This document shows positions 1 through 64,000 of a stretch of DNA of 64,000 bases, piece by piece. Origin of the DNA: Chloroflexota bacterium (GTDB lineage Bacteria; Chloroflexota; Anaerolineae; Anaerolineales; VGOW01); NCBI GenBank assembly GCA_016875735.1, contig VGOW01000010.1, positions 1 through 64,000 on the forward strand. The letters are read 5' to 3'. The first letter of the stretch is position 1. Each line of letters begins with the position of its first letter. The position numbers and the translations under genes were made by a program. The notes under the pieces were generated by a model. It saw nothing but the letters and a program-made list of their open reading frames with translations. It was not told where the DNA came from and ran no database searches.

Positions 1-2
1 GG

Positions 3-98
3 CCTAAAGGGGTGGCCGGAGTCCGCCTGTTGCTCCAAGCAGAACGTCTCATCACCGACGAAATCGAAATCGGAGCCTTAGTGTTTACTCGCATTTGA
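3..98 (+). CDS. C-terminal fragment of an unidentified protein (runs in from left edge)
   Basis: An open frame enters from the left edge and ends at TGA 96-98, giving about 31 residues ending in IGALVFTRI. The composition looks like a real coding end, with hydrophobic strands and a short basic tail. The size and ending loosely resemble the C-terminus of small PIN-like DUF5615 proteins, but this is only a guess. It faces the truncated kinase across a gap of under 20 bp. Confidence 0.3.
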   Translation, partial: PKGVAGVRLLLQAERLITDEIEIGALVFTRI

Positions 99-116
99 AC
101 GCTCTCATAATCACTA

Positions 117-3100
117 TCAATATCTATCAGACCTTGAATTCCAAAACAAGCTCTCAAAGGTAATGTCGCCGCCGTGATTGTGGGCGATGGTTTGGCACAC
201 CGACAAACCCAGCCCGTTGCCGCGCCCGCCCTCTTTGGTAGTGAAGAAGGGAGTGAAAATCTGGCGCGCGTCGGCTTCGCTGATGCCGCGCCCGTTATCT
301 GCGACCGACACTTCGATATTATCGCCAGAGGCCGCCACTCGCGAGGACACGATCACCACCCCCGGCCGATCGTCGGCCAGCGCATCGCGGGCGTTCATCA
401 GCAGGTTCACCCAAATCTCTTCGAGTTGATGGCCGTTGGCGAGGACATAGGGCAAATTGGGATCCAATTCCACTCGCAAGTCGGCGCCCCCGCGAGTGAG
501 GTGCGCGCCGACGAGATCGAGCGCTTCCATCACGGTTTCGTTGACATCGGTGGGGACGAGTTCCCCATCATCCGGGCGCGAGAAATTCATCAGCCTCTGC
601 ACCACTCGCTGCGCGCGCCAGCCCGCTTGAAAGATGGCTTTCGCCGAAGGGTAGATTGGCGAATCGGAGGGCGTGGCCTTGAGCATGAGCTGGGCATCGG
701 CAATGACGGTGGTGAGCGGGTTGTTGATTTGGTGCGCCACTCCGGCGGCCAGTTCGCCCACAGCGGTGAAGCGGGCCGCCTGCACCAACTGCGCTTGCGC
801 GGACTGCAAGGCCTCGACCGAGCGCTGGAGATCGCCGAAGAGGGCGGCATTGTCGATAGCGATGGCCGCCTGCGCCGCCAACGCTTCGAGGAAGCTCAGC
901 CATTCGGGATCGGAGTCCAGCGCCGAACGATGGAAGATTTCGAGCACGCCGCGCATGTGGCCTTTGGCCACCAGCGGCACGCCGTAATAGGCCACAAAGT
1001 TTTCGTTGGCCAGCAGGGGCGCGCGGGTGAGGTCGGCGGTGTCGTCGCGCAGATTGCCAATGCTGACGATGGCGCGTTCGAGAGCGGCCCGGCCGGCCAG
1101 CCCTTCGCCGAGCCGCAGGCGCGTGTGCCGCAGGGCGGTGGTGCGAAAGCCGCGCCCGGCGGCGTATTCGAGCAGCTGCAAATTCGGATCGAGCAGAAGA
1201 ATATCGGCCGCGCTCACGCCGAGCTGAGTCGTCACTTGATACAACAACACGTCGAGGATGATATCGAGATCGAGGGTAGCGCCGATGGCCATATTGATGT
1301 CGTGCAGGGCCGAGAACCACTGCATCCGCCGGGTGGTCTTTTCGTGCAGGTCGGCGCGGTGGAGGGCGCTGGCGGCAATGTCGGCGATGGCGGTGAGCAG
1401 GCGCATTTGCGAATCGGTAAGGCAGTCTTGCGAGGCGATCCACAGCACGCCCAGCGCGCGATCCTGAATGATGAGCGGCACTCCGGCGGCGGCGATGGCC
1501 CCCTCGCGCGCTGGGGTTAACAGAACTTCCTCATCGGTGTGAAACTGATTGTTGAGATAGGGCTCTCGGCTGTGAATGATCCGGGCCGTGACTCCTTCGT
1601 CATCGCGGATTCGCATCCCGGCCAGGCCGCTCCACACACCCGTGGCCGATTCGATTGAGATATTGCCCGCCACCGGATCGCGCATGGCCAGCGCTGCGCC
1701 CTGCGCGCCAAGCACCGCGCTGGTCTGCTCGAGAATGAGGGGCTCTAAGGGCGCGCGCGCGGGAGCAACGCGCAACGCCAGCGATACGCAGCTCAACGCT
1801 TCCAGTTCGCGCGTGCGCTGTTGGGTTTCATCCAACAAGCAGGCTTTGGCCATCGCCAGCGCAATGTGCGCGGCGGCTTGCTCGGCGCGGGCGATCTCTT
1901 GCGCCGAAAAGCGGTGGTGAGTGTGGAAAGCAATGAAGGCCGCGCCCAGCTGAAGTTTTCCGGCAATCAGCGGCACGATCAACAGCGAGCGGGCCGGGAT
2001 GGAGGCGGCCAGCCGCGGGGTGATGAGTGGGGTGTCGAAGATACTGTCGATGGCGATGGCATTGCCCAAGCGCAGCACGTTTTCGGCCAATGCCATATCG
2101 TCCATGTTCGTGTGCAGGGCCACGTAGTCATCCGAGCCGGAGGCGGCCAGCGCCAGCGACGACTCCCACCGCTCGCCGCCCCATCGTTTGATAAAACAAG
2201 CATCGGCGCTGAACAGAGAGACGAGGCGCTCCGAAAAGAGTCGGAGCGAGATATCGAGGTCGGACTGTTCGAGGCCGATGCGGGCGATTTCGTTGAGGGC
2301 GGTGGCGTGGCGGGCGTGCATCGTCGTTTCGGCAAACAGCCGGGCATCGTCCAGCGCCAACGCGGCCCGTTCGGCGAAGGCAAACACCGTGCGGCGCGCG
2401 CGTTTGTCGAACCCATCGAGGCGGGTGCTTTCGAGGTTGAGCACGCCGATCACCCGCCCGGCGGCCATGAGCGGCACGACGAGTTCGGAACGGGCATCCA
2501 AATTCCCGACGAGATAACGCGGGTCGTCAGACACATCGGGCACATAGATGGGGCGAGCCTCGCGCACGACAGTGGGGATGACGGATCGGCCGCCGAGCGA
2601 TATGACGGTGGGTGAGCCGATGCTGGGGATGCCGGCCTGCCCGCCGAGATAAACATTGGTTTGATCCTCATCGATCAAGAGAACGCCGCAGTGATCACAC
2701 TTGATCTCGTCCACCACCGTCTTCGCAATTTGCGCGGCCAACGCCGACAAATCTTTGTCCCGCGTAAACAGGTTGACCGAGGCGCGATACAACAGACTCG
2801 TTTCGGCGGCGTTTTGGCGAACGGATTCGTACAGCTGCGAATTCTCGAAGGCTATCGCCGCCTGAGCGGCAAAGGCGCGCAGACGCTCCAAATGAGCGGG
2901 CTTGAAATATCCGGCCGTGCCGCTGTCGAGGTTGAGGAAGCCGACGGTGCGGCCGCGGAGCGAAATGGGCGCCCCGACATACGAGCGTATCCATTCCAGC
3001 CCGGCGGCGGTCGTCCAATCGGGATCGTTGCGGACATCGGCGACGATGGTCGGTTGCCCGGTTTCGGCCATCTTCCGCAGGATGGGTGTGTTGGCGAGGC

Positions 3101-5369
3101 GGAAGCGCACGGTGTTGAGCGTGGCCAGCAGCTCCGGCTCAACATAGCCGGTGGATTTCGCCACGCGGACGATGCCTTCCTCGAGCAGCATGAGGGTGGC
3201 GCGGTCGTGCGGCACCACTCGCTTCATGTTGATCAAAATGCGCTCGAACAACTCATCCATTTCCAGATTGGCGCTGAAGGCCATTGCCACATCGCGCAGG
3301 GACTCGGCCATGGCTCGCTGATCGCGCTCCGAGTCGAGCAGAGAGGTTTTGTACACGGCCAGCGACACTTGCCGCGCGAGTTGTTCGGCAAAGGCGATCT
3401 CGTCGGGCGAGGCTCGCCGCGCGGCTTTGTAGCCCAGCAGGGCGGCGCCGAATTTGTGGCCGCCCGCCGCCAACGACAGCCCGGTCACAGACTGAAACGG
3501 GGGCCGCGGTTCTTCATCGCCCGCCTCGAAGAAAGACATCTGCGGATTGTTCATCGCCTCTTGGGCCGCTTTGAGAGTCGATGGGATCGAACGCGTCATC
3601 AACATCTCGGCGTACTCTCCGTAGGCGGCGCCGGGGATCATGGTTCGAGAGGCGGCGTCCCACATGAGAATGGCGCAGTCGTCCGCGTTGAGCAATTCGC
3701 CGAGCCAGCCGGCGACGGCGCGGAGCATTTCCGGGAGGGTGGAGGCTTCGAGTGTGGCGCGGGTGACGCTGTTGAGCAGAGAGAGTTGGCGGGTTTGCCG
3801 TTCGGTGGCGGCGAACAGCCGGGCGTTTTCGATGGCAATGGCCGCCTGATCGGCAAAGGCTTGCAAGCGCTCGGCGTGAGTCTGATCGAAGAAATCGGGC
3901 GTGGCGCTGTCGAGGTTGAGGAAGCCGATCGTGTGCCCTTTGGCGACGATGGGGACGCCGACGTAGGAGCGGATCCACTCGATGCCACGGCCCATCACCC
4001 AGCCATCATGGTGCCTCACATCGGGGATGACCAACGCCTTCCCGGTTTCCATCATCTCCCGGTAATTGCGAAGTTGGTCAATCGGCAACACCATGCCCGC
4101 CCACAGGGTTGCGTCAAGGGGAGGCGCGGCGAAGACTCGAACGGTGGAGGCGGTGTGGGTGGCCGGATCGATGAGAACAACGTTGGCGGCGTCGTGAGGC
4201 ACAACGCGCCCCATCGTCGCCAGAATGCGATCCAGCACTTCGTCGAGATGCAATGTTCCGCTCAGACTGGCGGCCACATCGCTCAGGGCTTCGGCAATGG
4301 CTCGCTGTTCATGCTCGGCTTCCAATGAGCGCGCGGCTTTCGCGTGGAGCGCCGCCAATTCATTGGCGCGATGGAGCAAAGCCGCCTGCGATTCTTTTTG
4401 CTTGCGCTCCGACTCTCGCCGATCATCCGCCATGGCCCCCAACGTGAGGGCGAGGGCCGAGAGGGCCACCGAGAATATCTGCATCTCGATCATTTCATAG
4501 GAGGACTCGAGGGGCGCAATCAGAGAAACGACTCTCGCAGTAGCATTGATGACAACGGCGCCGATCACGGCCCCCTGCAATCCGTCATTCCACACCACCC
4601 AAATGATGCCGACGAAACAAAGATAATAAAGATGGATCTCGCGGGTGGGCGGCCAAGCCAACAGAAACCCGAGCAGGGCGGCGGCCAGCGCCAGCCAAAT
4701 GGGTCGAAGAATGGATCCCCGTTTCGCGCGCGGGGTTCGCCCCCCCTCTATCCCCCCCAATGGGGGGGATGAAAGGGGGGGAGCAGTTCGGAGAATCTCC
4801 GCAAGCAATGGCTTGGCGATGACGAGAATGAACGGTGTGGCAAGAAAGATTCCAATCGTGTCGCCGATCCAGAAGTCATAAACGGCGAGCGCGTAATCAC
4901 TGCTGGCGATCAGCCCGCCGTAGGCAAACACGGCGGCGGTGGAGACCGCCACATTAAGTGAGGCGAGCATCGAGATGCCGACGAACCACATCACGTCTGA
5001 TCCATGCCGCAGATTGGCCCCGCCGAGAACTCGCCGCAGAATTAGCCCGCCGATGGAATACCCGCCGCCGACAGTGAGCGTTGAGAGCAAAGTGACCGGG
5101 AGCGGGAAATGCCAAATCAGCCAGCCGCCCAAAAACTCGGCGATGAAGATGAGAGGCGCCGCCGCGGGACCCACCAACAGAAGCAGAGCAATGCTCAAAC
5201 CGGGCGGCACATACCACACGGAAACGATAGAGATGTTGGTGAAGAAGGTGGCGAGAGCCGAGAAGCCGAGGTAGAGTCCCCAATACGCCAGCGCAATCGC
5301 GCCATAGCGCAATGCCGCGTGCAGGCGCGCGCGCGGCAAGGGGGGGGCCGGGCTGGCTTCAGGCGTCAC
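117..5369 (-). CDS. MASE1 / multi-GAF sensor histidine kinase, 3'-truncated
   Basis: Membrane sensor kinase of 1750 residues. Residues about 10-320 form a MASE1-like multi-pass domain. About seven tandem GAF modules follow (repeated blocks such as VVPHDAANVVLI and VVPHDRATLML). Then come a HisKA dimerisation helix with the phospho-acceptor in [11 protein letters not shown] (near residue 1545) and a HATPase with the N box [15 protein letters not shown] and GNGLGLSV. The paralogue at 6114-8075 ends with [15 protein letters not shown], but this protein leaves homology right after GDITFES and finishes with about 12 unrelated residues, so the last HATPase strand is lost. A GC-rich palindromic repeat is inserted in frame in the MASE1 part (about residues 190-216). 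It starts 12 bp after the response-regulator stop, as the last gene of a three-gene operon. Confidence 0.9.
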   Translation of the reverse strand: MTPEASPAPPLPRARLHAALRYGAIALAYWGLYLGFSALATFFTNISIVSVWYVPPGLSIALLLLVGPAAAPLIFIAEFLGGWLIWHFPLPVTLLSTLTVGGGYSIGGLILRRVLGGANLRHGSDVMWFVGISMLASLNVAVSTAAVFAYGGLIASSDYALAVYDFWIGDTIGIFLATPFILVIAKPLLAEILRTAPPLSSPPLGGIEGGRTPRAKRGSILRPIWLALAAALLGFLLAWPPTREIHLYYLCFVGIIWVVWNDGLQGAVIGAVVINATARVVSLIAPLESSYEMIEMQIFSVALSALALTLGAMADDRRESERKQKESQAALLHRANELAALHAKAARSLEAEHEQRAIAEALSDVAASLSGTLHLDEVLDRILATMGRVVPHDAANVVLIDPATHTASTVRVFAAPPLDATLWAGMVLPIDQLRNYREMMETGKALVIPDVRHHDGWVMGRGIEWIRSYVGVPIVAKGHTIGFLNLDSATPDFFDQTHAERLQAFADQAAIAIENARLFAATERQTRQLSLLNSVTRATLEASTLPEMLRAVAGWLGELLNADDCAILMWDAASRTMIPGAAYGEYAEMLMTRSIPSTLKAAQEAMNNPQMSFFEAGDEEPRPPFQSVTGLSLAAGGHKFGAALLGYKAARRASPDEIAFAEQLARQVSLAVYKTSLLDSERDQRAMAESLRDVAMAFSANLEMDELFERILINMKRVVPHDRATLMLLEEGIVRVAKSTGYVEPELLATLNTVRFRLANTPILRKMAETGQPTIVADVRNDPDWTTAAGLEWIRSYVGAPISLRGRTVGFLNLDSGTAGYFKPAHLERLRAFAAQAAIAFENSQLYESVRQNAAETSLLYRASVNLFTRDKDLSALAAQIAKTVVDEIKCDHCGVLLIDEDQTNVYLGGQAGIPSIGSPTVISLGGRSVIPTVVREARPIYVPDVSDDPRYLVGNLDARSELVVPLMAAGRVIGVLNLESTRLDGFDKRARRTVFAFAERAALALDDARLFAETTMHARHATALNEIARIGLEQSDLDISLRLFSERLVSLFSADACFIKRWGGERWESSLALAASGSDDYVALHTNMDDMALAENVLRLGNAIAIDSIFDTPLITPRLAASIPARSLLIVPLIAGKLQLGAAFIAFHTHHRFSAQEIARAEQAAAHIALAMAKACLLDETQQRTRELEALSCVSLALRVAPARAPLEPLILEQTSAVLGAQGAALAMRDPVAGNISIESATGVWSGLAGMRIRDDEGVTARIIHSREPYLNNQFHTDEEVLLTPAREGAIAAAGVPLIIQDRALGVLWIASQDCLTDSQMRLLTAIADIAASALHRADLHEKTTRRMQWFSALHDINMAIGATLDLDIILDVLLYQVTTQLGVSAADILLLDPNLQLLEYAAGRGFRTTALRHTRLRLGEGLAGRAALERAIVSIGNLRDDTADLTRAPLLANENFVAYYGVPLVAKGHMRGVLEIFHRSALDSDPEWLSFLEALAAQAAIAIDNAALFGDLQRSVEALQSAQAQLVQAARFTAVGELAAGVAHQINNPLTTVIADAQLMLKATPSDSPIYPSAKAIFQAGWRAQRVVQRLMNFSRPDDGELVPTDVNETVMEALDLVGAHLTRGGADLRVELDPNLPYVLANGHQLEEIWVNLLMNARDALADDRPGVVIVSSRVAASGDNIEVSVADNGRGISEADARQIFTPFFTTKEGGRGNGLGLSVCQTIAHNHGGDITFESLFWNSRSDRY
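4722..4800. repeat. GC-rich palindromic repeat inside the MASE1 kinase gene
   Basis: The segment contains CCCCCCAATGGGGGG flanked by CCCCCCTCTA and GAAAGGGGGGG, an inverted repeat typical of dispersed intergenic elements. It is read in frame as a Pro/Gly/Arg-rich stretch (PPLSSPPLGGIEGG) within the membrane sensor domain. It also carries a ...GCGCGCGGGG... part translated as RTPRAKRG. Confidence 0.7.
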
Positions 5370-5381
5370 GGCAGGAATCGG

Positions 5382-6098
5382 TCAGACTTGAATGGTGTAG
5401 CCGTGCCCGGGCACGGTGGTGATGTAGATCGGGCTGCCGGGATCCGGCTCGATCTTTTCGCGCACGTTCTTCACGTGCACGCGGACGAGATCGGGCGAGC
5501 CGGCGTCGAAGGGATAATCCCATACATCGTGCAGGAGTTTGGCCGGAGAGAACACTTCGCCGGGGTGGCTCATGAGGAAGTAGAGCAGATCGAACTGCAC
5601 CGGCGTGAGCGGCGCCGTGCCGCGCTGGGTGGTGGCGGTGAACGATTTGCAGTCGAGCACGAGATCGCGCACGATGATTTGCGAGGAAGGAGATTCGGCG
5701 ATCTTGCGCGACACGCCGCGCCGCAGGATGGCGCGGATGCGCAGAACGAGCTCGTCCACGTTGAATGGCTTGGTGAGGTAGTCGTCGGCGCCGGCGCGCA
5801 GGCCCAGCACTTTATCTTCCACTTTGCTGCGGGCGGTGAGGAACAGAATGGGCAGATCGGCGAGGATGGGATCGGCGCGAACTTGCTTGCAGACCTCGAA
5901 GCCGTCCATGCCGGGCATGAGCACATCGAGCACGATGAGATCGGGGCGGTGGCGGCGGGCGGCGTTCAGCCCCTCCACGCCGGAGGTGGCGACGGTCACG
6001 TTGAAATCGTGCGCGCGCAGAGTCCGCTCGATGGATCCGGCGACGATCTCTTCGTCATCAACAACAAGAACGTGATTCTCATCGGCGGTGTTTGGCAT
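5382..6098 (-). CDS. OmpR/PhoB-family response regulator
   Basis: Response regulator of 238 residues. The N-terminal receiver domain (about 8-122) has the acidic pair VVDDEE, the phospho-acceptor Asp in LIVLDVLMPGMDG, the Thr in LFLTAR and the Lys in DDYLTKPF. The C-terminal winged helix (about 140-236) carries LTPVQFDLLYFLMSHPGEVFS and the wing ending TVPGHGYTIQV. It probably binds DNA after phosphorylation by one or both flanking kinases. It lies 15 bp downstream of the hybrid kinase and 12 bp upstream of the MASE1 kinase, in the same transcription unit. Confidence 0.93.
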   Translation of the reverse strand: MPNTADENHVLVVDDEEIVAGSIERTLRAHDFNVTVATSGVEGLNAARRHRPDLIVLDVLMPGMDGFEVCKQVRADPILADLPILFLTARSKVEDKVLGLRAGADDYLTKPFNVDELVLRIRAILRRGVSRKIAESPSSQIIVRDLVLDCKSFTATTQRGTAPLTPVQFDLLYFLMSHPGEVFSPAKLLHDVWDYPFDAGSPDLVRVHVKNVREKIEPDPGSPIYITTVPGHGYTIQV

Positions 6099-6113
6099 GG
6101 TTCAAGGCTCCCT

Positions 6114-8075
6114 TCATGATGCTTTCCGAATCAAAGGCAAGCGCACCGTGAAACGCGCGCCCTCTCCGGGCTGGCTGTCGAACGTGATTTCGCCGCCATG
6201 ATTGCGAATGATGGACTGGCACACCGAGAGGCCCAAGCCGTTTCCGCGCTCGGGCTCTTTGGTGGTGAAGAACGGGGTGAAGATCGACTCACGATCCTCT
6301 GGGGCAATGCCGTGGCCGTTGTCGCGCACGCACACTTCGACGGCGTCGCCGGAGTCGGCGGCCTGCGATTCCACGCGGATGAGTCCGGGGCGGCCCTCCA
6401 CCAGCGCATCGCGGGCATTCATCAACAGATTGATCCATATCTCTTCGAGTTGATGGTCGTTGGCCTGCGCGGGGGGCAAGTTGGGCGCGAGCGACAGGCG
6501 CAGTTCGACGCCGCCGCGCTCGACGTGCGCGCCCACCAGATCGAGGGCTTCGACGACGGTGGCGTTGATGTCGGTGGGCGCGAACAGCCCTTCATCGGGG
6601 CGCGAGAAGTTGAGCAGGCGCTGAACGACTCGCTGCGCCCGCCACCCGGCTTGAAAGATGGCGTTGGCCGAGGCGTGCGCCGCTTCGTCGGCCGAGACGG
6701 TTTTCATCAGCAACTGCGCGTCGGCGATGACGGTGGTGAGCGGGTTGTTGATCTGATGAGCCACTCCGGCGGCCAGTTCGCCCACTGCCGAGAAGCGGGC
6801 CGCCCGCACTAATTGCGCCTGCGCCTGCCGCAGTGCTTCCATCGAGTTCTGCAAGTCTCGATAGAGCATGGCGTTTTCAATCGCCGCGCTGATCCGGTCG
6901 CTGTTCACGCGCACAAAGTCGGCATCGTCGGGCGCGAAGTGATGCCGCTTGCGCGAGGCCAACAGCACGAGGCCGGCTATTTTGCCTTTCACCATCAACG
7001 GTTGCGATAAGTATGCCAGCACATTCTCACGCCGCATCCATTCTTCGCGCCCGGCGGCGCCGTCGCTCCGGCGCGGCGACAACCACTCGGCTTCGGCCAG
7101 CGGCGACATCGTTTGTTGGAATTGGCGCGAGAGGCCGCGCGATGAGGGGGCGATGATCAATTGGCCGCCCTGCGGAGTGTAAATGGCCCCGCACTCGATG
7201 TCGAGCGCGGCGGTGAGGCCGTCGAGCGCGGCGTCGATCACTTCGGGCAGATTGAGGGAGCGGGCCACCGCCGCCGTCACGTCGCTCAGAGCGGCCAGCA
7301 TTCGAGTCTGCCGCCCTATCTCGGTTTCCATTTGCTTGCGGCGGGTAATATCGCGCACGAACAATTGCACAAAGTCGGATCGATCTTTGCCCGAAGAGGG
7401 AACGAGCCGCGCGCTCACCTCCGCCGGAAACGACGAGCCGTCACTGCGGCGATACTCGCATTCGTAAATCTGCGTCTCGTGCCGCGAAAGGGTGCTCAAC
7501 AACCGCTTGCCCGCTTCGGGATCGATCAGGCTGATGTGCTGGCCCACCAACGCTTCACGCCGATAATTCACCCAGCCAAACAGCGCCGGGTTCGCGTCGA
7601 TGATGATGCCGCCTGCGTTGTAAAGCAGAATGCCTTCGCTGGCCTGCTCGAACAGATCGCGGTAGCGGGCTTTGGCCTCGTCGAGGGCGCGTTCTAATCG
7701 TCCCTGTTCGATCACTCGATTGATCACTTCGGGCAGGGTCTCGAAGTAGTTGCCCGTTTTGACGACGTATTCGGCGGCCCCGGCTTTCACGGTGGAGGCC
7801 GCCACGCGCTCATCGCCGTGGCCGGTGATCATCACCGTCGGCGTTTTGAGTCCTTGCGCGGCGAACTGTTGCAATACGTCCAGGCCTGTTCCATCGGGCA
7901 GGCTGTAGTCGAGCAGTACCGCATCGTAACTGTGGCTCTTCATCAGCGGCCAAATGTCGGCCACGTGGGTCACCGCGTCCAGCTCGTACGAGCCTCTCAA
8001 GCGCAGGAATTCCCGAATCAATTCGGTGTGTTGCAGGCTGTCTTCCACCAACAATATTCTGAGGGGTGCAGTCAT
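6114..8075 (-). CDS. REC-PAS-GAF hybrid histidine kinase
   Basis: Soluble kinase of 653 residues with an N-terminal receiver domain (about 5-120; Asp in [14 protein letters not shown], Lys in AEYVVKTG). A PAS domain (about 140-255, [14 protein letters not shown]) and a GAF domain (about 275-410) follow. The HisKA acceptor is in [15 protein letters not shown] (near residue 441), and the HATPase has [15 protein letters not shown] and [10 protein letters not shown]. No membrane segment is visible, so it senses a cytoplasmic signal or relays from another kinase through its own receiver. It is the first gene of the operon. Its core is closely related to the downstream MASE1 kinase, suggesting duplication. 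No clear Shine-Dalgarno precedes the ATG. Confidence 0.92.
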
Positions 8076-8226
8076 TGAAGTGTGCCTATGAGCAATTCGT
8101 AGCGGCTTCGGAAGCGCCGCAAGAAAATTGTGAACAGATCATCGCCCAGTCAATGTAACATGTCCGCCGCAGAAAGTCCGTAAAAAAAACATAAAGAAGG
8201 CATATAGGCGCGATAAATCCTCGGCC

Positions 8227-9063
8227 CTACGGCGCGGGGGCGCATTGCGCGAGATACTCGGCCAGCGTGATTTTCCGCGAGACCAGCTCTTGAGCCAGCT
8301 CAACGCCCACGTATCGGAAGTGCCACGGCTCCCACTGGTATCCGGTCGTTTGCTCGGCCCACGCCGGATACGACAGCGTGAAACCGAATCGCGGCGAGTT
8401 GTCGTACAGCCAGCGGCCTTCGTCGATCTTGAAGAAGTCAGTGTGAAAGAGTTGGCCGTATTGCTCTTCCATGAACGGCGCGCTGAAATCGATGGCCGCG
8501 CCCAATTGATGTTCGCTGTGGCCGGGCGCGGCGCTGATGGTGTCGGCGCGGTCGGGATAGAGGCGCTTCCATTTTTCATAGGCCACTGCTTGCTCTTCGT
8601 ATGAACGATAACCGGACACGGCCATGATCTGCAACCCAAACTCGTTAGCTTCCCCCAGCATGTCTTTCAACGGCTGGATGACTTCGGCGCGGATTCGGAT
8701 GGGCACGATGTATGAGTTGCGATAGGCCAGCGATGGCGTTTCGAGATCGAGCGGCTCATAGTCGGCGGTCAGTGCCGAGTCGCGATCGACGATGGGGGTG
8801 AGCAGATGAGAGTCGGCGATGTACAGCGCGCACGCCGGATCGGGCGTGGCGGTGAGGGTTGTTTTGGGGATGGGGGCGAGCGCAGGATCGGGTGTCGGCG
8901 TCCCGGCAAAAGTGATTTGCACTTGCGGCGGCGGCGCGGTGGGAAGGGGAGCCGTCACCGTTGGGGAGGCCGCCTCAATCGCGCACGCCCACACTGCCAT
9001 CGAAATGATCGCATACAGGCTGTATCGAATCGCCGGCCACTGCCAGCCGCTTGGCTTTGCCAT
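8227..9063 (-). CDS. vanY: D-alanyl-D-alanine carboxypeptidase, VanY family (M15B)
   Basis: Predicted exported peptidoglycan carboxypeptidase of 278 residues, trimming terminal D-Ala from stem peptides. The N-terminus has a hydrophobic signal segment (YSLYAIISMAVWACA), possibly a lipoprotein signal with Cys near residue 27, then a Pro/Thr-rich linker. The M15B motifs are all present: SGYRSYEEQ, the zinc-ligand block PGHSEHQLGAAIDFS (His and Asp ligands) and the late EPWHFRYVG (His ligand). Length fits the family. It lies 9 bp downstream of the small membrane protein gene, so the two may be co-transcribed. Confidence 0.9.
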   Translation of the reverse strand: MAKPSGWQWPAIRYSLYAIISMAVWACAIEAASPTVTAPLPTAPPPQVQITFAGTPTPDPALAPIPKTTLTATPDPACALYIADSHLLTPIVDRDSALTADYEPLDLETPSLAYRNSYIVPIRIRAEVIQPLKDMLGEANEFGLQIMAVSGYRSYEEQAVAYEKWKRLYPDRADTISAAPGHSEHQLGAAIDFSAPFMEEQYGQLFHTDFFKIDEGRWLYDNSPRFGFTLSYPAWAEQTTGYQWEPWHFRYVGVELAQELVSRKITLAEYLAQCAPAP

Positions 9064-9072
9064 TGTGAGCGA

Positions 9073-9621
9073 TTACAGGAAAAGCAGAATGGCGGTGAGA
9101 ATCAGAATCGTGACGCGGATGGCGACGGCGGTGAAACGCATGGTGTCGAAATCAACGCGACGGGCGGCGGCTTGCGCGCGGAGGAATCGCTCGGCGGCGA
9201 AACTGCCGACTGCGCCGATGAGGCCGAGCACGGCTTCAGCGAATATCACCGCCATCCAAAACGCGGCCAGCCCCAACAACACGATCTGCACAACGCGTGC
9301 GCCCCGCCCCACAGCAACAGCACACTGCCCGCCGCCGTGCCGGTGAACGGAAACGGCGCGCCCGCGCACACGCCCATAGCCGAGCGAGAGCACGGGCAGA
9401 GCGGGGAGGCTGGCAATGGTCGCCGCCGAGACGAGTTCGGGCACGCTCCACACGCCGTCGAGGGCCACTGTGACGAGGCTGCTCAGCGCGTGAAGCGGCG
9501 GCTGTGGAAACGCACTGCGCTCCTCGGAGGGCGGCGCTTCGCGGGCTTCTGCCTCCACAACCTCCGCCTCCACTATTTCCGCTTCGTCCGCTTTTTGTAG
9601 TTCGCGCCCTTCTTCGTCCAT
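9073..9621 (-). CDS. Hypothetical membrane protein with probable compensating frameshifts
   Basis: The frame encodes 182 residues: an acidic Glu/Ala-rich N-terminus, a hydrophobic middle and a C-terminal membrane segment (FTAVAIRVTILILTAILLFL). Between about 9377 and 9300 the annotated frame gives an unlikely Arg/His-rich run (GRVRGRAVSVHRHGGG). The neighbouring frame, opening at ATG 9377-9375, gives a convincing transmembrane sequence (APFPFTGTAAGSVLLLWGG). The real protein probably uses frame 1, then the second frame, then frame 1 again, implying two indels. It overlaps the 3' end of pepT by 49 nt. The family was not recognised. Confidence 0.5.
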   Translation of the reverse strand: MDEEGRELQKADEAEIVEAEVVEAEAREAPPSEERSAFPQPPLHALSSLVTVALDGVWSVPELVSAATIASLPALPVLSLGYGRVRGRAVSVHRHGGGQCAVAVGRGARVVQIVLLGLAAFWMAVIFAEAVLGLIGAVGSFAAERFLRAQAAARRVDFDTMRFTAVAIRVTILILTAILLFL

Positions 9622-10841
9622 AGTTGCACCAATTCAATCAGCATCTTCACCGACAGTTCCATCTCTTGCACGCAGGCGTATTCGTGCGGGCCGTGCGAGT
9701 TGTGCCCGCCCGCAAACAAGTTGGGCGTGTGCAGTCCGCGCTCGGTGAGGCGCGAGCCGTCGGTGCCGCCGCGCGTGGGCGGGTGTGTGGGCACAAGGCC
9801 GACCGCCCGCATCGCCTCATCGGCCAAATCCACCGGCAGCATATTCTCTCGAATCCAGTAACCCATGTTGCGATAACTCGGCGTGATCTGCACTTTGAAC
9901 TTTGCGCGCGGCTCGGCGGCGGCTATGCCTTTCACCAGCCCGCGCAGTTGATCGCCCTGCGCCTTCAATCTATCGTTGTCGTGGTTGCGGAGGATGAATC
10001 GAATCTCGGCGTGAGCCACGTTGCCGCTCATGCTTGTCGCGTGAATATATCCGTCGCGGGCATCGGTCGTTTCGGCGCTGCGGTTTTCCACCGGCAGGGC
10101 GGCCAGCAACCGCGCCGCCAGCATGAGAGCGCTCACCATTTTGTATTTGCGCCCCTCGCCCGGATGAGTCGAAACGCCGTCGATGGTGACCACTGCCGAA
10201 TCGCCGGAAAACGTTTCCCAATTCACCTCGCCCGGATTCTCGCCGTCGAGCGTGTAAGCCACGTCCGCGCCGAGTTCCTTCAAATCCAATTTGTCCACGC
10301 CGCGCCCGATCTCCTCGTCGGGATTGAAGCACACGCGAATCGGCCCGTGTTCGATTTCGGGATGCGAAAGCAGAAACTCGGCCAGCGTCATGATCACCGC
10401 CACACCGCTTTTGTCGTCCGCGCCGAGCAGTGTCGTGCCGGAGGCGGTCACCAAATCCTTGCCCACCTGACTTTTCATCTCCGGATATTTCGCCATGTCG
10501 ATCACTTGCGCCGGATCGTCGGGCAACACAATCGGCTTGCCGTTCCACTTCCGATGCGCAATCGGCTTCACGCCCTCGCCGCTGAATCCGGGCACGGTGT
10601 CCACATGAGCAAACAGGGCAACCACCGGAACACGTTTCCGCGTCGTCGCCGGAATCGTCGCCAACACATAGCCATGTTTCGCAATCGTCATGTCGCTCGC
10701 GCCGAGTTCGCGCAGTTCATCCGCCAGCATTCGCAGAAGAGTCCATTGGCGCTCGGTGCTGGGCGTGGTGTTCGAGTCGGAGTCGCTGGCGGTGTGAATT
10801 TTGACGTATCGCAAAAAGCGGCTGAGCACAGTTTCAGGCAT
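9573..10841 (-). CDS. pepT: Peptidase T (tripeptide aminopeptidase, M20B)
   Basis: Cytoplasmic zinc aminopeptidase of 422 residues that removes N-terminal residues from tripeptides. Visible M20 motifs are ALFAHVDTVPGF (first His ligand and Asp), LLGADDKSGVAV (bridging Asp), FNPDEEIGRGVD (catalytic Glu and Glu ligand), TLDGENPGE (Asp) and the late AGGHNSHGPHEY (His). Length matches the family. The C-terminal tail (KKRTKRK) is very basic. The start overlaps the upstream HAD gene by 8 nt, indicating translational coupling. Confidence 0.93.
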   Translation of the reverse strand: MPETVLSRFLRYVKIHTASDSDSNTTPSTERQWTLLRMLADELRELGASDMTIAKHGYVLATIPATTRKRVPVVALFAHVDTVPGFSGEGVKPIAHRKWNGKPIVLPDDPAQVIDMAKYPEMKSQVGKDLVTASGTTLLGADDKSGVAVIMTLAEFLLSHPEIEHGPIRVCFNPDEEIGRGVDKLDLKELGADVAYTLDGENPGEVNWETFSGDSAVVTIDGVSTHPGEGRKYKMVSALMLAARLLAALPVENRSAETTDARDGYIHATSMSGNVAHAEIRFILRNHDNDRLKAQGDQLRGLVKGIAAAEPRAKFKVQITPSYRNMGYWIRENMLPVDLADEAMRAVGLVPTHPPTRGGTDGSRLTERGLHTPNLFAGGHNSHGPHEYACVQEMELSVKMLIELVQLWTKKGANYKKRTKRK

Positions 10842-11874
10842 TCAACTCTCCATCAATCGCGTCGTTCACAGAAGGATAAACCCGATTGGCAACTTTTTCC
10901 AATGCCAATTTCTTGGGGCCGCCGGGCGAGATGCCGACTCCGACGCACTCCCAATTTTCTCCCAACAGACTCGCCGCCTCGCGCACGCCCACAATGCTTC
11001 GCGCCGAATCTTCGAAGACGGTGACCCGGCCTTTGACTCCCCGCAATTCTTGCAACGGCGACAGCCACTCATTCCGCGCCGCGGCCTCCGCCGCCCGAAG
11101 GGACTCCGACTCCGATGCGCCAATCGCCGCGCCGATGGCGGCCAACGCGTGCACGGGCGACGGCTTGAGATATGCTTCGGGATCACCGCCGATAGTTTCG
11201 GCCAGCCACTGAAACGATCCGAAACCGATGATGGGCAAATGACTCAGCCCCACGAGCTGCGCGCCGAGTTCGGCTTCGGGCGCGTAACCGAGTCGCGGCG
11301 GCACATCGCGCGGCGGGCGCGTGGGGCGCGCGGTGTAAATTGCAGAGTTCGGCGGCGCGGGGCGGGCGAGCGCGGCGCGATCATGCTTCAGCAGAGTCGA
11401 GTGAGCCTCAATCGTTTTCGGCAGGCCGTATGTTTCCTCGAACGCATCGCCGAGCGTGAACTGCTGAAAGATGTTGAGCGCCGGCGAGCGGCGAATGTCG
11501 CGGGAGTGAAGGAGCAAATTCTCCAACCTCAAATTTCCATTTGAAGTTAGGAGTTTGGAGTTTGAGATTAGCCTGTGCGCTGCCTCTACCGGATATTCCC
11601 CTTTGCGCCATTCGGCGCTGACGCGCTGGACGAGTGAATGATAGTGGGGGCGTTGGCCGGTGAGGGCGATCTCAGCAATCGAGATCGGCGCGGAGTCCCA
11701 TTCGCTGGTGATGCCCGCCGCCTCGAAGGCTTCGATCTCGTCGTGCGTCGGCGCGAGATCGCCAAACCCCATCGCCCGCGAGAAATGATTGACGGTTTCG
11801 ATGAGCGCCGCCCGGTATCCGCCCGGATGGAGGAGAACGGAGTCCATGTCGAAAAGAAAAATATCAAGGAGCAA
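10834..11874 (-). CDS. HAD-superfamily hydrolase-like protein, function unknown
   Basis: Protein of 346 residues beginning LLDIFLFDMDSVLLHPGGY, a HAD motif I (DMDSV), with a late VTVFEDSARSIVG that fits the acidic motif IV followed by a conserved C-terminal Rossmann end. Such proteins are usually phosphatases or phosphomutases; the substrate cannot be told. The middle (about residues 100-120, ISNSKLLTSNGNLRLEN) is encoded by a copy of the AT-rich dispersed repeat, and another copy covers the start region at 11866-11900, so the exact N-terminus is uncertain. It overlaps pepT by 8 nt. Confidence 0.65.
   Translation of the reverse strand: MLLDIFLFDMDSVLLHPGGYRAALIETVNHFSRAMGFGDLAPTHDEIEAFEAAGITSEWDSAPISIAEIALTGQRPHYHSLVQRVSAEWRKGEYPVEAAHRLISNSKLLTSNGNLRLENLLLHSRDIRRSPALNIFQQFTLGDAFEETYGLPKTIEAHSTLLKHDRAALARPAPPNSAIYTARPTRPPRDVPPRLGYAPEAELGAQLVGLSHLPIIGFGSFQWLAETIGGDPEAYLKPSPVHALAAIGAAIGASESESLRAAEAAARNEWLSPLQELRGVKGRVTVFEDSARSIVGVREAASLLGENWECVGVGISPGGPKKLALEKVANRVYPSVNDAIDGELNA
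11521..11577. repeat. AT-rich dispersed repeat inside the HAD gene
   Basis: Contains CCATTTGAAGTTAGGAGTTTGGAGTTTGAGATTAG-like units, the same TTTGGAGTT/TTTGAGATT words seen at 16328, 44214 and 46640. It is read in frame. Confidence 0.7.
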
Positions 11875-11941
11875 ATTTCAAACTCCAAAATTCAAACTCC
11901 CAACCACCCAACCACCCAACCACCTAACCACCCAACCACCA
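11866..11941. repeat. Composite repeat: AT-rich unit followed by an ACCACCCA array
   Basis: AT-rich words (CAAATTTCAAACTCC, AAAATTCAAACTCC) run directly into five to six copies of an 8-mer CCACCCAA-like unit with one CCACCTAA variant. It fills the gap between hisE and the HAD gene and covers the HAD start codon. Confidence 0.75.
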
Positions 11942-12217
11942 TCACTTGTGCCTCTTCTCCAGCTCCGCCTCTACGTCTGCCAGCGTCAATCCGCGCGAGG
12001 CGAGCAACACCAATGTATGATAAAAGAGATCGGCCACTTCGGAGATCACGCGCTCATCGCCCTGTCCTTTGGCGGCGAGGATGACCTCCACCGCCTCTTC
12101 GCCGATCTTCTTCACGATCTCATCCTCGCCCGCATCGAAGAGGCGGTTGGTATACGAACCCGGCTTCAGGTTTTGTTTACGGTCTCGAATGATTTGGTCA
12201 AGGGCGGGTAAGTTCAT
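11942..12217 (-). CDS. hisE: Phosphoribosyl-ATP pyrophosphohydrolase
   Basis: Cytoplasmic enzyme of 91 residues that hydrolyses phosphoribosyl-ATP to phosphoribosyl-AMP, the second step of histidine synthesis. It shows the all-alpha MazG-like fold with the metal-binding motif KKIGEEAVEVILAAKG and the EVADLFYHTLVLL helix. Length is normal for stand-alone HisE. It is separated from hisI by proBA and yczE but stays on the same strand. A CCACCCAA array follows its stop codon directly. Confidence 0.93.
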   Translation of the reverse strand: MNLPALDQIIRDRKQNLKPGSYTNRLFDAGEDEIVKKIGEEAVEVILAAKGQGDERVISEVADLFYHTLVLLASRGLTLADVEAELEKRHK

Positions 12218-12229
12218 CTTGTCTTCTTG

Positions 12230-12892
12230 TCACCGTGTCATCCCATCAGGAATTGGCTGTTCGGCTTCAGTCGCATGGGGTTTCACTTTGATGAGCGTGA
12301 ACCACATCTGCACCGACGGCCCGATGAGCAAGGCAAAAGCAATGGTGCCCGCGCCGAAAGGCCCGTGCAGCAGAATTCCGGCCAAGGCAATGGTCACGTC
12401 AATCGAAGTGCGCGCGGCGCGGATGCTCCATCCCGTTGTGCGATAGATCGCCAACATCAAACTGTCGCGCGGCCCCGCGCCCGCATTCACGCCAATATAA
12501 ATTGCGCTGGCCAAGCCCATTGCGATCATGGCTATCGCAAAATAGGCGGCGCGCAACCAGAGACTATCTGTCCATACGCCGTCAATCGGCGGAATGAGGA
12601 ACAGGAACAAGTCTTCCCACGGCCCGATGCTCACGATGTTAGCCAGAGTGCCCCAGCCGATCTTTTCTCTCAGCAACAGCACCAACCCCAACACCCACAC
12701 GCCGTCAATGACCACCATCGTGCCGGGCGTCACCCGCAGAATGTTCGACATCGCCACTTCGAACACCGCCCACGAACTCGTTCCCAACCCGCACCGAATG
12801 AGCATGGCGATTCCAAAGCCAAAGAGTCCCAGCCCGATCTCGATCACCACGAAATCGCGGGGAAAGGTTTTCCAACGAATAGGTTTGAGCAT
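12230..12892 (-). CDS. YczE/YitT-like integral membrane protein
   Basis: Multi-pass membrane protein of about 220 residues. The N-terminal FGIAMLIRCGLGTSSWAVFE and the central YIGVNAGAGPRDSLMLAIYRTTGWSIR segments are hallmarks of the YczE/YyaS family, whose transport role is unresolved. An in-frame start 66 nt upstream (12958) is possible, but its 22 extra residues come from a CGCAGATGG-type intergenic inverted repeat, so the ATG at 12892 (MLKPIRW) is preferred. It sits between hisE and proA with short gaps. Confidence 0.75.
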   Translation of the reverse strand: MLKPIRWKTFPRDFVVIEIGLGLFGFGIAMLIRCGLGTSSWAVFEVAMSNILRVTPGTMVVIDGVWVLGLVLLLREKIGWGTLANIVSIGPWEDLFLFLIPPIDGVWTDSLWLRAAYFAIAMIAMGLASAIYIGVNAGAGPRDSLMLAIYRTTGWSIRAARTSIDVTIALAGILLHGPFGAGTIAFALLIGPSVQMWFTLIKVKPHATEAEQPIPDGMTR

Positions 12893-12894
12893 TT

Positions 12895-12966
12895 TTGAAT
12901 CCGCAGGTTTCGCAGATGGCGCAGATTTTGGGAAGCCATCTGCGCTAATCTGCGCCACCTGCGGAT
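12895..12966. repeat. Intergenic inverted repeat (CGCAGATGGCGCAGATT type)
   Basis: AATCCGCAGGTTTCGCAGATGG on one side mirrors CATCTGCGCTAATCTGCGCC on the other, leaving an imperfect hairpin between proA and the yczE-like gene. It overlaps a spurious upstream start of the latter. Confidence 0.65.
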
Positions 12967-12970
12967 CGAT

Positions 12971-14317
12971 TCAGTCCCGAATATGATAATCGCCAACGGC
13001 GACCCATTTGTGCGTTGTTAGTTCGCGCAGGCCCATCGGCCCGCGGGCGTGCAAGCGCTGAGTCGAAATAGCGACCTCGGCCCCCAACCCGAACTGGCTC
13101 CCGTCGGTGAAGCGGGTGCTGGCATTCACGTACACCGCCGCCGAATCCACTTCGGCCACAAACTTCTGCGCGTTCGCATCGTCGCGAGTCAGTATCCCGT
13201 CCGAGTGGCCGGTGCTGTGCGCGGCGATGTGGGCGATGGCCTCGTCGAGCGAGTCCACCACTTTCAGCCCCAGCACGAGCGAGAGCCATTCGGTGTCGAA
13301 GTCATCGGGCCCGGCAGGCAACACCGACTCCGGCAAGCGTTTGCCCACATTCTTCGCGTAGCGCAAGCGCTCTTCGCCCGAGTCGGGATCATGATCGAGA
13401 TACGCGCCGGTGAAATGCTGATAGAGATACGGCAGGGCCGAGTCGTCGGCGCGAAAGGTGACTCCGTCACGCGAAAGGTAATGCACGAGATCGGGCAGAA
13501 AGGAGTCGGCCACCGCGCGGTGAACGAGCACGGTGTCGAGCGCGTTGCACACGGTGGGCCGTTGAGTCTTCGCGTTGTGGATCACGCTGTATGCGCCTTC
13601 GAGATCGGCGCTCTCGTCCACGAACAAATGACAAATGCCGATGCCGCCGGTCATCACCGGGATTTTGCTGTGCTCGCGGCAGAACTCGTGCAGGGCATTG
13701 CCGCCGCGCGGGATGATGATGTCAACGTGTTCGTGAAGGTTGAGAAGTTCGGTGACGCGGGCGCGATCGGGGTCATCGATGAATTGGATCGACTCGGCGG
13801 GGAGGCCGTTTTCTGACAGCGAGCCGTGAACCGCGCCGACGAGGGCGCGATTGGAGCGGATGGTTTCACTGCCCCCGCGCAGGATGGCGGCGTTGCCCGT
13901 TTTGATCGCCAACCCGGCCACGTCAATCGTCACGTTGGGGCGCGATTCGTAAATGACGCCGAGCACGCCGAGCGGCACGCGCTGTTTGTGCAGTTTGAGT
14001 CCGTTGGGCAGAGTCGTTGCGTCGAATATTTCGCCGACGGGATCGGGCAGTTCGGCCACGCGGCGCAAATCGTCGGCGATGCCTTTGAGCCGCGTCTCGT
14101 TGAGGGTCAGTCGGTCGATCAGCGCCGCGTCGAGTCCGGCGGCGGTGGCGTCGGCAATATCGAGGGCGTTGGCGGCGAGGATGTCGGCGCGCGAGTCCCA
14201 GAGTCGGCCAGCCAGCGAGAGGAGGGTTTGGTTTTTGATCTCGGTCGGCGCGCGGGCGATCTGTTTCGATGCGGCGCGGGCGCGAAGGCCGATCTGTTTG
14301 AGGTCAACGGTCATCAT
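12971..14317 (-). CDS. proA: Glutamate-5-semialdehyde dehydrogenase
   Basis: NADPH-dependent reduction of gamma-glutamyl phosphate to glutamate-5-semialdehyde, second step of proline synthesis. The aldehyde-dehydrogenase fold is recognisable by GVLGVIYESRPNV, the cofactor-loop ILRGGSE and the catalytic Cys in QRPTVCNALDT, and it ends with the family-typical FTDGSQFGLGAEVAISTQ and ARGPMGLRELTTHKW. The longer frame starting at 14365 adds FIVHRSSLIV-type residues encoded by the TTCATCG repeat, so MMTVDLKQIG at 14317/14314 is preferred. It lies just downstream of proB. Confidence 0.95.
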   Translation of the reverse strand: MMTVDLKQIGLRARAASKQIARAPTEIKNQTLLSLAGRLWDSRADILAANALDIADATAAGLDAALIDRLTLNETRLKGIADDLRRVAELPDPVGEIFDATTLPNGLKLHKQRVPLGVLGVIYESRPNVTIDVAGLAIKTGNAAILRGGSETIRSNRALVGAVHGSLSENGLPAESIQFIDDPDRARVTELLNLHEHVDIIIPRGGNALHEFCREHSKIPVMTGGIGICHLFVDESADLEGAYSVIHNAKTQRPTVCNALDTVLVHRAVADSFLPDLVHYLSRDGVTFRADDSALPYLYQHFTGAYLDHDPDSGEERLRYAKNVGKRLPESVLPAGPDDFDTEWLSLVLGLKVVDSLDEAIAHIAAHSTGHSDGILTRDDANAQKFVAEVDSAAVYVNASTRFTDGSQFGLGAEVAISTQRLHARGPMGLRELTTHKWVAVGDYHIRD

Positions 14318-14389
14318 TGGAACGATGAGCGATGAGCGATGAACGATGAACTCTTTTCCGTTCATCGCTCATCGCTCCGCGTTCATCGT
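14318..14389. repeat. TTCATCGCTCATCG repeat between proB and proA
   Basis: Direct and inverted copies of the 8- to 9-mers GATGAGCGATGA and TTCATCGCTCATCG form an imperfect hairpin. Similar arrays occur at 36535-36560, 52940-53012 and 61765-61808. Confidence 0.7.
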
Positions 14390-15484
14390 TTATAGCAACA
14401 CTAAATCATTCCGATGAATCACTTCGTCGCCGTAATTGTATCCGAGCAGAGAGTCGATTTCATCGGAGCGGCGGCGGGCAATGCGGGATAGATCGGCGGC
14501 GGAATAATTGGCGATGCCGCGCGCGATTTCGCGCCCCGATGGATCGGCCACGCGCACGGTGTCGCCGCGTTCGAAATCGCCTTCCACTCCAGCGACGCCG
14601 ACGGGCAATAAACTGCTCCCGCGACTCAGCGCGCGCGCCGCGCCCTCGTCCACCGTGAGACAGCCGGATGCGCCGCCTGCAAGAATGTATCGTTTGCGAC
14701 TCTCGATGGCGGTGACTGCGGGGTGAAAGCGTGTGCCGATTTTTTCTCCGGCGGCGATGTGGGTGAGGATGTCGGGGTCGCCGCCGCGCGCGATGACGAC
14801 CATGGTGCCGGAGCGCCGGGCAAGATCGGCGGCTTGCAGTTTGGTGATCATGCCGCCGGTGCCGAGTCCGGTGGCGGTTCCCCCGGCCGCTTCCCACAAC
14901 GAGGCGGGGATGTCGGAGTCGGTCACATCGGTCACGAGTCGGGCCGAGGAGTCGCGGCGCGGATCGGCGGTGAAGAGTCCGGGTTGATCGGTGAGGAGGA
15001 TGAGGGTGTCGGCGTCCACCAAATTGGCGACGAGCGCGGAGAGGTTGTCGTTATCGCCCACGCGAATCTCTTCAGTGGCGACGGTGTCGTTTTCGTTGAC
15101 GATAGGGATGAGGCGCTGGGCGAGGAGCGCGGCGAGGGTGTTGCGGGCGTTGAGGTAGCGGCGGCGGTTGGCGAGGTCGGCGCGGGTGAGGAGGATTTGG
15201 GCGACGCCGACTCCGTAGAGGCCGAAGAGCTGCTGATAGAGAGCCATGAGGCGCGGCTGGCCGATGGCGGCGAGCATTTGTTTGGCCGGGACGTCTTTGG
15301 GCAGCTCGGGGTAGTCGAGAGCTTCGCGGCCCGAAGCCATTGCGCCGGAGGTGACGAGGATGACTTCGTGCCCAGCCTCGCGGAGGGCGCAAAGTTGGCG
15401 GGCGAGATCGACGAGGCGCGGAGGGGAGAGGCGGTTCGTTCCGGCGGTGAGGGTGGAGGTGCCGAGTTTGACGACGAGGCGCAC
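14390..15484 (-). CDS. proB: Glutamate 5-kinase with PUA domain
   Basis: ATP-dependent phosphorylation of glutamate, first and feedback-inhibited step of proline synthesis. The amino-acid-kinase domain (about 1-255) shows VVKLGTSTL, VTSGAMASG, NENDTVA and GTGGMITKLQAADLA. The C-terminal PUA domain (about 272-355) includes ILAGGASGCLTVDEGAARAL and ARGIANYSAADL. Length of 364 is typical. It starts with GTG directly before RLVVKLG. It heads the proBA pair inserted among his genes on the same strand. Confidence 0.95.
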   Translation of the reverse strand: MRLVVKLGTSTLTAGTNRLSPPRLVDLARQLCALREAGHEVILVTSGAMASGREALDYPELPKDVPAKQMLAAIGQPRLMALYQQLFGLYGVGVAQILLTRADLANRRRYLNARNTLAALLAQRLIPIVNENDTVATEEIRVGDNDNLSALVANLVDADTLILLTDQPGLFTADPRRDSSARLVTDVTDSDIPASLWEAAGGTATGLGTGGMITKLQAADLARRSGTMVVIARGGDPDILTHIAAGEKIGTRFHPAVTAIESRKRYILAGGASGCLTVDEGAARALSRGSSLLPVGVAGVEGDFERGDTVRVADPSGREIARGIANYSAADLSRIARRRSDEIDSLLGYNYGDEVIHRNDLVLL

Positions 15485-15494
15485 AGTGGTGAGT

Positions 15495-15566
15495 GGATGG
15501 CAAGATGGCAGGGTGACAAGATGAGCCTCATTGGAATCATCGTGTCATCTTTTTATCGTGTCATCC
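15495..15566. repeat. Short intergenic repeat (ATCGTGTCATC type)
   Basis: Words such as CAAGATGGCAGGGTGACAAG and ATCGTGTCATC recur here, and a related CTTGTCACCGTGTCATCCC lies after yczE at 12220-12245. No gene is visible. Confidence 0.5.
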
Positions 15567-15568
15567 CG

Positions 15569-15883
15569 TCAAGAATCACCCAATAAGCGATAGAAGCAAG
15601 ATCGCTCGCCCGTGTGGCACGCCGGGCCTGCCGGATCGACTTTGAGGAGGAGGGTATCGGCGTCGCAATCCACTCTGATTTCGCGGACGCGCATGACGTT
15701 GCCGCTGGTCGCGCCTTTGCGCCACAACTCGCGCCGACTCCGGCTCCAAAACCATGCTTCGCCCGACTCTTGCGTGAGGCGCACCGACTCGGCGTTCATC
15801 CACGCCACCATCAACACCTCGTGGGTGGCCGCATCCTGCACAACGGCAGTGACGAGGCCGCGATCATCGTAGTTGAGTTCCAT
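15569..15883 (-). CDS. hisI: Phosphoribosyl-AMP cyclohydrolase
   Basis: Zinc hydrolase of about 104 residues opening the adenine ring of PR-AMP (third histidine step). Diagnostic segments are [20 protein letters not shown], the metal-site [20 protein letters not shown] and RSCFYRL. It is a stand-alone HisI; HisE is encoded separately at 11942. The ATG at 15883 (MELNYDD) is preferred to an upstream frame start whose codons fall in an intergenic repeat. Confidence 0.94.
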
Positions 15884-15885
15884 CG

Positions 15886-15964
15886 TTGGAACACAAAGGC
15901 ACAAAGTCTCGAAGTCTCAAAGAAGTTTCTTTGTGGCTTCGTGCCTTCGCGCCTTCGCGGTGAA
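15886..15964. repeat. Intergenic imperfect inverted repeat between hisF and hisI
   Basis: GGCACAAAGTCTCGAAG mirrors CTTCGTGCCTTCGCGCCTTCG. The same GCAAAGACGC/TTCGCGG family occurs at 20905-20995 (hisB/hisC) and 50876-50958 (lysZ/lysY). Confidence 0.65.
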
Positions 15965-15966
15965 AT

Positions 15967-16782
15967 TCAAAGCCGGACGGTCACGCCACTATCGGCCAAA
16001 TACCGTTTCACTTCGGCCACGCTCAAGGTTTTGTCGTGGAAGAGCGAGGCGGCGAGGGCGGCGTCGGCGTTGGCGAGGGTGAGCGCCTCGGCGAAATGTT
16101 CGAGGTTGCCCGCGCCGCCGCTGGCGATGACCGGCGCGTTGACGGTGGATGTGATCGCGCGCGTGAGCTCGATGTCGTAACCGCTCTGCGTGCCGTCGGC
16201 GTCAATGCTCGTGAGAAGAATCTCGCCCGCGCCGAGTTCCACCGCCGTCTGCGCCCATTCGAGGGCGTCGAGTCCGGTGGGGGTGCGGCCACCAGCAACA
16301 TAGACTTCCCAGTGAGGCGGAGAACCAGAGAATTGAGAATCGGAGGATTGGGAATTTGAGATTTGAGATTTGGAGTTGGAAGTTCTCTTCGCATCTATCG
16401 CAATCACAATGCACTGACTACCAAATTTTTCTGCGCCTTGCGTGAGCAACGCCGGGTTGTTGACGGCGGCGGAATTGACGCTCACTTTGTCGGCCCCGGC
16501 GAGCAGAATGTGGCGCATGTCGTCCACGGTTCGTATTCCGCCGCCGACGGTGAGAGGCAGAAAGACCTCGTCGGCCACCCGGCGCACCATCGGCGCAACG
16601 GTGGCCCGGCCCTCGGGCGTGGCCGAGATGTCGAGGAACACCAATTCATCCGCGCCCTCGGCATCGTAAGCGCGAGCCTGCTCCACCGGGTCGCCCGCAT
16701 CGCGCAAGCCCACGAAGCGCACGCCTTTGACCACGCGGCCATCTTTCACGTCGAGGCAGGGGATGATTCGCTTGGCGAGCAT
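15967..16782 (-). CDS. hisF: Imidazole glycerol phosphate synthase, cyclase subunit
   Basis: TIM-barrel lyase that combines PRFAR with ammonia from HisH to give IGP and AICAR. Catalytic Asp residues are in [14 protein letters not shown] and IVIAIDAKR, and the phosphate loops GGGIRT and ASGGAGN are present. Immediately after AIDAKR a stretch of about 25 residues rich in Ser/Asn/Lys/Gln ([10 protein letters not shown]...) precedes [20 protein letters not shown]. It is encoded by an AT-rich dispersed repeat and lengthens the loop after strand 5. The start MLAKRII at 16782 lies 8 nt after a TACAAT -10 box, suggesting a leaderless mRNA. hisF is cut off from hisA by two inverted genes. Confidence 0.95.
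16328..16386. repeat. AT-rich dispersed repeat in frame in hisF
   Basis: The plus strand reads GGAATTTGAGATTTGAGATTTGGAGTTGGAAGTT, repeating a 7- to 8-mer TTTGAGA. The right half (ATTTGGAGTTGGAAGTTCTC) is nearly identical to the copy in lysT near 46660. Confidence 0.85.
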
Positions 16783-16790
16783 TGGGCGGA

Positions 16791-16796
16791 ATTGTA
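16791..16796 (-). promoter_or_regulatory. -10 box TACAAT immediately before hisF
   Basis: TACAAT on the minus strand ends 8 nt before the hisF ATG, so transcription would start at or next to the start codon. No good -35 is seen. Confidence 0.45.
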
Positions 16797-16818
16797 CCAA
16801 AACGTGAGCGCGTAAAAG

Positions 16819-16824
16819 TATAAT
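16819..16824 (+). promoter_or_regulatory. -10 box TATAAT upstream of the ATP-grasp gene
   Basis: A perfect TATAAT lies 28 nt before the ATG at 16853, in the divergent gap with hisF. The best -35 (TTGTAC at 16792-16797) has a 21-nt spacer, so only the -10 is convincing. Confidence 0.4.
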
Positions 16825-16852
16825 GCGAGTATCGTCCGCCTAACGCAACCCA

Positions 16853-18130
16853 ATGCTTCCATATCTCGATAAAAAGATTCCCATCGCCTTCCTATACGAC
16901 AACATCGAAAGTTTCTTTGAGTTTCTGTATCGTTCCGAAGCCACCCGCCTTCCCCGCCGCCAATACATTCCCAATCGGCAATACAGCAAAGGGGATCGCG
17001 GACTGCTCTCGCTCGGCGACTCGAAACTGGTTTTTGCCAGCGCCCCCGTGCCCCACGCCGATTATTTGCGCGACACGTTGGGTCTATCGCGCACCCAATA
17101 CAGGCACCCGGCCAACCCCTCTCCGTGGTTGAGCCTCGATCTTTTGTAGGAGCCGCCGCTGATCAATGCGCTGGTGGATTACGCCGGGCCGAACCGCGCC
17201 GTTCAGCTCGTGGCCTACGCCGTCACGCCGCAGTTCATGCAGTTGGTGAGCAAACTACGAACTGATTTCGGCCTCACCGTGATTCTGCCCGAATGCCCTC
17301 TGCCGGGCAGTGAATGGGTGCGCGATTACATCGACACCAAATCCGGCTTTCGCTCGCTGGCCTCGCGCTGGCTGCCCAACGCCAAGGATCTTTTGCCCGA
17401 AGGCTTGGCCTGCAAAACGATACTGCAAGCCGCCGAAGCCGCGCATTGATTTTGCCAGCGCGGCAAACCCTGCGTGGCAAAAACCGACGGCGGTGAGAGT
17501 GGCATCGGGCATCACATCTTCCGGCCCGGCGGCGACGTGTCGGCGCAGTCGATCTTCGGTGAGATGGAATCCGATCCGTATCTGCGCAACGACATCGTGA
17601 TCGTCGAGGAGTATATCGACTCGCCGAATCACCTTTCGCCGTCACTGGAAGTGTACGTGCCGCCGAGGGGCGAAGGCGAGCCGCGCATCACCTATCTTTC
17701 CAATCAACTATTCTTGGGCCTCAGCGACTTCTACGGCTTGCTCATCGACCGCGAACAGACTCGGAGCCAATGGTATCCCGCGCTGGCTGAAAGCGGATTG
17801 CTCATCGCTCGCCGTTTGCAAGAGATGGGCTACGCCGGGCACTTCGACCTCGACACGGTGGTGGACGACTCCGACCGCGTATATTTGCTGGAACTCAATT
17901 CGCGCCGCACCGCCGGAACGCACGTGCACGAGTTCGCCTGTCACTACTTCGGCCCAAATTATTTGGACGTGTTGTATCCGATGGCGGGCCAGCGGCGCGG
18001 CGTGATCTTCGCCGTCACGTCCATTCTCGCGGCCAACGAGTTCGGGTGTATCATCGTGGCCGAGTCCACCGGCGAGGCGCTTGCTCTGCACCAACAGCTG
18101 CGCGGCCGGATTCAGAACTCGCCGCGCTGA
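16853..18130 (+). pseudogene. ATP-grasp ligase-like gene with two in-frame stop codons
   Basis: One uninterrupted reading frame of 425 codons except for TAG at 17147-17149 and TGA at 17447-17449. No frame change is needed. The N-terminal part resembles the pre-ATP-grasp region of PGM1-like/peptide-ligase proteins. The C-terminal part is an ATP-grasp domain with PCVAKTDGGESGIGHHIF, IVIVEEYID and the metal-binding end YLLELNSRRTAGTHVHE. Neighbouring residues suggest Gln-to-amber (LL*EPPL) and Trp-to-opal (AAH*FCQRGKP) changes, both single C:G to T:A transitions. It lies 19 bp upstream of the MinD-like gene and is probably co-transcribed. It is either a young pseudogene, sequencing error or, less likely, readthrough. 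Confidence 0.75.
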
Positions 18131-18149
18131 ACGTGGTTCCAAGAGAAAC

Positions 18150-18911
18150 ATGTCGCGCACTGTTGCGATTCACTCCTTCCGCCGAGGCGCCGGCAAATCG
18201 AGCCTCACGGCCAACTTCGCCACGCTGTTGGCGAGAGGCGGGCGTTGCGTTGGAATCGTGGATATGGATCTCGCCGGGCCGAGCCAACAGAGTCTCTTCG
18301 GCATTGCCGACTCCGAAACGCCGCGCACGTTGAATGATTTTTTGTGGGGGAACTGCGCCATCGAGCAAACGGCGGTTGATCTCACGCCGCGCTTGCGCGC
18401 CGACATTGGCTCAGCGGGGAAACTCTTTCTCGTTCCGGCCAGCGCAGAAACCGCCGACATCGAACGCGTGCTTCGCGGCGGCTACTTCATTCATTTGCTC
18501 CACAACGGATTCGATCAGCTAGCCAACTCGCTCGGCCTCGATCTTCTCCTCGTCGATACGCACGCCGGACTCAACCCCGAATCATTGTTGGCCTTGGGCA
18601 TTTGCGATTCGACGGCGATTCTTCTGCGGCATGATCAGAGCGATTATCAGGGCACGGCGGTCACAGTGGATGTGGCGCGGCATCTCGAAGTGGAACGCAT
18701 CACCCTTATCGTCAACGAGGCCCCCGAGTCGTTTCCTCACTCTCACATTCAACAGCAAGTGTCGGCGGCCTACGGCTGTGAAGTGATCGGCGTGCTTCCA
18801 TACTCGCGCGAAGTCGCCGCGCTCTCCAACGGAGGCATCTTCGCCCTGCGCCGCCCACAACACCCCATGACGCTCGCGCTGAAAGACATCGCCGCTAAAC
18901 TTGCGGCATGA
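18150..18911 (+). CDS. MinD/ParA-like P-loop ATPase
   Basis: Cytoplasmic ATPase of 253 residues. The P-loop reads SFRRGAGKSSLTANFATLLA, close to the deviant Walker A of MinD/ParA proteins, but Arg replaces the usual signature Lys of KGGxGK. Walker-like VGIVDMDLAGPSQQSLFG and LDLLLVDTHAGLNPESLLAL follow. The family often stands alone as a regulator or partner of ATP-grasp proteins rather than a plasmid partitioner. Start ATG 18150 is chosen because earlier in-frame residues lack homology and overlap the ATP-grasp 3' end. Its 3' end overlaps hisA by 17 nt in convergent orientation. Confidence 0.8.
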   Translation: MSRTVAIHSFRRGAGKSSLTANFATLLARGGRCVGIVDMDLAGPSQQSLFGIADSETPRTLNDFLWGNCAIEQTAVDLTPRLRADIGSAGKLFLVPASAETADIERVLRGGYFIHLLHNGFDQLANSLGLDLLLVDTHAGLNPESLLALGICDSTAILLRHDQSDYQGTAVTVDVARHLEVERITLIVNEAPESFPHSHIQQQVSAAYGCEVIGVLPYSREVAALSNGGIFALRRPQHPMTLALKDIAAKLAA

Positions 18912-19713
18912 TCTGTTCGCGCAGGGCTTCGGCCAGATCGATCTTTCCCTCGTACAGCGCGCGGCCAATGATCACTCCGGCCAGCTCGGCCTCCCGCGCG
19001 CGCCTCACATCGTCAATACCTGCCACCCCGCCGCTGGCGATCACACTCAGCCCCGACCGCTGAGCCAACTCGGCCGTCGCGCTCACGTTGACTCCGACAC
19101 CGATCCCGTCCCGCGCCACATCGGTGAATACGATCGTTTTCACACCCTGCCCTTTCAATCTCTGCGCCAACTCCATCGCCGTCACCGACGATTCTTCGGC
19201 CCACCCTTTCACCCGCACCCTGCCTTCTCTCGCATCCACGCCCACCGCGATTCGCTCCGGCCCGAACTCGGCCAGCGCATCGTCCACCAATTTCGGAGTC
19301 TCCACTGCCGCCGTTCCGATCACCACCCGAGTGATGCCGATTTCAATCGCGTGTCGGATCGTTTCCAGAGTCCGCAACCCCCCGCCGAATTGAATTCGAG
19401 TCCTCTTGCCTACGCGCACGACGGACTCCAACGCTTTCCAGTTCGCCTCTGCTGATTCGCCAAACGCGCCGTCGAGATTCACAACGTGAATCCAACCCGC
19501 GCCCGCATCGTTCCAGCGTTGCGCTGTCGCCGCAGGATCATTGCCGTACACGGTCGCCCGCGCCAAATCGCCCTGCGCCAATCGCACCACTTTGCCGCCG
19601 CGCAAATCAATCGCCGGGAAAACGATGAATCCCTCTCCTCCCCTGCTCGGCGCTTTCTCGAATGGGGGAGGGCCAGGGTGGGGGTTGCCCGCAATACTAT
19701 CCATGCTCCACAA
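18895..19713 (-). CDS. hisA: Phosphoribosylformimino-AICAR-phosphate isomerase
   Basis: TIM-barrel isomerase converting ProFAR to PRFAR (fourth histidine step). Motifs are VFPAIDLRGGKVVRL (catalytic Asp), IQFGGGLRTLETI, VFTDVARDGIGVG (second Asp) and VIASGGVAGIDD. The first about 28 residues (NPHPGPPPFEKAPSRGGEG) come from a GC-rich palindromic repeat. No ATG or GTG exists between the repeat and IVFPAID, so the repeat seems to supply the start region. It overlaps hisH by 17 nt upstream and the MinD-like gene by 17 nt at its 3' end. Confidence 0.94.
   Translation of the reverse strand: MWSMDSIAGNPHPGPPPFEKAPSRGGEGFIVFPAIDLRGGKVVRLAQGDLARATVYGNDPAATAQRWNDAGAGWIHVVNLDGAFGESAEANWKALESVVRVGKRTRIQFGGGLRTLETIRHAIEIGITRVVIGTAAVETPKLVDDALAEFGPERIAVGVDAREGRVRVKGWAEESSVTAMELAQRLKGQGVKTIVFTDVARDGIGVGVNVSATAELAQRSGLSVIASGGVAGIDDVRRAREAELAGVIIGRALYEGKIDLAEALREQIMPQV
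19628..19685. repeat. GC-rich palindromic repeat forming the hisA 5' end
   Basis: CTCCTCCCCTGCTCGGCGC on the left mirrors GAATGGGGGAGGGCCAGGGTGGGGG on the right. Related copies occur at 63212-63266 and 63943-63995. It is translated as the Pro/Gly-rich N-terminus of HisA. Confidence 0.75.
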
Positions 19714-20320
19714 AATTCCTCAACAGCCTCAGCCCCACACTCTGACTCTTCTCCGGGTGAAACTGAACGCCGTACACCCGCCCGCGCCCGACAATGGACG
19801 GATACTCGATGCCGTATTCGGTCGTTGCCAGCGTGTCTTCGGGCAATGCGGCGCAGTAGTATGAATGATTGAAATACGCAAACGATCCGGCGGGCAAATC
19901 GTGAAAGAGCGGACTCGGCTTCTGCGGCGCGATCTGATTCCATCCCGTGTGCGGGATTTTCAGTAGAGGCGAAAGGCCAGCCGCCCCTGCATTGCTGAAA
20001 CGCATCACCTTCCCCTTCAACACACCCAGCCCCTCATGCCTCCCCATCTCCTCCGACTCCTCGAACAGCAATTGCATCCCCACACAGATTCCCAACAGCG
20101 GGCGCTCGGCGCGAATCACCTCTCTCACGACTTCAGCCAATCCTCTCGCCCGCAGGCCTTTCATCCCATCGCCGAACGCGCCCACACCCGGCAGCACCAC
20201 CTTCTCCGCGCCAAAAATCGTTTGCGGATCATCGGTAAGGCTCACTTGCGCGCCGACGTGTTCGAGCGCCTTTTGCACCGAGCGCAAGTTGCCGATGCCG
20301 TAATCGACCAGCGCGATCAC
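19697..20320 (-). CDS. hisH: Imidazole glycerol phosphate synthase, glutamine amidotransferase subunit
   Basis: Class I glutamine amidotransferase of about 207 residues that feeds ammonia to HisF. It shows [18 protein letters not shown], the oxyanion-loop [14 protein letters not shown], the nucleophile Cys in [17 protein letters not shown], and the His/Glu pair in [15 protein letters not shown]. The GTG start at 20320 overlaps the hisB stop (GTGA), and the upstream frame extension has no homology. The 3' end overlaps hisA. Confidence 0.95.
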
Positions 20321-20904
20321 AGACTGCCTTTCGTCGAAGGCACGCTTCCGGCGCGGCGCGGATCGAACATCGCCGCCGCATCGAGCGCGCGGCCCAGCGC
20401 TTTGAACAGCGCTTCGCACTGATGGTGATCGTCGCGGCCATACAGCACGCGGGCGTGAACATTGGCGCGGGCAGTGACGGCAAACGACTCGATGAAGTGC
20501 GGGATGAGGCTAGTGGGGAACTGGCCGATGGCCGGGCTGTGCCATTCGGCTTGAACAACGGCATACGGCCTCCCCGATAAATCCACCGCCACAAAGGCCA
20601 GCGATTCGTCCATCGGCACATAAGCCGAACCCATTCTCACGATCCCTTTTCGGTCGCCCAATGCTTCGTCGAAGGCTTGCCCCAACACCAACGCCGTGTC
20701 TTCAATCATGTGGTGCGGATCGATGTGCAAATCGCCCTCTGCTTTCACGGAGAGATCGAACAGCCCATGCACGGCCACATGCGCGAGCATGTGATCGAGG
20801 AAGCCGACTCCGGTTTGGATGTCGTGCTTCCCCGCGCCATCGAGAGAGAGGGAGAGAGTGATGTCGGTTTCGTGCGTCTTGCGTTGGATAGTTGAAGTTC
20901 GCAT
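20317..20904 (-). CDS. hisB: Imidazoleglycerol-phosphate dehydratase
   Basis: Manganese-dependent dehydratase of 195 residues (seventh histidine step). It carries the repeated metal-binding His/Glu motifs [46 protein letters not shown] and [19 protein letters not shown]. It is mono-functional, with no phosphatase domain, so histidinol-phosphatase must be elsewhere. The HAD protein at 10834 is a conceivable but unsupported candidate. The GTGA overlap couples it to hisH. Confidence 0.96.
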
Positions 20905-20989
20905 ATCGAGAAAGACTCACCGCAAAGACGCCAAGGGCGCGAAGTTCCATAGGTCATTCTTTGCGTTCTTCGCGCCTTCGCGGTGTTCT
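20905..20989. repeat. Intergenic inverted repeat between hisC and hisB
   Basis: CACCGCAAAGACGCCAAGG on the left mirrors TTTGCGTTCTTCGCGCCTTC on the right, the same family as at 15886 and 50876. Confidence 0.65.
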
Positions 20990-22093
20990 CTATTCTGACC
21001 GCAAGCGATGTAAGGCGGAGACCAGTGCATCGGTGTGTTCCGGCTTCCCGGCAGAGATGCGGATGCAATCAGTGAGGCCGGGTTTGTTGAAATAGCGGAC
21101 GAGGATGCCGCGCCCTTCGAGATCGAGTTTGAGTTGTTTCGCGTCGCGCCCGACAACGCGGCAAAGAATGAAGTTCGAGCGCGAGGGGTAGACTCGCAAA
21201 AATGGAAACTCGCTTAACAAGTCGGTCATTCGATTCCGCTCGGCCACAAGTTTGCGAACGACATCGGCCATATAATCGGCGTCCTCCAGCGAAGCGATGG
21301 CTGCCGTCGAGGCCGCTACCGACACATTGTACGGTTGTTTGATTTTCCACAGGTGCGGCATGAGCGCCGAAGGAAAGACTCCGTAGCCCACGCGCAAACC
21401 GGCCAGCCCGCCGCGTTTGCTGAACGTGCGAAGGACGATCAGGTTATCATGTTCGAGTACCCATGAAGCGCGGCCCGGCGCGCCGGAGAATTCGATGTAG
21501 GCTTCGTCGAGCACGACGACGAGCGGCAGGGCAAGCAACCGGCGCAAAGCGGAGTCGGGGAGGAGTGAGCCATCGGGATTGTTGGGCGAGGCGAGGAAGA
21601 GAATCTTTGGGATTGGTAATTGGTGATTGGTAATTGAGGATTCGATGGCGGGAACATCTACGGAGAAATCGTCGCGGCGAGGGATGGAGAGGAGAGTCCC
21701 GGCATGGATGGCCGTGTCGAACGAGTACATGCCGAAGGTCGGCGGGCAGTCGATCACCCCATCGCCGGGGCGCAGGAAGAGGCGCAGGGTGAGATCGATC
21801 AATTCGTCGGCGCCCGCACTGCAAAGGATGTTTTGCGCGGGGAGGTCGAGATCGCGCGCGAGCGCGGCGCGGAGGGCGGTGGATTCGGGATCGGGGTAGA
21901 TGTGCGCGTACTGAAGAGCGGCGAGGGCGGCGAGGGCGCGCGGCGAGGGGCCGTAGGGATTCTCGTTGGCGTCAAGTTTGATGATCGCGGCAGGATCGCG
22001 CCCCAGCCGTGATGAGAGAACATCGAACGGCGCGATGGGCGCGTACGAATCCATCGTGATAATTTCGGGGCGGATGAGGGTGGTAATGTCCAT
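20990..22093 (-). CDS. hisC: Histidinol-phosphate aminotransferase
   Basis: PLP-dependent fold-type I aminotransferase of 367 residues. It shows KLDANENPYGPS, the cofactor segment GADELIDLTLRLFL, the Asp/Tyr segment VVVLDEAYIEF and the Schiff-base Lys in RTFSKRGGLAGLRVGYG, with substrate Arg near FLRVYPSRSNFILC. A short AT-rich insertion (SSITNHQLPIPK, encoded near 21606-21645) lies just before the LASPNNPDG loop. It is the third gene of the his operon. Confidence 0.96.
   Translation of the reverse strand: MDITTLIRPEIITMDSYAPIAPFDVLSSRLGRDPAAIIKLDANENPYGPSPRALAALAALQYAHIYPDPESTALRAALARDLDLPAQNILCSAGADELIDLTLRLFLRPGDGVIDCPPTFGMYSFDTAIHAGTLLSIPRRDDFSVDVPAIESSITNHQLPIPKILFLASPNNPDGSLLPDSALRRLLALPLVVVLDEAYIEFSGAPGRASWVLEHDNLIVLRTFSKRGGLAGLRVGYGVFPSALMPHLWKIKQPYNVSVAASTAAIASLEDADYMADVVRKLVAERNRMTDLLSEFPFLRVYPSRSNFILCRVVGRDAKQLKLDLEGRGILVRYFNKPGLTDCIRISAGKPEHTDALVSALHRLRSE
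21604..21646. repeat. AT-rich repeat in frame in hisC
   Basis: GATTGGTAATTGGTGATTGG followed by TAATTGAGGATTC. The same words occur at 23461-23525 upstream of hisD. Confidence 0.7.
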
Positions 22094-22096
22094 TTG

Positions 22097-22172
22097 TTTT
22101 CACCACAAAGACACGGAGCACACAGAGATCTATTCTTGAGTTTCCGTGTTCTCTGTGTCCCTGTGGTGAGTT
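22097..22172. repeat. CACCACAAAGACAC inverted repeat overlapping the hisD 3' end
   Basis: CACCACAAAGACACGGAGCA mirrors CTCTGTGTCCCTGTGGTG. The right arm encodes the last residues of HisD (HHRDTENTETQE). Another copy is at 29398-29482. Confidence 0.75.
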
Positions 22173-23452
22173 CGCAGGGTCGCGGCATGCGCGTGCGCGT
22201 CGAGCGATTCGGCGCGGGCGAGGACGGCGGCCACCGGGCTCAACTGCGCGGCGGTGGCGGCGTCCAGCGAGATCATGCTCGTGATGCGAACGAAGTCCCA
22301 CACGTTGAGCGGCGAGGCAAATCGCGCCGTGCCGCCGGTCGGCATCACGTGGCTCGGCCCGGCCACGTAATCGCCCAACACCTCGAACGAACGCTCGCCG
22401 ATGAAGAGGCCGCCCGCGTTCGTGATTCGATCCATCCATTGCTCTGGATGTTCGACCGAGAGGCAGAGGTGTTCGGGCGCGTATTCGTCGGCGAGGCGCA
22501 CGGCGATGGCGAGATCGGGCGTGAGGACAATGCCACTGCGGTTGGCAAACGATTGGGCGATGATCTCGGCGCGGGAGAGCGACTCCATTTGGCGGCCGAG
22601 TTCGACTTGCACCGCTGTGGCGAGCGCGCGCGATGGTGTGAGCAGAATCGCGGTCGCCAACGGATCGTGTTCGGCTTGCGCGAGGAGATCGGCGGCGACC
22701 CACGCGGGGTTGGCCGAGTCGTCGGCGATCACCACCGTTTCGGTCGGCCCGGCGAGTCCGTCGAGGCCGACGACTCCGAACACTTGCCGCTTCGCCAGAG
22801 TCACGAACAGGTTGCCGGGGCCGACAATCTTATCCACACGAGGAATGGACTCTGTGCCGAAGGCCATGGCCGCAATGGCCTGCGCGCCGCCAATGCGGTG
22901 CACGCGCTCGATGCCGCAGAGATGCGCGGCGGCGAGGATGACGGGCGGCGCGTCGCCATTGGGTTTGCCCGGTGGTGTGCAGACGATGATCTCTTTCACT
23001 CCGGCAACTTGCGCGGGGATGACGGACATAAGCAGTGACGAAGGTAGTGGGGCCGAGCCGCCCGGAACGTACACGCCGACTCGGCTGAGCGGGGTGACGC
23101 GCTGGCCGAGTGTTCCATCGGCGGTCATCCACGATTGAACGGGTTGTTGGGCGTGGAAGGCGCGGATGCGATCCGCGGCGAACGTGAGCGCATGGGTCAG
23201 TTTTTCGTCAACGGATTGAACGGATTCAACGGAAAAGGATTCAAGGCTTATGTCATCAATGCGTTTTGTCCAATCGCGGAGGGCGGCGTCGCCGCGAACG
23301 CGAACGTCGGCGAGGATGCGAGCCACAGCGGCGTCGGGCGAGATCGATTCGCCGAACAGCGATTGAAGTCGCGCCAGCAGTGACGGCGGGTAATCGTCGG
23401 AGAGAAGAGGCTGACGGGAGAGGAGGGAGGTGTCGGTGGTGATACGGAGCAT
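22130..23452 (-). CDS. hisD: Histidinol dehydrogenase
   Basis: Zinc- and NAD-dependent enzyme of 440 residues for the last two histidine steps. It shows PLSRVGVYVPGGSAPLPS, GGAQAIAAMAFGTESI, VDKIVGPGN, LAQAEHDP (zinc ligands) and the GGLFIG...YVAGPSHVMPTGG catalytic block. Two segments come from repeats: residues around SFSVESVQSVDEK (plus-strand words AACGGATTGAACGGATTC at 23210) and the C-terminal HHRDTENTETQE tail. Both keep the frame. Confidence 0.96.
   Translation of the reverse strand: MLRITTDTSLLSRQPLLSDDYPPSLLARLQSLFGESISPDAAVARILADVRVRGDAALRDWTKRIDDISLESFSVESVQSVDEKLTHALTFAADRIRAFHAQQPVQSWMTADGTLGQRVTPLSRVGVYVPGGSAPLPSSLLMSVIPAQVAGVKEIIVCTPPGKPNGDAPPVILAAAHLCGIERVHRIGGAQAIAAMAFGTESIPRVDKIVGPGNLFVTLAKRQVFGVVGLDGLAGPTETVVIADDSANPAWVAADLLAQAEHDPLATAILLTPSRALATAVQVELGRQMESLSRAEIIAQSFANRSGIVLTPDLAIAVRLADEYAPEHLCLSVEHPEQWMDRITNAGGLFIGERSFEVLGDYVAGPSHVMPTGGTARFASPLNVWDFVRITSMISLDAATAAQLSPVAAVLARAESLDAHAHAATLRTHHRDTENTETQE
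23205..23247. repeat. AACGGATTGAACGGATTC repeat in frame in hisD
   Basis: Tandem GGATT-containing units. The same family is found at 49988-50068 upstream of lysJ (GGATTGAGCGGATTC). Confidence 0.7.
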
Positions 23453-23457
23453 GGAAA

Positions 23458-23514
23458 GTGACCAATTACCATTTACCAGTTGCCAGTTACCGATCGGTGA
23501 TCAGTAATTGGTGA
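23458..23514. repeat. AT-rich repeat between hisG and hisD
   Basis: ACCAATTACCATTTACCAGT on the left mirrors TGATCAGTAATTGGTGATTA on the right, so the 60-bp gap is nearly all repeat. Confidence 0.65.
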
Positions 23515-24525
23515 TTAGTAATTGCGGTTGAGAGCATCGAGGAGGGCTTTGTACCGTTCGGGTTCTTCCTCAAAAATATAGGTGACGGGCGAGACGATGA
23601 CTCCACTGCCGCCGATGGCGCGAATCTGCTGAACGGCGGGAGCGATTCGATCTTTGGGGACGATGATGTTGACCGCGTGCCACGCGATAGGGCTTTCGAT
23701 GTGCGGGATGACGGGCGCGATGGTGGGGCCTTGCAGTCCGCGCAGATCGGGCTGGGTGAGCATGGCGCGCGAGATGGCTTGCGGCGACTCGCCGCGCATG
23801 TTGGCCGTGACCATGAAGTATCGTTCGGCGCGAAGGTGGGCTTCGATAAATTCGAGCAGTTCGCGGGCGACGGCGAGAACGTCGGGGCGAGTTTTGAGCG
23901 CGGCGCGGTTAGCGATGAGGCAGGCTTGCGATTTGAGGATCACGCCGTCGGCCAGCGGAACGAGTCGGTTGTCGCGCAGGGTTTGGCCGGAGGAAACGAG
24001 ATCGGCGATGAGGTCGGCGTAACCGATGGTGGGCGCTACTTCGAGTGTGCCCTCCGAATCGATGAGTTGAAACGGCGGAAAGTTGTTGGCCGTGAGAAAG
24101 CGTTCGGTGAGAATGTGATATTTCGTTGCCACACGGACGGGACGATTAGAGATTAGAGACTGGAGATTGGAGATTGCTTCGGCAACGGTGTCGGCGCCCC
24201 AGTCTTCGGGGACGGCGAGGGTGAGGGCGCATTCGCCGAATCCGAGTTCGTCGTGCAGGATCAACACGTCACCGTCGGCGCCGCGCCGCTCTTCGATCAC
24301 GTCGAGTCCGGCGATGCCGAAGTCGATACTGCCCGCGCGCACGCCGACGACAATGTCGCCGGGCCGTTGGAAGAGGACGTTGAGGCCGGGGATGGCCGGG
24401 ATGACGGCTTGGTATTGGCGCGGGTTGGGTTTGTAAACGCGCAGGCCGCACGTGGCGAGGAAGTCGAGCGACTCGGGTTCGAGGCGGCCTTTGGAGGGAA
24501 GGGCGAGGCGGATGTCGGTTCTCAT
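23515..24525 (-). CDS. hisG: ATP phosphoribosyltransferase, long form
   Basis: First and committed histidine step, ATP plus PRPP. The 336 residues include the catalytic double lobe (LALPSKGRL, GSIDFGIAGLDVI, ADLIADLVSSGQTLRDN) and the C-terminal ACT-like regulatory domain (AWHAVNIIVPKDRIAPAVQQIRAIGGSGVIVSPVTYIFEEE), i.e. the HisG long form. This form is self-contained and feedback-inhibited by histidine. An AT-rich repeat supplies AISNLQSLISN at about residues 113-125. It is the first gene after the his attenuator. Confidence 0.95.
   Translation of the reverse strand: MRTDIRLALPSKGRLEPESLDFLATCGLRVYKPNPRQYQAVIPAIPGLNVLFQRPGDIVVGVRAGSIDFGIAGLDVIEERRGADGDVLILHDELGFGECALTLAVPEDWGADTVAEAISNLQSLISNRPVRVATKYHILTERFLTANNFPPFQLIDSEGTLEVAPTIGYADLIADLVSSGQTLRDNRLVPLADGVILKSQACLIANRAALKTRPDVLAVARELLEFIEAHLRAERYFMVTANMRGESPQAISRAMLTQPDLRGLQGPTIAPVIPHIESPIAWHAVNIIVPKDRIAPAVQQIRAIGGSGVIVSPVTYIFEEEPERYKALLDALNRNY
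24145..24180. repeat. AT-rich repeat in frame in hisG
   Basis: GATTAGAGATTAGAGACTGG then AGATTGGAGATTGC. Read as AISNLQSLISN. Confidence 0.75.
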
Positions 24526-24555
24526 GGCGAATAGCGATCAGCGATTAGCGCGCAA

Positions 24556-24585
24556 ACAAAAAACCCTCTCGATATTCCGAGAGGG
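24556..24585 (-). terminator. his attenuator terminator
   Basis: On the minus strand CCCTCTCG (24585-24578), a 6-nt loop and CGAGAGGG (24571-24564) form a perfect 8-bp stem followed by TTTTTTGTTT. It lies between the leader peptide and hisG. The 5' arm (TCTCGG) is complementary to CCGAGA within the leader-peptide codons, giving a possible antiterminator. Confidence 0.85.
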
Positions 24586-24605
24586 CGTAGTGTGCTGAAA
24601 CAAAA

Positions 24606-24662
24606 CTAACCCAGTCTCGGGTGTCGGCGGGTTGAGTGATGATGATGGGTGAGGGTCAGCAT
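24606..24662 (-). CDS. hisL: his operon leader peptide
   Basis: An 18-residue peptide, MLTLTHHHHSTRRHPRLG, with four consecutive His codons (CAT CAT CAT CAC) plus a fifth. This is the diagnostic design of his attenuation: ribosome stalling on uncharged tRNA-His would favour the antiterminator and allow hisG transcription. The ATG starts 9 nt after a TATTCT -10 box, so the mRNA is nearly leaderless. It is followed by 21 nt and then the intrinsic terminator. Confidence 0.88.
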   Translation of the reverse strand: MLTLTHHHHSTRRHPRLG

Positions 24663-24671
24663 GATGGGCAA

Positions 24672-24700
24672 AGAATAACACGGCGACGAAGATCGGTCAA
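24672..24700 (-). promoter_or_regulatory. his operon promoter
   Basis: TTGACC (24700-24695), 17-nt spacer, TATTCT (24677-24672) on the minus strand. It is placed precisely to start transcription a few bases before the leader-peptide ATG. Confidence 0.75.
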
Positions 24701-24885
24701 CGAAATTTTGCCGATGGCCTCCATACAACCTGCCCAACCGCGCCGCCCCTCGCTTGTCCTCTCTGCATGAGACAACATCGCCAACCGAAGGCGGCGCAAA
24801 TCCAGCGGTTTGCATCTTTCGTTATGCTTGTCACAACCCTAAGATACTCAAATCCCTGTGGGCAGACTCAATCCGCGAGGAGCCT
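24701..24885 (+). other. Gap upstream of gltB
   Basis: About 185 bp between the his promoter and gltB. Apart from an AGGAG Shine-Dalgarno 6 nt before the gltB ATG I see no gene and no convincing -35/-10 pair. The gltB promoter must lie here, back to back with that of the his operon. Confidence 0.5.
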
Positions 24886-27800
24886 ATGAATCGTCTGCAC
24901 TCCTCAAACCGAAACCCGCCGCCCGCGAGTCGCAATCGCCTCGTCCCCGATTACGACTCGATGGATCGCGGCGCGTGCGGCATCGGCTTTGTGGCCGACC
25001 GATACGGCCGGCCCAGCCACGCTCTGCTCAACCTCGGATTGCAGGCGTTGATCAATCTTCAGCATCGCGGCGCGCTCAACGCCGACGGTGTCACCGGAGA
25101 TGGGGCCGGGATTCTGACCTCGCTCCCCAAACCGTTCTTCGCCCGCGAAGCCGAACAGCTCACCGGTCATCCGGTGGACGCCGACACCCTCGCCGTCGCC
25201 ACCCTTTTTCTGTATCCCGAAACCATCGACGACTGCCACGCCGTCTTCGAGATCGCCCTCGCCGCCGCCGGCCTGCATCTCATCGGCTGGCGCAGCGTGC
25301 CCACCGACTCGAGCACGCTCGGCCAATACGCCCGCGACACACAGCCCTTTATCACCCAAGCCCTCATCGAACACCCCAAAGGCATGTCCGCCGCCGAAGT
25401 GGAGCGCCGCCTTTTCATCACTCGCAAACGCTTCGACCGCGACGCCAACGGCCTCTCGCTCGCCGCCTACGTCGTCTCCTGTTCGAGCCAGACCATCGTG
25501 TACAAGGGCCTGCTCCTCGCCCCGCAACTCTCCGCCTTTTACGCCGACCTGCGCCATCCCGACTTCGCCCCCCACCTCGTCCTCTTTCATCAGCGATACA
25601 GCACCAACACCCTGCCCGCGTGGCACCGCGCCCAACCCTTCCGCGTCCTCTGCCACAACGGCGAGATCAACACCATTCAAGGCAACATCGCCTGGATGGC
25701 CTCCCGCGAAGCCGACTTACAACTCGACTCGCCCGACTATCACCTCCGCGCCGACGACCTGCACCCGATCATCGATCTCGACGGCTCCGACTCGGCCATG
25801 CTCGACAACGCCGCCGAACTGCTCACCCGCGCCGGGCGCGACATCCGCCACAGCCTGTCCATGCTCATCCCTTCGGCGTGGGAACAAACCGCCGATCAAC
25901 CTCAGTCCGTGCGCGACTTCTATCGCTATCACGCGGCCATCGCCGAACCGTGGGACGGCCCCGCCGCCATCGTCTTCAGCGATGGCCGATACGTCGGCGC
26001 GGCGCTCGACCGCAACGGCCTCCGCCCACTGCGCTACATCATCTGCGACGACGGACTCATCGGCGCGGCCTCCGAAGTCGGCGCGATCAACATCCGCGCC
26101 AAACACATCCTCGCCAAAGAACGCCTCGGCCCCGGCCAAATGTTTGCTGTGGATACCGCCACCGGCAAACTCCTCGACGACCATCACCTCAAACTGCACC
26201 TCGCAACCCTCAAGCCTTACGGCCAATGGCTGAGCGAAAACCTCCGCCCCCTCACCAACCGCGCCTTCCCCCTCCACCCCAACCACCCAACCCACCTAAC
26301 CACCCACCAAGCCGCCTTCGGCTACACCGCCGAAGAACTCGTCGTCGTCCTCCGCCCCATGGTCGAGAACCGCGCCGAAGCCGTGGGCTCGATGGGCGAC
26401 GACACGCCCGCCGCCATCCTCTCGCCTAAACCGCGCCCGCTCTATTCGTACTTCCGCCAGCGCTTCGCCGAAGTGACCAACCCGCCCATCGACTACCTCC
26501 GCGAAACGCACGTCATGTCTCTGCGAGTCCGACTCGGCCACCGCCCCAACCTCCTCACCGAGACCCCCGAACACGCGAAAGTTGTCGAACTCGAAAGCCC
26601 GTTCATCATTGACGCCGCGCTGGCTCATCTTCGGAACGATCCCGATCTCCGCGCCACCACCCTATCGACTCTGGTGGACGCCGCCGTGTGTTCCCGGCCC
26701 GGCGGACTGGCCCACGCCCTTCGCCTCCTCTGCGCCCGCGCCGAATCGGCGGCGCGCTCCGGCTCGCGCCTCATCATCCTCTCCGATGTCAACGTCGATC
26801 CCAAACGCACCTTCATCCCCTCCCTGCTCGCCGCCAGCGCCGTGCATCATGATCTGCTCAACGCCGGACTGCGCGGGCGCGTGAGCCTCGTCGTTGAAAG
26901 CGGCGAGCCGCGCGACGTTCATCATCTCGCCTGCCTGCTCGCCTACGGCGCAAACGCCGTCCATCCGTATCTCGCCCTCGCCACTGCGGCCAGCCTCGCC
27001 AGCGGCGGCCTCACCCCGGCGCGCGCCATGCGCAATTATCTGCACGCCGCCGAGCACGGCCTCTTCAAAATCATGTCAAAGATGGGCATCACCACCGTCG
27101 ACTCATACACCGGCGCGCAAATCTTCGAAGTCGTCGGACTCTCCAACGCCGTCATCGCCCGCTACTTCGAAGGCACGCCGGCTCACGTCGGCGGCCTCGA
27201 TCTCGACGACATCGGCAAGATCGTGATCGCCTGGCATCGGCGCGCATTCTTCCGCGACAACGTTTCGCTGGCCTCGCCCGGCTATTACAAATTCAAGCGC
27301 GACGGCGAAACGCACGCCTTCAGCCCGGAAGTGGTGCGCGCCCTGCACGAGGCAGTGGAAGCCGACGATTACGGCGAATACAAAAAATACAGCGCCCTCG
27401 TCCACTCGCGCCCGCCGGTGGATTTTCGTGATTTGTTGGATTTTGCCGTAGGGGCGCCTCGCGAGGCGCCCCTACCCGCGATGGGCGTCGAACCCGCCTC
27501 CTCCATCATCCGCCGATTCTCCACTGCGGCCATGTCGCACGGAGCGCTCTCCAAAGAGGCGCACGAAACGATGTCGGTGGCCATGAATCGACTCGGCTCG
27601 TTCAGCAATTCGGGCGAGGGCGGCGAAGAGTCGAGTCGGTATCACAACCAGAGAAACGATCGTATCAAACAAGTGGCCTCGGGCCGATTCGGAGTGACGG
27701 CCAGCTATCTTGTCAACGCCGATGAATTGCAAATTAAAATGGCGCAGGGCGCGAAGCCCGGCGAAGGCGGCCAGCTCCCCTCGCACAAAGTGACGGCGGA

Positions 27801-29382
27801 GATTGCCGCACTGCGCTTCGCCCAACCGGGCATGATCCTCATTTCGCCGCCGCCGCACCACGACATTTACAGCATCGAAGACCTCGCCCAACTCATTTAC
27901 GATTTGCGGCAAATCAATCCGCGCGCGGCGATCTCGGTGAAGTTGGTGGCGCAGGCGGGCGTGGGCACCATCGCCGCCGGGGTGGCCAAAGCCGGCGCAG
28001 ATGTGATTCTGATCAGCGGGCACAACGGCGGCACGGGCGCGTCGCCGCTCTCGTCGGTGAAGTATGCCGGCGTGGCTTGGGAACTGGGACTCGCCGACGC
28101 GCAACATGCATTGGTGAACAGCGGGCTACGCGGCCGAGTCCGTTTGCGCGTGGATGGCGGACTGCGCACCGGGCGCGACGTGGTGATCGCCGCACTGCTC
28201 GGCGCGGACGAGTTTTCGTTCGGCACGGTGGCGGCGGTGGCTATCGGCTGTGTGATGGCTCGCGCTTGCCACCTCAACACTTGCCCGGCGGGTATCGCCA
28301 CGCAAGACCCCAAACTGCGAGCCAAATTCCACACTCCGCCCGATCATCTCATGTCGTTCATGAAATTTGTGGCCGAAGAGGCGCGGGGGATTCTGGCGAG
28401 CATTGGGTTGAGTTCAATGCAAGAGGCGGTGGGCCGCGTGGATTTGTTGAAGCAAGTTTCGCCGGGCCTGCCCGGCAACCCGCCCGTTGATCTCACGCGG
28501 TTGACCACGCTTCCCGATGCCGAAGGCCCGCGCAGTTATGTGGGCCAGCCGAATCCGTTAGTGGGGTCGGCGCCCCTGAATCGGACTCTGCTGGTGGAAG
28601 CGGTGAGCGCCATCGAGACGCGCGATCCCGTTGAGTTGCATTATCCGATCACCAACCGCACGCGCGCGTTCGGCGCGTTGGTGGCGAGCGCGGTTGCGAA
28701 GCGGTATGGCGATGCAGGGTTGCCGCCGCACACCATAGTAGTGCGCGCGCGCGGGAGCGCCGGGCAATCGTTTGGCGCGTTCGCTGTGCGCGGGATGCAC
28801 ATGCACCTGCAGGGCGAGGCCAACGATTACGTGGGCAAGGGGCTGACCGGCGGCGAGATTGTGATCAAGCCTTCGCCCGATTATCACGGCGAGCATCCGG
28901 TGTTGGCGGGCAACGCCATTTTGTACGGGGCGACGGGCGGCTCGCTGTTCATCGCCGGGCGCGTGGGCGAACGGTTCGCAGTGCGCAATTCGGGCGCGGC
29001 GGCGGTGGTGGAGGGTGTGGGCGATCACGGCTGTGAATACATGACCGGCGGCGCAGTGGTGGTGTTGGGGCCGATTGGCCGAAACTTTGGGGCGGGCATG
29101 AGCGGCGGGGTGGCGGTATTGCAGATTGCAGATTTCGGATTGCGGATTGCGGATTGCATCAATGCCAGCATGGTGAGGATCGACTCTGTGGCGGATGAAG
29201 ATGCGGAATGGTTGCGAGGGATGATCGCGCGGCACGCGCAACTTACGGACAGCGCCCGGGCGAAACACATTCTCGCCCATTTCGATCCGAGTCAATTCAT
29301 CAAAGTTGCGCCGAGGGGTGAGCCGTTGAAGGAGCCGCTGAGGCCGGAGGTAGTGGCCGTGCCGGAGCCAGCGGTCGCATAA
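24886..29382 (+). CDS. gltB: Glutamate synthase, large subunit
   Basis: Large enzyme (about 1498 residues) transferring the glutamine amide to 2-oxoglutarate. The N-terminal nucleophile Cys is in MDRGACGIGFVA (a short propeptide precedes it). The FMN-binding synthase domain has SNSGEGGEES and HNGGTGASPLSS, the 3Fe-4S ligands are in CHLNTCPAGIATQ, and the C-terminal beta-helix ends in GGAVVVLGPIGRNFGAGMSGG. Three different dispersed repeats lie in frame: a CCACCCAA array (HPNHPTHLTTH), a perfect 28-nt palindrome (AVGAPREAPLP) and an AT-rich unit (LQIADFGLRIAD). The start at 24886 has a good AGGAG; the longer frame does not. No gltD is nearby. Confidence 0.95.
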   Translation: MNRLHSSNRNPPPASRNRLVPDYDSMDRGACGIGFVADRYGRPSHALLNLGLQALINLQHRGALNADGVTGDGAGILTSLPKPFFAREAEQLTGHPVDADTLAVATLFLYPETIDDCHAVFEIALAAAGLHLIGWRSVPTDSSTLGQYARDTQPFITQALIEHPKGMSAAEVERRLFITRKRFDRDANGLSLAAYVVSCSSQTIVYKGLLLAPQLSAFYADLRHPDFAPHLVLFHQRYSTNTLPAWHRAQPFRVLCHNGEINTIQGNIAWMASREADLQLDSPDYHLRADDLHPIIDLDGSDSAMLDNAAELLTRAGRDIRHSLSMLIPSAWEQTADQPQSVRDFYRYHAAIAEPWDGPAAIVFSDGRYVGAALDRNGLRPLRYIICDDGLIGAASEVGAINIRAKHILAKERLGPGQMFAVDTATGKLLDDHHLKLHLATLKPYGQWLSENLRPLTNRAFPLHPNHPTHLTTHQAAFGYTAEELVVVLRPMVENRAEAVGSMGDDTPAAILSPKPRPLYSYFRQRFAEVTNPPIDYLRETHVMSLRVRLGHRPNLLTETPEHAKVVELESPFIIDAALAHLRNDPDLRATTLSTLVDAAVCSRPGGLAHALRLLCARAESAARSGSRLIILSDVNVDPKRTFIPSLLAASAVHHDLLNAGLRGRVSLVVESGEPRDVHHLACLLAYGANAVHPYLALATAASLASGGLTPARAMRNYLHAAEHGLFKIMSKMGITTVDSYTGAQIFEVVGLSNAVIARYFEGTPAHVGGLDLDDIGKIVIAWHRRAFFRDNVSLASPGYYKFKRDGETHAFSPEVVRALHEAVEADDYGEYKKYSALVHSRPPVDFRDLLDFAVGAPREAPLPAMGVEPASSIIRRFSTAAMSHGALSKEAHETMSVAMNRLGSFSNSGEGGEESSRYHNQRNDRIKQVASGRFGVTASYLVNADELQIKMAQGAKPGEGGQLPSHKVTAEIAALRFAQPGMILISPPPHHDIYSIEDLAQLIYDLRQINPRAAISVKLVAQAGVGTIAAGVAKAGADVILISGHNGGTGASPLSSVKYAGVAWELGLADAQHALVNSGLRGRVRLRVDGGLRTGRDVVIAALLGADEFSFGTVAAVAIGCVMARACHLNTCPAGIATQDPKLRAKFHTPPDHLMSFMKFVAEEARGILASIGLSSMQEAVGRVDLLKQVSPGLPGNPPVDLTRLTTLPDAEGPRSYVGQPNPLVGSAPLNRTLLVEAVSAIETRDPVELHYPITNRTRAFGALVASAVAKRYGDAGLPPHTIVVRARGSAGQSFGAFAVRGMHMHLQGEANDYVGKGLTGGEIVIKPSPDYHGEHPVLAGNAILYGATGGSLFIAGRVGERFAVRNSGAAAVVEGVGDHGCEYMTGGAVVVLGPIGRNFGAGMSGGVAVLQIADFGLRIADCINASMVRIDSVADEDAEWLRGMIARHAQLTDSARAKHILAHFDPSQFIKVAPRGEPLKEPLRPEVVAVPEPAVA
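26276..26310. repeat. CCACCCAA array in frame in gltB
   Basis: ACCCCAACCACCCAACCCAC followed by CTAACCACCCACC. It is the same unit as at 11893-11941 and 62206-62236, here read as His/Pro/Thr-rich residues before QAAFGYTAEEL. Confidence 0.75.
27448..27475. repeat. Perfect 28-nt palindrome in frame in gltB
   Basis: GTAGGGGCGCCTCG followed without a gap by its reverse complement CGAGGCGCCCCTAC. Read as VGAPREAPLP in the linker before the FMN domain. Confidence 0.85.
29116..29160. repeat. AT-rich repeat in frame near the gltB 3' end
   Basis: TTGCAGATTGCAGATTTCGG followed by ATTGCGGATTGCGGATTGC. Read as LQIADFGLRIAD inside the beta-helix domain. Confidence 0.75.
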
Positions 29383-29394
29383 CAAACCCCGCAA

Positions 29395-29485
29395 TCGAAA
29401 AATATTCACCACAGAGATCACGGAGTCCACAGAGATTTGCAGATGTTTTCTCCGCACCCTCCGTGCGCTCAGTGGTGAAATTGTG
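29395..29485. repeat. CACCACAGAGATCAC inverted repeat downstream of gltB
   Basis: ATTCACCACAGAGATCACGG mirrors CCGTGCGCTCAGTGGTGAA around a central spacer, the same family as at 22097. It may act as the gltB terminator. Confidence 0.65.
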
Positions 29486-29534
29486 TGCGGCGGGTTATGA
29501 ACTCTGCCCAACATCTACCCGCCAAAATTTGTCA

Positions 29535-29563
29535 TTGACGAGACGGCGCGCGCCGCGTATAAT
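29535..29563 (+). promoter_or_regulatory. Strong sigma70-type promoter upstream of the LysE gene
   Basis: TTGACG (29535-29540), exactly 17 nt, TATAAT (29558-29563). This is the best consensus promoter seen in the window. Confidence 0.85.
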
Positions 29564-29616
29564 GCGCCCAGTTGCTGAGTAATAACAGCAATTCAACAGA
29601 ATACTTTTCAGGCCAC

Positions 29617-29661
29617 GACGCCTTCGCGCACATTAGTGTGATGCCGAAGGCGTCTTTTTTT
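29617..29661 (+). terminator. Leader terminator between promoter and LysE gene
   Basis: GACGCCTTCG (29617-29626) pairs perfectly with CGAAGGCGTC (29645-29654), the loop can form an inner CACA/TGTG stem, and seven T residues follow. It sits after the promoter but 16 nt before the gene, so it must be conditional or leaky. A small upstream hairpin, TTGCTG/CAGCAA (29571-29591), precedes it. Confidence 0.85.
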
Positions 29662-29676
29662 GCTCAAGGAGTTTCA

Positions 29677-30306
29677 ATGCTTTCGACCGTTTTCGCAGGA
29701 ACCATCATCGCTATCTCGTTCGCCGCGCCGCCCGGCCCGGTGGCTATGGAGACCATCCGGCGCGGGTTGCGAGGCGGCTTCCACCCCGCGCTCCGCGTTC
29801 AACTCGGATCGATCATCGGCGATCTGGCGTGGTGCGCCGCCGCGCTCATCGGCCTCGCGCCGCTGGCGCAAATTGCAATCATCCGCACACTCATCGGCAT
29901 CATCGGGGTTGTACTGCTTCTGTATTTCGGCGCGATAGGAATCCGCGATGCGCTTCGGCAATCCTCGCTCAATCTCGGCGCGGGGGGCGGGGAGAAAAAA
30001 GGCGCGTTCCGCGCCGGGGCGGCGATGGCGCTGGCCAACCCGATGGCCGTTGGGTATTGGGTGTCGGTCGGCGGGATCATGATCTCCAAAGGCATCATCG
30101 ACTCGGGCATGAGTCAAACCGGCGCGTTCATCGCCGGGTTCATCGCCGGAATGATTTTGTGGGCCGTGGCCATGGCCGCCATCGTCCGCTTTGGGAAACG
30201 ACTCGTCAACCCCCTCGCCTTCCGCGCCATCACCTTTGTTTGCGGCGCGGCCATGCTCTTCTTCGGCTTCGCGCTCGCATCGCAAATGATCAGCGCCATT
30301 CTGTAA
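29677..30306 (+). CDS. LysE/RhtB-type amino acid exporter
   Basis: Inner-membrane protein of about 209 residues with six predicted helices. The N-terminal segment FAAPPGPVAMETIRRGLRGGF is the LysE/RhtB signature, and ALANPMAVGYW is a second conserved block. Family members export amino acids or related metabolites; the substrate is not visible. Start 29677 has AAGGAG upstream. The longer frame would begin inside the leader terminator. It lies 27 bp upstream of glnA and is probably co-transcribed, hinting at a link with nitrogen or glutamine status. Confidence 0.85.
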   Translation: MLSTVFAGTIIAISFAAPPGPVAMETIRRGLRGGFHPALRVQLGSIIGDLAWCAAALIGLAPLAQIAIIRTLIGIIGVVLLLYFGAIGIRDALRQSSLNLGAGGGEKKGAFRAGAAMALANPMAVGYWVSVGGIMISKGIIDSGMSQTGAFIAGFIAGMILWAVAMAAIVRFGKRLVNPLAFRAITFVCGAAMLFFGFALASQMISAIL

Positions 30307-30333
30307 TCAGTCATCATCGAAAGGAGTCACCTC

Positions 30334-31803
30334 ATGACACTCGAAGCAACCAAACCAGCAGAAACGGCTCTCGGAAAATTGGCGACCGCCAAAGAAGTGA
30401 TTCAGTTGGCGCGCAAGCAGGGACTCAAGATCGTCGATTTCAAGTTTGTGGATTTGCCCGGCACATGGCAGCACTTCAGCGCCACCCTCGACGAGCTGAC
30501 CGACTCCGTGTTCGCCGACGGCATCGGCTTCGACGGGTCGAGCATTCGCGGCTTTCAGGCCATTCACGAAAGCGATATGCTCCTCATTCCCGATCCGACC
30601 ACCGCCGTTGTCGATCCGGTGTGCGCCGTGCCGACTCTGAGCCTCGTCTGCAACGTCGTCGATCCGCTCACCCGCGAGCCGTACAGCCGCGACCCGCGCC
30701 ATATCGCGCAGAAGGCCGAAGCGCACCTCAAAAGCACCGGCATCGCCGACACGTCGTATTGGGGGCCGGAAGCGGAGTTCTTCATCTTCGACAGCGTGCG
30801 CTTCGATCAGAATCAGTACAGCGGCTTCTACGCGATTGATTCCGACGAGGGCATTTGGAACAGCGGCGCAAACGGAGGCCGTCCCAACTTGGGGCACCGC
30901 CCCCGTTGGAAAGAAGGCTACTTCCCGGTGTCCCCCGCCGACACCCTGCAAGACCTGCGCTCCGAGATCGTGCTGAAACTTGTCGAAGCCGGAATCGCGG
31001 TGGAAGTGCATCATCACGAAGTGGCGACTGCCGGGCAGTGCGAGATCGACATGCGCTTCGACACGCTGGTGAGCATGGCCGATCATTTGATGGCCTACAA
31101 GTACATCATCAAAAACATCGCTCGCGCGCACGGCAAGACGGCCACCTTCATGCCCAAACCCATTTGGGGCGACAACGGCTCCGGGATGCACGTGCATCAA
31201 TCGTTGTGGAAAGACGGCGCGACGCTCATGGCCGACGCGAAAGGCTACGCCGGACTCTCGCCGCTCTCGAAGTATTACATCGGCGGATTGCTCAAGCACG
31301 CCCCGGCCCTGCTCGCGCTCGTCGCGCCGACGGTGAACTCGTATCATCGGCTCGTGCCGGGCTTCGAGGCGCCGGTCAACCTTGTGTATTCGCGCCGCAA
31401 TCGTTCGGCGGCAGTGCGCATCCCCATGTACAGCGAAAACCCGAAGGCTAAGCGCATCGAGTTCCGCTGTCCCGATCCCTCATGCAATCCGTATCTTGCC
31501 TTCGCCGCCATGCTCATGGCCGGCCTCGACGGCATCGAGAAGAAGATCGATCCGGGCGAACCGGCGGATTACGATCTGTTCGAGCATCACGGCAGCAACG
31601 GGCACGGGCCGGTGAAGCAAGTGCCCGGCTCACTGCCCGAAGCGCTGGCCGCGCTCGAAGCCGATCACGCCTTCCTGCTCAAAGGCGGCGTGTTCACCAA
31701 AGACGTTCTGCAAACATGGATCGAAATGAAGCGGGCGAAAGAGATCGACCCGATCCGTTTGCGCCCGCACCCTTACGAGTTCCACCTCTACTACGATTGT
31801 TAG
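30334..31803 (+). CDS. glnA: Glutamine synthetase type I
   Basis: ATP-dependent assimilation of ammonia into glutamine; 489 residues. It shows the latch [15 protein letters not shown], the metal-binding AEFFIFD, the glutamate site [32 protein letters not shown] and the ATP-site [10 protein letters not shown]. It ends in [11 protein letters not shown], where type I enzymes often have HP.E...Y. The adenylylation-site KP...Y motif is not seen. AAAGGAG precedes the ATG. It completes the GS/GOGAT pair with gltB. Confidence 0.96.
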
Positions 31804-31815
31804 CCGCCACCGCGA

Positions 31816-31856
31816 ATCGAAAACGCCCGACCCCGATGAGGCCGGGCGTTTTCGAT
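31816..31856. terminator. Bidirectional terminator between glnA and the YeeE gene
   Basis: ATCGAAAACGCCCG (31816-31829) and CGGGCGTTTTCGAT (31843-31856) form a perfect 14-bp stem with T runs on either strand. It ends both convergent transcripts. Confidence 0.85.
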
Positions 31857-31866
31857 CCACATCAGA

Positions 31867-33108
31867 TTATCCGCATCCGCCGCCGCTTTTGTCGCGTTGC
31901 AGCTGCAATTTGATTTTCGGTTCGTACTCTAACGCTTCGTATTCGATCGGACTCGGCGCGGAGGCTTCGTAACGATCGCCCAGCGCGGCGGCGAAAGCAA
32001 AGCGCAGAGTCTCGGGTGGAGCGGAAGGAGTCGGCGTGATGGCCAGCTCGTCTTTGCCAAAGAACGCCAGCCAATTGTTGACGCCGCCTTCCAAAATATA
32101 CACGTTGGGCACGGCTTCGGCGACGAGCGTCTTCCATGCTTCGGTGGCGGCGGTCTCGTCGTTGCTCATCACCACAATCACCCGGTTCGGCGCGGCGTGG
32201 GCAATGAGTTCGGGAACGAGAGTCTTTACTTCGGCGGGGCTGATGCGGCGCGCGCCGCGCAGATGAAACAGGTTGTAGTCGGCTTCACTGCGAACATCGA
32301 GCATCACCAACTGCAAGGTGTTGTCGTACATCGTGTGGAACAGTTCGGCGGGGACGATCTGCGTTTCGCGATTCGCCAGCGCCGCATCTTTGGCCGGGGC
32401 GAGGCGCGCATATTTTTGCTCGGTGGTGGGCGAGCCGATGAGGATCACGCCGACCGCCACGGCCAGCAATGCCGCGCCGCCCGCCAGCCGCAGTTTCGGT
32501 TCTTTCGCCAGATCGCGTTTGCCGAAGAGCCGCTCCAATTGTTCCGCGCCCCAAAACATGAAGAGCGCCATCGCCACAACGAGAGTCACGACGACGCCCG
32601 TCGGCAGGTTGAGCCAATCCATCAACGTGAAGCGGCCGAGATAGCCGCTGTTCTGCCACCAGTGGTCAAAGTAGATTTCGGTTTCGCCGAAGAGGAAGAT
32701 GCCGAACAACACGCCGAGCACGAAGAACAGCGCGTCGAGTTTGCCGGTGACCATGCCCACCAGCGAGGTGCCCGGGCAGAAGCCGCCGATGATGAAGCCG
32801 ACGCCCATGATCAGGCCGCCCACGATCATCGGCCAAAGGTAAGTCGTGTTCACGTAGATTTGGCCGTAATCCAAAATGCCGAGTCCCACCATCGTAAAGA
32901 TCAGCGCCATCGCCGTGACGATCGCGCCGAACATCACTTTGAGCACGGTCAGTTCGGTGAAGTAGAATTGCGCGGCCAGTTTTTGGGAATTGCCGAAGCC
33001 CGATATTTCCAGCACGTAGCCAAAGGCAAAGCCGATGGCGAGGAAGGCCAGATACGACCACGGGTTATCGGCGCTGGTGGTTAGGAGAGAGGGGAGAGGG
33101 AAGTTCAT
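31867..33108 (-). CDS. YeeE/YedE-type sulfur transporter fused to a rhodanese-like domain
   Basis: Membrane protein of 413 residues. The N-terminal 240 residues contain YeeE/YedE helices with the Cys-containing pore motif GGFCPGTSLVG, typical of thiosulfate or sulfur-compound uptake proteins. A rhodanese fold follows (QLVMLDVRSEADYNLFHLRGARRIS through VYILEGGVNNWLAFF). The catalytic loop reads VVMSNDETAAT, with Ser where active rhodaneses have Cys, so catalysis is unlikely. The C-terminus ends GGGCG, possibly a sulfur- or metal-binding tail. It is the last gene of the ArsR-controlled operon. Confidence 0.85.
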   Translation of the reverse strand: MNFPLPSLLTTSADNPWSYLAFLAIGFAFGYVLEISGFGNSQKLAAQFYFTELTVLKVMFGAIVTAMALIFTMVGLGILDYGQIYVNTTYLWPMIVGGLIMGVGFIIGGFCPGTSLVGMVTGKLDALFFVLGVLFGIFLFGETEIYFDHWWQNSGYLGRFTLMDWLNLPTGVVVTLVVAMALFMFWGAEQLERLFGKRDLAKEPKLRLAGGAALLAVAVGVILIGSPTTEQKYARLAPAKDAALANRETQIVPAELFHTMYDNTLQLVMLDVRSEADYNLFHLRGARRISPAEVKTLVPELIAHAAPNRVIVVMSNDETAATEAWKTLVAEAVPNVYILEGGVNNWLAFFGKDELAITPTPSAPPETLRFAFAAALGDRYEASAPSPIEYEALEYEPKIKLQLQRDKSGGGCG

Positions 33109-33124
33109 GGGATTCTCCTTTTGG

Positions 33125-33700
33125 CTACAGCCAAAGTTTCCTCACAAAATAGGCGAGCATGTATGCGCCGCCGAAGACGGCGAACATGAACGCCCACGCT
33201 CCCACCGAAAGCACCGCGCCGCCCGATAGCGCCAACCCCGATGTGCAGCCGCGAGCCATGCGCGCGCCGTAGCCCATGATCGCGCCGCCGAGGAAAGCGA
33301 AGAACCATCGTTGGCGGGCGGTGATGTTGGGACCCTTGTTCGTTTCGATCTTCAAGCGCCCATTGAGCCAACCGGCCACGAAGCCGCCGATCATCGCGCC
33401 GACCACCACCATCACCACCCAATCGTCGAGCGGGTTTTTGTCGCCGCCAGCCAGTTTGAGGAGGTAGGGCGTGCGGTCAACATGCTCAGGGGCAATGGCA
33501 TCTTCCACGAGGACGAGGTAGCGGTTCAGCCCGCCCGATGCGCCGAGTCCGTTGCCGGTGAAGAAGAAAGCGGCGAACAACACGAGGCCGAGCAACAGCC
33601 CCCCGGTGTACGGATGCGCATAGTCTTTTGCCGGGCGGCGGAACAGAGCCGACAAACGATCTTTGAGAGTGATTGGTTTCGATTGAGTGAGAGCAGTCAT
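33125..33700 (-). CDS. YeeE/YedE-type sulfur transport protein (second half-module)
   Basis: Membrane protein of 191 residues with about four or five helices and the family motif GYGARMARGCTSGLALSG, where the conserved Cys is thought to relay sulfur through the pore. It pairs with the longer YeeE/YedE-rhodanese protein encoded 17 bp downstream. The two probably form one importer, as in split YedE systems. Its position behind multiheme cytochromes suggests it moves the sulfur species they produce or consume. Confidence 0.85.
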   Translation of the reverse strand: MTALTQSKPITLKDRLSALFRRPAKDYAHPYTGGLLLGLVLFAAFFFTGNGLGASGGLNRYLVLVEDAIAPEHVDRTPYLLKLAGGDKNPLDDWVVMVVVGAMIGGFVAGWLNGRLKIETNKGPNITARQRWFFAFLGGAIMGYGARMARGCTSGLALSGGAVLSVGAWAFMFAVFGGAYMLAYFVRKLWL

Positions 33701-33732
33701 GGCAACTCCACAAGAAAAAGGTGGGCGAGCGA

Positions 33733-36477
33733 TCAGTCGCCCGCCGCCGGTTGCGGCGCCGGGTCGCCGTCGGCCTGAGCCGAATGATCTTCCACTTCAT
33801 CCCAACCCAGCATCATGGCCTTCATCGCGGCAGCGGGTTCGTGCCCGGTGGTGGTGAGGTACACGTGGGCGATGATGAAGGCGGCGAACGACCAAGCCAC
33901 AAAGCTATGGAACGGCGCGAGGAAGGGCAATCCGCCAAACCAGGCCGTGATCTGCGGGAAGGACTGCACGCCCCACATCATCGCGCCGGTGATGATCTGC
34001 AGCGGCAGCAGCACGTTGAGAATGCCGAAGTAGGTGACTTGTTGAAGCGGGTTGAGTTTTTTCTGCGGCGTCTTCTCGAAGGGATGCGGCTCGCGCTTGA
34101 AGATGCCGCGCAGGTAGTATCCGGCCTGCGCAATCGCCTGATCGAAGAAGCCATAGGGATGCGGGATGTATTGTCGAATTTCGCCGCTCACCAAGTGATA
34201 GAACAGCGAGAGGGCGGCGTTCACCACCAATATCACCGCCAGCACGTTGTGCACGACGACGATGAACGGGAAACTGAGCGCGCCGAACATATCCGGGCGA
34301 TGAATGATCAGCCCGGTGAGGATGAGCAAGAGGATGGCCGATGTTTGCAGCCAGTGCCAGAAGCGCTCGTACACGGAATACATGTACACGCGCTTCACGG
34401 CCGGCGCGTGGGATTTCGTTTTGAGCGAAGCAAAGAAGCGCAGGCCGCCGTGAGCCGCCACGCCCAACAGCACGCCCACCACCATCGCCGCGCCCAGCCA
34501 GTCAACCCACGAAACGCGGCTGTGGCCGAAGACGTAAAGGCCTTCGGTTGCGGGCGTGAAGAGGAGCACGCCGTCGCTGACGGAGAGCGCCCCGTCTGTC
34601 GCGGTGTTCGCGTCATTGACGAATTGGGTTGCCACGCCGGTGGGGCCGCCGCCCGAAAGAGCAATGGCCTGCCCCAGCCGTGAGTTGTCGCTGTGGCACA
34701 CCGCGCACTCGCGAACCGCATACTCGCCGCGAGCCACGCTGTGATTAATGCTGTAAGGTTGAATCTCGCTGGCGAGGTGAGGATTCCGCAGGCCGAGGGA
34801 CTGAAGGCGCTTAGCCACAACTGCCTGCTTTTCGAGCGTGTCGAGCCGCAGTTCTGCGCCAGTGAGAGTCGCATCGCCGTTGGCGTCGAGCGCTCGCAAC
34901 ACCTGAGGGCAATACGATGTATCGGCAGAAGTTGTCGGCAGGTTTTCGGGCGCGAGGTCAAACGCAATTGTTGCGATCAGGGCAGAGGCCGCCCCCGTCG
35001 AGGCAGGCGCGCAATCATCCTCTGCTTTGCTCACGAGGTAGGCGGCCTGCAAATCGCCGAGGCGCACCGGGCGCTCGCCGTTCGCAGAGTCGTAGAGCCA
35101 ATACCACACAGTGACGAGATTGTAGGGAGCGAGAGTCGTCTCGCCGTCAATGCCGTTGCGTTTGAGCAAAACGGGCGTGTATCCGGTGACGAGATCATTG
35201 AGCGTGCCGCTCTCGCCCTCCACGCCGCGCCATTCGATCACGGGCTCGCCAGTCGCGGTCAACACCGTCCAATCTACTGATTGCACAGCGGGCGCGTGCA
35301 CTGTAGGGATGTGGCAGCTTTCGCAAGCGACGGCGCTCATGTGTTGGGCCGTGTACGGCAGCCAACTGTGGCTCTGCGCCGTTTCGTGGCAGCTCTCGCA
35401 TCGGCGCATCGTGCCTTTGAGATCGGGCGCGACGGTGAACTGTGCGCTCTGCCCGCGCGCGAATTGATGGCTGGGCTTCTGCAAGTATTCGCTGATGTCG
35501 AGACGGCGCGGGTCGAAGAGAATGCTGTCGGGTTGGGTCTTGGCGTTCGTCTGCGCAAGCACAGGGTTGTTGAGCGAGTAGTGGCAATCCACACACTGCA
35601 AGCCGCGTTCGGCATGAACATCCCACGCGCGAGCGAGTTCTTCTTTGCCCGAAAGATTCATGCCCGATTGCGAAATCTTTTGCGGCGAGACGATTTGGCC
35701 GGTGGTGGCGGTTTGCCATTGCGAAAGATCGCGCCCTGTGAGAGCGAGCGGATCGGGCGTGGAGTGGACGACGCCGTGACATTGCGCGCAGTTTTCGTTG
35801 GATGGATCCTGAATGGTGATGAAGGCGCGCTGCAAATTGCCTTCGGCATCGAAGGCATTGGCGTTGAAGGTATAGCCGCCACCGTTCTTTTCCACGATGC
35901 CCGTGCCGAGCAGCACAGCAGTGTTGGCCCAAGCGAAGTTGCCGCTTTGCAGTGTGGCGGCGCGTTCGGCATTGTTGGGGTTGGTGAAGTGGCAAAGGAA
36001 GCAATTCATCTCCACGCCCGCCGCTGCTTGCGCGGGGCCGCCGCCCACAATGCGCGCGCCGTTGAACTTCAGCCAATCGGTCGGGGTCAAGTCAATGCGC
36101 TCATCGCCGACGGGGCTAAGGTAGCGATAGAGAATCGGATTCCACTTCCCGTAGAGTCCGTTGGAGGTGTCCCACAGGCGGCCGCCTTCCACTTGGCCCG
36201 CCGGTTGACTTTCGCTGTACCCGAGATCGGCGTGAAAGCTGTGTGTGGTGATGTAATCGGTGTCGTGGCATTCGCCGCAGGTGTTGCCGATGGAAAGAGG
36301 CTGGCCGCTGTCGAGGACGTTGCGCCCGTCGGCATCGAGGATGGCGAAGGCGGGGTGCATGGCCGACGCCTGCGCAATGGGACGCGGCGCAGTGGCGGCG
36401 AGCGCCCCCTGCGCAACGAGGGCAATGAGCAAGCCGCCAATAATCAAAGTGTGAGAGAGAGTCAATCGTTTGAGCAT
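33733..36477 (-). CDS. Heptaheme cytochrome c fused to a cytochrome b561-like membrane domain
   Basis: A fusion of 914 residues. A signal peptide (LIIGGLLIALVAQGALAA) leads to a periplasmic part with seven CxxCH sites: CGECH, CFLCH, CAQCH, CVDCH, CESCH twice and CAVCH. After a membrane anchor (about residues 655-680), a cytochrome b561/NapC-independent quinol-oxidase-like domain follows, with paired His in YERFWHWLQT, IVVVHNVLAV, LSLFYHLVSG, LAPFHSFVAW and AFIIAHVYLTTTGHEP. It could pass electrons between the quinone pool and the octaheme protein encoded upstream. The whole respiratory branch would then lie in two polypeptides. I know no named system with this exact fusion. Confidence 0.85.
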   Translation of the reverse strand: MLKRLTLSHTLIIGGLLIALVAQGALAATAPRPIAQASAMHPAFAILDADGRNVLDSGQPLSIGNTCGECHDTDYITTHSFHADLGYSESQPAGQVEGGRLWDTSNGLYGKWNPILYRYLSPVGDERIDLTPTDWLKFNGARIVGGGPAQAAAGVEMNCFLCHFTNPNNAERAATLQSGNFAWANTAVLLGTGIVEKNGGGYTFNANAFDAEGNLQRAFITIQDPSNENCAQCHGVVHSTPDPLALTGRDLSQWQTATTGQIVSPQKISQSGMNLSGKEELARAWDVHAERGLQCVDCHYSLNNPVLAQTNAKTQPDSILFDPRRLDISEYLQKPSHQFARGQSAQFTVAPDLKGTMRRCESCHETAQSHSWLPYTAQHMSAVACESCHIPTVHAPAVQSVDWTVLTATGEPVIEWRGVEGESGTLNDLVTGYTPVLLKRNGIDGETTLAPYNLVTVWYWLYDSANGERPVRLGDLQAAYLVSKAEDDCAPASTGAASALIATIAFDLAPENLPTTSADTSYCPQVLRALDANGDATLTGAELRLDTLEKQAVVAKRLQSLGLRNPHLASEIQPYSINHSVARGEYAVRECAVCHSDNSRLGQAIALSGGGPTGVATQFVNDANTATDGALSVSDGVLLFTPATEGLYVFGHSRVSWVDWLGAAMVVGVLLGVAAHGGLRFFASLKTKSHAPAVKRVYMYSVYERFWHWLQTSAILLLILTGLIIHRPDMFGALSFPFIVVVHNVLAVILVVNAALSLFYHLVSGEIRQYIPHPYGFFDQAIAQAGYYLRGIFKREPHPFEKTPQKKLNPLQQVTYFGILNVLLPLQIITGAMMWGVQSFPQITAWFGGLPFLAPFHSFVAWSFAAFIIAHVYLTTTGHEPAAAMKAMMLGWDEVEDHSAQADGDPAPQPAAGD

Positions 36478-36534
36478 GGGAACTTCCTATCACTGTTCGC
36501 CGCGAAGATTGTCTGATGCTTCTTTGCATCTTCG

Positions 36535-36560
36535 CGATTCATCATTCATCGTTCATCATT
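36535..36560. repeat. TTCATCG array between the two cytochrome genes
   Basis: CGATTCATCATTCATCGTTC then ATCATTTATTCG, the same family as at 14318 and 61765. It overlaps the octaheme gene's stop codon. Confidence 0.6.
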
Positions 36561-37998
36561 TATTCGTAAACCGCCCGCCCCACTCCATCGGATCGCCGGG
36601 GTAGCCAAGGGCTTGCCAATCGAGTCGCCCGTTGGCGCTGTGGCAGTCGTTGCATTGCAATGCGTTTTCCTTGGGCTGAACCATGTGAGTGGTGGGCCAA
36701 TACATCCACGTTTCAGCAAAACTGTAATTGCCGCTGTATTTCAAACCCATGCGCTCCTCGGCGAGTCGGAAGGCGCTGTCCCAATCGAACGTCGTCCAAT
36801 AACCGTCGGGGCCGGCAGTGACGGGCGCGAGCAGATAGTTGTAGCCAGTGTCGTAGGGCTGTTTGGCGACGTGCAACTTGAAGGGAAAGATTTTCGCGGC
36901 GGAGTCGTCAATGTCACCGGCGGGCAGGTTGATAGACGTGGGTTTGTTCGGGTCGATGGTGTCGCCGAGCAGATAACGATAAGCGAGGTTGCCGTTGAAC
37001 CACAGATACGCCGGTTGGACGTTGGAGGCGTATTCGAACGAGCCTTTGATTTTCAGATATTCAAAGTGATCGTCGGGCTGGAGTCCGAGTCCGGCGGTTG
37101 ACCAATCCCAATATACTTTGGTCGGGTCTTTGGTTGCCATCGAGGGAATGTGGCACGTTTGGCAGGCGACGGTTTGCGCGTGCGTATTGAGCCGCTCGTC
37201 GGCGTGAAGGTTGGCGGCGTGGCAGTCGGCGCAAGCCACTTGCTCATCGGGGCTGATGGTGTAATTGTCGGCGACGAGTCGGCCTTTGATTTGGTGATCT
37301 TGCGTGACGTGGCAATCGGTGCAGAGGAGGTTGTATTCGCCCATGTGCACGTCGGTTTCGGCGGCGGGATAATAAAGGGTCTCGTCGAGGTCGCCGTGTT
37401 TGACTCCGTTGCCGCCGCCGCCGTTAAAGTGGCACTTGCCGCACTGGTTGCGCGTGGGCGCGGCCACGCTTTGCGCGGCGGCGGCGAGGTCAACGCCGTC
37501 GGCAGGGTTGCCATATTGGCCTTTGGCGTATCCGCTCTGCGCGTGGCACACGAGGCAATCCACGTTTTCCGGTTTGGTGAGATTGGTGTTCTCTGCGCCT
37601 TCTTGCCAGTCGTAGCCCGCGTGACAGCTCATGCAGCTCTTTTGGTTGCCCTGCGCGCTGATGCAAAAGTTGTTGATCTGATTGATCTTGCCGATGGTCA
37701 CCGGCTCGGGGCGGCCGGGCACGGTGAACGGCTGGCTCTCCCACGTCCAATGCGAAGTCGCCATCACTTGTGTTGCCGAATCGGAGTGGCATTCGAGGCA
37801 GGCTTGAGTCACTTCCTGCCCGGTGGCATAGGGGCCGGGCATGAGGTCGGCGTGGCTCACATGCGTTTTGTGTTGAGGCAGGCTGGCGCGAGGGTTGTCA
37901 CGCGCCTGCACGGGTTTGGGCGCAAAGTAAATGATGGGGATGACGATGACGGCGAGGGTAACAATCAGACCCGTGACCCAGATGCGAGCATGGTTCAT
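36556..37998 (-). CDS. otr: Octaheme c-type cytochrome, tetrathionate reductase (Otr) family
   Basis: Exported or membrane-anchored multiheme protein of 480 residues with one N-terminal hydrophobic anchor and eight CxxCH sites: CLECH, CMSCH, CLVCH, CGKCH, CTDCH, CADCH, CQTCH and CNDCH. The overall pattern, including NNFCISAQGNQKSCMSCHAGY, matches the Otr family. Characterised members reduce tetrathionate and also nitrite or hydroxylamine in vitro, so the physiological substrate is open. The ATG overlaps the arsR stop (ATGA). Downstream are the heptaheme-b fusion and YeeE/YedE genes, favouring a sulfur-compound role. Confidence 0.88.
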   Translation of the reverse strand: MNHARIWVTGLIVTLAVIVIPIIYFAPKPVQARDNPRASLPQHKTHVSHADLMPGPYATGQEVTQACLECHSDSATQVMATSHWTWESQPFTVPGRPEPVTIGKINQINNFCISAQGNQKSCMSCHAGYDWQEGAENTNLTKPENVDCLVCHAQSGYAKGQYGNPADGVDLAAAAQSVAAPTRNQCGKCHFNGGGGNGVKHGDLDETLYYPAAETDVHMGEYNLLCTDCHVTQDHQIKGRLVADNYTISPDEQVACADCHAANLHADERLNTHAQTVACQTCHIPSMATKDPTKVYWDWSTAGLGLQPDDHFEYLKIKGSFEYASNVQPAYLWFNGNLAYRYLLGDTIDPNKPTSINLPAGDIDDSAAKIFPFKLHVAKQPYDTGYNYLLAPVTAGPDGYWTTFDWDSAFRLAEERMGLKYSGNYSFAETWMYWPTTHMVQPKENALQCNDCHSANGRLDWQALGYPGDPMEWGGRFTNK

Positions 37999-38354
37999 AA
38001 CGACTCCTGAAGAGCGGTTTGAGGTTGGTTTTCGAGCAGGCTGGCGCGGTGGGCGATGCTGTTGCGGAGAACGAGCCGGAGCAGATCGAGGGCTTGAATG
38101 ATGTGCGGATCGTTGAGGCTGTATTCCACGCTCATGCCCTGCCGCGCGGCGCGCACCAAACCCCGCTCACGCAGAACTTTGAGGTGGCGCGAGGTGGCCG
38201 GTTGGCTCAGCCTGGTTTCGGCAGCAATGTCGCCAACCGTGCGGGGAGATTCCGACAGAGCGTATAGAATCAGAATGCGGTTGGGATCGCCCAGCGCGGA
38301 GCAAATATCCGCATGCAGTTGAGTGATTTCGGCGGAGAGTTTGGCGTTGTTCAT
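37995..38354 (-). CDS. ArsR-family transcriptional regulator
   Basis: Winged-helix repressor of 119 residues with ALGDPNRILILYAL, the recognition helix LSQPATSRHLKVLRERGLV and the wing ARQGMSVEYSLND. Only one Cys (DICSALGDPNR) is present, so neither the classic metal site nor the paired-Cys persulfide sensor is obvious. It overlaps otr by ATGA and is preceded by a perfect inverted repeat, so it probably represses its own operon in response to a sulfur or redox signal. Confidence 0.88.
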   Translation of the reverse strand: MNNAKLSAEITQLHADICSALGDPNRILILYALSESPRTVGDIAAETRLSQPATSRHLKVLRERGLVRAARQGMSVEYSLNDPHIIQALDLLRLVLRNSIAHRASLLENQPQTALQESL

Positions 38355-38370
38355 GTCGGTGTCGGCTTCC

Positions 38371-38390
38371 TTATGCGGATACGCGCATAA
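38371..38390. promoter_or_regulatory. Putative ArsR operator
   Basis: TTATGCG, 6 nt, CGCATAA: a perfect 7-bp inverted repeat 17 bp upstream of arsR, typical of a winged-helix dimer site. Confidence 0.65.
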
Positions 38391-38509
38391 TCACACGAGC
38401 AGAATACGCCCGTCCCTCACGCAGAGGGAGTATTTTTTGTCACAATCAGTATTAAATTTGGTGATGAATGAGGATTAGAGGAAGTGATAGAAGGTGCCGG
38501 GGATGGCCG
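38391..38509. other. Gap between the LysR gene and arsR
   Basis: The segment is AT-rich around 38430-38460 and should hold the arsR promoter (a TATTCT-like -10 at 38406-38401 on the minus strand). No small gene was recognised. Confidence 0.35.
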
Positions 38510-39451
38510 TCACTCGCGGTTCAGCGCGTGCGCCGCCAACTTTTCGGCGATGGCCGCATGGTTGAGCTGCAGGAAAGACCAGAGCGCAACTTGAGCGTGA
38601 GTGGGAGTCGCGTTCACGTTTCGAGCAATGAAGAGCGAACGGCGCAAATCCAGCCCGTCCACATCCACCACCCGAATGCGGCCATGAGCCAAACCGCGCG
38701 CCGCCACGAGTTCGGAGACAAAAGCGATGCCGATGCCTTCTTCCACTGCCATCTCTATCGCTTCGGCGTTGCCAATTTCCATCACCACGTTCAACATCTC
38801 CGGGCGAATGTTGTGCTGCGCCAAACCGGCCAGCATGATCTCGGTGGTGCCCGCCTGCGGCTCGCGAACGATCAACGGTTGGTCGGGGATGTCGGCGGGG
38901 AGCGCGCGCCCGTAGTCGGCCCACGAATGCGCGCGCGGCACAATCAGCACAATGCGATCATCGAAGAACGGCTGATACTCCAACTGCCGATTCTCGATCT
39001 GTTTGCTCACCACGCCCAAGCCCAACCGCTCGTCAAGCAAGCGATCAATCACCGCCTGCCGCGAGAGCACGGCGATGCTCACGCGCACGGCGGGGTGCTC
39101 GCGCCGAAAGGCGGCAACCAGACTCGGCAGAATATACTTGCCCGACGTGGTGGAACAGCCCAACTCCAATTCGCCCACGACTTGCGATTGCAGAGTATTC
39201 ATCGTATCCACGATCATGCGCGCATTGTTGAGGGAGTCATGCGCCAGCGGCAGCAGGGCCTGCCCTGCTTCGCTGAGATGAATGGAGCGCCCGTGCCGGA
39301 TGAACAACTGCACGCCCAGCAAGCGCTCCAACCCCTGAATGTTTTGGCTCACCGCCGACTGCGAGAGGTGCAGTTTATCGGCGGCGCGGCTGAAACTGCC
39401 AGCTTCGGCCACCGCTAGAAAAACTTTCAACTGAGTCAATTCCACCATCAC
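38510..39451 (-). CDS. LysR-family transcriptional regulator
   Basis: Regulator of 313 residues with an N-terminal helix-turn-helix (LKVFLAVAEAGSFSRAADKLHLSQSAVSQNIQGLE) and a periplasmic-binding-protein-like effector domain (LELGCSTTSGKYILPSLVAAFRREHP onward). The CSTTSGKY segment resembles CysL/CbbR-type members that respond to small anions or metabolites. It lies upstream of the ArsR-sulfur operon on the same strand, so it may regulate sulfur or redox metabolism, but the target is unknown. Confidence 0.88.
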   Translation of the reverse strand: MMVELTQLKVFLAVAEAGSFSRAADKLHLSQSAVSQNIQGLERLLGVQLFIRHGRSIHLSEAGQALLPLAHDSLNNARMIVDTMNTLQSQVVGELELGCSTTSGKYILPSLVAAFRREHPAVRVSIAVLSRQAVIDRLLDERLGLGVVSKQIENRQLEYQPFFDDRIVLIVPRAHSWADYGRALPADIPDQPLIVREPQAGTTEIMLAGLAQHNIRPEMLNVVMEIGNAEAIEMAVEEGIGIAFVSELVAARGLAHGRIRVVDVDGLDLRRSLFIARNVNATPTHAQVALWSFLQLNHAAIAEKLAAHALNRE

Positions 39452-39485
39452 TGCTCGATCTCCGAGAGGATCATATCACAGCCAT

Positions 39486-39564
39486 GATCACATCCCCGCC
39501 GACCTGCCTTCCATTTTGGACATTTACAACCACGCCATTCTCACTTCCACTGCCACCGCCAATT
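39486..39564 (+). pseudogene. Remnant of a GNAT acetyltransferase
   Basis: A plus-strand frame reads DHIPADLPSILDIYNHAIL then TSTATAN, very like the N-terminus of phosphinothricin-type GNAT acetyltransferases (PADLPAILDIYNHAV). It has no upstream start in frame and ends at a palindromic repeat. What follows is unrelated. Confidence 0.5.
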
Positions 39565-39589
39565 CAGGCGACGGCAATGCCGTCGCCTG
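39565..39589. repeat. Palindromic repeat at the end of the GNAT remnant
   Basis: CAGGCGACGGC, 3 nt, GCCGTCGCCTG: an 11-bp perfect inverted repeat. It marks the point where acetyltransferase similarity stops. Confidence 0.7.
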
Positions 39590-39609
39590 CCTCATCGACT
39601 CGGCGCGGC

Positions 39610-40830
39610 TCAGTCGGCGAGCGCCAATTCATCCAGCCTTGCCATCCCTGCGCGCGCAATGCTCCACAATTGCCAGGCCACCGGGATGAGCGAGACAGCC
39701 CAGAACGCATAGGCCGCGCCATGCAGAATGGCTTGGTAATCGGTGATGAAGATGCTCGCCCACAGAAGGATGCCGCCAACGTGAGCGGCGATCAGGCTGA
39801 ACCAACTGCCGCCGAGCCGGGCCTCTTCTTTCGGCAGAAAGAGGCGCGTGAACAGATAGGGAAGCAAGGCATAGCCGAACTGCAGAACCCACCCGTACAC
39901 CAACGCTTGCGGCGCGTTCTGCTCGATGCCCGCGCCGGGGAAGCCGGGCACTTTGAGAAGGATGAGCGGCGCGACGAGAACCGGCGTCACGATCCACACA
40001 TAGGATGTGATCAAATGCCAGAAGCCCGGCTGACGAGTGAGGCGGTCTCCCCACAGGGGTTTGACCGCGTTGAGCAGAAGCCAGAAAGTCGCGCTGAGGT
40101 GCAGGATGATGCCGGGGACGGAGAACATTTCGTTCTTCACCCACGGGCCGATCACCAACAGCAGTGCGCCCGCCGTCATCATCCAAAAGATCGCCGTGAG
40201 GGAGCGCGGCCACGCCAGCGGGCGTTGGGCAAAGCGCGGATACAAGTCCACCAACAGCCCAGCAAACACGAGCGACATGAAACCCCAGTTGTTGGCATGG
40301 ATATGAACCTCGATGGGGACTTTGATTCGCAGTGCTTCGGGCCAACCGATCCATAACCCGGTGCCGACGATGATGCCGAGCAAAAGGTAGGCAAGGCCCA
40401 TGAGATAAAACATCTGCCCGGCGCGCGGCCCCTCGGCGCGGGCTTGCTCATCGGGCAGCGCGCCGCGCAGATCGGCCAGCTGCTTCATCAGCAAGAGGGT
40501 GGCGACGAAGATCAGCGTGCCGCCGGTGAAGATGAGCACGCCGTTGACCAGCGGAATCCCGATCAACAGAATCGCCAACCCGCCGTTGAGCGTGAGCCAG
40601 ATGTCCCAGCGAATTCTGGGTTTGGGCAGGCCATGTCGAATAGCGGTCAATGCCGGAGCAACGCCGAAGATGATCTCGGCCAACACGCCCAGCGTGATCA
40701 GATGCACTCGCAGCCAGCGCAGACCGTTGAACCACTGCACGAAGCCCCAACTCGCCAGCGAAGCGTCGAGCGCGGCTAACACCGCCAGCGAAGCGTACAG
40801 CATTGACATGAGGAAGTATGGATTGATCAT
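39610..40830 (-). CDS. Polytopic membrane protein, heme-copper oxidase/NnrS-like
   Basis: About 406 residues with roughly twelve hydrophobic segments. Conserved His residues appear in the membrane context RVHLITLGVLAEIIFG, IEVHIHANNWGF, GIILHLSATFW, AAHVGGILLWA and YQAILHGAAYAF, reminiscent of heme-copper oxidase subunit I relatives and NnrS. The Crp/Fnr, ferredoxin and cupin neighbours fit a nitric-oxide or low-oxygen response. The ATG at 40830 has AAAGG upstream; a GTG at 40845 overlapping the previous stop is the alternative. Function is inferred only. Confidence 0.6.
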   Translation of the reverse strand: MINPYFLMSMLYASLAVLAALDASLASWGFVQWFNGLRWLRVHLITLGVLAEIIFGVAPALTAIRHGLPKPRIRWDIWLTLNGGLAILLIGIPLVNGVLIFTGGTLIFVATLLLMKQLADLRGALPDEQARAEGPRAGQMFYLMGLAYLLLGIIVGTGLWIGWPEALRIKVPIEVHIHANNWGFMSLVFAGLLVDLYPRFAQRPLAWPRSLTAIFWMMTAGALLLVIGPWVKNEMFSVPGIILHLSATFWLLLNAVKPLWGDRLTRQPGFWHLITSYVWIVTPVLVAPLILLKVPGFPGAGIEQNAPQALVYGWVLQFGYALLPYLFTRLFLPKEEARLGGSWFSLIAAHVGGILLWASIFITDYQAILHGAAYAFWAVSLIPVAWQLWSIARAGMARLDELALAD

Positions 40831-40841
40831 GGGGCAGCCTT

Positions 40842-41276
40842 TCACCGCGCCAGCGCCGACACGCCGACTCCGAACGCGTACACCAACTCGCCGCCGAAGT
40901 AGCCCACGCCGATCAGCGCGGCCACGCTAATGGCTTGAATGGCGGTGTGCAGAATGCGCTTGCCCGTTGTGTATCCAGCGCGGTTGCGCCAATGGCACAC
41001 AGCCTGCAAGCCAAACAAAACGAAGGTGATGATCCCCAACAGCCGATGCGGGTTCAGCGCCGCCAGCGCCGGGCTGTCGGCGGGAATGCTCTGCGCAGCC
41101 ATAAGCCCGGAAAGGATCGTGAACGCTGTCGCGGCGAGGCCGAGCAACAGTGTGAGCCATCCGGCTTTGTCGAAGCCTTTGTCTTTCCAGATCAGCCCGG
41201 CCCAGTCGAGAGCCACGCTGGTCAACAGCAACGCAATGGGGAAGTGAACGAGTTGAGGGTGAAGCAAATTGAGCAT
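40842..41276 (-). CDS. DUF2231-family membrane protein
   Basis: Four-helix membrane protein of 144 residues beginning LLHPQLVHFPIALLLTSVALDW, the DUF2231 hallmark in which the paired His may bind heme. HRLLGIITFVLFGLQAVCHW is a second His-containing helix. Proteins of this family often accompany cytochrome or copper proteins. Its stop overlaps the possible GTG start of the next gene, so translation is coupled. Confidence 0.8.
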   Translation of the reverse strand: MLNLLHPQLVHFPIALLLTSVALDWAGLIWKDKGFDKAGWLTLLLGLAATAFTILSGLMAAQSIPADSPALAALNPHRLLGIITFVLFGLQAVCHWRNRAGYTTGKRILHTAIQAISVAALIGVGYFGGELVYAFGVGVSALAR

Positions 41277-41298
41277 GGCAATATCCTCCTTCGGTGAG

Positions 41299-41595
41299 TC
41301 ATGCGGCGCGTGCGGCCAAAAAAGCCAAACGCGATTCGGCCTCGATGCCGCGCTTGGCCCCGTCGGGCGCGGTCACGGTTGCTCCGGCAGAGACGGCGAA
41401 CCGTTCGTTGTTCACGGTCATCCACCCGCTGCCATCGAGAAAGTGATAGACCGCGAGTGTGGCCGGGTGCGGCGGAATCTTCTGCCCCGCCTCCAGCCCC
41501 ACCACCACAACGCGGACCTTGTCATCCTCGGCCAACACCTGCGGCTGAGGCCCGTCGGGCGAATACACAACGATCTCTTTCCAGTTCAGTTTCAT
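41299..41595 (-). CDS. Small cupin-domain protein
   Basis: A single-domain cupin of 98 residues, with IPPHPATLAVYHFLDGSGWMTV and FAVSAGATVTAPDGAKRGI corresponding to the two cupin motifs. Two His residues (PHP and VYH) could bind a metal. Its start overlaps the ferredoxin stop (ATGA). Small cupins like this are frequent in Crp/Fnr-controlled nitrogen-oxide clusters, but no enzymatic role can be assigned. Confidence 0.8.
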   Translation of the reverse strand: MKLNWKEIVVYSPDGPQPQVLAEDDKVRVVVVGLEAGQKIPPHPATLAVYHFLDGSGWMTVNNERFAVSAGATVTAPDGAKRGIEAESRLAFLAARAA

Positions 41596-41828
41596 TCAAT
41601 GCTCCTCGGTTGAAAAATGATCATGAAAGGCCGGGTGATGGCCTGAGTTGGGCAGATGCGCTCGCAGTAGCCGTGATATTGGCAGGCATCGGGCCGGGCG
41701 ACGGCGGCGGTCTCCCCGCGCATTGCCAGCGCCCCGGTTGGGCAGGCTTCCACGCACAGTCCGCATCCATTGCATCGCGCCGCATCCACCACCGGCACAG
41801 GCCGCTCCTCGCGCTCAATCTCTCCCAT
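41592..41828 (-). CDS. Dicluster-type ferredoxin with an unusual second site
   Basis: Ferredoxin of up to 78 residues. The first cluster motif is canonical (CNGCGLCVEACP). The second reads CQYHGYCERICP, with His in place of the second Cys, so it may hold a 3Fe-4S or His-ligated cluster. The ATG at 41828 lacks a Shine-Dalgarno. A GTG at 41798 (VPVVDAARC) is preceded by AGGAG and is an attractive alternative. It follows the Crp/Fnr gene with a large inverted repeat in between. Confidence 0.85.
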   Translation of the reverse strand: MGEIEREERPVPVVDAARCNGCGLCVEACPTGALAMRGETAAVARPDACQYHGYCERICPTQAITRPFMIIFQPRSIE

Positions 41829-41836
41829 AACGCAAA

Positions 41837-41873
41837 CCGCTCAAGTGACGGCCACAGCATATCACTTGAGCGG
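41837..41873. promoter_or_regulatory. 12-bp inverted repeat between the Crp/Fnr and ferredoxin genes
   Basis: CCGCTCAAGTGA (41837-41848), 13 nt, TCACTTGAGCGG (41862-41873). It could be an operator for the adjacent Crp/Fnr protein or a terminator. The T run after it is short, which favours a protein-binding or RNA-structure role. Confidence 0.55.
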
Positions 41874-41900
41874 CAGGGTGTCTCCGACTTTTGTCGGGTC

Positions 41901-42584
41901 TTACGACGCCAATCTTTCGAGCGCCGCCCGATCCCGAATCCGAATCTGATGGCGCTCGACTTCGATCACGCCTTCGGCTTCCAGCCCGCGCATGGCCCGC
42001 TGAACCACATCGGGCACAGTGCCGAGCCGCGCGGCCAACTCGGCCTGTGTGTACCAGCGCGGGCGGCGCAGCACATCGCCGATGGCGTCGTCGAGCAGCA
42101 GCCGCGCCAACCGCCCGGTGACGGGGCGCAGAGAGAGATCGGCCACGAGCGCAACCAACTCGATCACGCGGTCCGCCATGTTTTCGATCACCCGTTGGGC
42201 AAAGCCGGGTTGCTCGCTCAGCAAACGCGCAATCGCTTCGCGGCGGATCAGCCAAACCCCGGCGGCCTCCAAGGCAATGGCCGTCGCCGGGTTGGGCCGA
42301 TTGGCGAACACGCCAATCTCGTTGAATACCTCGCCGGGACCGAGAAATCGCAACACTTGCTCGCGGCCCTCCGGCGAAGTCTTCACCGCTTTGAGCCAGC
42401 CGAACTGCAAATAGTGGAGGCCGGGCGAAGCCTCGCCTTCGAGAAAGACAATCTCGCCCGCGCCGTATTCGCGCCACGCCGCATGGCGAGCGAGACCGTC
42501 AAGACTCGAATCGTCCAGCCCATCGAAATACGAAACTGCGCGAAGGTGCTCGACCAATTCTCGAGCGTCGGGCAAACGAGTCAT
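41901..42584 (-). CDS. Crp/Fnr-family transcriptional regulator
   Basis: Regulator of 227 residues with an N-terminal cyclic-nucleotide-binding-like beta-roll (AGEIVFLEGEASPGLHYLQFGWLKAV, LGPGEVFNEIGVF), a long dimer helix and a C-terminal winged helix (YTQAELAARLGTVPDVVQRAMRGLEAEGVI). There are no Cys residues for a 4Fe-4S cluster, so it resembles Dnr/NnrR-type members more than Fnr. It heads the ferredoxin-cupin-DUF2231-membrane protein operon. The lysK stop lies just upstream (3 bp gap). Confidence 0.9.
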   Translation of the reverse strand: MTRLPDARELVEHLRAVSYFDGLDDSSLDGLARHAAWREYGAGEIVFLEGEASPGLHYLQFGWLKAVKTSPEGREQVLRFLGPGEVFNEIGVFANRPNPATAIALEAAGVWLIRREAIARLLSEQPGFAQRVIENMADRVIELVALVADLSLRPVTGRLARLLLDDAIGDVLRRPRWYTQAELAARLGTVPDVVQRAMRGLEAEGVIEVERHQIRIRDRAALERLAS

Positions 42585-42587
42585 CGG

Positions 42588-43631
42588 TCAGGCCGTCAAC
42601 CGATCATCGCGCAAGACTCGCGCCAGCACGCTCACCGCGCGCCGATACTCCGAGATCAAAATGCGCTCGTCGGGCGTGTGATCGAGCGACGAATCGCCGG
42701 GGCCGTAAGCCAGCGCCGGGCAGTTCCACACCGGCGCGACGATGTTCATATCCGACGTACCCGACTTCACCGTGAAACCGGGATCGCCGCCCTCGGCGCG
42801 GATGGCAGACAGAAACGATCGCACCAACGGCGTGTTCTTCTCGGCGCGATACGCCGGGACGCCGTCGAGCAACTTCACTCCGTCATTCCCTGCGCTCACA
42901 GACACGATCTCGGTCAGCCCCTCCACACTTAGCCCCAGCGGGAGCCGCAACCCGAACCGAAGCCAGGCCCTCTCCGCAAAGCCATCCGAGTCCGAGCCCA
43001 TCTCTCTCAGCGTCGGCAGAAGTTGATCGAACATCTTCGGCTTGCCCTCATTCATCTCCGCCGCCCGCGCCGCCAGCCGATTCCAAAAACTCACCGTCGC
43101 CTCGCACGCGCTCTCGCTCTGCGCTGACGTGTGCGCCAGAGTCCGCTTCGCCGTGAACTCGTACCACGCGCTCCCTTTGTATCCCAGCGTCACTTTATCC
43201 CACCCGCTCGGCTCGCCGATGATCAGCGCCGCGGGCCGATATTTATCGGCCACGAATTTTGCCCCGCGCGAATCGCCTTCCTCCCCCACCGCGCCGATCA
43301 CCGTGATCCGCCGCCCCGATATTTTTTCCACCATCGCGCCCGCCGCCACAAAACAAGCCAGCGGCCCTTTCGCGTCCACCGCCCCGCGCCCGCGCAGAAC
43401 ATCGCCACCACGAATCACTTCGATGAAGCCCGCCACCGTGTCGATGTGCCCGAGCAGAATCACTTCAGCGGGGCCGTCGCCCATCACCCCAACGGCGTTG
43501 CCCGCTTCGTCAATCGAAGCCTCGTATCCCATCGCCCGCATCTGCGCCACGAGATACTCCACCGCTTCGGCCTCTTGAAGAGTCGGGCTGTATATTTTCA
43601 ACAAACCTTCGAGCAAACCAACTTCGTCCAT
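42588..43631 (-). CDS. lysK: [LysW]-lysine/[LysW]-ornithine hydrolase
   Basis: M20-family zinc hydrolase (about 347 residues) that releases lysine or ornithine from the LysW carrier, last step of the carrier pathway. It shows ILLGHIDTVAGF (His, Asp), GRGAVDAKGPLACF (bridging Asp), GAVGEEGDSRGAKF (catalytic Glu) and KSGTSDMNIVAP near the C-terminus, a pattern of LysK/ArgE relatives. The preferred start MDEVGLLEGL lies after a GTGACTGTCAC palindrome that would otherwise be read as KVTVTF. It is the last gene of the lys operon. Confidence 0.9.
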   Translation of the reverse strand: MDEVGLLEGLLKIYSPTLQEAEAVEYLVAQMRAMGYEASIDEAGNAVGVMGDGPAEVILLGHIDTVAGFIEVIRGGDVLRGRGAVDAKGPLACFVAAGAMVEKISGRRITVIGAVGEEGDSRGAKFVADKYRPAALIIGEPSGWDKVTLGYKGSAWYEFTAKRTLAHTSAQSESACEATVSFWNRLAARAAEMNEGKPKMFDQLLPTLREMGSDSDGFAERAWLRFGLRLPLGLSVEGLTEIVSVSAGNDGVKLLDGVPAYRAEKNTPLVRSFLSAIRAEGGDPGFTVKSGTSDMNIVAPVWNCPALAYGPGDSSLDHTPDERILISEYRRAVSVLARVLRDDRLTA

Positions 43632-43649
43632 CAGAATTTTCGCAATAAA

Positions 43650-43684
43650 GTGACAGTCACTTTGAAAAGTGACTGTCACTTTCA
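43650..43684. repeat. AAAGTGACAGTCACTTT palindrome pair
   Basis: Two successive palindromes, AAAGTGACAGTCACTTT and AAAGTGACTGTCACTTT, separated by 1-2 nt just upstream of lysK. Confidence 0.8.
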
Positions 43685-43704
43685 TAGAACCACCCAATCA
43701 CCAC

Positions 43705-44772
43705 TCACAAATTGCCAATGATCGCCGCCGTCACTTCGCGAGTCGTTGCCGACCCGCCGAGATCGCGCGGCCAGACTCGATCAACGATCACGGCGTTCAC
43801 CGCCGCGCGCACTCGATCCGCCGCCGCCCCCTGCCCGATGTGATCGAGCAGCATCGCCGCCGACAGAATCGCGCCGATCGGATTGGCGATCCCCTGCCCG
43901 GCGATGTCGGGCGCGGAACCGTGCACCGGCTCGAACACTGCGGCCCGCTCCCCGATGTTCGCCGACGGCGCGATACCCAGCCCGCCGATCAGCGCGGCGG
44001 CTTCATCCGAGAGAATGTCGCCGAACAGATTCGTGGTCACGATCACGTCGAAGTTTTCGGGATCGCGCACGAGCCGCATCGCCATCGCGTCCACCAACAT
44101 TTCATCCACGGTCACTCCCGGGAACTCTGGCGCAACCTTCAAGCACGACTCGCGGAACAATCCATCCGTCACCTTCAGCACATTCGCCTTGTGCACCACC
44201 GTCACAGTTTGTTTTTTGGAGTTTGAAGTTTGAGATTTGAGATTTGAGATTTGGAGTTTTCGCGCATACGCGAACGCAACTCTCGCTATTCTCTCCGACC
44301 CCCTCGCCGTGATCACCCGCTCGGCAATCGCCGTGTCGCCGTCGCGCCGCTCGCGCCCGGCGTACATCCCTTCGGTGTTCTCGCGCACGATCAGCAAATC
44401 AACGTTCGGCCGAGAAAACGGCCCGGGCAGCGATCGCACAGGCCGCAAGTTCGCATACAGATCGAACGCCCTCCGCATCGCCAGAATCGGACTGCGGTAT
44501 CCGGCCACCGCGCCGGTGGTGGGCGACGACGTTGCCCCGAACATGGCAACGCCCGCCGACTCGATCTCCGCTAATGTCGCATCGGGAATCGCGTTCCCCG
44601 ATTTCTGAAAACGCTCGAAGCCGGCGTCGGCCTCCACAAACTCCAGCCCCAGACCCAAACTCCCCAGCACCTCCACCGCCGCCGGAATCACCTCTTTGCC
44701 GACGCCGTCTCCGGCAACGACGCAGATTTTCGATTGTTGATTGTTGATCGCTGATTGAAGCGGGTCGGCCAT
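43705..44772 (-). CDS. hicdh: Homoisocitrate dehydrogenase
   Basis: NAD-dependent beta-decarboxylating dehydrogenase giving 2-oxoadipate in the alpha-aminoadipate route. Key segments are LEFVEADAGFE, VDLLIVRENTEGMYAG, VVHKANVL (catalytic Lys), VIVTTNLFGDILSDEAA (Asp ligands) and EPVHGSAPDIAG. The whole is strikingly like the Thermus enzyme, and LysW genes around it favour this over isopropylmalate dehydrogenase. An AT-rich repeat gives ARKLQISNLKSQTSNSKKQ in the loop before VTVVHKANVL, and another (SAINNQQSKI) forms the N-terminus. Confidence 0.88.
   Translation of the reverse strand: MADPLQSAINNQQSKICVVAGDGVGKEVIPAAVEVLGSLGLGLEFVEADAGFERFQKSGNAIPDATLAEIESAGVAMFGATSSPTTGAVAGYRSPILAMRRAFDLYANLRPVRSLPGPFSRPNVDLLIVRENTEGMYAGRERRDGDTAIAERVITARGSERIARVAFAYARKLQISNLKSQTSNSKKQTVTVVHKANVLKVTDGLFRESCLKVAPEFPGVTVDEMLVDAMAMRLVRDPENFDVIVTTNLFGDILSDEAAALIGGLGIAPSANIGERAAVFEPVHGSAPDIAGQGIANPIGAILSAAMLLDHIGQGAAADRVRAAVNAVIVDRVWPRDLGGSATTREVTAAIIGNL
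44214..44266. repeat. AT-rich repeat in frame in hicdh
   Basis: GGAGTTTGAAGTTTGAGATT followed by TGAGATTTGAGATTTGGAG. It is almost the same as the hisF insert and is read as LQISNLKSQTSNSKK. Confidence 0.85.
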
Positions 44773-44810
44773 AAAGTCCAATCAACAATCCGCAATCTGC
44801 AATCTGCAAT
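44726..44810. repeat. GATTGTTGATTG / CAATCTGCAATC repeats at the hicdh start
   Basis: CGATTGTTGATTGTTGATCG inside the first codons and CAATCCGCAATCTGCAATCT just upstream form opposite-orientation arrays around the start codon. Confidence 0.7.
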
Positions 44811-45329
44811 TCACTCCCCGCCTCCCACCGTCACTGCTTCCGTGCTCGTGATCCCCAACTTCTTGCGAATGTGCGGGATGAGTCCGCCCGCTTCGAGAAT
44901 GCCGAGCGCGGTGGACGAAAGCGGCGGGAACGGAAACGCGCGTCCGTTCAGCCGCAACACACTGTTCGGCAAATCAATCTCGATCTCGTCGCCGCTCTGC
45001 GCCGCATCCACCGCCTCCGGACACGTGATGAGCAACAGCCCTTGATTGATCCCATTGCGAAAATAGATTCGCCCGAACGACTTCGCCACCACTGCCGTGA
45101 TGCCTTTGTATTTCAGGCAGGTCACTGCCTGCTCGCGCGAACTGCCGTTGCCCCAATTGCGCCCGGCCACAATCACATCGCCGGGCCGCGCCGCCGCCGC
45201 AAAATTCGGGTCGAGGTCTTCCAATGCGCGCGCCGCAATCTCCTCCGGCTCGCGCAGAGTGTACGTGTGCTTCCCGGCGAAGATCAAATCGGTGTTCACC
45301 CCGTCACCGTACTTCCAAACTTTACCCAT
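44811..45329 (-). CDS. lysU: Homoaconitase, small subunit
   Basis: Swivelling domain subunit of 172 residues that works with LysT to isomerise homocitrate to homoisocitrate. It shows NTDLIFAGKHTY, the substrate-binding loop AGRNWGNGSSREQA and SFGRIYFRNGINQGLL. LeuD-type subunits look alike; the assignment rests on the LysW cluster. It overlaps the upstream methyltransferase gene by 8 nt. Confidence 0.88.
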   Translation of the reverse strand: MGKVWKYGDGVNTDLIFAGKHTYTLREPEEIAARALEDLDPNFAAAARPGDVIVAGRNWGNGSSREQAVTCLKYKGITAVVAKSFGRIYFRNGINQGLLLITCPEAVDAAQSGDEIEIDLPNSVLRLNGRAFPFPPLSSTALGILEAGGLIPHIRKKLGITSTEAVTVGGGE

Positions 45330-46065
45330 TCGGCAGTTTCCTCGCCACGATCATGATTTCGATCTCGTCCAATTGCACAGGCCGCCGCCCCCAATTGCCC
45401 GCTGTGCCACCCCATACGTGCTCCACCGCAAATCCTGCTTCGCCGCACAGCCGCACCAATTCCTGAGGCAGATGGTGCTTCTCGCGCACGGTCACTGTTT
45501 GCTTGCCTGCCGGAGTCTCCCATTCCATTGTGTGAGTCTCCGCCAACGTCAACGGATCGAATCGCCCGGCGCGCACATCATCCTGCGAGTATTGGCGGAT
45601 GACTCGCAGTCCGTTGAGCGCGGTGAGAACGAAACGCGCGCCCGGCTTCAACGCGGCAAAGATATTACGCAGAATGGCCGTATCGTGACTCTCGGAGTCG
45701 TCGCCCATCGCCACCAACCCGAATGCGCCTTCGCACAAGCACACCGCCGCATCGAACTGCTTCGCCGAAACAAATTTCGTCGCATCCGCTTGAATCCATT
45801 CCACCGTCACTCCGGCCGCCTCCGCCGCCCTTCGCGCTTCGGCCAACATCCCCGCCGAGAGATCGACTCCCGTCATCCGGTATCCCCGCTTCGCCAGCTC
45901 AACCGAATGCCGCCCCGCGCCGCAACCCATGTCCAGCAACGAACTTCCCTTCGGCAGTTGCAACAGCTCTTCGAGAAAACCGATCTCGGCCAGAGTATTC
46001 TTCGTAAAAACTTCGCTCATGTATTGCGGCGCGTACCCATCGAAGAATCTCTCCCACTCGTTCAT
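45322..46065 (-). CDS. Class I SAM-dependent methyltransferase
   Basis: Soluble protein of about 247 residues with the SAM motif SLLDMGCGAGRHSVELAKRGYRMTGVDLS and the post-motif FDAAVCLCEGAFGL. The substrate is unknown. It is embedded between the two homoaconitase subunit genes, overlapping lysU by 8 nt and 30-odd bp from lysT, so it is expressed with the lysine pathway. Its role there is not obvious. The start MNEWERFFDGY at 46065 is preferred to the frame start at 46077. Confidence 0.8.
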   Translation of the reverse strand: MNEWERFFDGYAPQYMSEVFTKNTLAEIGFLEELLQLPKGSSLLDMGCGAGRHSVELAKRGYRMTGVDLSAGMLAEARRAAEAAGVTVEWIQADATKFVSAKQFDAAVCLCEGAFGLVAMGDDSESHDTAILRNIFAALKPGARFVLTALNGLRVIRQYSQDDVRAGRFDPLTLAETHTMEWETPAGKQTVTVREKHHLPQELVRLCGEAGFAVEHVWGGTAGNWGRRPVQLDEIEIMIVARKLPNG

Positions 46066-46106
46066 CACAACCTCCAATCCTCCACTCCTCTAATTCTCTA
46101 ACCCCC
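46066..46106. repeat. AT-rich repeat at the lysT/methyltransferase junction
   Basis: CCTCCAATCCTCCACTCCTC followed by TAATTCTCTAACC, a degenerate member of the GGATTGGAG family in the gap between the two genes. Confidence 0.5.
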
Positions 46107-47393
46107 AACCTCTCTCGGATCCGCAATCATCCCCGCCACCGCACTGGCCGCCACCACGGCCGGGCTGGCCAAATAAATCTCCGCATCTGTCTGCCCCATA
46201 CGCCCTCTGAAATTTCGGTTGGCGGTGGAGAGGCACACTTCGCCGGGCGCCAGCACGCCCATGTGATTGCCCATGCACGGCCCACACCCCGGCGTCCCGA
46301 TCACCGCTCCGGCTTCCATCAACGTCTGCAAATGTCCGAGCCTCAGCGCATCCATCATCACTTCCGACGACGCCGGGATGACGAGCAGTCGGCATCCGTT
46401 CGCCACCCGCTTCCCTTGCACGATCTCCGCCGCCGCGGCAATGTCTTCCAATCGCCCGTTGGTGCACGTGCCAATGAAGGCTTGGTGGATCGGAGTCCCT
46501 TTCACTTCGCGCAGTGGCCGCGCGTTGTCAACGGTGTGGGGGCAGGCAACGGTCAGCTCAACGGAGTCGGCGTCAACAGTGTATTCGTTTTCATATCTCG
46601 CGTCCGCGTCCGGATGGATCGCGTTGGATTCGATTTCAGTTTTTGTCTTTGGAGTTTGAGATTTGGAGTTGGAAGTTCTCTTTGCCAAATACTCAAACAC
46701 TTTTTCATCCGGCGGCAGGCAGGCATTCTTCACCCCGAACTCGGCCATCATGTTGGGAATGACCATTCGGCTTTCGAGCGACATCGCTTCGATGGCCGGG
46801 CCGGAGAGTTCGACCGATTTATAGAGGCCGCCGTCGGCCCCGAAGCGGCCAATGATGGCGAGGCACAAATCCTTCGACGTGACTCCGCGCCCCAACTTGC
46901 CGGTGACGATCACTCGAATGGACTCGGGCACGCGCAGCCACAACTCGCCCGTTGCCCAAATGGCGGCCATCTCACTGCGCCCCACCCCCGCTCCGAACGC
47001 GCCCATCCATCCGAAGTGCGGCGTGTGGCTGTCCGAGCCGAGAATGAGCTGGCCGGGAAGGATGATGGCCTCTTCGCTGAAAACTTGATGGCAAATGCCG
47101 CGCCCGACTTCGAAGAGATATTTGATCCCCTGCTCTTTGACGAACTCTCGAATCTCGGCGTGGTTGAGGGCATGGCGCGGCGTGGGCGCGGGCGCGGCGT
47201 GATCCAGCGTAATCGCCATCTTCTCCGGGATGGCGACTCGCTCGACGCCAATGGCGCGAAAAATTTTGGCAATGGCCGCCGTGTTGTCGTGCGAGAGGGC
47301 AATGTCGGGGCGGGCATCCACCACTTGCCCGGCCACTGCGGTCGGCAGACCCGCCGCCCGCGCCAACGCTTTCTCTGCAAATGTGTATCCCAT
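46098..47393 (-). CDS. lysT: Homoaconitase, large subunit
   Basis: Aconitase-fold subunit of 431 residues. 4Fe-4S ligands are in [13 protein letters not shown] and [43 protein letters not shown] and [19 protein letters not shown] are family blocks. The length matches the archaeal/Thermus LeuC-LysT type. Between VFEYLA and [10 protein letters not shown] a repeat-derived stretch ([19 protein letters not shown]) is inserted, keeping the frame. It is assigned as homoaconitase because of lysS, hicdh and LysW neighbours. Confidence 0.88.
46638..46682. repeat. AT-rich repeat in frame in lysT
   Basis: TTTTTGTCTTTGGAGTTTG followed by AGATTTGGAGTTGGAAGTTC. The second half matches the hisF insert base for base over about 20 nt. 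Confidence 0.85.
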
Positions 47394-47406
47394 GTGACGA
47401 ATAGCA

Positions 47407-47439
47407 AAACCTCACAGGTCTCCAAGACCTGTGAGGTTT
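47407..47439. repeat. 15-bp inverted repeat between lysS and lysT
   Basis: AAACCTCACAGGTCT, 3 nt, AGACCTGTGAGGTTT. A dispersed element or an intercistronic hairpin. Confidence 0.85.
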
Positions 47440-47446
47440 ACAAGTT

Positions 47447-48796
47447 CTACGGAATCTCGGCGATGCGCCGCAGTTGAACTCCGGCGCCGAGATTGGCCGG
47501 GCGAGTCGGCGTCGTCGAATCGAGCCGCTGGACGATCTGCGCCCGGGCCGACTCTGGCAGTTCGAGCCGCGCCAATCCAAATTCCTTTTCGGCGATGTTG
47601 ATCAACACTTGCTCCGGCGACACATCGGGCGCGAGTTGATACACGCGCTCTTTAAAGACCTGCGCGATCTCTTTGGCCGTGGCCTCGTCGAGTTGAAAAT
47701 AGCGAATCTCTTTCAGGAAATAGTGAACGGCGTTCCAACCCGAAAGAGGGCCGAGCAGGATTTCGGCTTCGGTCACGCCGAACAGATCGAGGGGGTGCGC
47801 TTCATAGACTGCGGCGTTGTTGAGCATTGCGCTTTGATGCACGCCCGCCGTGTGCGTGCGATTGGTGAGGCTCACCGGCTCTTTCGGCGGAACGAGCATC
47901 TTCAGTTTGTCGGCCGCCAGCACATTGATGGGATACGAGCCGCGCAGATGATAGCCTTCGAGTTTGTCGAACTCGCGGTCGAGATACAGATTGAACAACA
48001 GCGCTGTTATGCTGGTGATGCCCGAACGCTCGGCGATGCCTAGCAGAGTGGTGTTCATGTATCGCATCCCGCATCGCGCCGCCTCCAACGCATTGTACAA
48101 CGCGAAGCCGCGATCGTCGTGAAAGTGCCCTTCGAGTTCGACGTTTGGGTAGCGTTCGCGCATGGCGGCCACCCGCTTCGCCACCGCCGCCGGAGTGGCC
48201 ACCCCCACCGTATCCGGCATCCCAAACCGATCGACGTGTGGGGCAACGGAATCGTACACGCGAAATAGATCGTCGAGACGAGTGCGGAAGGCGTCTTCGC
48301 CGCTGAATCGCAAAAGGAGGTGCGGATGGTCGCGGCGGACTTCCTCGATGAGCGGCGCGGCTTTGGCGATGATCTCGTCGAGATCGTTGCCGTGATTGTA
48401 ATGGCGAGACTCGGCGGACGTGCCGATATACATATTGAGGCCGTCGGCTCCGGCCTCCACCGCCGCCTCCACATCGCGCAAATGACAGCGCACGTGCGCC
48501 AGCAAAAACGTGTAGCCCTTCTGCGTGATCAGACTGTCGCGCACGGCGCGGATCGCCTGCCAGTCGTCGCGTTCCTGCGGGCTGACCACCGGCGCGAACA
48601 ACTCGACGAACTTCACGCCATAAATGATCAGCGCGCGAACGATCTCTTCCTTGTCAGCGCGAGTGAAGAAGTATTTGTAGTGATCGTGCAGGAGGGAAGT
48701 TTGCTGGCCGTCGCGCAGGGTGGTGTCAATGATTTCGAGCGCGCGAGGTTGATAGAACGATTTTTGACTGCGGGGCGCCGGTTGCGAATTGTTCAC
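47447..48796 (-). CDS. lysS: Homocitrate synthase
   Basis: TIM-barrel condensing enzyme of 449 residues joining acetyl-CoA and 2-oxoglutarate, first step of the alpha-aminoadipate pathway. It shows IIDTTLRDGQQTSLL, the HCS-like RFSGEDAFRTRLDDLFRVYD with VAPHVDRFGMPDTVGVATP, the metal-site EGHFHDDRG, and the C-terminal TNRTHTAGVHQSAM. The spacing resembles Thermus HCS more than LeuA and it lacks the long LeuA regulatory domain, though its C-terminus is somewhat extended. It lies 3 bp after lysJ. Confidence 0.85.
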   Translation of the reverse strand: MNNSQPAPRSQKSFYQPRALEIIDTTLRDGQQTSLLHDHYKYFFTRADKEEIVRALIIYGVKFVELFAPVVSPQERDDWQAIRAVRDSLITQKGYTFLLAHVRCHLRDVEAAVEAGADGLNMYIGTSAESRHYNHGNDLDEIIAKAAPLIEEVRRDHPHLLLRFSGEDAFRTRLDDLFRVYDSVAPHVDRFGMPDTVGVATPAAVAKRVAAMRERYPNVELEGHFHDDRGFALYNALEAARCGMRYMNTTLLGIAERSGITSITALLFNLYLDREFDKLEGYHLRGSYPINVLAADKLKMLVPPKEPVSLTNRTHTAGVHQSAMLNNAAVYEAHPLDLFGVTEAEILLGPLSGWNAVHYFLKEIRYFQLDEATAKEIAQVFKERVYQLAPDVSPEQVLINIAEKEFGLARLELPESARAQIVQRLDSTTPTRPANLGAGVQLRRIAEIP

Positions 48797-48799
48797 GAT

Positions 48800-49984
48800 C
48801 TACTCTTCGCCTGCCGCGGCTTTGATCGGCGTTGCCAACGCTTCTTTCACCGCCTCCACCACTCTCCACAAATCTTCCTTGTCGATCACCAGCGGCGGCA
48901 AAAAGCGCATCACCGTGAGTCCGGCGGGCAGAGCCAGCACGCCTCTCCTCATCAACACTTGCAGATACGGCGTCACTTTTTGTTTGAGTTCGATCCCCAC
49001 CATCAATCCCAATCCTCGCACCTCTCGAATCAACGGCGACTCGATTCTCCTCAATTCTCCAATCCACCAATCTCCAATCTCTTTTGCCCGTTCAGGGAGG
49101 CGGTTCACTTCCAAATACTCAATCGCCGCCAGCGAGGCGGCGCAGGCCAGCGGGTTGCCGCCGAACGTGGAGCCGTGCGTTTGTGGCGGCAACGGCCCCA
49201 CGCGCTCGCCGATCAGAGTCGCGCCCATCGGCAAACCGCCGGCAATGGATTTTGCCAGCGCCATCAGATCCGGCTCCAGCCCGTAATGCTCGCAAGCGAA
49301 CATCGCCCCCGTGCGCCCGAAACCGGTTTGCACTTCGTCCACGATCAACATCGCCCCGCGCTCGCGGCACAACGTTTGCGCGCCCAGCAAATAGTCCGCT
49401 GTGCCGGGCCGCACCCCGCCCTCGCCCTGCACCACTTCTAAAATCACGCCGGCCGTTTTGTCGTTGATGGATGAGTCGAGCGCGGCCAGATCGTTGTAGG
49501 CCACATGTTTGAATCCGGGCCACAGCGGCTCATACGGCTCGCGATATTTTTTCTCCCATGTCGCCGAGAGCGCCCCGATCGTCCGGCCATGAAAGCCGCG
49601 CATCGTCGCCACGAACTCGCCGCGCCCCGTGGCCACCCGCGCAAACTTCAACGCCGCTTCCACCGCCTCCGTGCCGGAGCTGCACAGGTAAGCGCGGCGC
49701 ATGTTCTGCGGCGCGATGCGGATCAATTTTTGAATCAACTCTGCGCGGCGATCGTTGAAGAACATTTCCGGGCAACTGATGAGCGTTTGCGCCTGCGCGG
49801 CGATGGCCGCCGCCACTGCCGGGTTGGCGTGACCCAGGTTGCCCGCCCCCTGCCCGCCCACGCAGTCAACGTACTCGTTCTCGTCGCTGTCCCACAAATG
49901 CGCGCCGCTCCCGCGCACGATGGCGATGGGACGTTTGGTGTACAGGCCGGAGGTGTATTGCGATTCGATGTCTTGGATGGTCAT
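48800..49984 (-). CDS. lysJ: [LysW]-aminoadipate semialdehyde/ornithine aminotransferase
   Basis: Class III PLP aminotransferase of about 394 residues, transferring an amino group to the LysW-bound semialdehyde. It shows LCSSGTEAVEAALKFAR, GFHGRTIGAL, the Asp in MLIVDEVQTGFGRTG and the Schiff-base Lys in DLMALAKSIAGGLPMGA. Residues around EIGDWWIGELRRIES are encoded by a GATTGG-rich repeat that seems to have replaced a helix without changing length. The start MTIQDIES at 49984 is preferred, since the earlier codons come from a GGATT repeat. Confidence 0.9.
   Translation of the reverse strand: MTIQDIESQYTSGLYTKRPIAIVRGSGAHLWDSDENEYVDCVGGQGAGNLGHANPAVAAAIAAQAQTLISCPEMFFNDRRAELIQKLIRIAPQNMRRAYLCSSGTEAVEAALKFARVATGRGEFVATMRGFHGRTIGALSATWEKKYREPYEPLWPGFKHVAYNDLAALDSSINDKTAGVILEVVQGEGGVRPGTADYLLGAQTLCRERGAMLIVDEVQTGFGRTGAMFACEHYGLEPDLMALAKSIAGGLPMGATLIGERVGPLPPQTHGSTFGGNPLACAASLAAIEYLEVNRLPERAKEIGDWWIGELRRIESPLIREVRGLGLMVGIELKQKVTPYLQVLMRRGVLALPAGLTVMRFLPPLVIDKEDLWRVVEAVKEALATPIKAAAGEE
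49040..49085. repeat. AT-rich repeat-like segment in frame in lysJ
   Basis: CTCCTCAATTCTCCAATCCA then CCAATCTCCAATCTC on the plus strand, i.e. GATTGGAGATTGGTGGATTG on the coding strand. Confidence 0.55.
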
Positions 49985-49987
49985 GTA

Positions 49988-50068
49988 GTTTTCATCAACC
50001 GGTTTACCGGATTGAGCGGATTCGTTTTGAGTCAATCCGATAAATCCGCTCAATCCATTGACGAGATT
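49988..50068. repeat. GGATTGAGCGGATTC inverted repeat upstream of lysJ
   Basis: AACCGGTTTACCGGATTGAG on the left mirrors CAATCCGATAAATCCGCTC on the right. Related to the hisD insert at 23205. Confidence 0.7.
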
Positions 50069-50070
50069 CG

Positions 50071-50874
50071 TCACGAAATTACGGTGCCTTGGCCCGCCAA
50101 CGCATTCGCCACCGGATTCTCCACCCGGCCATCGGCAAACACCACCTTGCTCACTCCGAGCCCCAAGGCCTCGCTCGCGCCCAGCACCTTCTTCTTCATT
50201 CGCCCTTCGGCGAACTCCAGCGATCGCTCCACTTTCGCTTTGTCGATATAAGCGATCACCGAGCTTTCATCGGGGAAGTTTCGCATGAGGCCCGGCACGT
50301 TGGAAAGAATGATCAGTTGCTCGGCCTTCACCGCCCCGGCCACCATCGCCGCCGCGCGGTCGGCGTCCACGTTCAGCGCCACGCCCTCGGGCGAGATCGC
50401 CAGCGGCGCGATCACGGGCGTATAACCGTCATCCAACAACATCATTAACAACTTACTATTTACTTCTTCTATCTTGCCCGTGTAGTCGTCTCTCAGCATC
50501 CGCTGTCTGCCGTTCTCCACAATACGGATGGCCTCTTTGCGCTTCGCCACCATCAACCGCCCATCCACACCCGACAGCCCAAACGCATTCACGCCCAACG
50601 ACTGCAATTTTTCGACGAGCAGTGTGTTGATCTTGCCCGACGTGACCATGGCGAAAATTTCGAGCGTCGTTCGATCCGTGTAACGCGACGTGTAACCTGA
50701 CGGCGAAGTGACGAATCGCGGCGGGTGGCCGAGCTGCTCCGAAATAGCATTCGTCTCCCCCGACCCACCGTGCACCACCACCATTTTCTGCCCGGCCTTC
50801 ACCTGCGCGGCAACATCGCCCATCACCCAATCCAAATTGACGCCCGAAGCGCCGCCCATCTTTATAACTATCAT
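50071..50874 (-). CDS. lysZ: [LysW]-aminoadipate/glutamate kinase
   Basis: Amino-acid kinase of about 267 residues phosphorylating the side-chain carboxylate held on LysW. It shows IVIKMGGASG, VVVHGGSGETN, the acetylglutamate-kinase-like GLSGVDGRL and NVDADRAAAMVAG. The start MIVIKMGG (50874) is clear, since the longer frame reads a GCGCAAAG repeat. It sits between lysY and lysJ as in other LysW clusters. Confidence 0.92.
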   Translation of the reverse strand: MIVIKMGGASGVNLDWVMGDVAAQVKAGQKMVVVHGGSGETNAISEQLGHPPRFVTSPSGYTSRYTDRTTLEIFAMVTSGKINTLLVEKLQSLGVNAFGLSGVDGRLMVAKRKEAIRIVENGRQRMLRDDYTGKIEEVNSKLLMMLLDDGYTPVIAPLAISPEGVALNVDADRAAAMVAGAVKAEQLIILSNVPGLMRNFPDESSVIAYIDKAKVERSLEFAEGRMKKKVLGASEALGLGVSKVVFADGRVENPVANALAGQGTVIS

Positions 50875-50875
50875 G

Positions 50876-50958
50876 AAATCATTTCGCCGCAAAGGCGCAA
50901 AGAGCGCAAAGATTCTTTTCAGGTTTTTCTTTGCGTCCTTCGCGGCTTCGCGGTGCGC
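50876..50958. repeat. Intergenic inverted repeat between lysZ and lysY
   Basis: CGCCGCAAAGGCGCAAAGAG on the left mirrors TTTGCGTCCTTCGCGGCTTC on the right, the family seen at 15886 and 20905. Confidence 0.65.
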
Positions 50959-50960
50959 TC

Positions 50961-52001
50961 TTAAAGCGGATGCAAGCCCGGAAACTCCAGCCCTGCCGTC
51001 TCCTCGAACCCGCACATGATGTTCATGGCTTGCACCGCACTGCCCGACGCGCCCTTCATCAAATTGTCAATCGCCGCCAGAGCCACGCACCGTCCGGACT
51101 CCGGCTCCAATTCGAATCCCACATCGGCAAAATTCGAGCCGGCCAAAATTTTGGGGTCAGGCGCGCGGTGAATGCCGCCGCGATCTTTGACGATGCGCAC
51201 GAACGGCTCATTGCCGTACGCCGCGCGATACGCCCGCCACAAATCCTTCTCCGTCACGCCCGGCTTCAAGAAAGCGTGCGCGGTCGCCAACACGCCGCGC
51301 ACAAGATCGACCGCCGTCATGCTCAAGTGAACATCGTGCAAGCCCAGTTCCTGAATCACCTCCGCTGTGTGCCGGTGCCCCGTCGGCGCATACGAGCGCA
51401 CCGAGTGACTCTTCTCCGGGTGATGCGATCCCGGATTCACCGTCGCCCCGCTTTCTGACGATCCGGTTTTGATGTCCACTACCACCGGTTTGATCGGGTG
51501 CAGAAGATCCGCCTTCACCAACGGAAGCAGAGCCAGATTGGAGGCCGTCGCGTTGCACCCCACCCCGCTGATGTAGTTCGCCGTCTTCATTTCCTCGCGG
51601 CGCAGTTCGGGCAAGCCGTACACAAATTTGGGCAGCCAGTGCGGCGCGGCGTGCTTCTCGCCGTACCATCGTTCGTACAGCGCCGTGTCGCGCAACCGAA
51701 AGTCCGCCGAGAGATCGACGATCTTCGGCGCAAACTTTGCCCAATGCTCAATTTGCTTTTGAGTCTCACCGTGCGGCATGGCGAGAAAAAGCGCGTCGCA
51801 TTCTTTGATTGCGTCGCGGCTGGCGAATTGCAGCTGCGTGCGCTTGCGTAAGTTGGGGTGCTGACTGTGGATGAACTCGCCTGCGTAACTGTTGGAGATA
51901 GCCTGCGCCACTTCGACATGTGGGTGAAAGAGCAACAGCCGCAACAGCTCGCCGCCGGTGTACCCCGACGCGCCGACAATTGAAACCCGAAGCCTCCCCA
52001 T
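50961..52001 (-). CDS. lysY: [LysW]-aminoadipyl/glutamyl phosphate reductase
   Basis: NADPH-dependent semialdehyde dehydrogenase of 346 residues, ArgC-like. It shows the nucleotide-binding VSIVGASGYTGGELLRLL, the catalytic Cys in ISGVGCNATASNLAL and PTGHRHTAEVIQEL. The ATG at 52001 overlaps the lysX stop (ATGA). The longer frame upstream runs antisense-like through lysX and is rejected. Confidence 0.92.
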   Translation of the reverse strand: MGRLRVSIVGASGYTGGELLRLLLFHPHVEVAQAISNSYAGEFIHSQHPNLRKRTQLQFASRDAIKECDALFLAMPHGETQKQIEHWAKFAPKIVDLSADFRLRDTALYERWYGEKHAAPHWLPKFVYGLPELRREEMKTANYISGVGCNATASNLALLPLVKADLLHPIKPVVVDIKTGSSESGATVNPGSHHPEKSHSVRSYAPTGHRHTAEVIQELGLHDVHLSMTAVDLVRGVLATAHAFLKPGVTEKDLWRAYRAAYGNEPFVRIVKDRGGIHRAPDPKILAGSNFADVGFELEPESGRCVALAAIDNLMKGASGSAVQAMNIMCGFEETAGLEFPGLHPL

Positions 52002-52915
52002 CACCCAGCCACTCCGGCTGCCGGCCGTTGACTTCCAACTTCTGGCTTCTGACCTCTGGCTTCTGACTTCTCCTGCCCCACCTTCATCGTGTACTCCACA
52101 ATATAGCCGGGAATGTCCACCCCCGTCGTCGGCACGGTGGTGTGAAACTCCATCGTGTGATTGATCTCGTTGATCAACAGCCCGCGGTTCGGGTCTTCGA
52201 GCACGTCCACCGCCAGCACGCCGCCGCCCACTGCGTTGGCGGCCTCCACGCAAACCTTGTTCAGTTCGGGAGTCACCGGGCAAGTGCTTCCCTTCCCGCC
52301 GCGCGCCGTGTTCGTAATCCAATGCTCCGACGTGCGATAGATGGCGCAGATCGTTTCATCGCCGACTACAAACGCGCGAATATCGCGGCCCGGCTTTCGG
52401 ATCAACTCTTGAATGTAGAAAATTTGGTGCTGATAGTTGCCAAGCACTTCGCGATGCTCAAGGATGGCTTCCGCCGCGTCGCGATCGTTGATCCTCGACA
52501 CCATGCGCCCCCACGATCCAACGACCGGTTTGAGCACCACCGGGTAGCCCATCTCTTCGATGGCCGCCAACGCGCTCTCGGCGGTGAAGGCCACGCGCAC
52601 GTTGGGCTGGGGAACATTGGCGCGCATCAATGCGGCGGTCGTCGCCAGTTTGTCGCCGCACGTCGCCGCCACCGAAGCCATGTTCACCGTCGGCACACCC
52701 CACGCATTCAGCACTTGCGTAGCATACAACCCGCGCCCGAACGAAATACTGCGCTCCAACACCACATCGTACGCCAGCCAGCCGCCGGGCGCATCGAAAT
52801 TAAACTTGGCCTCGCGATCGTCAATCTTGTCGTATTCGAGGCCGCGCTTCTCCAGCGCCTCGAACAACCATTTCTCTTCGACTCGAACCCGCGACAGCAA
52901 TACGCCAATCTTCAT
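52001..52915 (-). CDS. lysX: LysW-aminoadipate/glutamate ligase (ATP-grasp)
   Basis: ATP-grasp ligase of 304 residues attaching alpha-aminoadipate and/or glutamate to the C-terminal Glu of LysW. It shows [52 protein letters not shown] and the metal site [13 protein letters not shown]. The last about 25 residues ([19 protein letters not shown]) are encoded by an AGAAGTCAGAAG repeat and lengthen the C-terminus. As the only LysX here, and with argGH upstream, it may accept both substrates, as known for some archaeal systems. Confidence 0.92.
52020..52075. repeat. GAAGTCAGAAGCCAG repeat forming the lysX 3' end
   Basis: TTCCAACTTCTGGCTTCTGA then CCTCTGGCTTCTGACTTC on the plus strand: tandem 10- to 12-mers read as the basic/acidic tail of LysX. 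Confidence 0.7.
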
Positions 52916-52934
52916 TTTCTTCGCAGCAAACGAA

Positions 52935-53014
52935 ATGCGGAACGGCGATCATCGATTCATCGTTCCGCATTCACCCATGCCCTAGCGTGCAAGTGCTAGG
53001 GTCATTCATCGTTT
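52935..53014. repeat. TTCATCG hairpin plus CCTAGCGTGCAAGTGCTAGG palindrome
   Basis: ATGCGGAACGGCGATCATCG mirrors ATTCATCGTTCCGCATTC, and CCCTAGCGTGCAAGTGCTAG forms a second near-palindrome. It fills the gap between lysX and lysW. Confidence 0.7.
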
Positions 53015-53015
53015 G

Positions 53016-53183
53016 CTACTCTCCCCAGTCTTCGGCCTCTTGCGGCGCCAGAGCCAGCGCCAGCGGCGCGAGGTCGATCACTTCGAGATCGACGCCACAG
53101 TCGCCGCACACCACGATCTCGCCGGTCTGCACGTCGTCGGCCAAAGCCAAAGCGCCTTCGCATTCAGGACAAGTAGTCATCAT
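53016..53183 (-). CDS. lysW: LysW amino-group carrier protein
   Basis: A 55-residue carrier for lysine/arginine intermediates, missed by a long-ORF search. It has a zinc-ribbon-like N-terminus (MMTTCPECEGAL, VVCGDCG) and an acidic C-terminus that ends in the diagnostic EDWGE, whose terminal Glu is the attachment point. A GGAG lies 6 nt before the first ATG. It is the first gene of the lysWXYZJSTU operon and sits directly behind a leader peptide and terminator. Confidence 0.95.
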   Translation of the reverse strand: MMTTCPECEGALALADDVQTGEIVVCGDCGVDLEVIDLAPLALALAPQEAEDWGE

Positions 53184-53200
53184 CAGTGTCTCCTATTCGG

Positions 53201-53237
53201 TATGAAAAATAAAAGACCCCTCTACGGTGAGGGGTCT
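53201..53237 (-). terminator. Leader terminator upstream of lysW
   Basis: AGACCCCTC (53237-53229), 6-nt loop, GAGGGGTCT (53222-53214), then TTTTATTTTT on the minus strand. GAGACCC of the 5' arm is complementary to GGGTCTC within the leader-peptide codons (53296-53290), a candidate antiterminator. Confidence 0.8.
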
Positions 53238-53269
53238 CTGTTCGCATGGCCTATGAATGTGACTGTGCT

Positions 53270-53353
53270 TCACCCAAGCCAAACTAGCCGAGACCCGCAG
53301 TTGGGACGCTTCGGCAGACGGAACTCACGCTTGGGCAGAGCAACGGTAAACAT
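53270..53353 (-). CDS. Lys/Arg-containing leader peptide of the lysW operon
   Basis: A 27-residue ORF, MFTVALPKREFRLPKRPNCG followed by SRLVWLG, with two Lys-Arg pairs and two more Arg codons, ending 33 nt before the terminator. Stalling at KR codons when lysine or arginine is scarce would expose the GGGTCTC antiterminator. The ATG lies 7 nt after a TAAATT -10 box, so the mRNA would be leaderless, like the his leader. The combination of position, codons, promoter and complementary arms argues for a real attenuator. Confidence 0.65.
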   Translation of the reverse strand: MFTVALPKREFRLPKRPNCGSRLVWLG

Positions 53354-53360
53354 CGAGTGC

Positions 53361-53389
53361 AATTTATCACGAGAGGCGATGATCGTCAC
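53361..53389 (-). promoter_or_regulatory. Promoter of the lysW operon leader
   Basis: GTGACG (53389-53384), 17 nt, TAAATT (53366-53361), 7 nt before the leader ATG. Each hexamer matches consensus at 4 of 6 positions. Confidence 0.5.
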
Positions 53390-53425
53390 GGGGCAGACTG
53401 CATAACATCTCACACGGTCGTTTGT

Positions 53426-54799
53426 TCATTTTGATGAACCCAACAGCGACCGCGCCGCCGCGATCTGATCCCGAACCGACTCGGGCGCGGCGCCGCCAAT
53501 GACGTTGCGCGCCGCTACCGCTTTCGCCGCCTCGAACACATCCCGAACATCCTCCTCGAACGCGCCGCTGATCTCGCGCAACTCTCCCATTATCAAATCG
53601 TCGATCCCAATCCCTCTCTCAAGAGCCCTTCGCACCATTTTGCCCACCACTCCGTGCGCCTGCCGAAACGGCAAACCCTTTCGCACAAGATAATCAGCCA
53701 CTTCGGTCGCCAACAGACTCGCGTCAACTGCCGCGCGCATCCGCTCGCGGTTGACGACCATCGTCGCCACCGTGCCGGCCACCACGGGCAGCAACACAGC
53801 CAGCGTGTCGAAGGCCGCGAAGACGGGCGCTTTGTCTTCCTGCAAATCTTTGTCGTATGCCGAAGGCAGGCCTTTCATCACCGCCAGCAATCCGGTGAGC
53901 AAACCAATCAGAGTCCCGGCTTTGCCTCGCGCCAATTCGAGCATGTCGGGATTCTTCTTTTGCGGCATGATGCTCGACCCGGTCGAATAGGCATCGCTCA
54001 TTTCCACGAAGCCGAACTCGGCGGTGGAATAAAGGATGAGCGCATCGGCCAAGCGGCTGAGGTGCGAGCCGATGAGCGCACAATCGAAAAGAAGCTCGGC
54101 GGCGAAGTCGCGGTCGGCAACGGCATCATGGCTGTTGGGAGAGGCGGCGGCGAAGCCGAGCGAGTCGGCCAGCCATTGGCGATCAATGGCAAAACCGGTT
54201 CCGGCCAGCGCCGCCGATCCGAGCGGCATCACACTCGCCCGTTGCCGAGTCTGCGCCAATCGTTCCCGGTCGCGCTGCAACGCCCAAAAGTGACTCATCA
54301 GCCAATGACTAAAAAGGATCGGCTGGGCGCGTTGTGTGTGTGTATATCCCGGCAGAACGGTTTCGAGTTCCGACTCGGCTTTTCCGACGAGCGCCGCTTG
54401 CAAGCCAACCCCTCGCAACAAAAGTTGATCGATGGCCTCCATCATCCACAATCGGAAGTCGGTCGCCACCTGATCGTTGCGACTGCGCCCGGTGTGCAGT
54501 TTGCCGCCCACCGCGCCCGCGATCTCGCTCAGCCGCCGCTCGACGGCGGTGTGAATATCCTCATCGCCCGGCGCAAACACGAACTCGCCCGCGTTGAACT
54601 CGGCCCACACTTTTTGCAGGCCCGCGCACAACTCTTCCGCCTCCCCCGCCGAGACTACTTGCGCGCGAGCCAGCGCCCGCGCCCACGCCACACTGCCGCG
54701 AATGTCGGCGTCCCATAATCGCTTGTCCACCGCCAGCGACGCATTGAGCTGCATCGCCAGCGGATCGAGTTTCCCCTCGAAGCGTCCGCCCCACAGCAT
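53426..54799 (-). CDS. argH: Argininosuccinate lyase
   Basis: Fumarase-superfamily lyase of 457 residues giving arginine and fumarate, last arginine step. It shows MLWGGRFEGKLDPLAMQLNASLAVD, GKLHTGRSRNDQVATDFRLWM, LPGYTHTQRAQPILFSHWL and the signature GSSIMPQKKNPDMLELARGKAG with the catalytic Ser. A 20-codon ORF with a KR pair overlaps its stop by ATGA; its meaning is unclear. It follows argG after a repeat-filled gap of 46 bp. Confidence 0.96.
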   Translation of the reverse strand: MLWGGRFEGKLDPLAMQLNASLAVDKRLWDADIRGSVAWARALARAQVVSAGEAEELCAGLQKVWAEFNAGEFVFAPGDEDIHTAVERRLSEIAGAVGGKLHTGRSRNDQVATDFRLWMMEAIDQLLLRGVGLQAALVGKAESELETVLPGYTHTQRAQPILFSHWLMSHFWALQRDRERLAQTRQRASVMPLGSAALAGTGFAIDRQWLADSLGFAAASPNSHDAVADRDFAAELLFDCALIGSHLSRLADALILYSTAEFGFVEMSDAYSTGSSIMPQKKNPDMLELARGKAGTLIGLLTGLLAVMKGLPSAYDKDLQEDKAPVFAAFDTLAVLLPVVAGTVATMVVNRERMRAAVDASLLATEVADYLVRKGLPFRQAHGVVGKMVRRALERGIGIDDLIMGELREISGAFEEDVRDVFEAAKAVAARNVIGGAAPESVRDQIAAARSLLGSSK

Positions 54800-54801
54800 A
54801 G

Positions 54802-54845
54802 GATTTTAGATTGCAGATTGGAAGAAAATCAGCAATCAGCAATCT
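54802..54845. repeat. GATTGCAGATTGG repeat between argG and argH
   Basis: TTTTAGATTGCAGATTGGAA on the left and ATCAGCAATCAGCAATCTC on the right, an opposing pair of AT-rich units. Confidence 0.65.
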
Positions 54846-56111
54846 CTAATCTCGCTTGAACTTAGAATAGTCCGGCTCGCGGTAGCGCGTCTTGCCCTGC
54901 GCGGCAATGTCCATCATCGCGTGCACCTTCATCGGCAGGCCGAACAGAGTGATGAAACCTTCGGCGTCGGACTGATCGTACACATCCTCTTTGCCAAAGG
55001 TAGCGAAGTCTTCACGGTACAGCGAGTGATCGCTCCAGCGCCCAGCGCTGATGATGTTGCCTTTGTACAATTTGAGTTTCACCGTGCCGCTCACCGTTTG
55101 CTGTGTAAAAGTGACGAACATGTCGAGCGCCTCGCGCAGAGGCGTGTACCACTGCCCGTTGTAAACCAGATCAGCGTACTTGAGGGCGATGACTTGTTTG
55201 TAATGCAGAGTCTCGCGGTCGAGGCAGATCGATTCCAACTCACGGTGAGCCGCCACCAAAATCGATCCGCCCGGAGTCTCGTACACGCCGTGCGACTTCA
55301 TGCCCACCAACCGATTCTCCACCAGATCGACTCGCCCCACGCCGTGCCTGCCGCCGATCTCGTTGAGTTTGGCAATCACGTTATACGCCGACAGCGATTG
55401 ACCGTTCACCGCCACCGGCTCGCCCTTCTCGAAAGTGACCTCGACATACTCCGGTTTGTCGGGCGCGCTCTCCGGCGAAGCCGACCGCTGATACATAGTC
55501 TCCTCCGGCTCGTTGGCCGGGCTCTCCAACAAACCGCCCTCGTGCGAAAGATGCCACAGATTATCGTCGCGGCTGTAAATGGATTTGGTGGTCGCCGTCA
55601 CCGGCACGCCGTGCTTCCTGCAATACTCAATCGCGTCCTCGCGGGATCGGATATCCCACTCGCGCCACGGAGCGATCACTTTCAGTCGCGGGTTGAGCGC
55701 GGTATACGTCAACTCGAACCGAACCTGATCGTTGCCTTTACCTGTGCATCCGTGCGACACTGCATCGGCGCCCTCCTCTTCGGCCACCTTCACTTGATAC
55801 GTAGCAATGAGCGGGCGAGCCACCGATGTGCCGAGCAGATACTTATGCTCATACACCGCGCCGGACTTGAGCAATTTGAAGAGGTAGTCTTTGGCGAACT
55901 CCTCTTTCAAATCCTTGACCACACACTTCAGCGCGCCCGAGGCCACCGCTTTGGCCGGAACGCCGGAGAGGTCTTCATTCTGCCCGATGTCGGCGCAGAA
56001 GCAGATCACCTCCGAGCCGGGGTAGTTCTCCTTCAACCACGGAACAATGGTCGAAGTATCCAGCCCGCCGGAATAAGCCAACACGATTTTTTTGACATCT
56101 TTTTTGGTCAT
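54846..56111 (-). CDS. argG: Argininosuccinate synthase
   Basis: ATP-dependent ligase of 421 residues condensing citrulline and aspartate. It shows the PP-loop [53 protein letters not shown] and [17 protein letters not shown]. The start MTKKDVKK (56111) has GAGGAG upstream. The earlier in-frame codons run through a terminator hairpin and are not translated in my reading. It follows an Arg-rich leader ORF. Confidence 0.96.
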
Positions 56112-56123
56112 GAGAATCTCCTC

Positions 56124-56163
56124 AAAATAGAAACAAATAAGCCCTCCGGGACTCGGAGGGCTT
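56124..56163 (-). terminator. Leader terminator upstream of argG
   Basis: AAGCCCTCCG (56163-56154), 5-nt loop, CGGAGGGCTT (56148-56139), followed by ATTTGTTTCTATTTT on the minus strand. A perfect 10-bp stem placed 30 nt before the argG start. Confidence 0.8.
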
Positions 56164-56191
56164 TGGTTGCGCACAAAAGTGATGCTCTTGC

Positions 56192-56284
56192 CTAAACGCG
56201 CGCGAAGCGAGCCGAGCGGCCCGGCTGGGTGGTTCGGGGCGAACGACGGCTGCTACGGCGCGCAAAGGTAATCACGAGGGCCAT
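56192..56284 (-). CDS. Arginine-rich leader ORF upstream of argG
   Basis: A 30-codon ORF beginning [17 protein letters not shown] and containing eight Arg codons in total (CGC, CGT, CGA), ending 28 nt before the terminator. It resembles an arginine attenuator leader peptide. Random GC-rich frames are also Arg-rich, and I found no clear antiterminator. A TTGACA (56318-56313) lies upstream without a good -10. It is therefore less certain than the his and lys leaders. Confidence 0.45.
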
Positions 56285-56351
56285 GTTACCCGGCGGGCGC
56301 GGCGGTGTCCATTGTCAATACTGCCCGAAAGCCGCGCGCGTTCCTTCGTGC

Positions 56352-56960
56352 TTACGAAGCATCCTCCGGTTGGATCTCTTCGCCCATCAGTTCAGCCAAA
56401 TCGAGAGACAGCCCCGGAAACAACTTCGGCGCAAACGGCTGGCCGGGCGGAATGCTCTGCGCGATCAAGTATCCATCCGGCGTGAGTTTGCACTCTTCCA
56501 CCGTCAAATCATCGGCGTCCACCATCCAATACCACGTTACCCCGGCCTGCTCGTACACGTTTTTCTTCGTCGTTCGATCCCGCCACTTCGTGGATGGCGA
56601 CAACACTTCGATCACCAAATCGGGCAGGTCATGAATCTTGCCATCCTCTTTCGAGTAGCGGTCGAGATGCTCGGCGCCGAGAAACACAAGATCGGGAATG
56701 TACACGCGCTGAACGCTGGGCAGATGCACGTCAATCTCCAGCCATATCTTGCCCAATTTGTTTTTGGCATTGTGCGCTCTCAATTCAGCGCCCAATATCA
56801 GCAACAGCTCTTGATGTCGTCCGTGCGGGCTGACCATTGCAATCACCTCCCCATCTTCAAACTCGTAATCGGGCGGCCCCTCGGGCGTGGCCCAAAACTC
56901 CTCCAGCGTCATCCGCTTTCGAGTCGTAGTATCCGCATGAACGATCGTCGCCACTGCCAT
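56352..56960 (-). CDS. Uma2-family endonuclease-like protein
   Basis: About 202 residues with the Uma2/DUF820 restriction-endonuclease fold: MTLEEFWATPEGPPDYEFEDGEVI, HQELLLILGAEL, VYIPDLVFL (catalytic Asp) and DLPDLVIEVLSPSTKWRDRTTKKNVYEQAGVTWYWMVD (Glu-x-Leu-Ser core). The family is abundant in Chloroflexota and Cyanobacteria and its biological role is unsettled. The start MAVATIV at 56960 lies 6 nt after a TATAAT on the minus strand. Confidence 0.88.
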   Translation of the reverse strand: MAVATIVHADTTTRKRMTLEEFWATPEGPPDYEFEDGEVIAMVSPHGRHQELLLILGAELRAHNAKNKLGKIWLEIDVHLPSVQRVYIPDLVFLGAEHLDRYSKEDGKIHDLPDLVIEVLSPSTKWRDRTTKKNVYEQAGVTWYWMVDADDLTVEECKLTPDGYLIAQSIPPGQPFAPKLFPGLSLDLAELMGEEIQPEDAS

Positions 56961-56966
56961 GCCTGC

Positions 56967-56974
56967 ATTATAAT
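56967..56974. promoter_or_regulatory. Shared bidirectional -10 box ATTATAAT
   Basis: The palindrome ATTATAAT gives TATAAT on both strands (plus 56969-56974, minus 56972-56967). Each hexamer ends exactly 6 nt before an ATG (pdtaS-like at 56981 plus, uma2 at 56960 minus), so both transcripts would be leaderless and their starts about 20 bp apart. Confidence 0.7.
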
Positions 56975-56980
56975 CCATTC

Positions 56981-58594
56981 ATGACGGCCATCGGCCTCGC
57001 CCCCCTCCGCGAAATCGCTCGCGCCATCGCCGCCGCGCGCGATCTCGACTCCACGCTCGATCTCGTCGCCCATAAAACCACCGAAGTGATGGGCGTGGAC
57101 TCGTGCACCATTTATCTGCTCGACCCCGATCACAAAACGCTCCGCCTCCGCGCCTCCACCGGCCTCGCCCGCCGCGCCGTGGGCCGCGCCACTCTCGCCA
57201 TCGGCGAAGGCCTCACCGGCCATGCCGTCCTCCACAACCGGCCCGCCTTCGCCAGCCACGCCCAATCCGACCCGCGATTCAAATTCGTGCCCCAAGCCGA
57301 CGAAAAGCAATTCACTTCCCTCCTCGCCGTGCCCATGATCCGCGAACAGATGCCCATCGGCGCGATGAACGTGCAAACCTTTGGCCCGCACGATTACACC
57401 CCCGACGAAATCGAGCTGCTCGCGCTCATCGGCGATCTGGCCGCAGGCGCGCTCGACAAAGCCGCCCTGCACGACAACATGGAGCGACAACTCAACGAGA
57501 TGACTGCGCTCGCCCGCGTCAGCGAAGCGGTCACCTCGCCGATCTATCTCGACGAAATGCTCGATGTCGTCACCGAAATGGCGGCCAAAGTGATGGGCGC
57601 CGCCGTGTGCTCCGTGTTCCTCGTCAACGAAACCACTGGCGATCTCGAAATGCACTCGGCTCGCCGCGCCGACCGCGCTTACGCCCCACGTCCGCCCATG
57701 CCCATCGGCGAAGGAATCTCCGGACGAGTTGTCGCCACCGGCCAACCCATCACCGTCGCCGACGTGCGCACCGACCCGCGCTACCTCAACACCGAACTGG
57801 CCCGCGCCGAAGGCCTCGTCTCCATGCTCTCCGTGCCGCTCATCGTGCGCGAAAAAGTGATCGGCGTGCTCAACTGCTTCACCGCCGAGCCGCGCGAATT
57901 CACGCCGGAGCAAATCGCCCTCTTTTCCACCCTCGCCAACCAAACCGCGCTCGCGCTCGAAAACGGGCGACTCGTCACCAACGCCGCCATCGTACGCGAA
58001 ATGCACCACCGCATCAAAAACAATTTGCAAACCGTCGCCATGCTCATGCGCTTGCAAGTGGCCGAGGCGAACGGCGAACTCACCGCTCGCGACGTTCTGC
58101 ATCAATCCATCAACCGCATTCAATCCATCGCCGCCGTGCACGAAGCCCTCTCGGAACAAGGCTTCCGAATGGTGGATGTGAAAGACGTGATCGAACGCAT
58201 CAGCCGGATGGTGGCCCAAAACATGATCCCGCCGGGCAAGTCGATCTCGATTCATGTGGGCGGCGACTCTGTCACCCTGCCCTCTCGGCCGGCCACCTCC
58301 CTCGCCCTCGTCGTCAACGAACTTTTGCAGAACGCGCTCGAACACGCCTTCATCGGGCGCAACACTGGCCGGGTGACAATCACCCTCGCCCCCACCCCCG
58401 ATCACCATCTCATCACCGTCGCCGATGACGGCGTGGGCCTGCCCTCCGAAATTCCATCCTCGCTCGGCCTCGAAATCGTGGAAACGCTGGTGCGCGACGA
58501 TCTCAAAGGCAAACTCAAACTCAAGCACGGCAAGCGTGGCGCAGTGGCCGAAATCCGCCTGCCCCGCCGCGCCGCCGGATGGGAGCAGGAATGA
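56981..58594 (+). CDS. GAF-GAF sensor histidine kinase, PdtaS/HisKA_2 type
   Basis: Soluble kinase of 537 residues with two GAF domains (about 20-165 and 185-335). The HisKA_2 acceptor is in IVREMHHRIKNNLQTVAML, typical of kinases paired with ANTAR regulators. A HATPase domain follows, with LALVVNELLQNALEHAF, VADDGVGLP and SSLGLEIVETLV. Its stop overlaps the start of the ANTAR regulator (ATGA), so it surely phosphorylates that protein. The first codon follows a TATAAT by 6 nt with no Shine-Dalgarno, as for leaderless mRNA. Confidence 0.92.
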   Translation: MTAIGLAPLREIARAIAAARDLDSTLDLVAHKTTEVMGVDSCTIYLLDPDHKTLRLRASTGLARRAVGRATLAIGEGLTGHAVLHNRPAFASHAQSDPRFKFVPQADEKQFTSLLAVPMIREQMPIGAMNVQTFGPHDYTPDEIELLALIGDLAAGALDKAALHDNMERQLNEMTALARVSEAVTSPIYLDEMLDVVTEMAAKVMGAAVCSVFLVNETTGDLEMHSARRADRAYAPRPPMPIGEGISGRVVATGQPITVADVRTDPRYLNTELARAEGLVSMLSVPLIVREKVIGVLNCFTAEPREFTPEQIALFSTLANQTALALENGRLVTNAAIVREMHHRIKNNLQTVAMLMRLQVAEANGELTARDVLHQSINRIQSIAAVHEALSEQGFRMVDVKDVIERISRMVAQNMIPPGKSISIHVGGDSVTLPSRPATSLALVVNELLQNALEHAFIGRNTGRVTITLAPTPDHHLITVADDGVGLPSEIPSSLGLEIVETLVRDDLKGKLKLKHGKRGAVAEIRLPRRAAGWEQE

Positions 58595-59154
58595 AGATAC
58601 TGATCGCCGACGACGAATCGATCATCCGACTCGGGCTGAAGGCCATGCTGGCCGAAATAGGGCACGAGGTGGCGATGGCCTCCGATGGCCGCGAGGCGTT
58701 GAAACTCGCCCACCAAAAGCGATATGGTTTTGCTATCTTCGATGTGAAGATGCCCTTCACCGACGGGCTGGAGGCCGCCCGGGCTCTCTACCGTTATCGC
58801 CCCACGCCTATCCTTCTGCTCACGGCCTTCGGCGACAAAGAGCTGATCGAGCGCGCGGCGCAGCTGCCGATACAAGGCTATCTCATCAAGCCAGTGGTCG
58901 AAGAGCAGTTGGCGGCCTCCATCGAAGTGGCCCTTCGGCGGTTCGAGGAGAGTCAGGCCGCCGCCGCGAAAACGGCTGAACTCGAAGAGTCGATTGAAAC
59001 GCGAAAGATCGTCGAACGCGCCAAAGGGGTTTTGATGAATGGCGGCCTCGCCGAGGAAGAGGCTCATCAGCAATTGCAGAAGGCGGCGAGAGATCAACAG
59101 ATCACTCTGCGGCAAGCCGCCGAGTCGATTCTCAAATCGAAGGGGAAACCGTAG
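58591..59154 (+). CDS. ANTAR-domain response regulator, PdtaR type
   Basis: Regulator of 187 residues. The receiver domain (ILIADDESIIRLGLKAML; Asp in FAIFDVKMPFTDG; Lys in YLIKPVVEEQ) is followed by a coiled coil and an ANTAR domain (IETRKIVERAKGVLMNGGLAEEEAHQQLQKAARDQQITLRQAAESIL). ANTAR proteins bind RNA with paired hexaloop hairpins and act as antiterminators. It is co-translated with its kinase. The target RNAs are not known; I saw no clear double hexaloop in this window. Confidence 0.93.
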   Translation: MKILIADDESIIRLGLKAMLAEIGHEVAMASDGREALKLAHQKRYGFAIFDVKMPFTDGLEAARALYRYRPTPILLLTAFGDKELIERAAQLPIQGYLIKPVVEEQLAASIEVALRRFEESQAAAAKTAELEESIETRKIVERAKGVLMNGGLAEEEAHQQLQKAARDQQITLRQAAESILKSKGKP

Positions 59155-59177
59155 CCGACGAACAAAGGTGAGCGCAC

Positions 59178-59705
59178 TTGCGCCGAATCGACCGACGCCT
59201 CAAGTTATCGGTTTTGTTTGCCGTCACCATCGGCGGCGCAGTTTGCGCCTGCGCGTTGGCCGGAAGCCGCGCCGCGCAAAAACTGTTGGGGCGCGATCGG
59301 CCCCCGCTCGCCTTCGACGCTACCCCCACCAACAAAGGCGACATCTATCTCGTCAACACCGGCGGTCTGCTCTACACCTCGTCGGCCATCACCCGCACGA
59401 CCGACGACGAGTGTTGCGCCGCGTGGTCGCCCGACGGCGCGCGAATCGCATTCGTCTCCCACCGCGACGGCAACGATGAAATCTATGTGATGAACGCGGA
59501 TGGCGCGGGGCAAACGCGGCTCACCGACGACGAAGCAACGGATACTGATCCCGTGTGGTCGCCCGACGGCGCGCACATTGCCTTCATCTCCAATCGCAAC
59601 GGCGATGAGAATATCTATGTGATCAGTATTGAGAATGGGAACAGCGTCGGGCTTCTTCGCCTCACCAACAGCACCGGAAACGCAAGCCCGGTGTGGAGAC
59701 CGTAG
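59178..59705 (+). CDS. TolB/PD40-like beta-propeller fragment protein
   Basis: Exported protein of 175 residues with a hydrophobic signal ([19 protein letters not shown]) and two or three PD40 repeats ([56 protein letters not shown]). It is short for a full propeller, so it may be truncated or assemble with others. The start is TTG with GGTGAG upstream. It converges with the homoserine dehydrogenase gene 6 bp away. Confidence 0.75.
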
Positions 59706-59711
59706 AGAGCA

Positions 59712-60698
59712 TTACGCTGTTTGCAGGCTTCGATGAATCTTCAACACATCGGTGAGAATGGCGAAGCCGGTAGCCTTGCCGCCTGCGCCCGCGCCCATCA
59801 GCGTTACCTCGCCAATGGCTTCGGTGGTGAACGTGAGGGCGTTCATCCCGCCGCCCACCAATGCCAACGGGTCGGTGAGGGGAATGCGGGTGGGGCGCAC
59901 GCTGGCGGCCACCCCGTGGCCATGCCGGATCACTTGCGCGATCAGCTTCCAGCGTTGGCCTTCGGCCTTCGCCTCATCGATCATCTCGGCGGTGATGCCG
60001 GTGATCCCCTCGCGATCCACATCGTTCACTCGCAGGTCGCCGCCCATCATGGTGTTGGCGAGGATGACTGCTTTCGCCGCCGCGTCCCAACCTTCGACGT
60101 CGCCGGTCGGGTCGGCTTCGGCGTAGCCCATCGTTTGCGCCGTCGCCAGCGCATCGGCGTACGAGCCGCCTGCCTCCATTTGCGAGAGGATGAAATTGGT
60201 GGTGCCGTTGACGATGCCGCGCACGGAGCGCACGCCAGCGGCGGCCAGCGTTTCGAGTCCCAGCACCATCGCGGGCGTGCCGCCCATCACCGTGCCTTCG
60301 AAGCGAAACTGCGCGCCGTTCGCTTTTGCCAGCGCGGCCAGTTCACGATAGGCCACCACCAGCGGGCCTTTGTTGGCCGTGACCACATGCTTGCCCGCGC
60401 TCAGCGCCTTTCGGCAATGCTGCAGGCCCGCACCGCCGGTTTGCGCCTCGGTGGGGGTCAGCTCCACGATCACGTCCGCGCCTGCGATGGCGGCGTCCAC
60501 CGGGTTCGGGTGAGGAGCAAAGACGATGTCCCGGCTGAGATCGACGCCCTCAGAATCAAGCGCCGCGCCGCGTGTCGTGATGATCGCCGTCACTTGTGGA
60601 GCAAAGCCATCATCCGCCGCGAGGGCCTCTCGGCGAGTGGTGAGCAGATCCACAAACCCACGCCCCACGTTGCCAAAGCCAATCAATGCGATTTTCAT
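59712..60698 (-). CDS. hom: Homoserine dehydrogenase
   Basis: NAD(P)-dependent enzyme of 328 residues making homoserine for threonine and methionine. It shows IALIGFGNVGRGFVDLL, VVTANKGPLV, GGTPAMVLG, RGIVNGTTNFILSQM, YAEADPTGDVEGWDAAAKAVIL and the catalytic Lys/Asp region. It is the short form without a C-terminal ACT domain. A TATAAT lies 60 bp upstream on the minus strand (60763-60758) with an extended TGcc. Confidence 0.93.
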   Translation of the reverse strand: MKIALIGFGNVGRGFVDLLTTRREALAADDGFAPQVTAIITTRGAALDSEGVDLSRDIVFAPHPNPVDAAIAGADVIVELTPTEAQTGGAGLQHCRKALSAGKHVVTANKGPLVVAYRELAALAKANGAQFRFEGTVMGGTPAMVLGLETLAAAGVRSVRGIVNGTTNFILSQMEAGGSYADALATAQTMGYAEADPTGDVEGWDAAAKAVILANTMMGGDLRVNDVDREGITGITAEMIDEAKAEGQRWKLIAQVIRHGHGVAASVRPTRIPLTDPLALVGGGMNALTFTTEAIGEVTLMGAGAGGKATGFAILTDVLKIHRSLQTA

Positions 60699-60796
60699 GG
60701 AAATGTCCTCATGCCTGCAACAAAACTTTTACGCACATTTCAGGGTAAACCTCGCAAATTATACTGGCACAGAGCGCGAGGCGCAGGCATTGGTGC

Positions 60797-60825
60797 TTGT
60801 GTTCAAATCCATTTTTCTCTACAAT
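60797..60825 (+). promoter_or_regulatory. Promoter of the Flp pilin gene
   Basis: TTGTGT (60797-60802), 17 nt, TACAAT (60820-60825), about 50 bp before the ATG. Confidence 0.6.
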
Positions 60826-60875
60826 GTGGTGGGTATATTCGGGGTAGACAGACATCGAAAGGAGGTGAGCCAATC

Positions 60876-61022
60876 ATGCGGTTGCTCCCGCAACAGAACG
60901 GGCAGGGACTTATTGAGTACGCACTGATTATTAGTCTGGTAGCCATCGTGGTGATGGCGTTATTACTTCTGTTTGGCCCTGCCATTGGCAACGTCTTTTC
61001 CAACATCATCGTTAACTTCTGA
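60876..61022 (+). CDS. flp: Flp/Fap-type pilin
   Basis: Small prepilin of 48 residues. The cleavage/assembly motif GQGLIEYALIISLVAIV follows a short basic leader and the rest is a single hydrophobic helix ending VFSNIIVNF. A perfect GAAAGGAGGTGAG ribosome-binding site precedes the ATG, implying high expression. It stands alone, with its own promoter and terminator; the tad secretion genes are not in the window. Confidence 0.9.
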   Translation: MRLLPQQNGQGLIEYALIISLVAIVVMALLLLFGPAIGNVFSNIIVNF

Positions 61023-61040
61023 GCATCATGTCACACGCAG

Positions 61041-61070
61041 AAGCCTCATCGCTCGATGAGGCTTTTGTGT
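61041..61070 (+). terminator. Terminator after the Flp pilin gene
   Basis: AAGCCTCATC, GCTC loop, GATGAGGCTT, then TTTGTGTTTT: a 10-bp stem with tetraloop. Confidence 0.85.
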
Positions 61071-61080
61071 TTTATCGCCG

Positions 61081-61809
61081 GTGAACGCGCTTCGCAAACA
61101 TCTCACCCGTCTTTGGCTTACCATCCGCCACCAATGGCTAGGCCGCCGCTACCGCCGCCTCGTGATCGAACACACTGACGGCCTGCCGTTCCTCATCCTG
61201 CCCGATGTGTTCAACCCGGTGCTCTTTCGCACCGGAGAAATTCTTGCGCGCGCGATGGCGGCGCTTTCGATTCAATCGGCAGATGCGCTCGATTTGGGCG
61301 CCGGCTCCGGCATCGTGGCTGTGTTCGCCGCCCGAGCCGGAGCCCGCGTGGTCGCCGTCGATGCGAACCCCTCCGCCGTCCGCTGCGCCAAAATCAATGC
61401 CCTCCTCAACGGCTTCGACGATAGAATTGAAGTGCGACTCGGCGATCTCTTCGATCCTGTGTCGGGCCAGCGCTTCGATTACGTTTTCTTCAACCCACCG
61501 TTCTATCGCGGCCAGCCCAAAGATCATCTCGACATGGCTTGGCGCGGCGAGAAGGTGCTCGAACGATTCGTCGCCGGGTTGGGCGAACACCTCACTGCCA
61601 AAGGGCAGGCCGTCATCGTCCTCTCCACCGATGGCGACTGGCGAGCCGCGCTCGACGCGCTGGCCGCCAACGGCTTCGCGCACTCCATCCTCGCCCGCCA
61701 CAACTTCGGCAACGAAATCATCACCGTCTATTTGATCACTCAACAATCTTCGCGCTCACCTTCACCCATTTCGCGACTCATCGTTCATAGCTCATCGTTC
61801 ATCGGTCGA
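61081..61809 (+). CDS. Class I methyltransferase, PrmC/small-domain type
   Basis: About 240 residues starting at GTG. The SAM motif ALDLGAGSGIVAVFAARAGARVVAVDANP and the catalytic FDYVFFNPPFYRG (NPPF) place it with amide/adenine N-methyltransferases such as PrmC; the substrate is unknown. No stop codon separates it from the downstream radical SAM gene: the TTCATCG repeat at 61765-61808 is read as ISRLIVHSSSFIGR and joins the two frames, so its natural C-terminus is probably lost or the two are fused. Confidence 0.75.
61765..61808. repeat. TTCATCG array joining two genes
   Basis: CATTTCGCGACTCATCGTTC followed by ATAGCTCATCGTTCATCGG, the family seen at 14318. It replaces the expected stop of the methyltransferase gene. 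Confidence 0.7.
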
Positions 61810-63209
61810 ATGATCATCCTCTACAACCCACAATCCTCTGCCAATCGCAAGCCTGTCCTGCCATTCTCTCTTCTCGCTCTCGGCTCCGCGCTGGAAGGCA
61901 AACATGACTATTGCATCGTCGATGGCAACCTCGAACCCGATCCTCTCGCCAAACTCCTACCCTTGATCTCTAGCGACCCATCGCCGATTCTCGGCGTCAC
62001 CGTGATGCCCGGACCGCAGTTGCAGCAAGCCGCGCCCCTCTGCCGCGAACTCAAACGTCGCCACCCAAATCTCACCATTGTCTGGGGCGGATACTTCCCC
62101 ACCCAACACGCCGACGTGTGCCTGCGTTCCGGCTTCGTCGATCACGTCATTCGCGGGCACGGCGAACTGGCTTTCCTCGAATTGGCGGAAAACATTAGCC
62201 GTCAGCCACCCGGCCACCCGGCCACCCAACCTCCTTCCCCCTCCACGCATCCCCATCGAGCGATACATTCGCAAAACGTTTCTCGGCTCGCGCACCCTCA
62301 GCTATCACTCTTCCTATTGGCTGCCCATTCTTCTGCAACTTCTGCGCCGTCGTCAACATGGTCAACGGCAAATGGTATCCGCAAACCGCCGCGCAAGTGG
62401 CCGATGCAGCAACAATGTACGCCGACCGTTGGCAAGTGAACGCCGTCGAGTTCTACGACAACAATTTTTTCGTCAGCGAGGCGCGCACCGCCGAGTTCGC
62501 CGAGCGCATCGCGCCGCTGAAGATCCGCTGGTGGGGCGAGGCGCGTATCGACACCCTGCTCAAATACTCGCCGCGCTCGTGGCGGCTCATGCGCGACTCC
62601 GGTTTGCGAATGGTGTTCATGGGCGCCGAGTCTGGCTCCGCCGAAACGCTCAAACGCATGGACAAAGGCGGCGCCCTGTCGCCGGAGAAAACTTTGGAGA
62701 TCGCCCGCCTCATGCGCGAGCACGGCATCGTCCCCGAATTCTCGTTCGTGCTCGGCAACCCGCCCGATCCCGAAGCCGACATCCGCCACACCCTCGAATT
62801 CATCCGCCGAGTCAAAACAGTCAACCCCCTCGCCGAGATCATTCTCTACCTCTACACCCCCGTGCCGCTCGCGGGCGATCTGTACGACAACGCGCAGGCC
62901 TCCGGCTTTCACTTTCCGCAAACGCTCGACGAATGGATCAGCCCCACGTGGGCCAACTTCGCTCAACGCCGTTCCGCGACTCTGCCGTGGATGAAACAAC
63001 CGCTGTGGGATCAACTGCGCGACTTCGAACGCGTGCTCAACGCCTATTACCCCACCGCCACCGATGCCAAACTAAACGGCGCGCGGCGAACGTTGCTCCG
63101 CGCCGCCTCCGCGTGGCGCTACCACTTGCGTTTCTATCGATTCCCATTCGAACTCCGCGCCCTCCATCGTGTCCTCGCCTACCAACGCCCCGAAACCTCC
63201 GGCTTCTGA
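61810..63209 (+). pseudogene. B12-binding radical SAM protein gene, broken by two frame changes
   Basis: The first part (MIILYNPQSSANRKPVLPFS) is the B12-binding domain of a class B radical SAM enzyme. The frame then changes near 62206-62240, where a CCACCCGG array is inserted, and again near 62317. The next frames read IPIERYIRKTFLGSRTLSYH and then the cluster motif CPFFCNFC (4Fe-4S ligands) followed by VNMVNGKWYP and a normal C-terminal half ending at 63209. Removing one T near 62317 (tattggctgc) would restore SSYGCPFF. The gene is either inactivated or contains assembly errors. Confidence 0.8.
62206..62236. repeat. CCACCCGG/CCACCCAA array inside the radical SAM gene
   Basis: AGCCACCCGGCCACCCGGCC then ACCCAACC. 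It lies exactly where the first frame change is needed. Confidence 0.75.
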
Positions 63210-63211
63210 TT

Positions 63212-63266
63212 CTCCCCCTCCCCTGCGCGTGATTCTTGCGCGGGGGAGGAGCCGGGGGTGGGGGTG
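63212..63266. repeat. GC-rich palindromic repeat before the last methyltransferase
   Basis: CTCCCCCTCCCCTGCGCG, spacer, CGCGGGGGAGGAGCCGGGGG, of the same family as the hisA 5' repeat. The GTG start of the next gene lies in its right end. Confidence 0.75.
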
Positions 63267-63537
63267 AGAGCCGCCTACGATTTCCTCGCCCCCCTCTACG
63301 ACTCTCAACTCGACTCCGCGCAATGGGTGCGCCGCCGACTCTGGTATCGACTCGACGCTCTTTTTCCACCCCGCTCGCTCGTCCTCGATGTCACTGCCGG
63401 AACCGGCCTCGACGCCATCCATCTGGCCGCGTGCGGAGTCCACGTCATCGCCTGCGACATTTCGCCCAACATGCTCGCCGAGCTGCGCGCCAAGAATCCC
63501 ATGATCGAAACACGCCTCGCCGACTTCCATCATTTGA
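63264..63537 (+). pseudogene. N-terminal half of a SAM methyltransferase
   Basis: The frame from GTG 63264 reads VRAAYDFLAPLYDSQLDSAQ and then the SAM motif VLDVTAGTGLDAIHLAACGVHVIACDIS and MLAELRAKNP. After ADFHHL the sequence becomes an AT-rich repeat and then meaningless Arg-rich codons, although the frame stays open to the edge. The second half of the methyltransferase (motifs IV-VI) is missing. It abuts the glycosyltransferase fragment. Confidence 0.65.
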
Positions 63538-63562
63538 AATTTGAATTTCGCAATTTTAAGTT
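63530..63562. repeat. AT-rich repeat at a gene-fusion junction
   Basis: CATTTGAAATTTGAATTTCG then CAATTTTAAGTTTG, of the TTTGAGATTTGG family. The methyltransferase ends on its left and the glycosyltransferase begins on its right. Confidence 0.7.
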
Positions 63563-64000
63563 TGTTGGGGTTGCGCGTGTTTCATTTGTGGGCGCGCACA
63601 CTGCAAGCCATTGCCGCCGAAAACAGAAACGCGCCCTTCGACGCTATTCACGCCTTTTGGGCCGACGAACCGGGATGGGTAGCGGCGCTGGCCGGGAGCC
63701 GACTCGGCGTCCCGACCGTGATCAGCATCGCGGGCGGGGAACTGATCGGGTTGCGCGACATCGGTTACGGCGCGCAGTTGCTTCCGGGTCGAAGGGCGCT
63801 GATCCATTGGGGACTCCGCCGCGCCGATCATGTCACTGCCGGCTCACGATATCTGCTGAACATCGCCCACTCGCATTTGCCGCAGAGGCAATGGCGCAAA
63901 CTGAGTCTCGCGCCGTTGGGTGTGGATACTTCTCTCTTCTCCCCTCCCCCGTCCGCGAAACGGACGGGGGAGGGGTCGGGGGTGGGGGCCATCGTACTCA
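63541..64000 (+). pseudogene. Glycosyltransferase family 4-like fragment (lacks N-terminus, runs off right edge)
   Basis: The frame reads LRVFHLWARTLQAIAAENRN, FDAIHAFWADEPGWVAALAG, TVISIAGGELIGLRDIGYG and LRRADHVTAGSRYLL, a clear GT-B/GT4 N-terminal domain. It has no start codon and lacks the usual first about 60-90 residues. A stop in frame at 63535 lies inside the AT-rich repeat. A palindromic CCCCCGTCCG/CGGACGGGGG repeat (63943-63995) is read in frame near the window end. Confidence 0.65.
63943..63995. repeat. GC-rich palindromic repeat inside the glycosyltransferase frame
   Basis: CTCCCCTCCCCCGTCCGC, short loop, GGACGGGGGAGGGGTCGGGG. Confidence 0.75.

Follow-up and report, generated by a model that had tools for sequence, protein, structure and literature searches.

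A putative leader-peptide attenuator with lysine and arginine codons upstream of lysW in an Anaerolineales-type Chloroflexota genome

The product of the enzymes that act with the carrier protein LysW may be lysine, arginine or both, and it is hard to tell from enzyme sequence alone. The lysW locus of the window (the whole 64,000-nucleotide stretch of Chloroflexota DNA analyzed here) raises the question of how such a set of genes is regulated, and in answer to which amino acid. On the minus strand the gene order is argG, argH, a gap of 242 nt, lysW, lysX, argC/lysY, lysZ and lysJ, followed by the AAA-lysine genes for homocitrate synthase, the large and small subunits of homoaconitase and homoisocitrate dehydrogenase, and then lysK. 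The gene for the amino-group carrier protein, lysW (53016-53183), starts with the ATG at 53183 and matches TIGR01206 above cut-off; argH lies at 53426-54799 and the rest of the operon, from lysX to lysK, at 42588-52915, and the start of argG (54846-56111) was corrected to the ATG at 56111. The genome from which the window comes (G000) is of the Anaerolineales type, and the relatives of its LysW protein are nearly all from Anaerolineae. It has a single copy of lysW, and dapB was not found in it or in the related genomes G001, G002 and G005. Since lysW is alone in its genome, the AAA-lysine genes stand in the same operon and dapB is missing, LysW must serve both lysine and arginine, although a lysA-like gene in the genome speaks somewhat against this.

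An earlier note, made from the letters of this DNA, had placed a candidate attenuator in the gap before lysW, and each of the parts that it described was found. The leader ORF (MFTVALPKREFRLPKRPNCGSRLVWLG; 53270-53353, minus strand) has 27 codons and encodes two Lys and four Arg, arranged as the two KR pairs and two further Arg residues (R12 and R22) of the earlier description. Upstream of it lies a candidate promoter (53361-53389, minus strand) with a −35 element GTGACG (53389-53384), a 17-nt spacer and an extended −10 element TAAATT with TG (53366-53361). Similar hexamers with equal spacing were seen by inspection in four congeners, namely the window's genome and the three others with a readable locus (G001, G002 and G004). 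A weighted promoter scan recovered the site in three of these four and preferred another site for G002, and a strict consensus scan found no promoter before the lysW leader. The start codon follows the −10 element by 7 nt and has no Shine-Dalgarno sequence, which is explained if the mRNA is, as it probably is, leaderless or nearly so. A 39-residue extension of the leader to a GTG start overlaps the promoter and was therefore discarded.

Inside the leader codons, a protector (1:2) hairpin is predicted to form between CCGA..CCC and GGG..TCGG (53288-53314, minus strand). The last leader codons also contain GGGTCTC (segment 2; 53296-53290, minus strand), the putative 5′ strand of an antiterminator, which is the exact complement of GAGACCC (53238-53232) in the 5′ arm of an intrinsic terminator, as had been claimed. 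The terminator (53203-53239, minus strand) consists of a stem-loop, AGAGACCCCTC-ACCGTA-GAGGGGTCTTT (53239-53212), with 11 pairs, one of them G-U, and then TATTTTTC, with the T tract at 53211-53203. Its stem is 28 nt from the lysW ATG, and with the T tract it ends about 20 nt before lysW. Both folding and the consensus fold give an antiterminator hairpin of segments 2:3 with an inner helix (53232-53296, minus strand). The window leader runs eight codons past GGGTCTC, in a frame different from that of G001 and G002. Taken alone, the complementarity of GGGTCTC is only modestly unlikely, as about 3% of 60 shuffles equaled the real sequence, and the whole region folds no better than shuffles (z = −1.06); bulk fold energy was excluded from the evidence. 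The pairing is convincing because it is conserved in three congeners and because the same layout recurs, with other sequences, in many Anaerolineae.

Promoter, leader ORF, GGGTCTC and terminator all recur in G001, G002 and G004, whose lysW leaders are MFTVALPKREFRLPSRPKWGLG, MIVALLSSREFRLPKRPHRGLG and MFKEIFPKREPQRQPKCPVGSRLF, respectively. GGGTCTC is invariant across the four congeners and the 5′ arm of the terminator stays complementary to it, in G002 (GAGGCCCC) through a G-U pair. The earlier note had named two signs that would speak against an attenuator, loss of the leader ORF in relatives and loss of the complementarity where the terminator is kept. Neither was seen: the leader is retained in all three relatives, and complementarity and terminator are kept together in all four congeners. 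The protector hairpin also folds in the four, at −11 to −14 kcal/mol. The genus consensus fold contains zero compensatory pairs because both arms are invariant; in a group of loci with Lys leaders (L107, L123 and L153), wherever bases differ, those in the two arms match by eye.

Co-transcriptional folding was modelled with ribosome footprints on the RNA that is available before the 3′ arm of the terminator has been made. When the A site is placed at K8 or K15, the unoccupied RNA of the window is predicted to form the antiterminator, with 7-8 pairs and about −27 kcal/mol; the modelled values with a stalled ribosome were −32 kcal/mol for G001, −31 for G002 and −29 to −32 for G004. Once the ribosome has reached the stop codon, the antiterminator is impossible in the model and only the terminator can form (−19 kcal/mol in the window, −17 to −19 across the four congeners), and this is true of all four. 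Full-region equilibrium folding usually favors the terminator over the antiterminator; therefore, the switch must be co-transcriptional, that is, dependent on the order of folding, as in known attenuators. It appears that the lysW element is a ribosome-mediated transcription attenuator of the trp/his type that most likely answers a shortage of arginine or lysine; on the comparative evidence, we put the probability that it is an attenuator at about 0.88.

From these parts, their conservation and complementarity, and the match between leader residues and operon product described below, we infer the transcription start, translation, stalling and regulatory outcome of the lysW leader as follows. 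The leader would be transcribed from its own promoter, and translation would begin at or near the 5′ end of the RNA. With an ample supply of charged tRNA-Arg and tRNA-Lys, the ribosome would reach the stop codon and cover GGGTCTC, and the terminator would form before lysW. A ribosome stalled at any one of the K/R codons 8-16 would leave GGGTCTC free to pair with GAGACCC of the terminator 5′ arm, and this pairing would let transcription continue through lysW and the remaining operon. If the leader is not translated, the protector hairpin would hide GGGTCTC and the terminator would form. The argGH genes would be under a separate attenuator located ahead of argG, whose control codons are all for Arg.

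A search for K/R-rich leaders upstream of lysW in relatives, proposed in the earlier note, found them both in the genus and across the class. LysW was present in 299 of the 396 Anaerolineae genomes that were sampled, and the upstream regions of 188 distinct lysW loci were examined. An intrinsic terminator lay within 130 nt of lysW in 59 of the 188 loci, and 51 of these 59 also carried a short ORF upstream that encoded four or more K/R, although the sequences within families are not independent of one another. A few of the surveyed loci gave no sign of an attenuator, and a clear leader is present in the cultured relatives Bellilinea caldifistulae (L010) and Anaerolinea thermolimosa (L025). When leaders were picked blind to K/R content, either from the promoter or as the longest ORF with an ATG start, 71 ORFs were obtained versus 35 in shuffled sequences, and their K+R fraction was 0.194 versus 0.147 in the shuffles (sd 0.012). 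The antiterminator was assessed by comparing each leader end with its own terminator arm and ranking the complementarity against the arms of mismatched loci, by sequence cluster. The rank was 0.05 or better in 10 of 21 clusters (about 1 expected; binomial p = 2e-8), and one large cluster of 37 members had a median rank of 0.11.

In other Chloroflexota classes, no K/R leader was found in the loci inspected. A T-box precedes lysW at locus L263 of another Chloroflexota lineage (positions 1150-1433; RF00230 at 98.5 bits, above the Rfam gathering score), and the lysW upstream region of L268, also from another Chloroflexota lineage, is T-box-like by eye only and below threshold. Four loci of one family (L256, L258, L260 and L261) share a conserved leader region (CCTATCCCCGCCCCCAGG...) and a terminator-like hairpin before lysW, with no K/R leader. 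Upstream of lysW in a member of the Phycisphaerales (Planctomycetota; L067) there is a K/R-containing short ORF, MTHTSRKALKAKTAPIVRASALGCACRV, with a hairpin, which may be an independent case.

The residues of the leaders follow the product of the operon. Operons of the order lysW-X-..-J-K-argG-argH have leaders such as RNSRRARAKRS, those with hcs, hacA, hacB and lysK have leaders such as KRSKSKK or IKRAKKQ, and argG-first operons have an Arg-rich leader before argG, for example PRTRRPKPTS. With blind picking, 20 leaders of arginine operons contained 23 K and 103 R, and 19 leaders of lysine operons contained 62 K and 37 R. The ratio K/(K+R) separates the two kinds of operon (Mann-Whitney p = 4e-5, blind picking), and still does so when each family contributes a single value (p = 0.01), a test for which the leader was selected by eye if more than one start could be used. 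The argG-type leader block varies by codon position (0.10/0.02/0.34) and shows 103 synonymous versus 32 nonsynonymous differences, a pattern that we take as the mark of a translated sequence in these argG leaders.

The window itself contains a second leader of this kind. A 27-residue ORF with a GTG start, Arg-rich and without Lys (56192-56275, minus strand), precedes argG, followed by an intrinsic terminator (56139-56163, minus strand) that lies 27 nt before the argG ATG. Arg-rich leaders precede argG in G001, G002 and G004 too. Within the genus, the argG leaders contain 1 K to 24 R, whereas the lysW leaders contain 8 K to 14 R (Fisher p = 0.008). The order relative G005, which has one dual operon, carries just one leader, a mixed one, ahead of argG (MNAILLKPRARRIFSHPDNGKVG; K2 R3). 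Judging from the leader codons, argGH of the window would be controlled by an Arg-only attenuator, and the LysW genes by one with both residues.

Several other explanations of the lysW element must be weighed against attenuation. The stem is located after argH on the same strand and could be a plain argGH terminator joined to a chance ORF. However, the lysW start follows too closely for a promoter to fit between the two, the stem is conserved together with leader, promoter and antiterminator, and in many lysine operons it is present without argH upstream, which makes this explanation hardly credible. A riboswitch, T-box or protein-binding leader RNA with an accidental ORF has a precedent in the T-box control of lysW elsewhere in the phylum (L263), but we regard it as highly improbable for the window: neither a T-box nor a lysine riboswitch occurs in 20 related leader regions, and the RNA core is not conserved outside the genus while the K/R leader is. 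A permissive Rfam search, with E values up to 5 allowed, gave no match in the window; as identities for the window element, T-box RF00230 (which L263 does match) and the lysine riboswitch were rejected for want of a covariance-model match. It is also conceivable that the leader peptide arrests the ribosome on free arginine or lysine and does not report tRNA charging at all. In TnaC and the ornithine-sensing SpeFL leader it is the nascent peptide itself that arrests the ribosome, and certain motifs in the present leaders are well conserved (PRTRRPKPTS and KREFRLPKRP). However, the leaders are very different between families, yet their K/R content and product matching persist; therefore, codon reading fits better than one arrest motif, and a nascent-peptide sensor seems improbable.

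Within ribosome-mediated attenuation, the same mechanism might read arginine only, with the Lys codons incidental and lysine unsensed. Arg does exceed Lys in the lysW leader (4 R, 2 K) and argGH lie directly upstream, but the products of the operon are both amino acids. Plainly arginine-type leaders sometimes carry one Lys (PRTRRPKP); however, within the genus the leaders before argG are almost free of Lys, in contrast to the lysW leaders with the counts given above. The Lys codons of the genus lysW leaders are few, only one in G002, and their columns are not strictly conserved, yet every congener retains at least one Lys ahead of the antiterminator. In G001, the lysW leader is retained though the homocitrate synthase and homoaconitase genes are located elsewhere, and a Lys-only leader sought before the separate hcs operon of this genome was not found. 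We consider arginine-only control possible but doubtful. The earlier proposal that one leader could read both pools is not proven, but it is favored by the composition of the lysW leader relative to the argG leaders and by the presence of genes for both products. The leader combines 2 K and 4 R codons with an operon of argGH, lysWXYZJK and AAA-lysine genes, as expected of a multivalent leader, and a mixed leader is fitting because the only lysW serves arginine and the AAA-lysine genes, with dapB missing. On balance, we lean toward a lysW leader that senses both amino acids. We lean, rather less firmly, toward a tandem design in which an Arg-only attenuator on argGH would be followed by a mixed Lys/Arg OR gate on the LysW genes, within a class-wide, near-leaderless family in Anaerolineae whose residues evolve with the operon product (Arg, Lys or both).

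Ribosome-mediated attenuation has long been established in the trp, his and leu operons of enterobacteria. The lysW element shares with these a short leader ORF rich in product codons, the protector, antiterminator and terminator segments, and an outcome decided by ribosome position. It is unlike them in its lack of a Shine-Dalgarno sequence, its start so close to the −10 element, and its Arg and Lys codons. The thrABC (Thr/Ile) and ilvGMEDA (Ile/Val/Leu) operons of E. coli have multivalent leaders, in which several amino acids from shared enzymes are likewise read by one leader; the pathway and residues are different, and the window has a separate, putative Arg-only attenuator on the upstream arginine-specific genes. 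With the T-box (RF00230), the proposed mechanism has in common that tRNA charging is read and lysW is controlled, but a T-box binds tRNA directly and has no leader peptide.

The earlier note was aware of no described attenuator for a LysW pathway. For lysine this does not stand, as Tsubouchi et al. reportedly described in 2005 (J Biol Chem) a leader-peptide attenuator of the LysW-type lysine cluster of Thermus thermophilus. That system is said to share leader-peptide transcription attenuation, an AAA/LysW lysine cluster and Lys codons in the leader with the window, and to serve lysine only and lie ahead of hcs. Unlike it, the window has Arg together with Lys codons, ahead of lysW and with argGH upstream, in another phylum, and the relatives of the window carry Arg-only and Lys-rich variants. 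We know of no earlier leader-peptide attenuator on an arginine biosynthesis operon and of none described in the phylum, and a literature search gave no paper in which LysW or arginine biosynthesis is under leader-peptide attenuation, nor any on Chloroflexi leader peptides. The mechanism itself is known; the Arg and mixed versions of the leader and the tracking of the product appear to be new. Attenuators of trp have been reported in Corynebacterium and Streptomyces, and for the arginine and lysine operons of Actinobacteria the same survey reported no RNA regulatory structures (PMC1262725). The Arg codons of the Salmonella speF leader respond to arginine supply, but unlike the leader in the window it controls ornithine decarboxylase and not arginine synthesis (PMC6386406).

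Since the product can apparently be read from the leader peptide, this peptide could help to annotate the LysW operons of uncultured bacteria. Enzymes shared by two amino acids pose a regulatory problem that would be solved here by mixing codons in one leader. Amino-acid attenuation would also be extended to arginine synthesis and to Chloroflexota, other members of which have a T-box at the corresponding position before lysW.

Finally, some features of the gene content were observed in passing. In the genome of the window, a strong match to lysA (diaminopimelate decarboxylase) on contig C25 (22342-23535) occurs alongside the AAA-lysine operon, with dapB not found. In several L183-type loci (L204-L206 and L225, arginine-type operons), the region matched by LysX is about 1.7 kb long, which suggests a LysX/LysY fusion or duplication. 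Between the homoaconitase subunit genes of the window, a 251-aa ORF (45322-46077, minus strand) had no NCBIfam match at E 1e-20 and may be spurious or an additional operon gene. Elsewhere in the window, 36556-37998 (minus strand) encodes an octaheme c-type cytochrome of the tetrathionate reductase family (TIGR04315, 540 bits).
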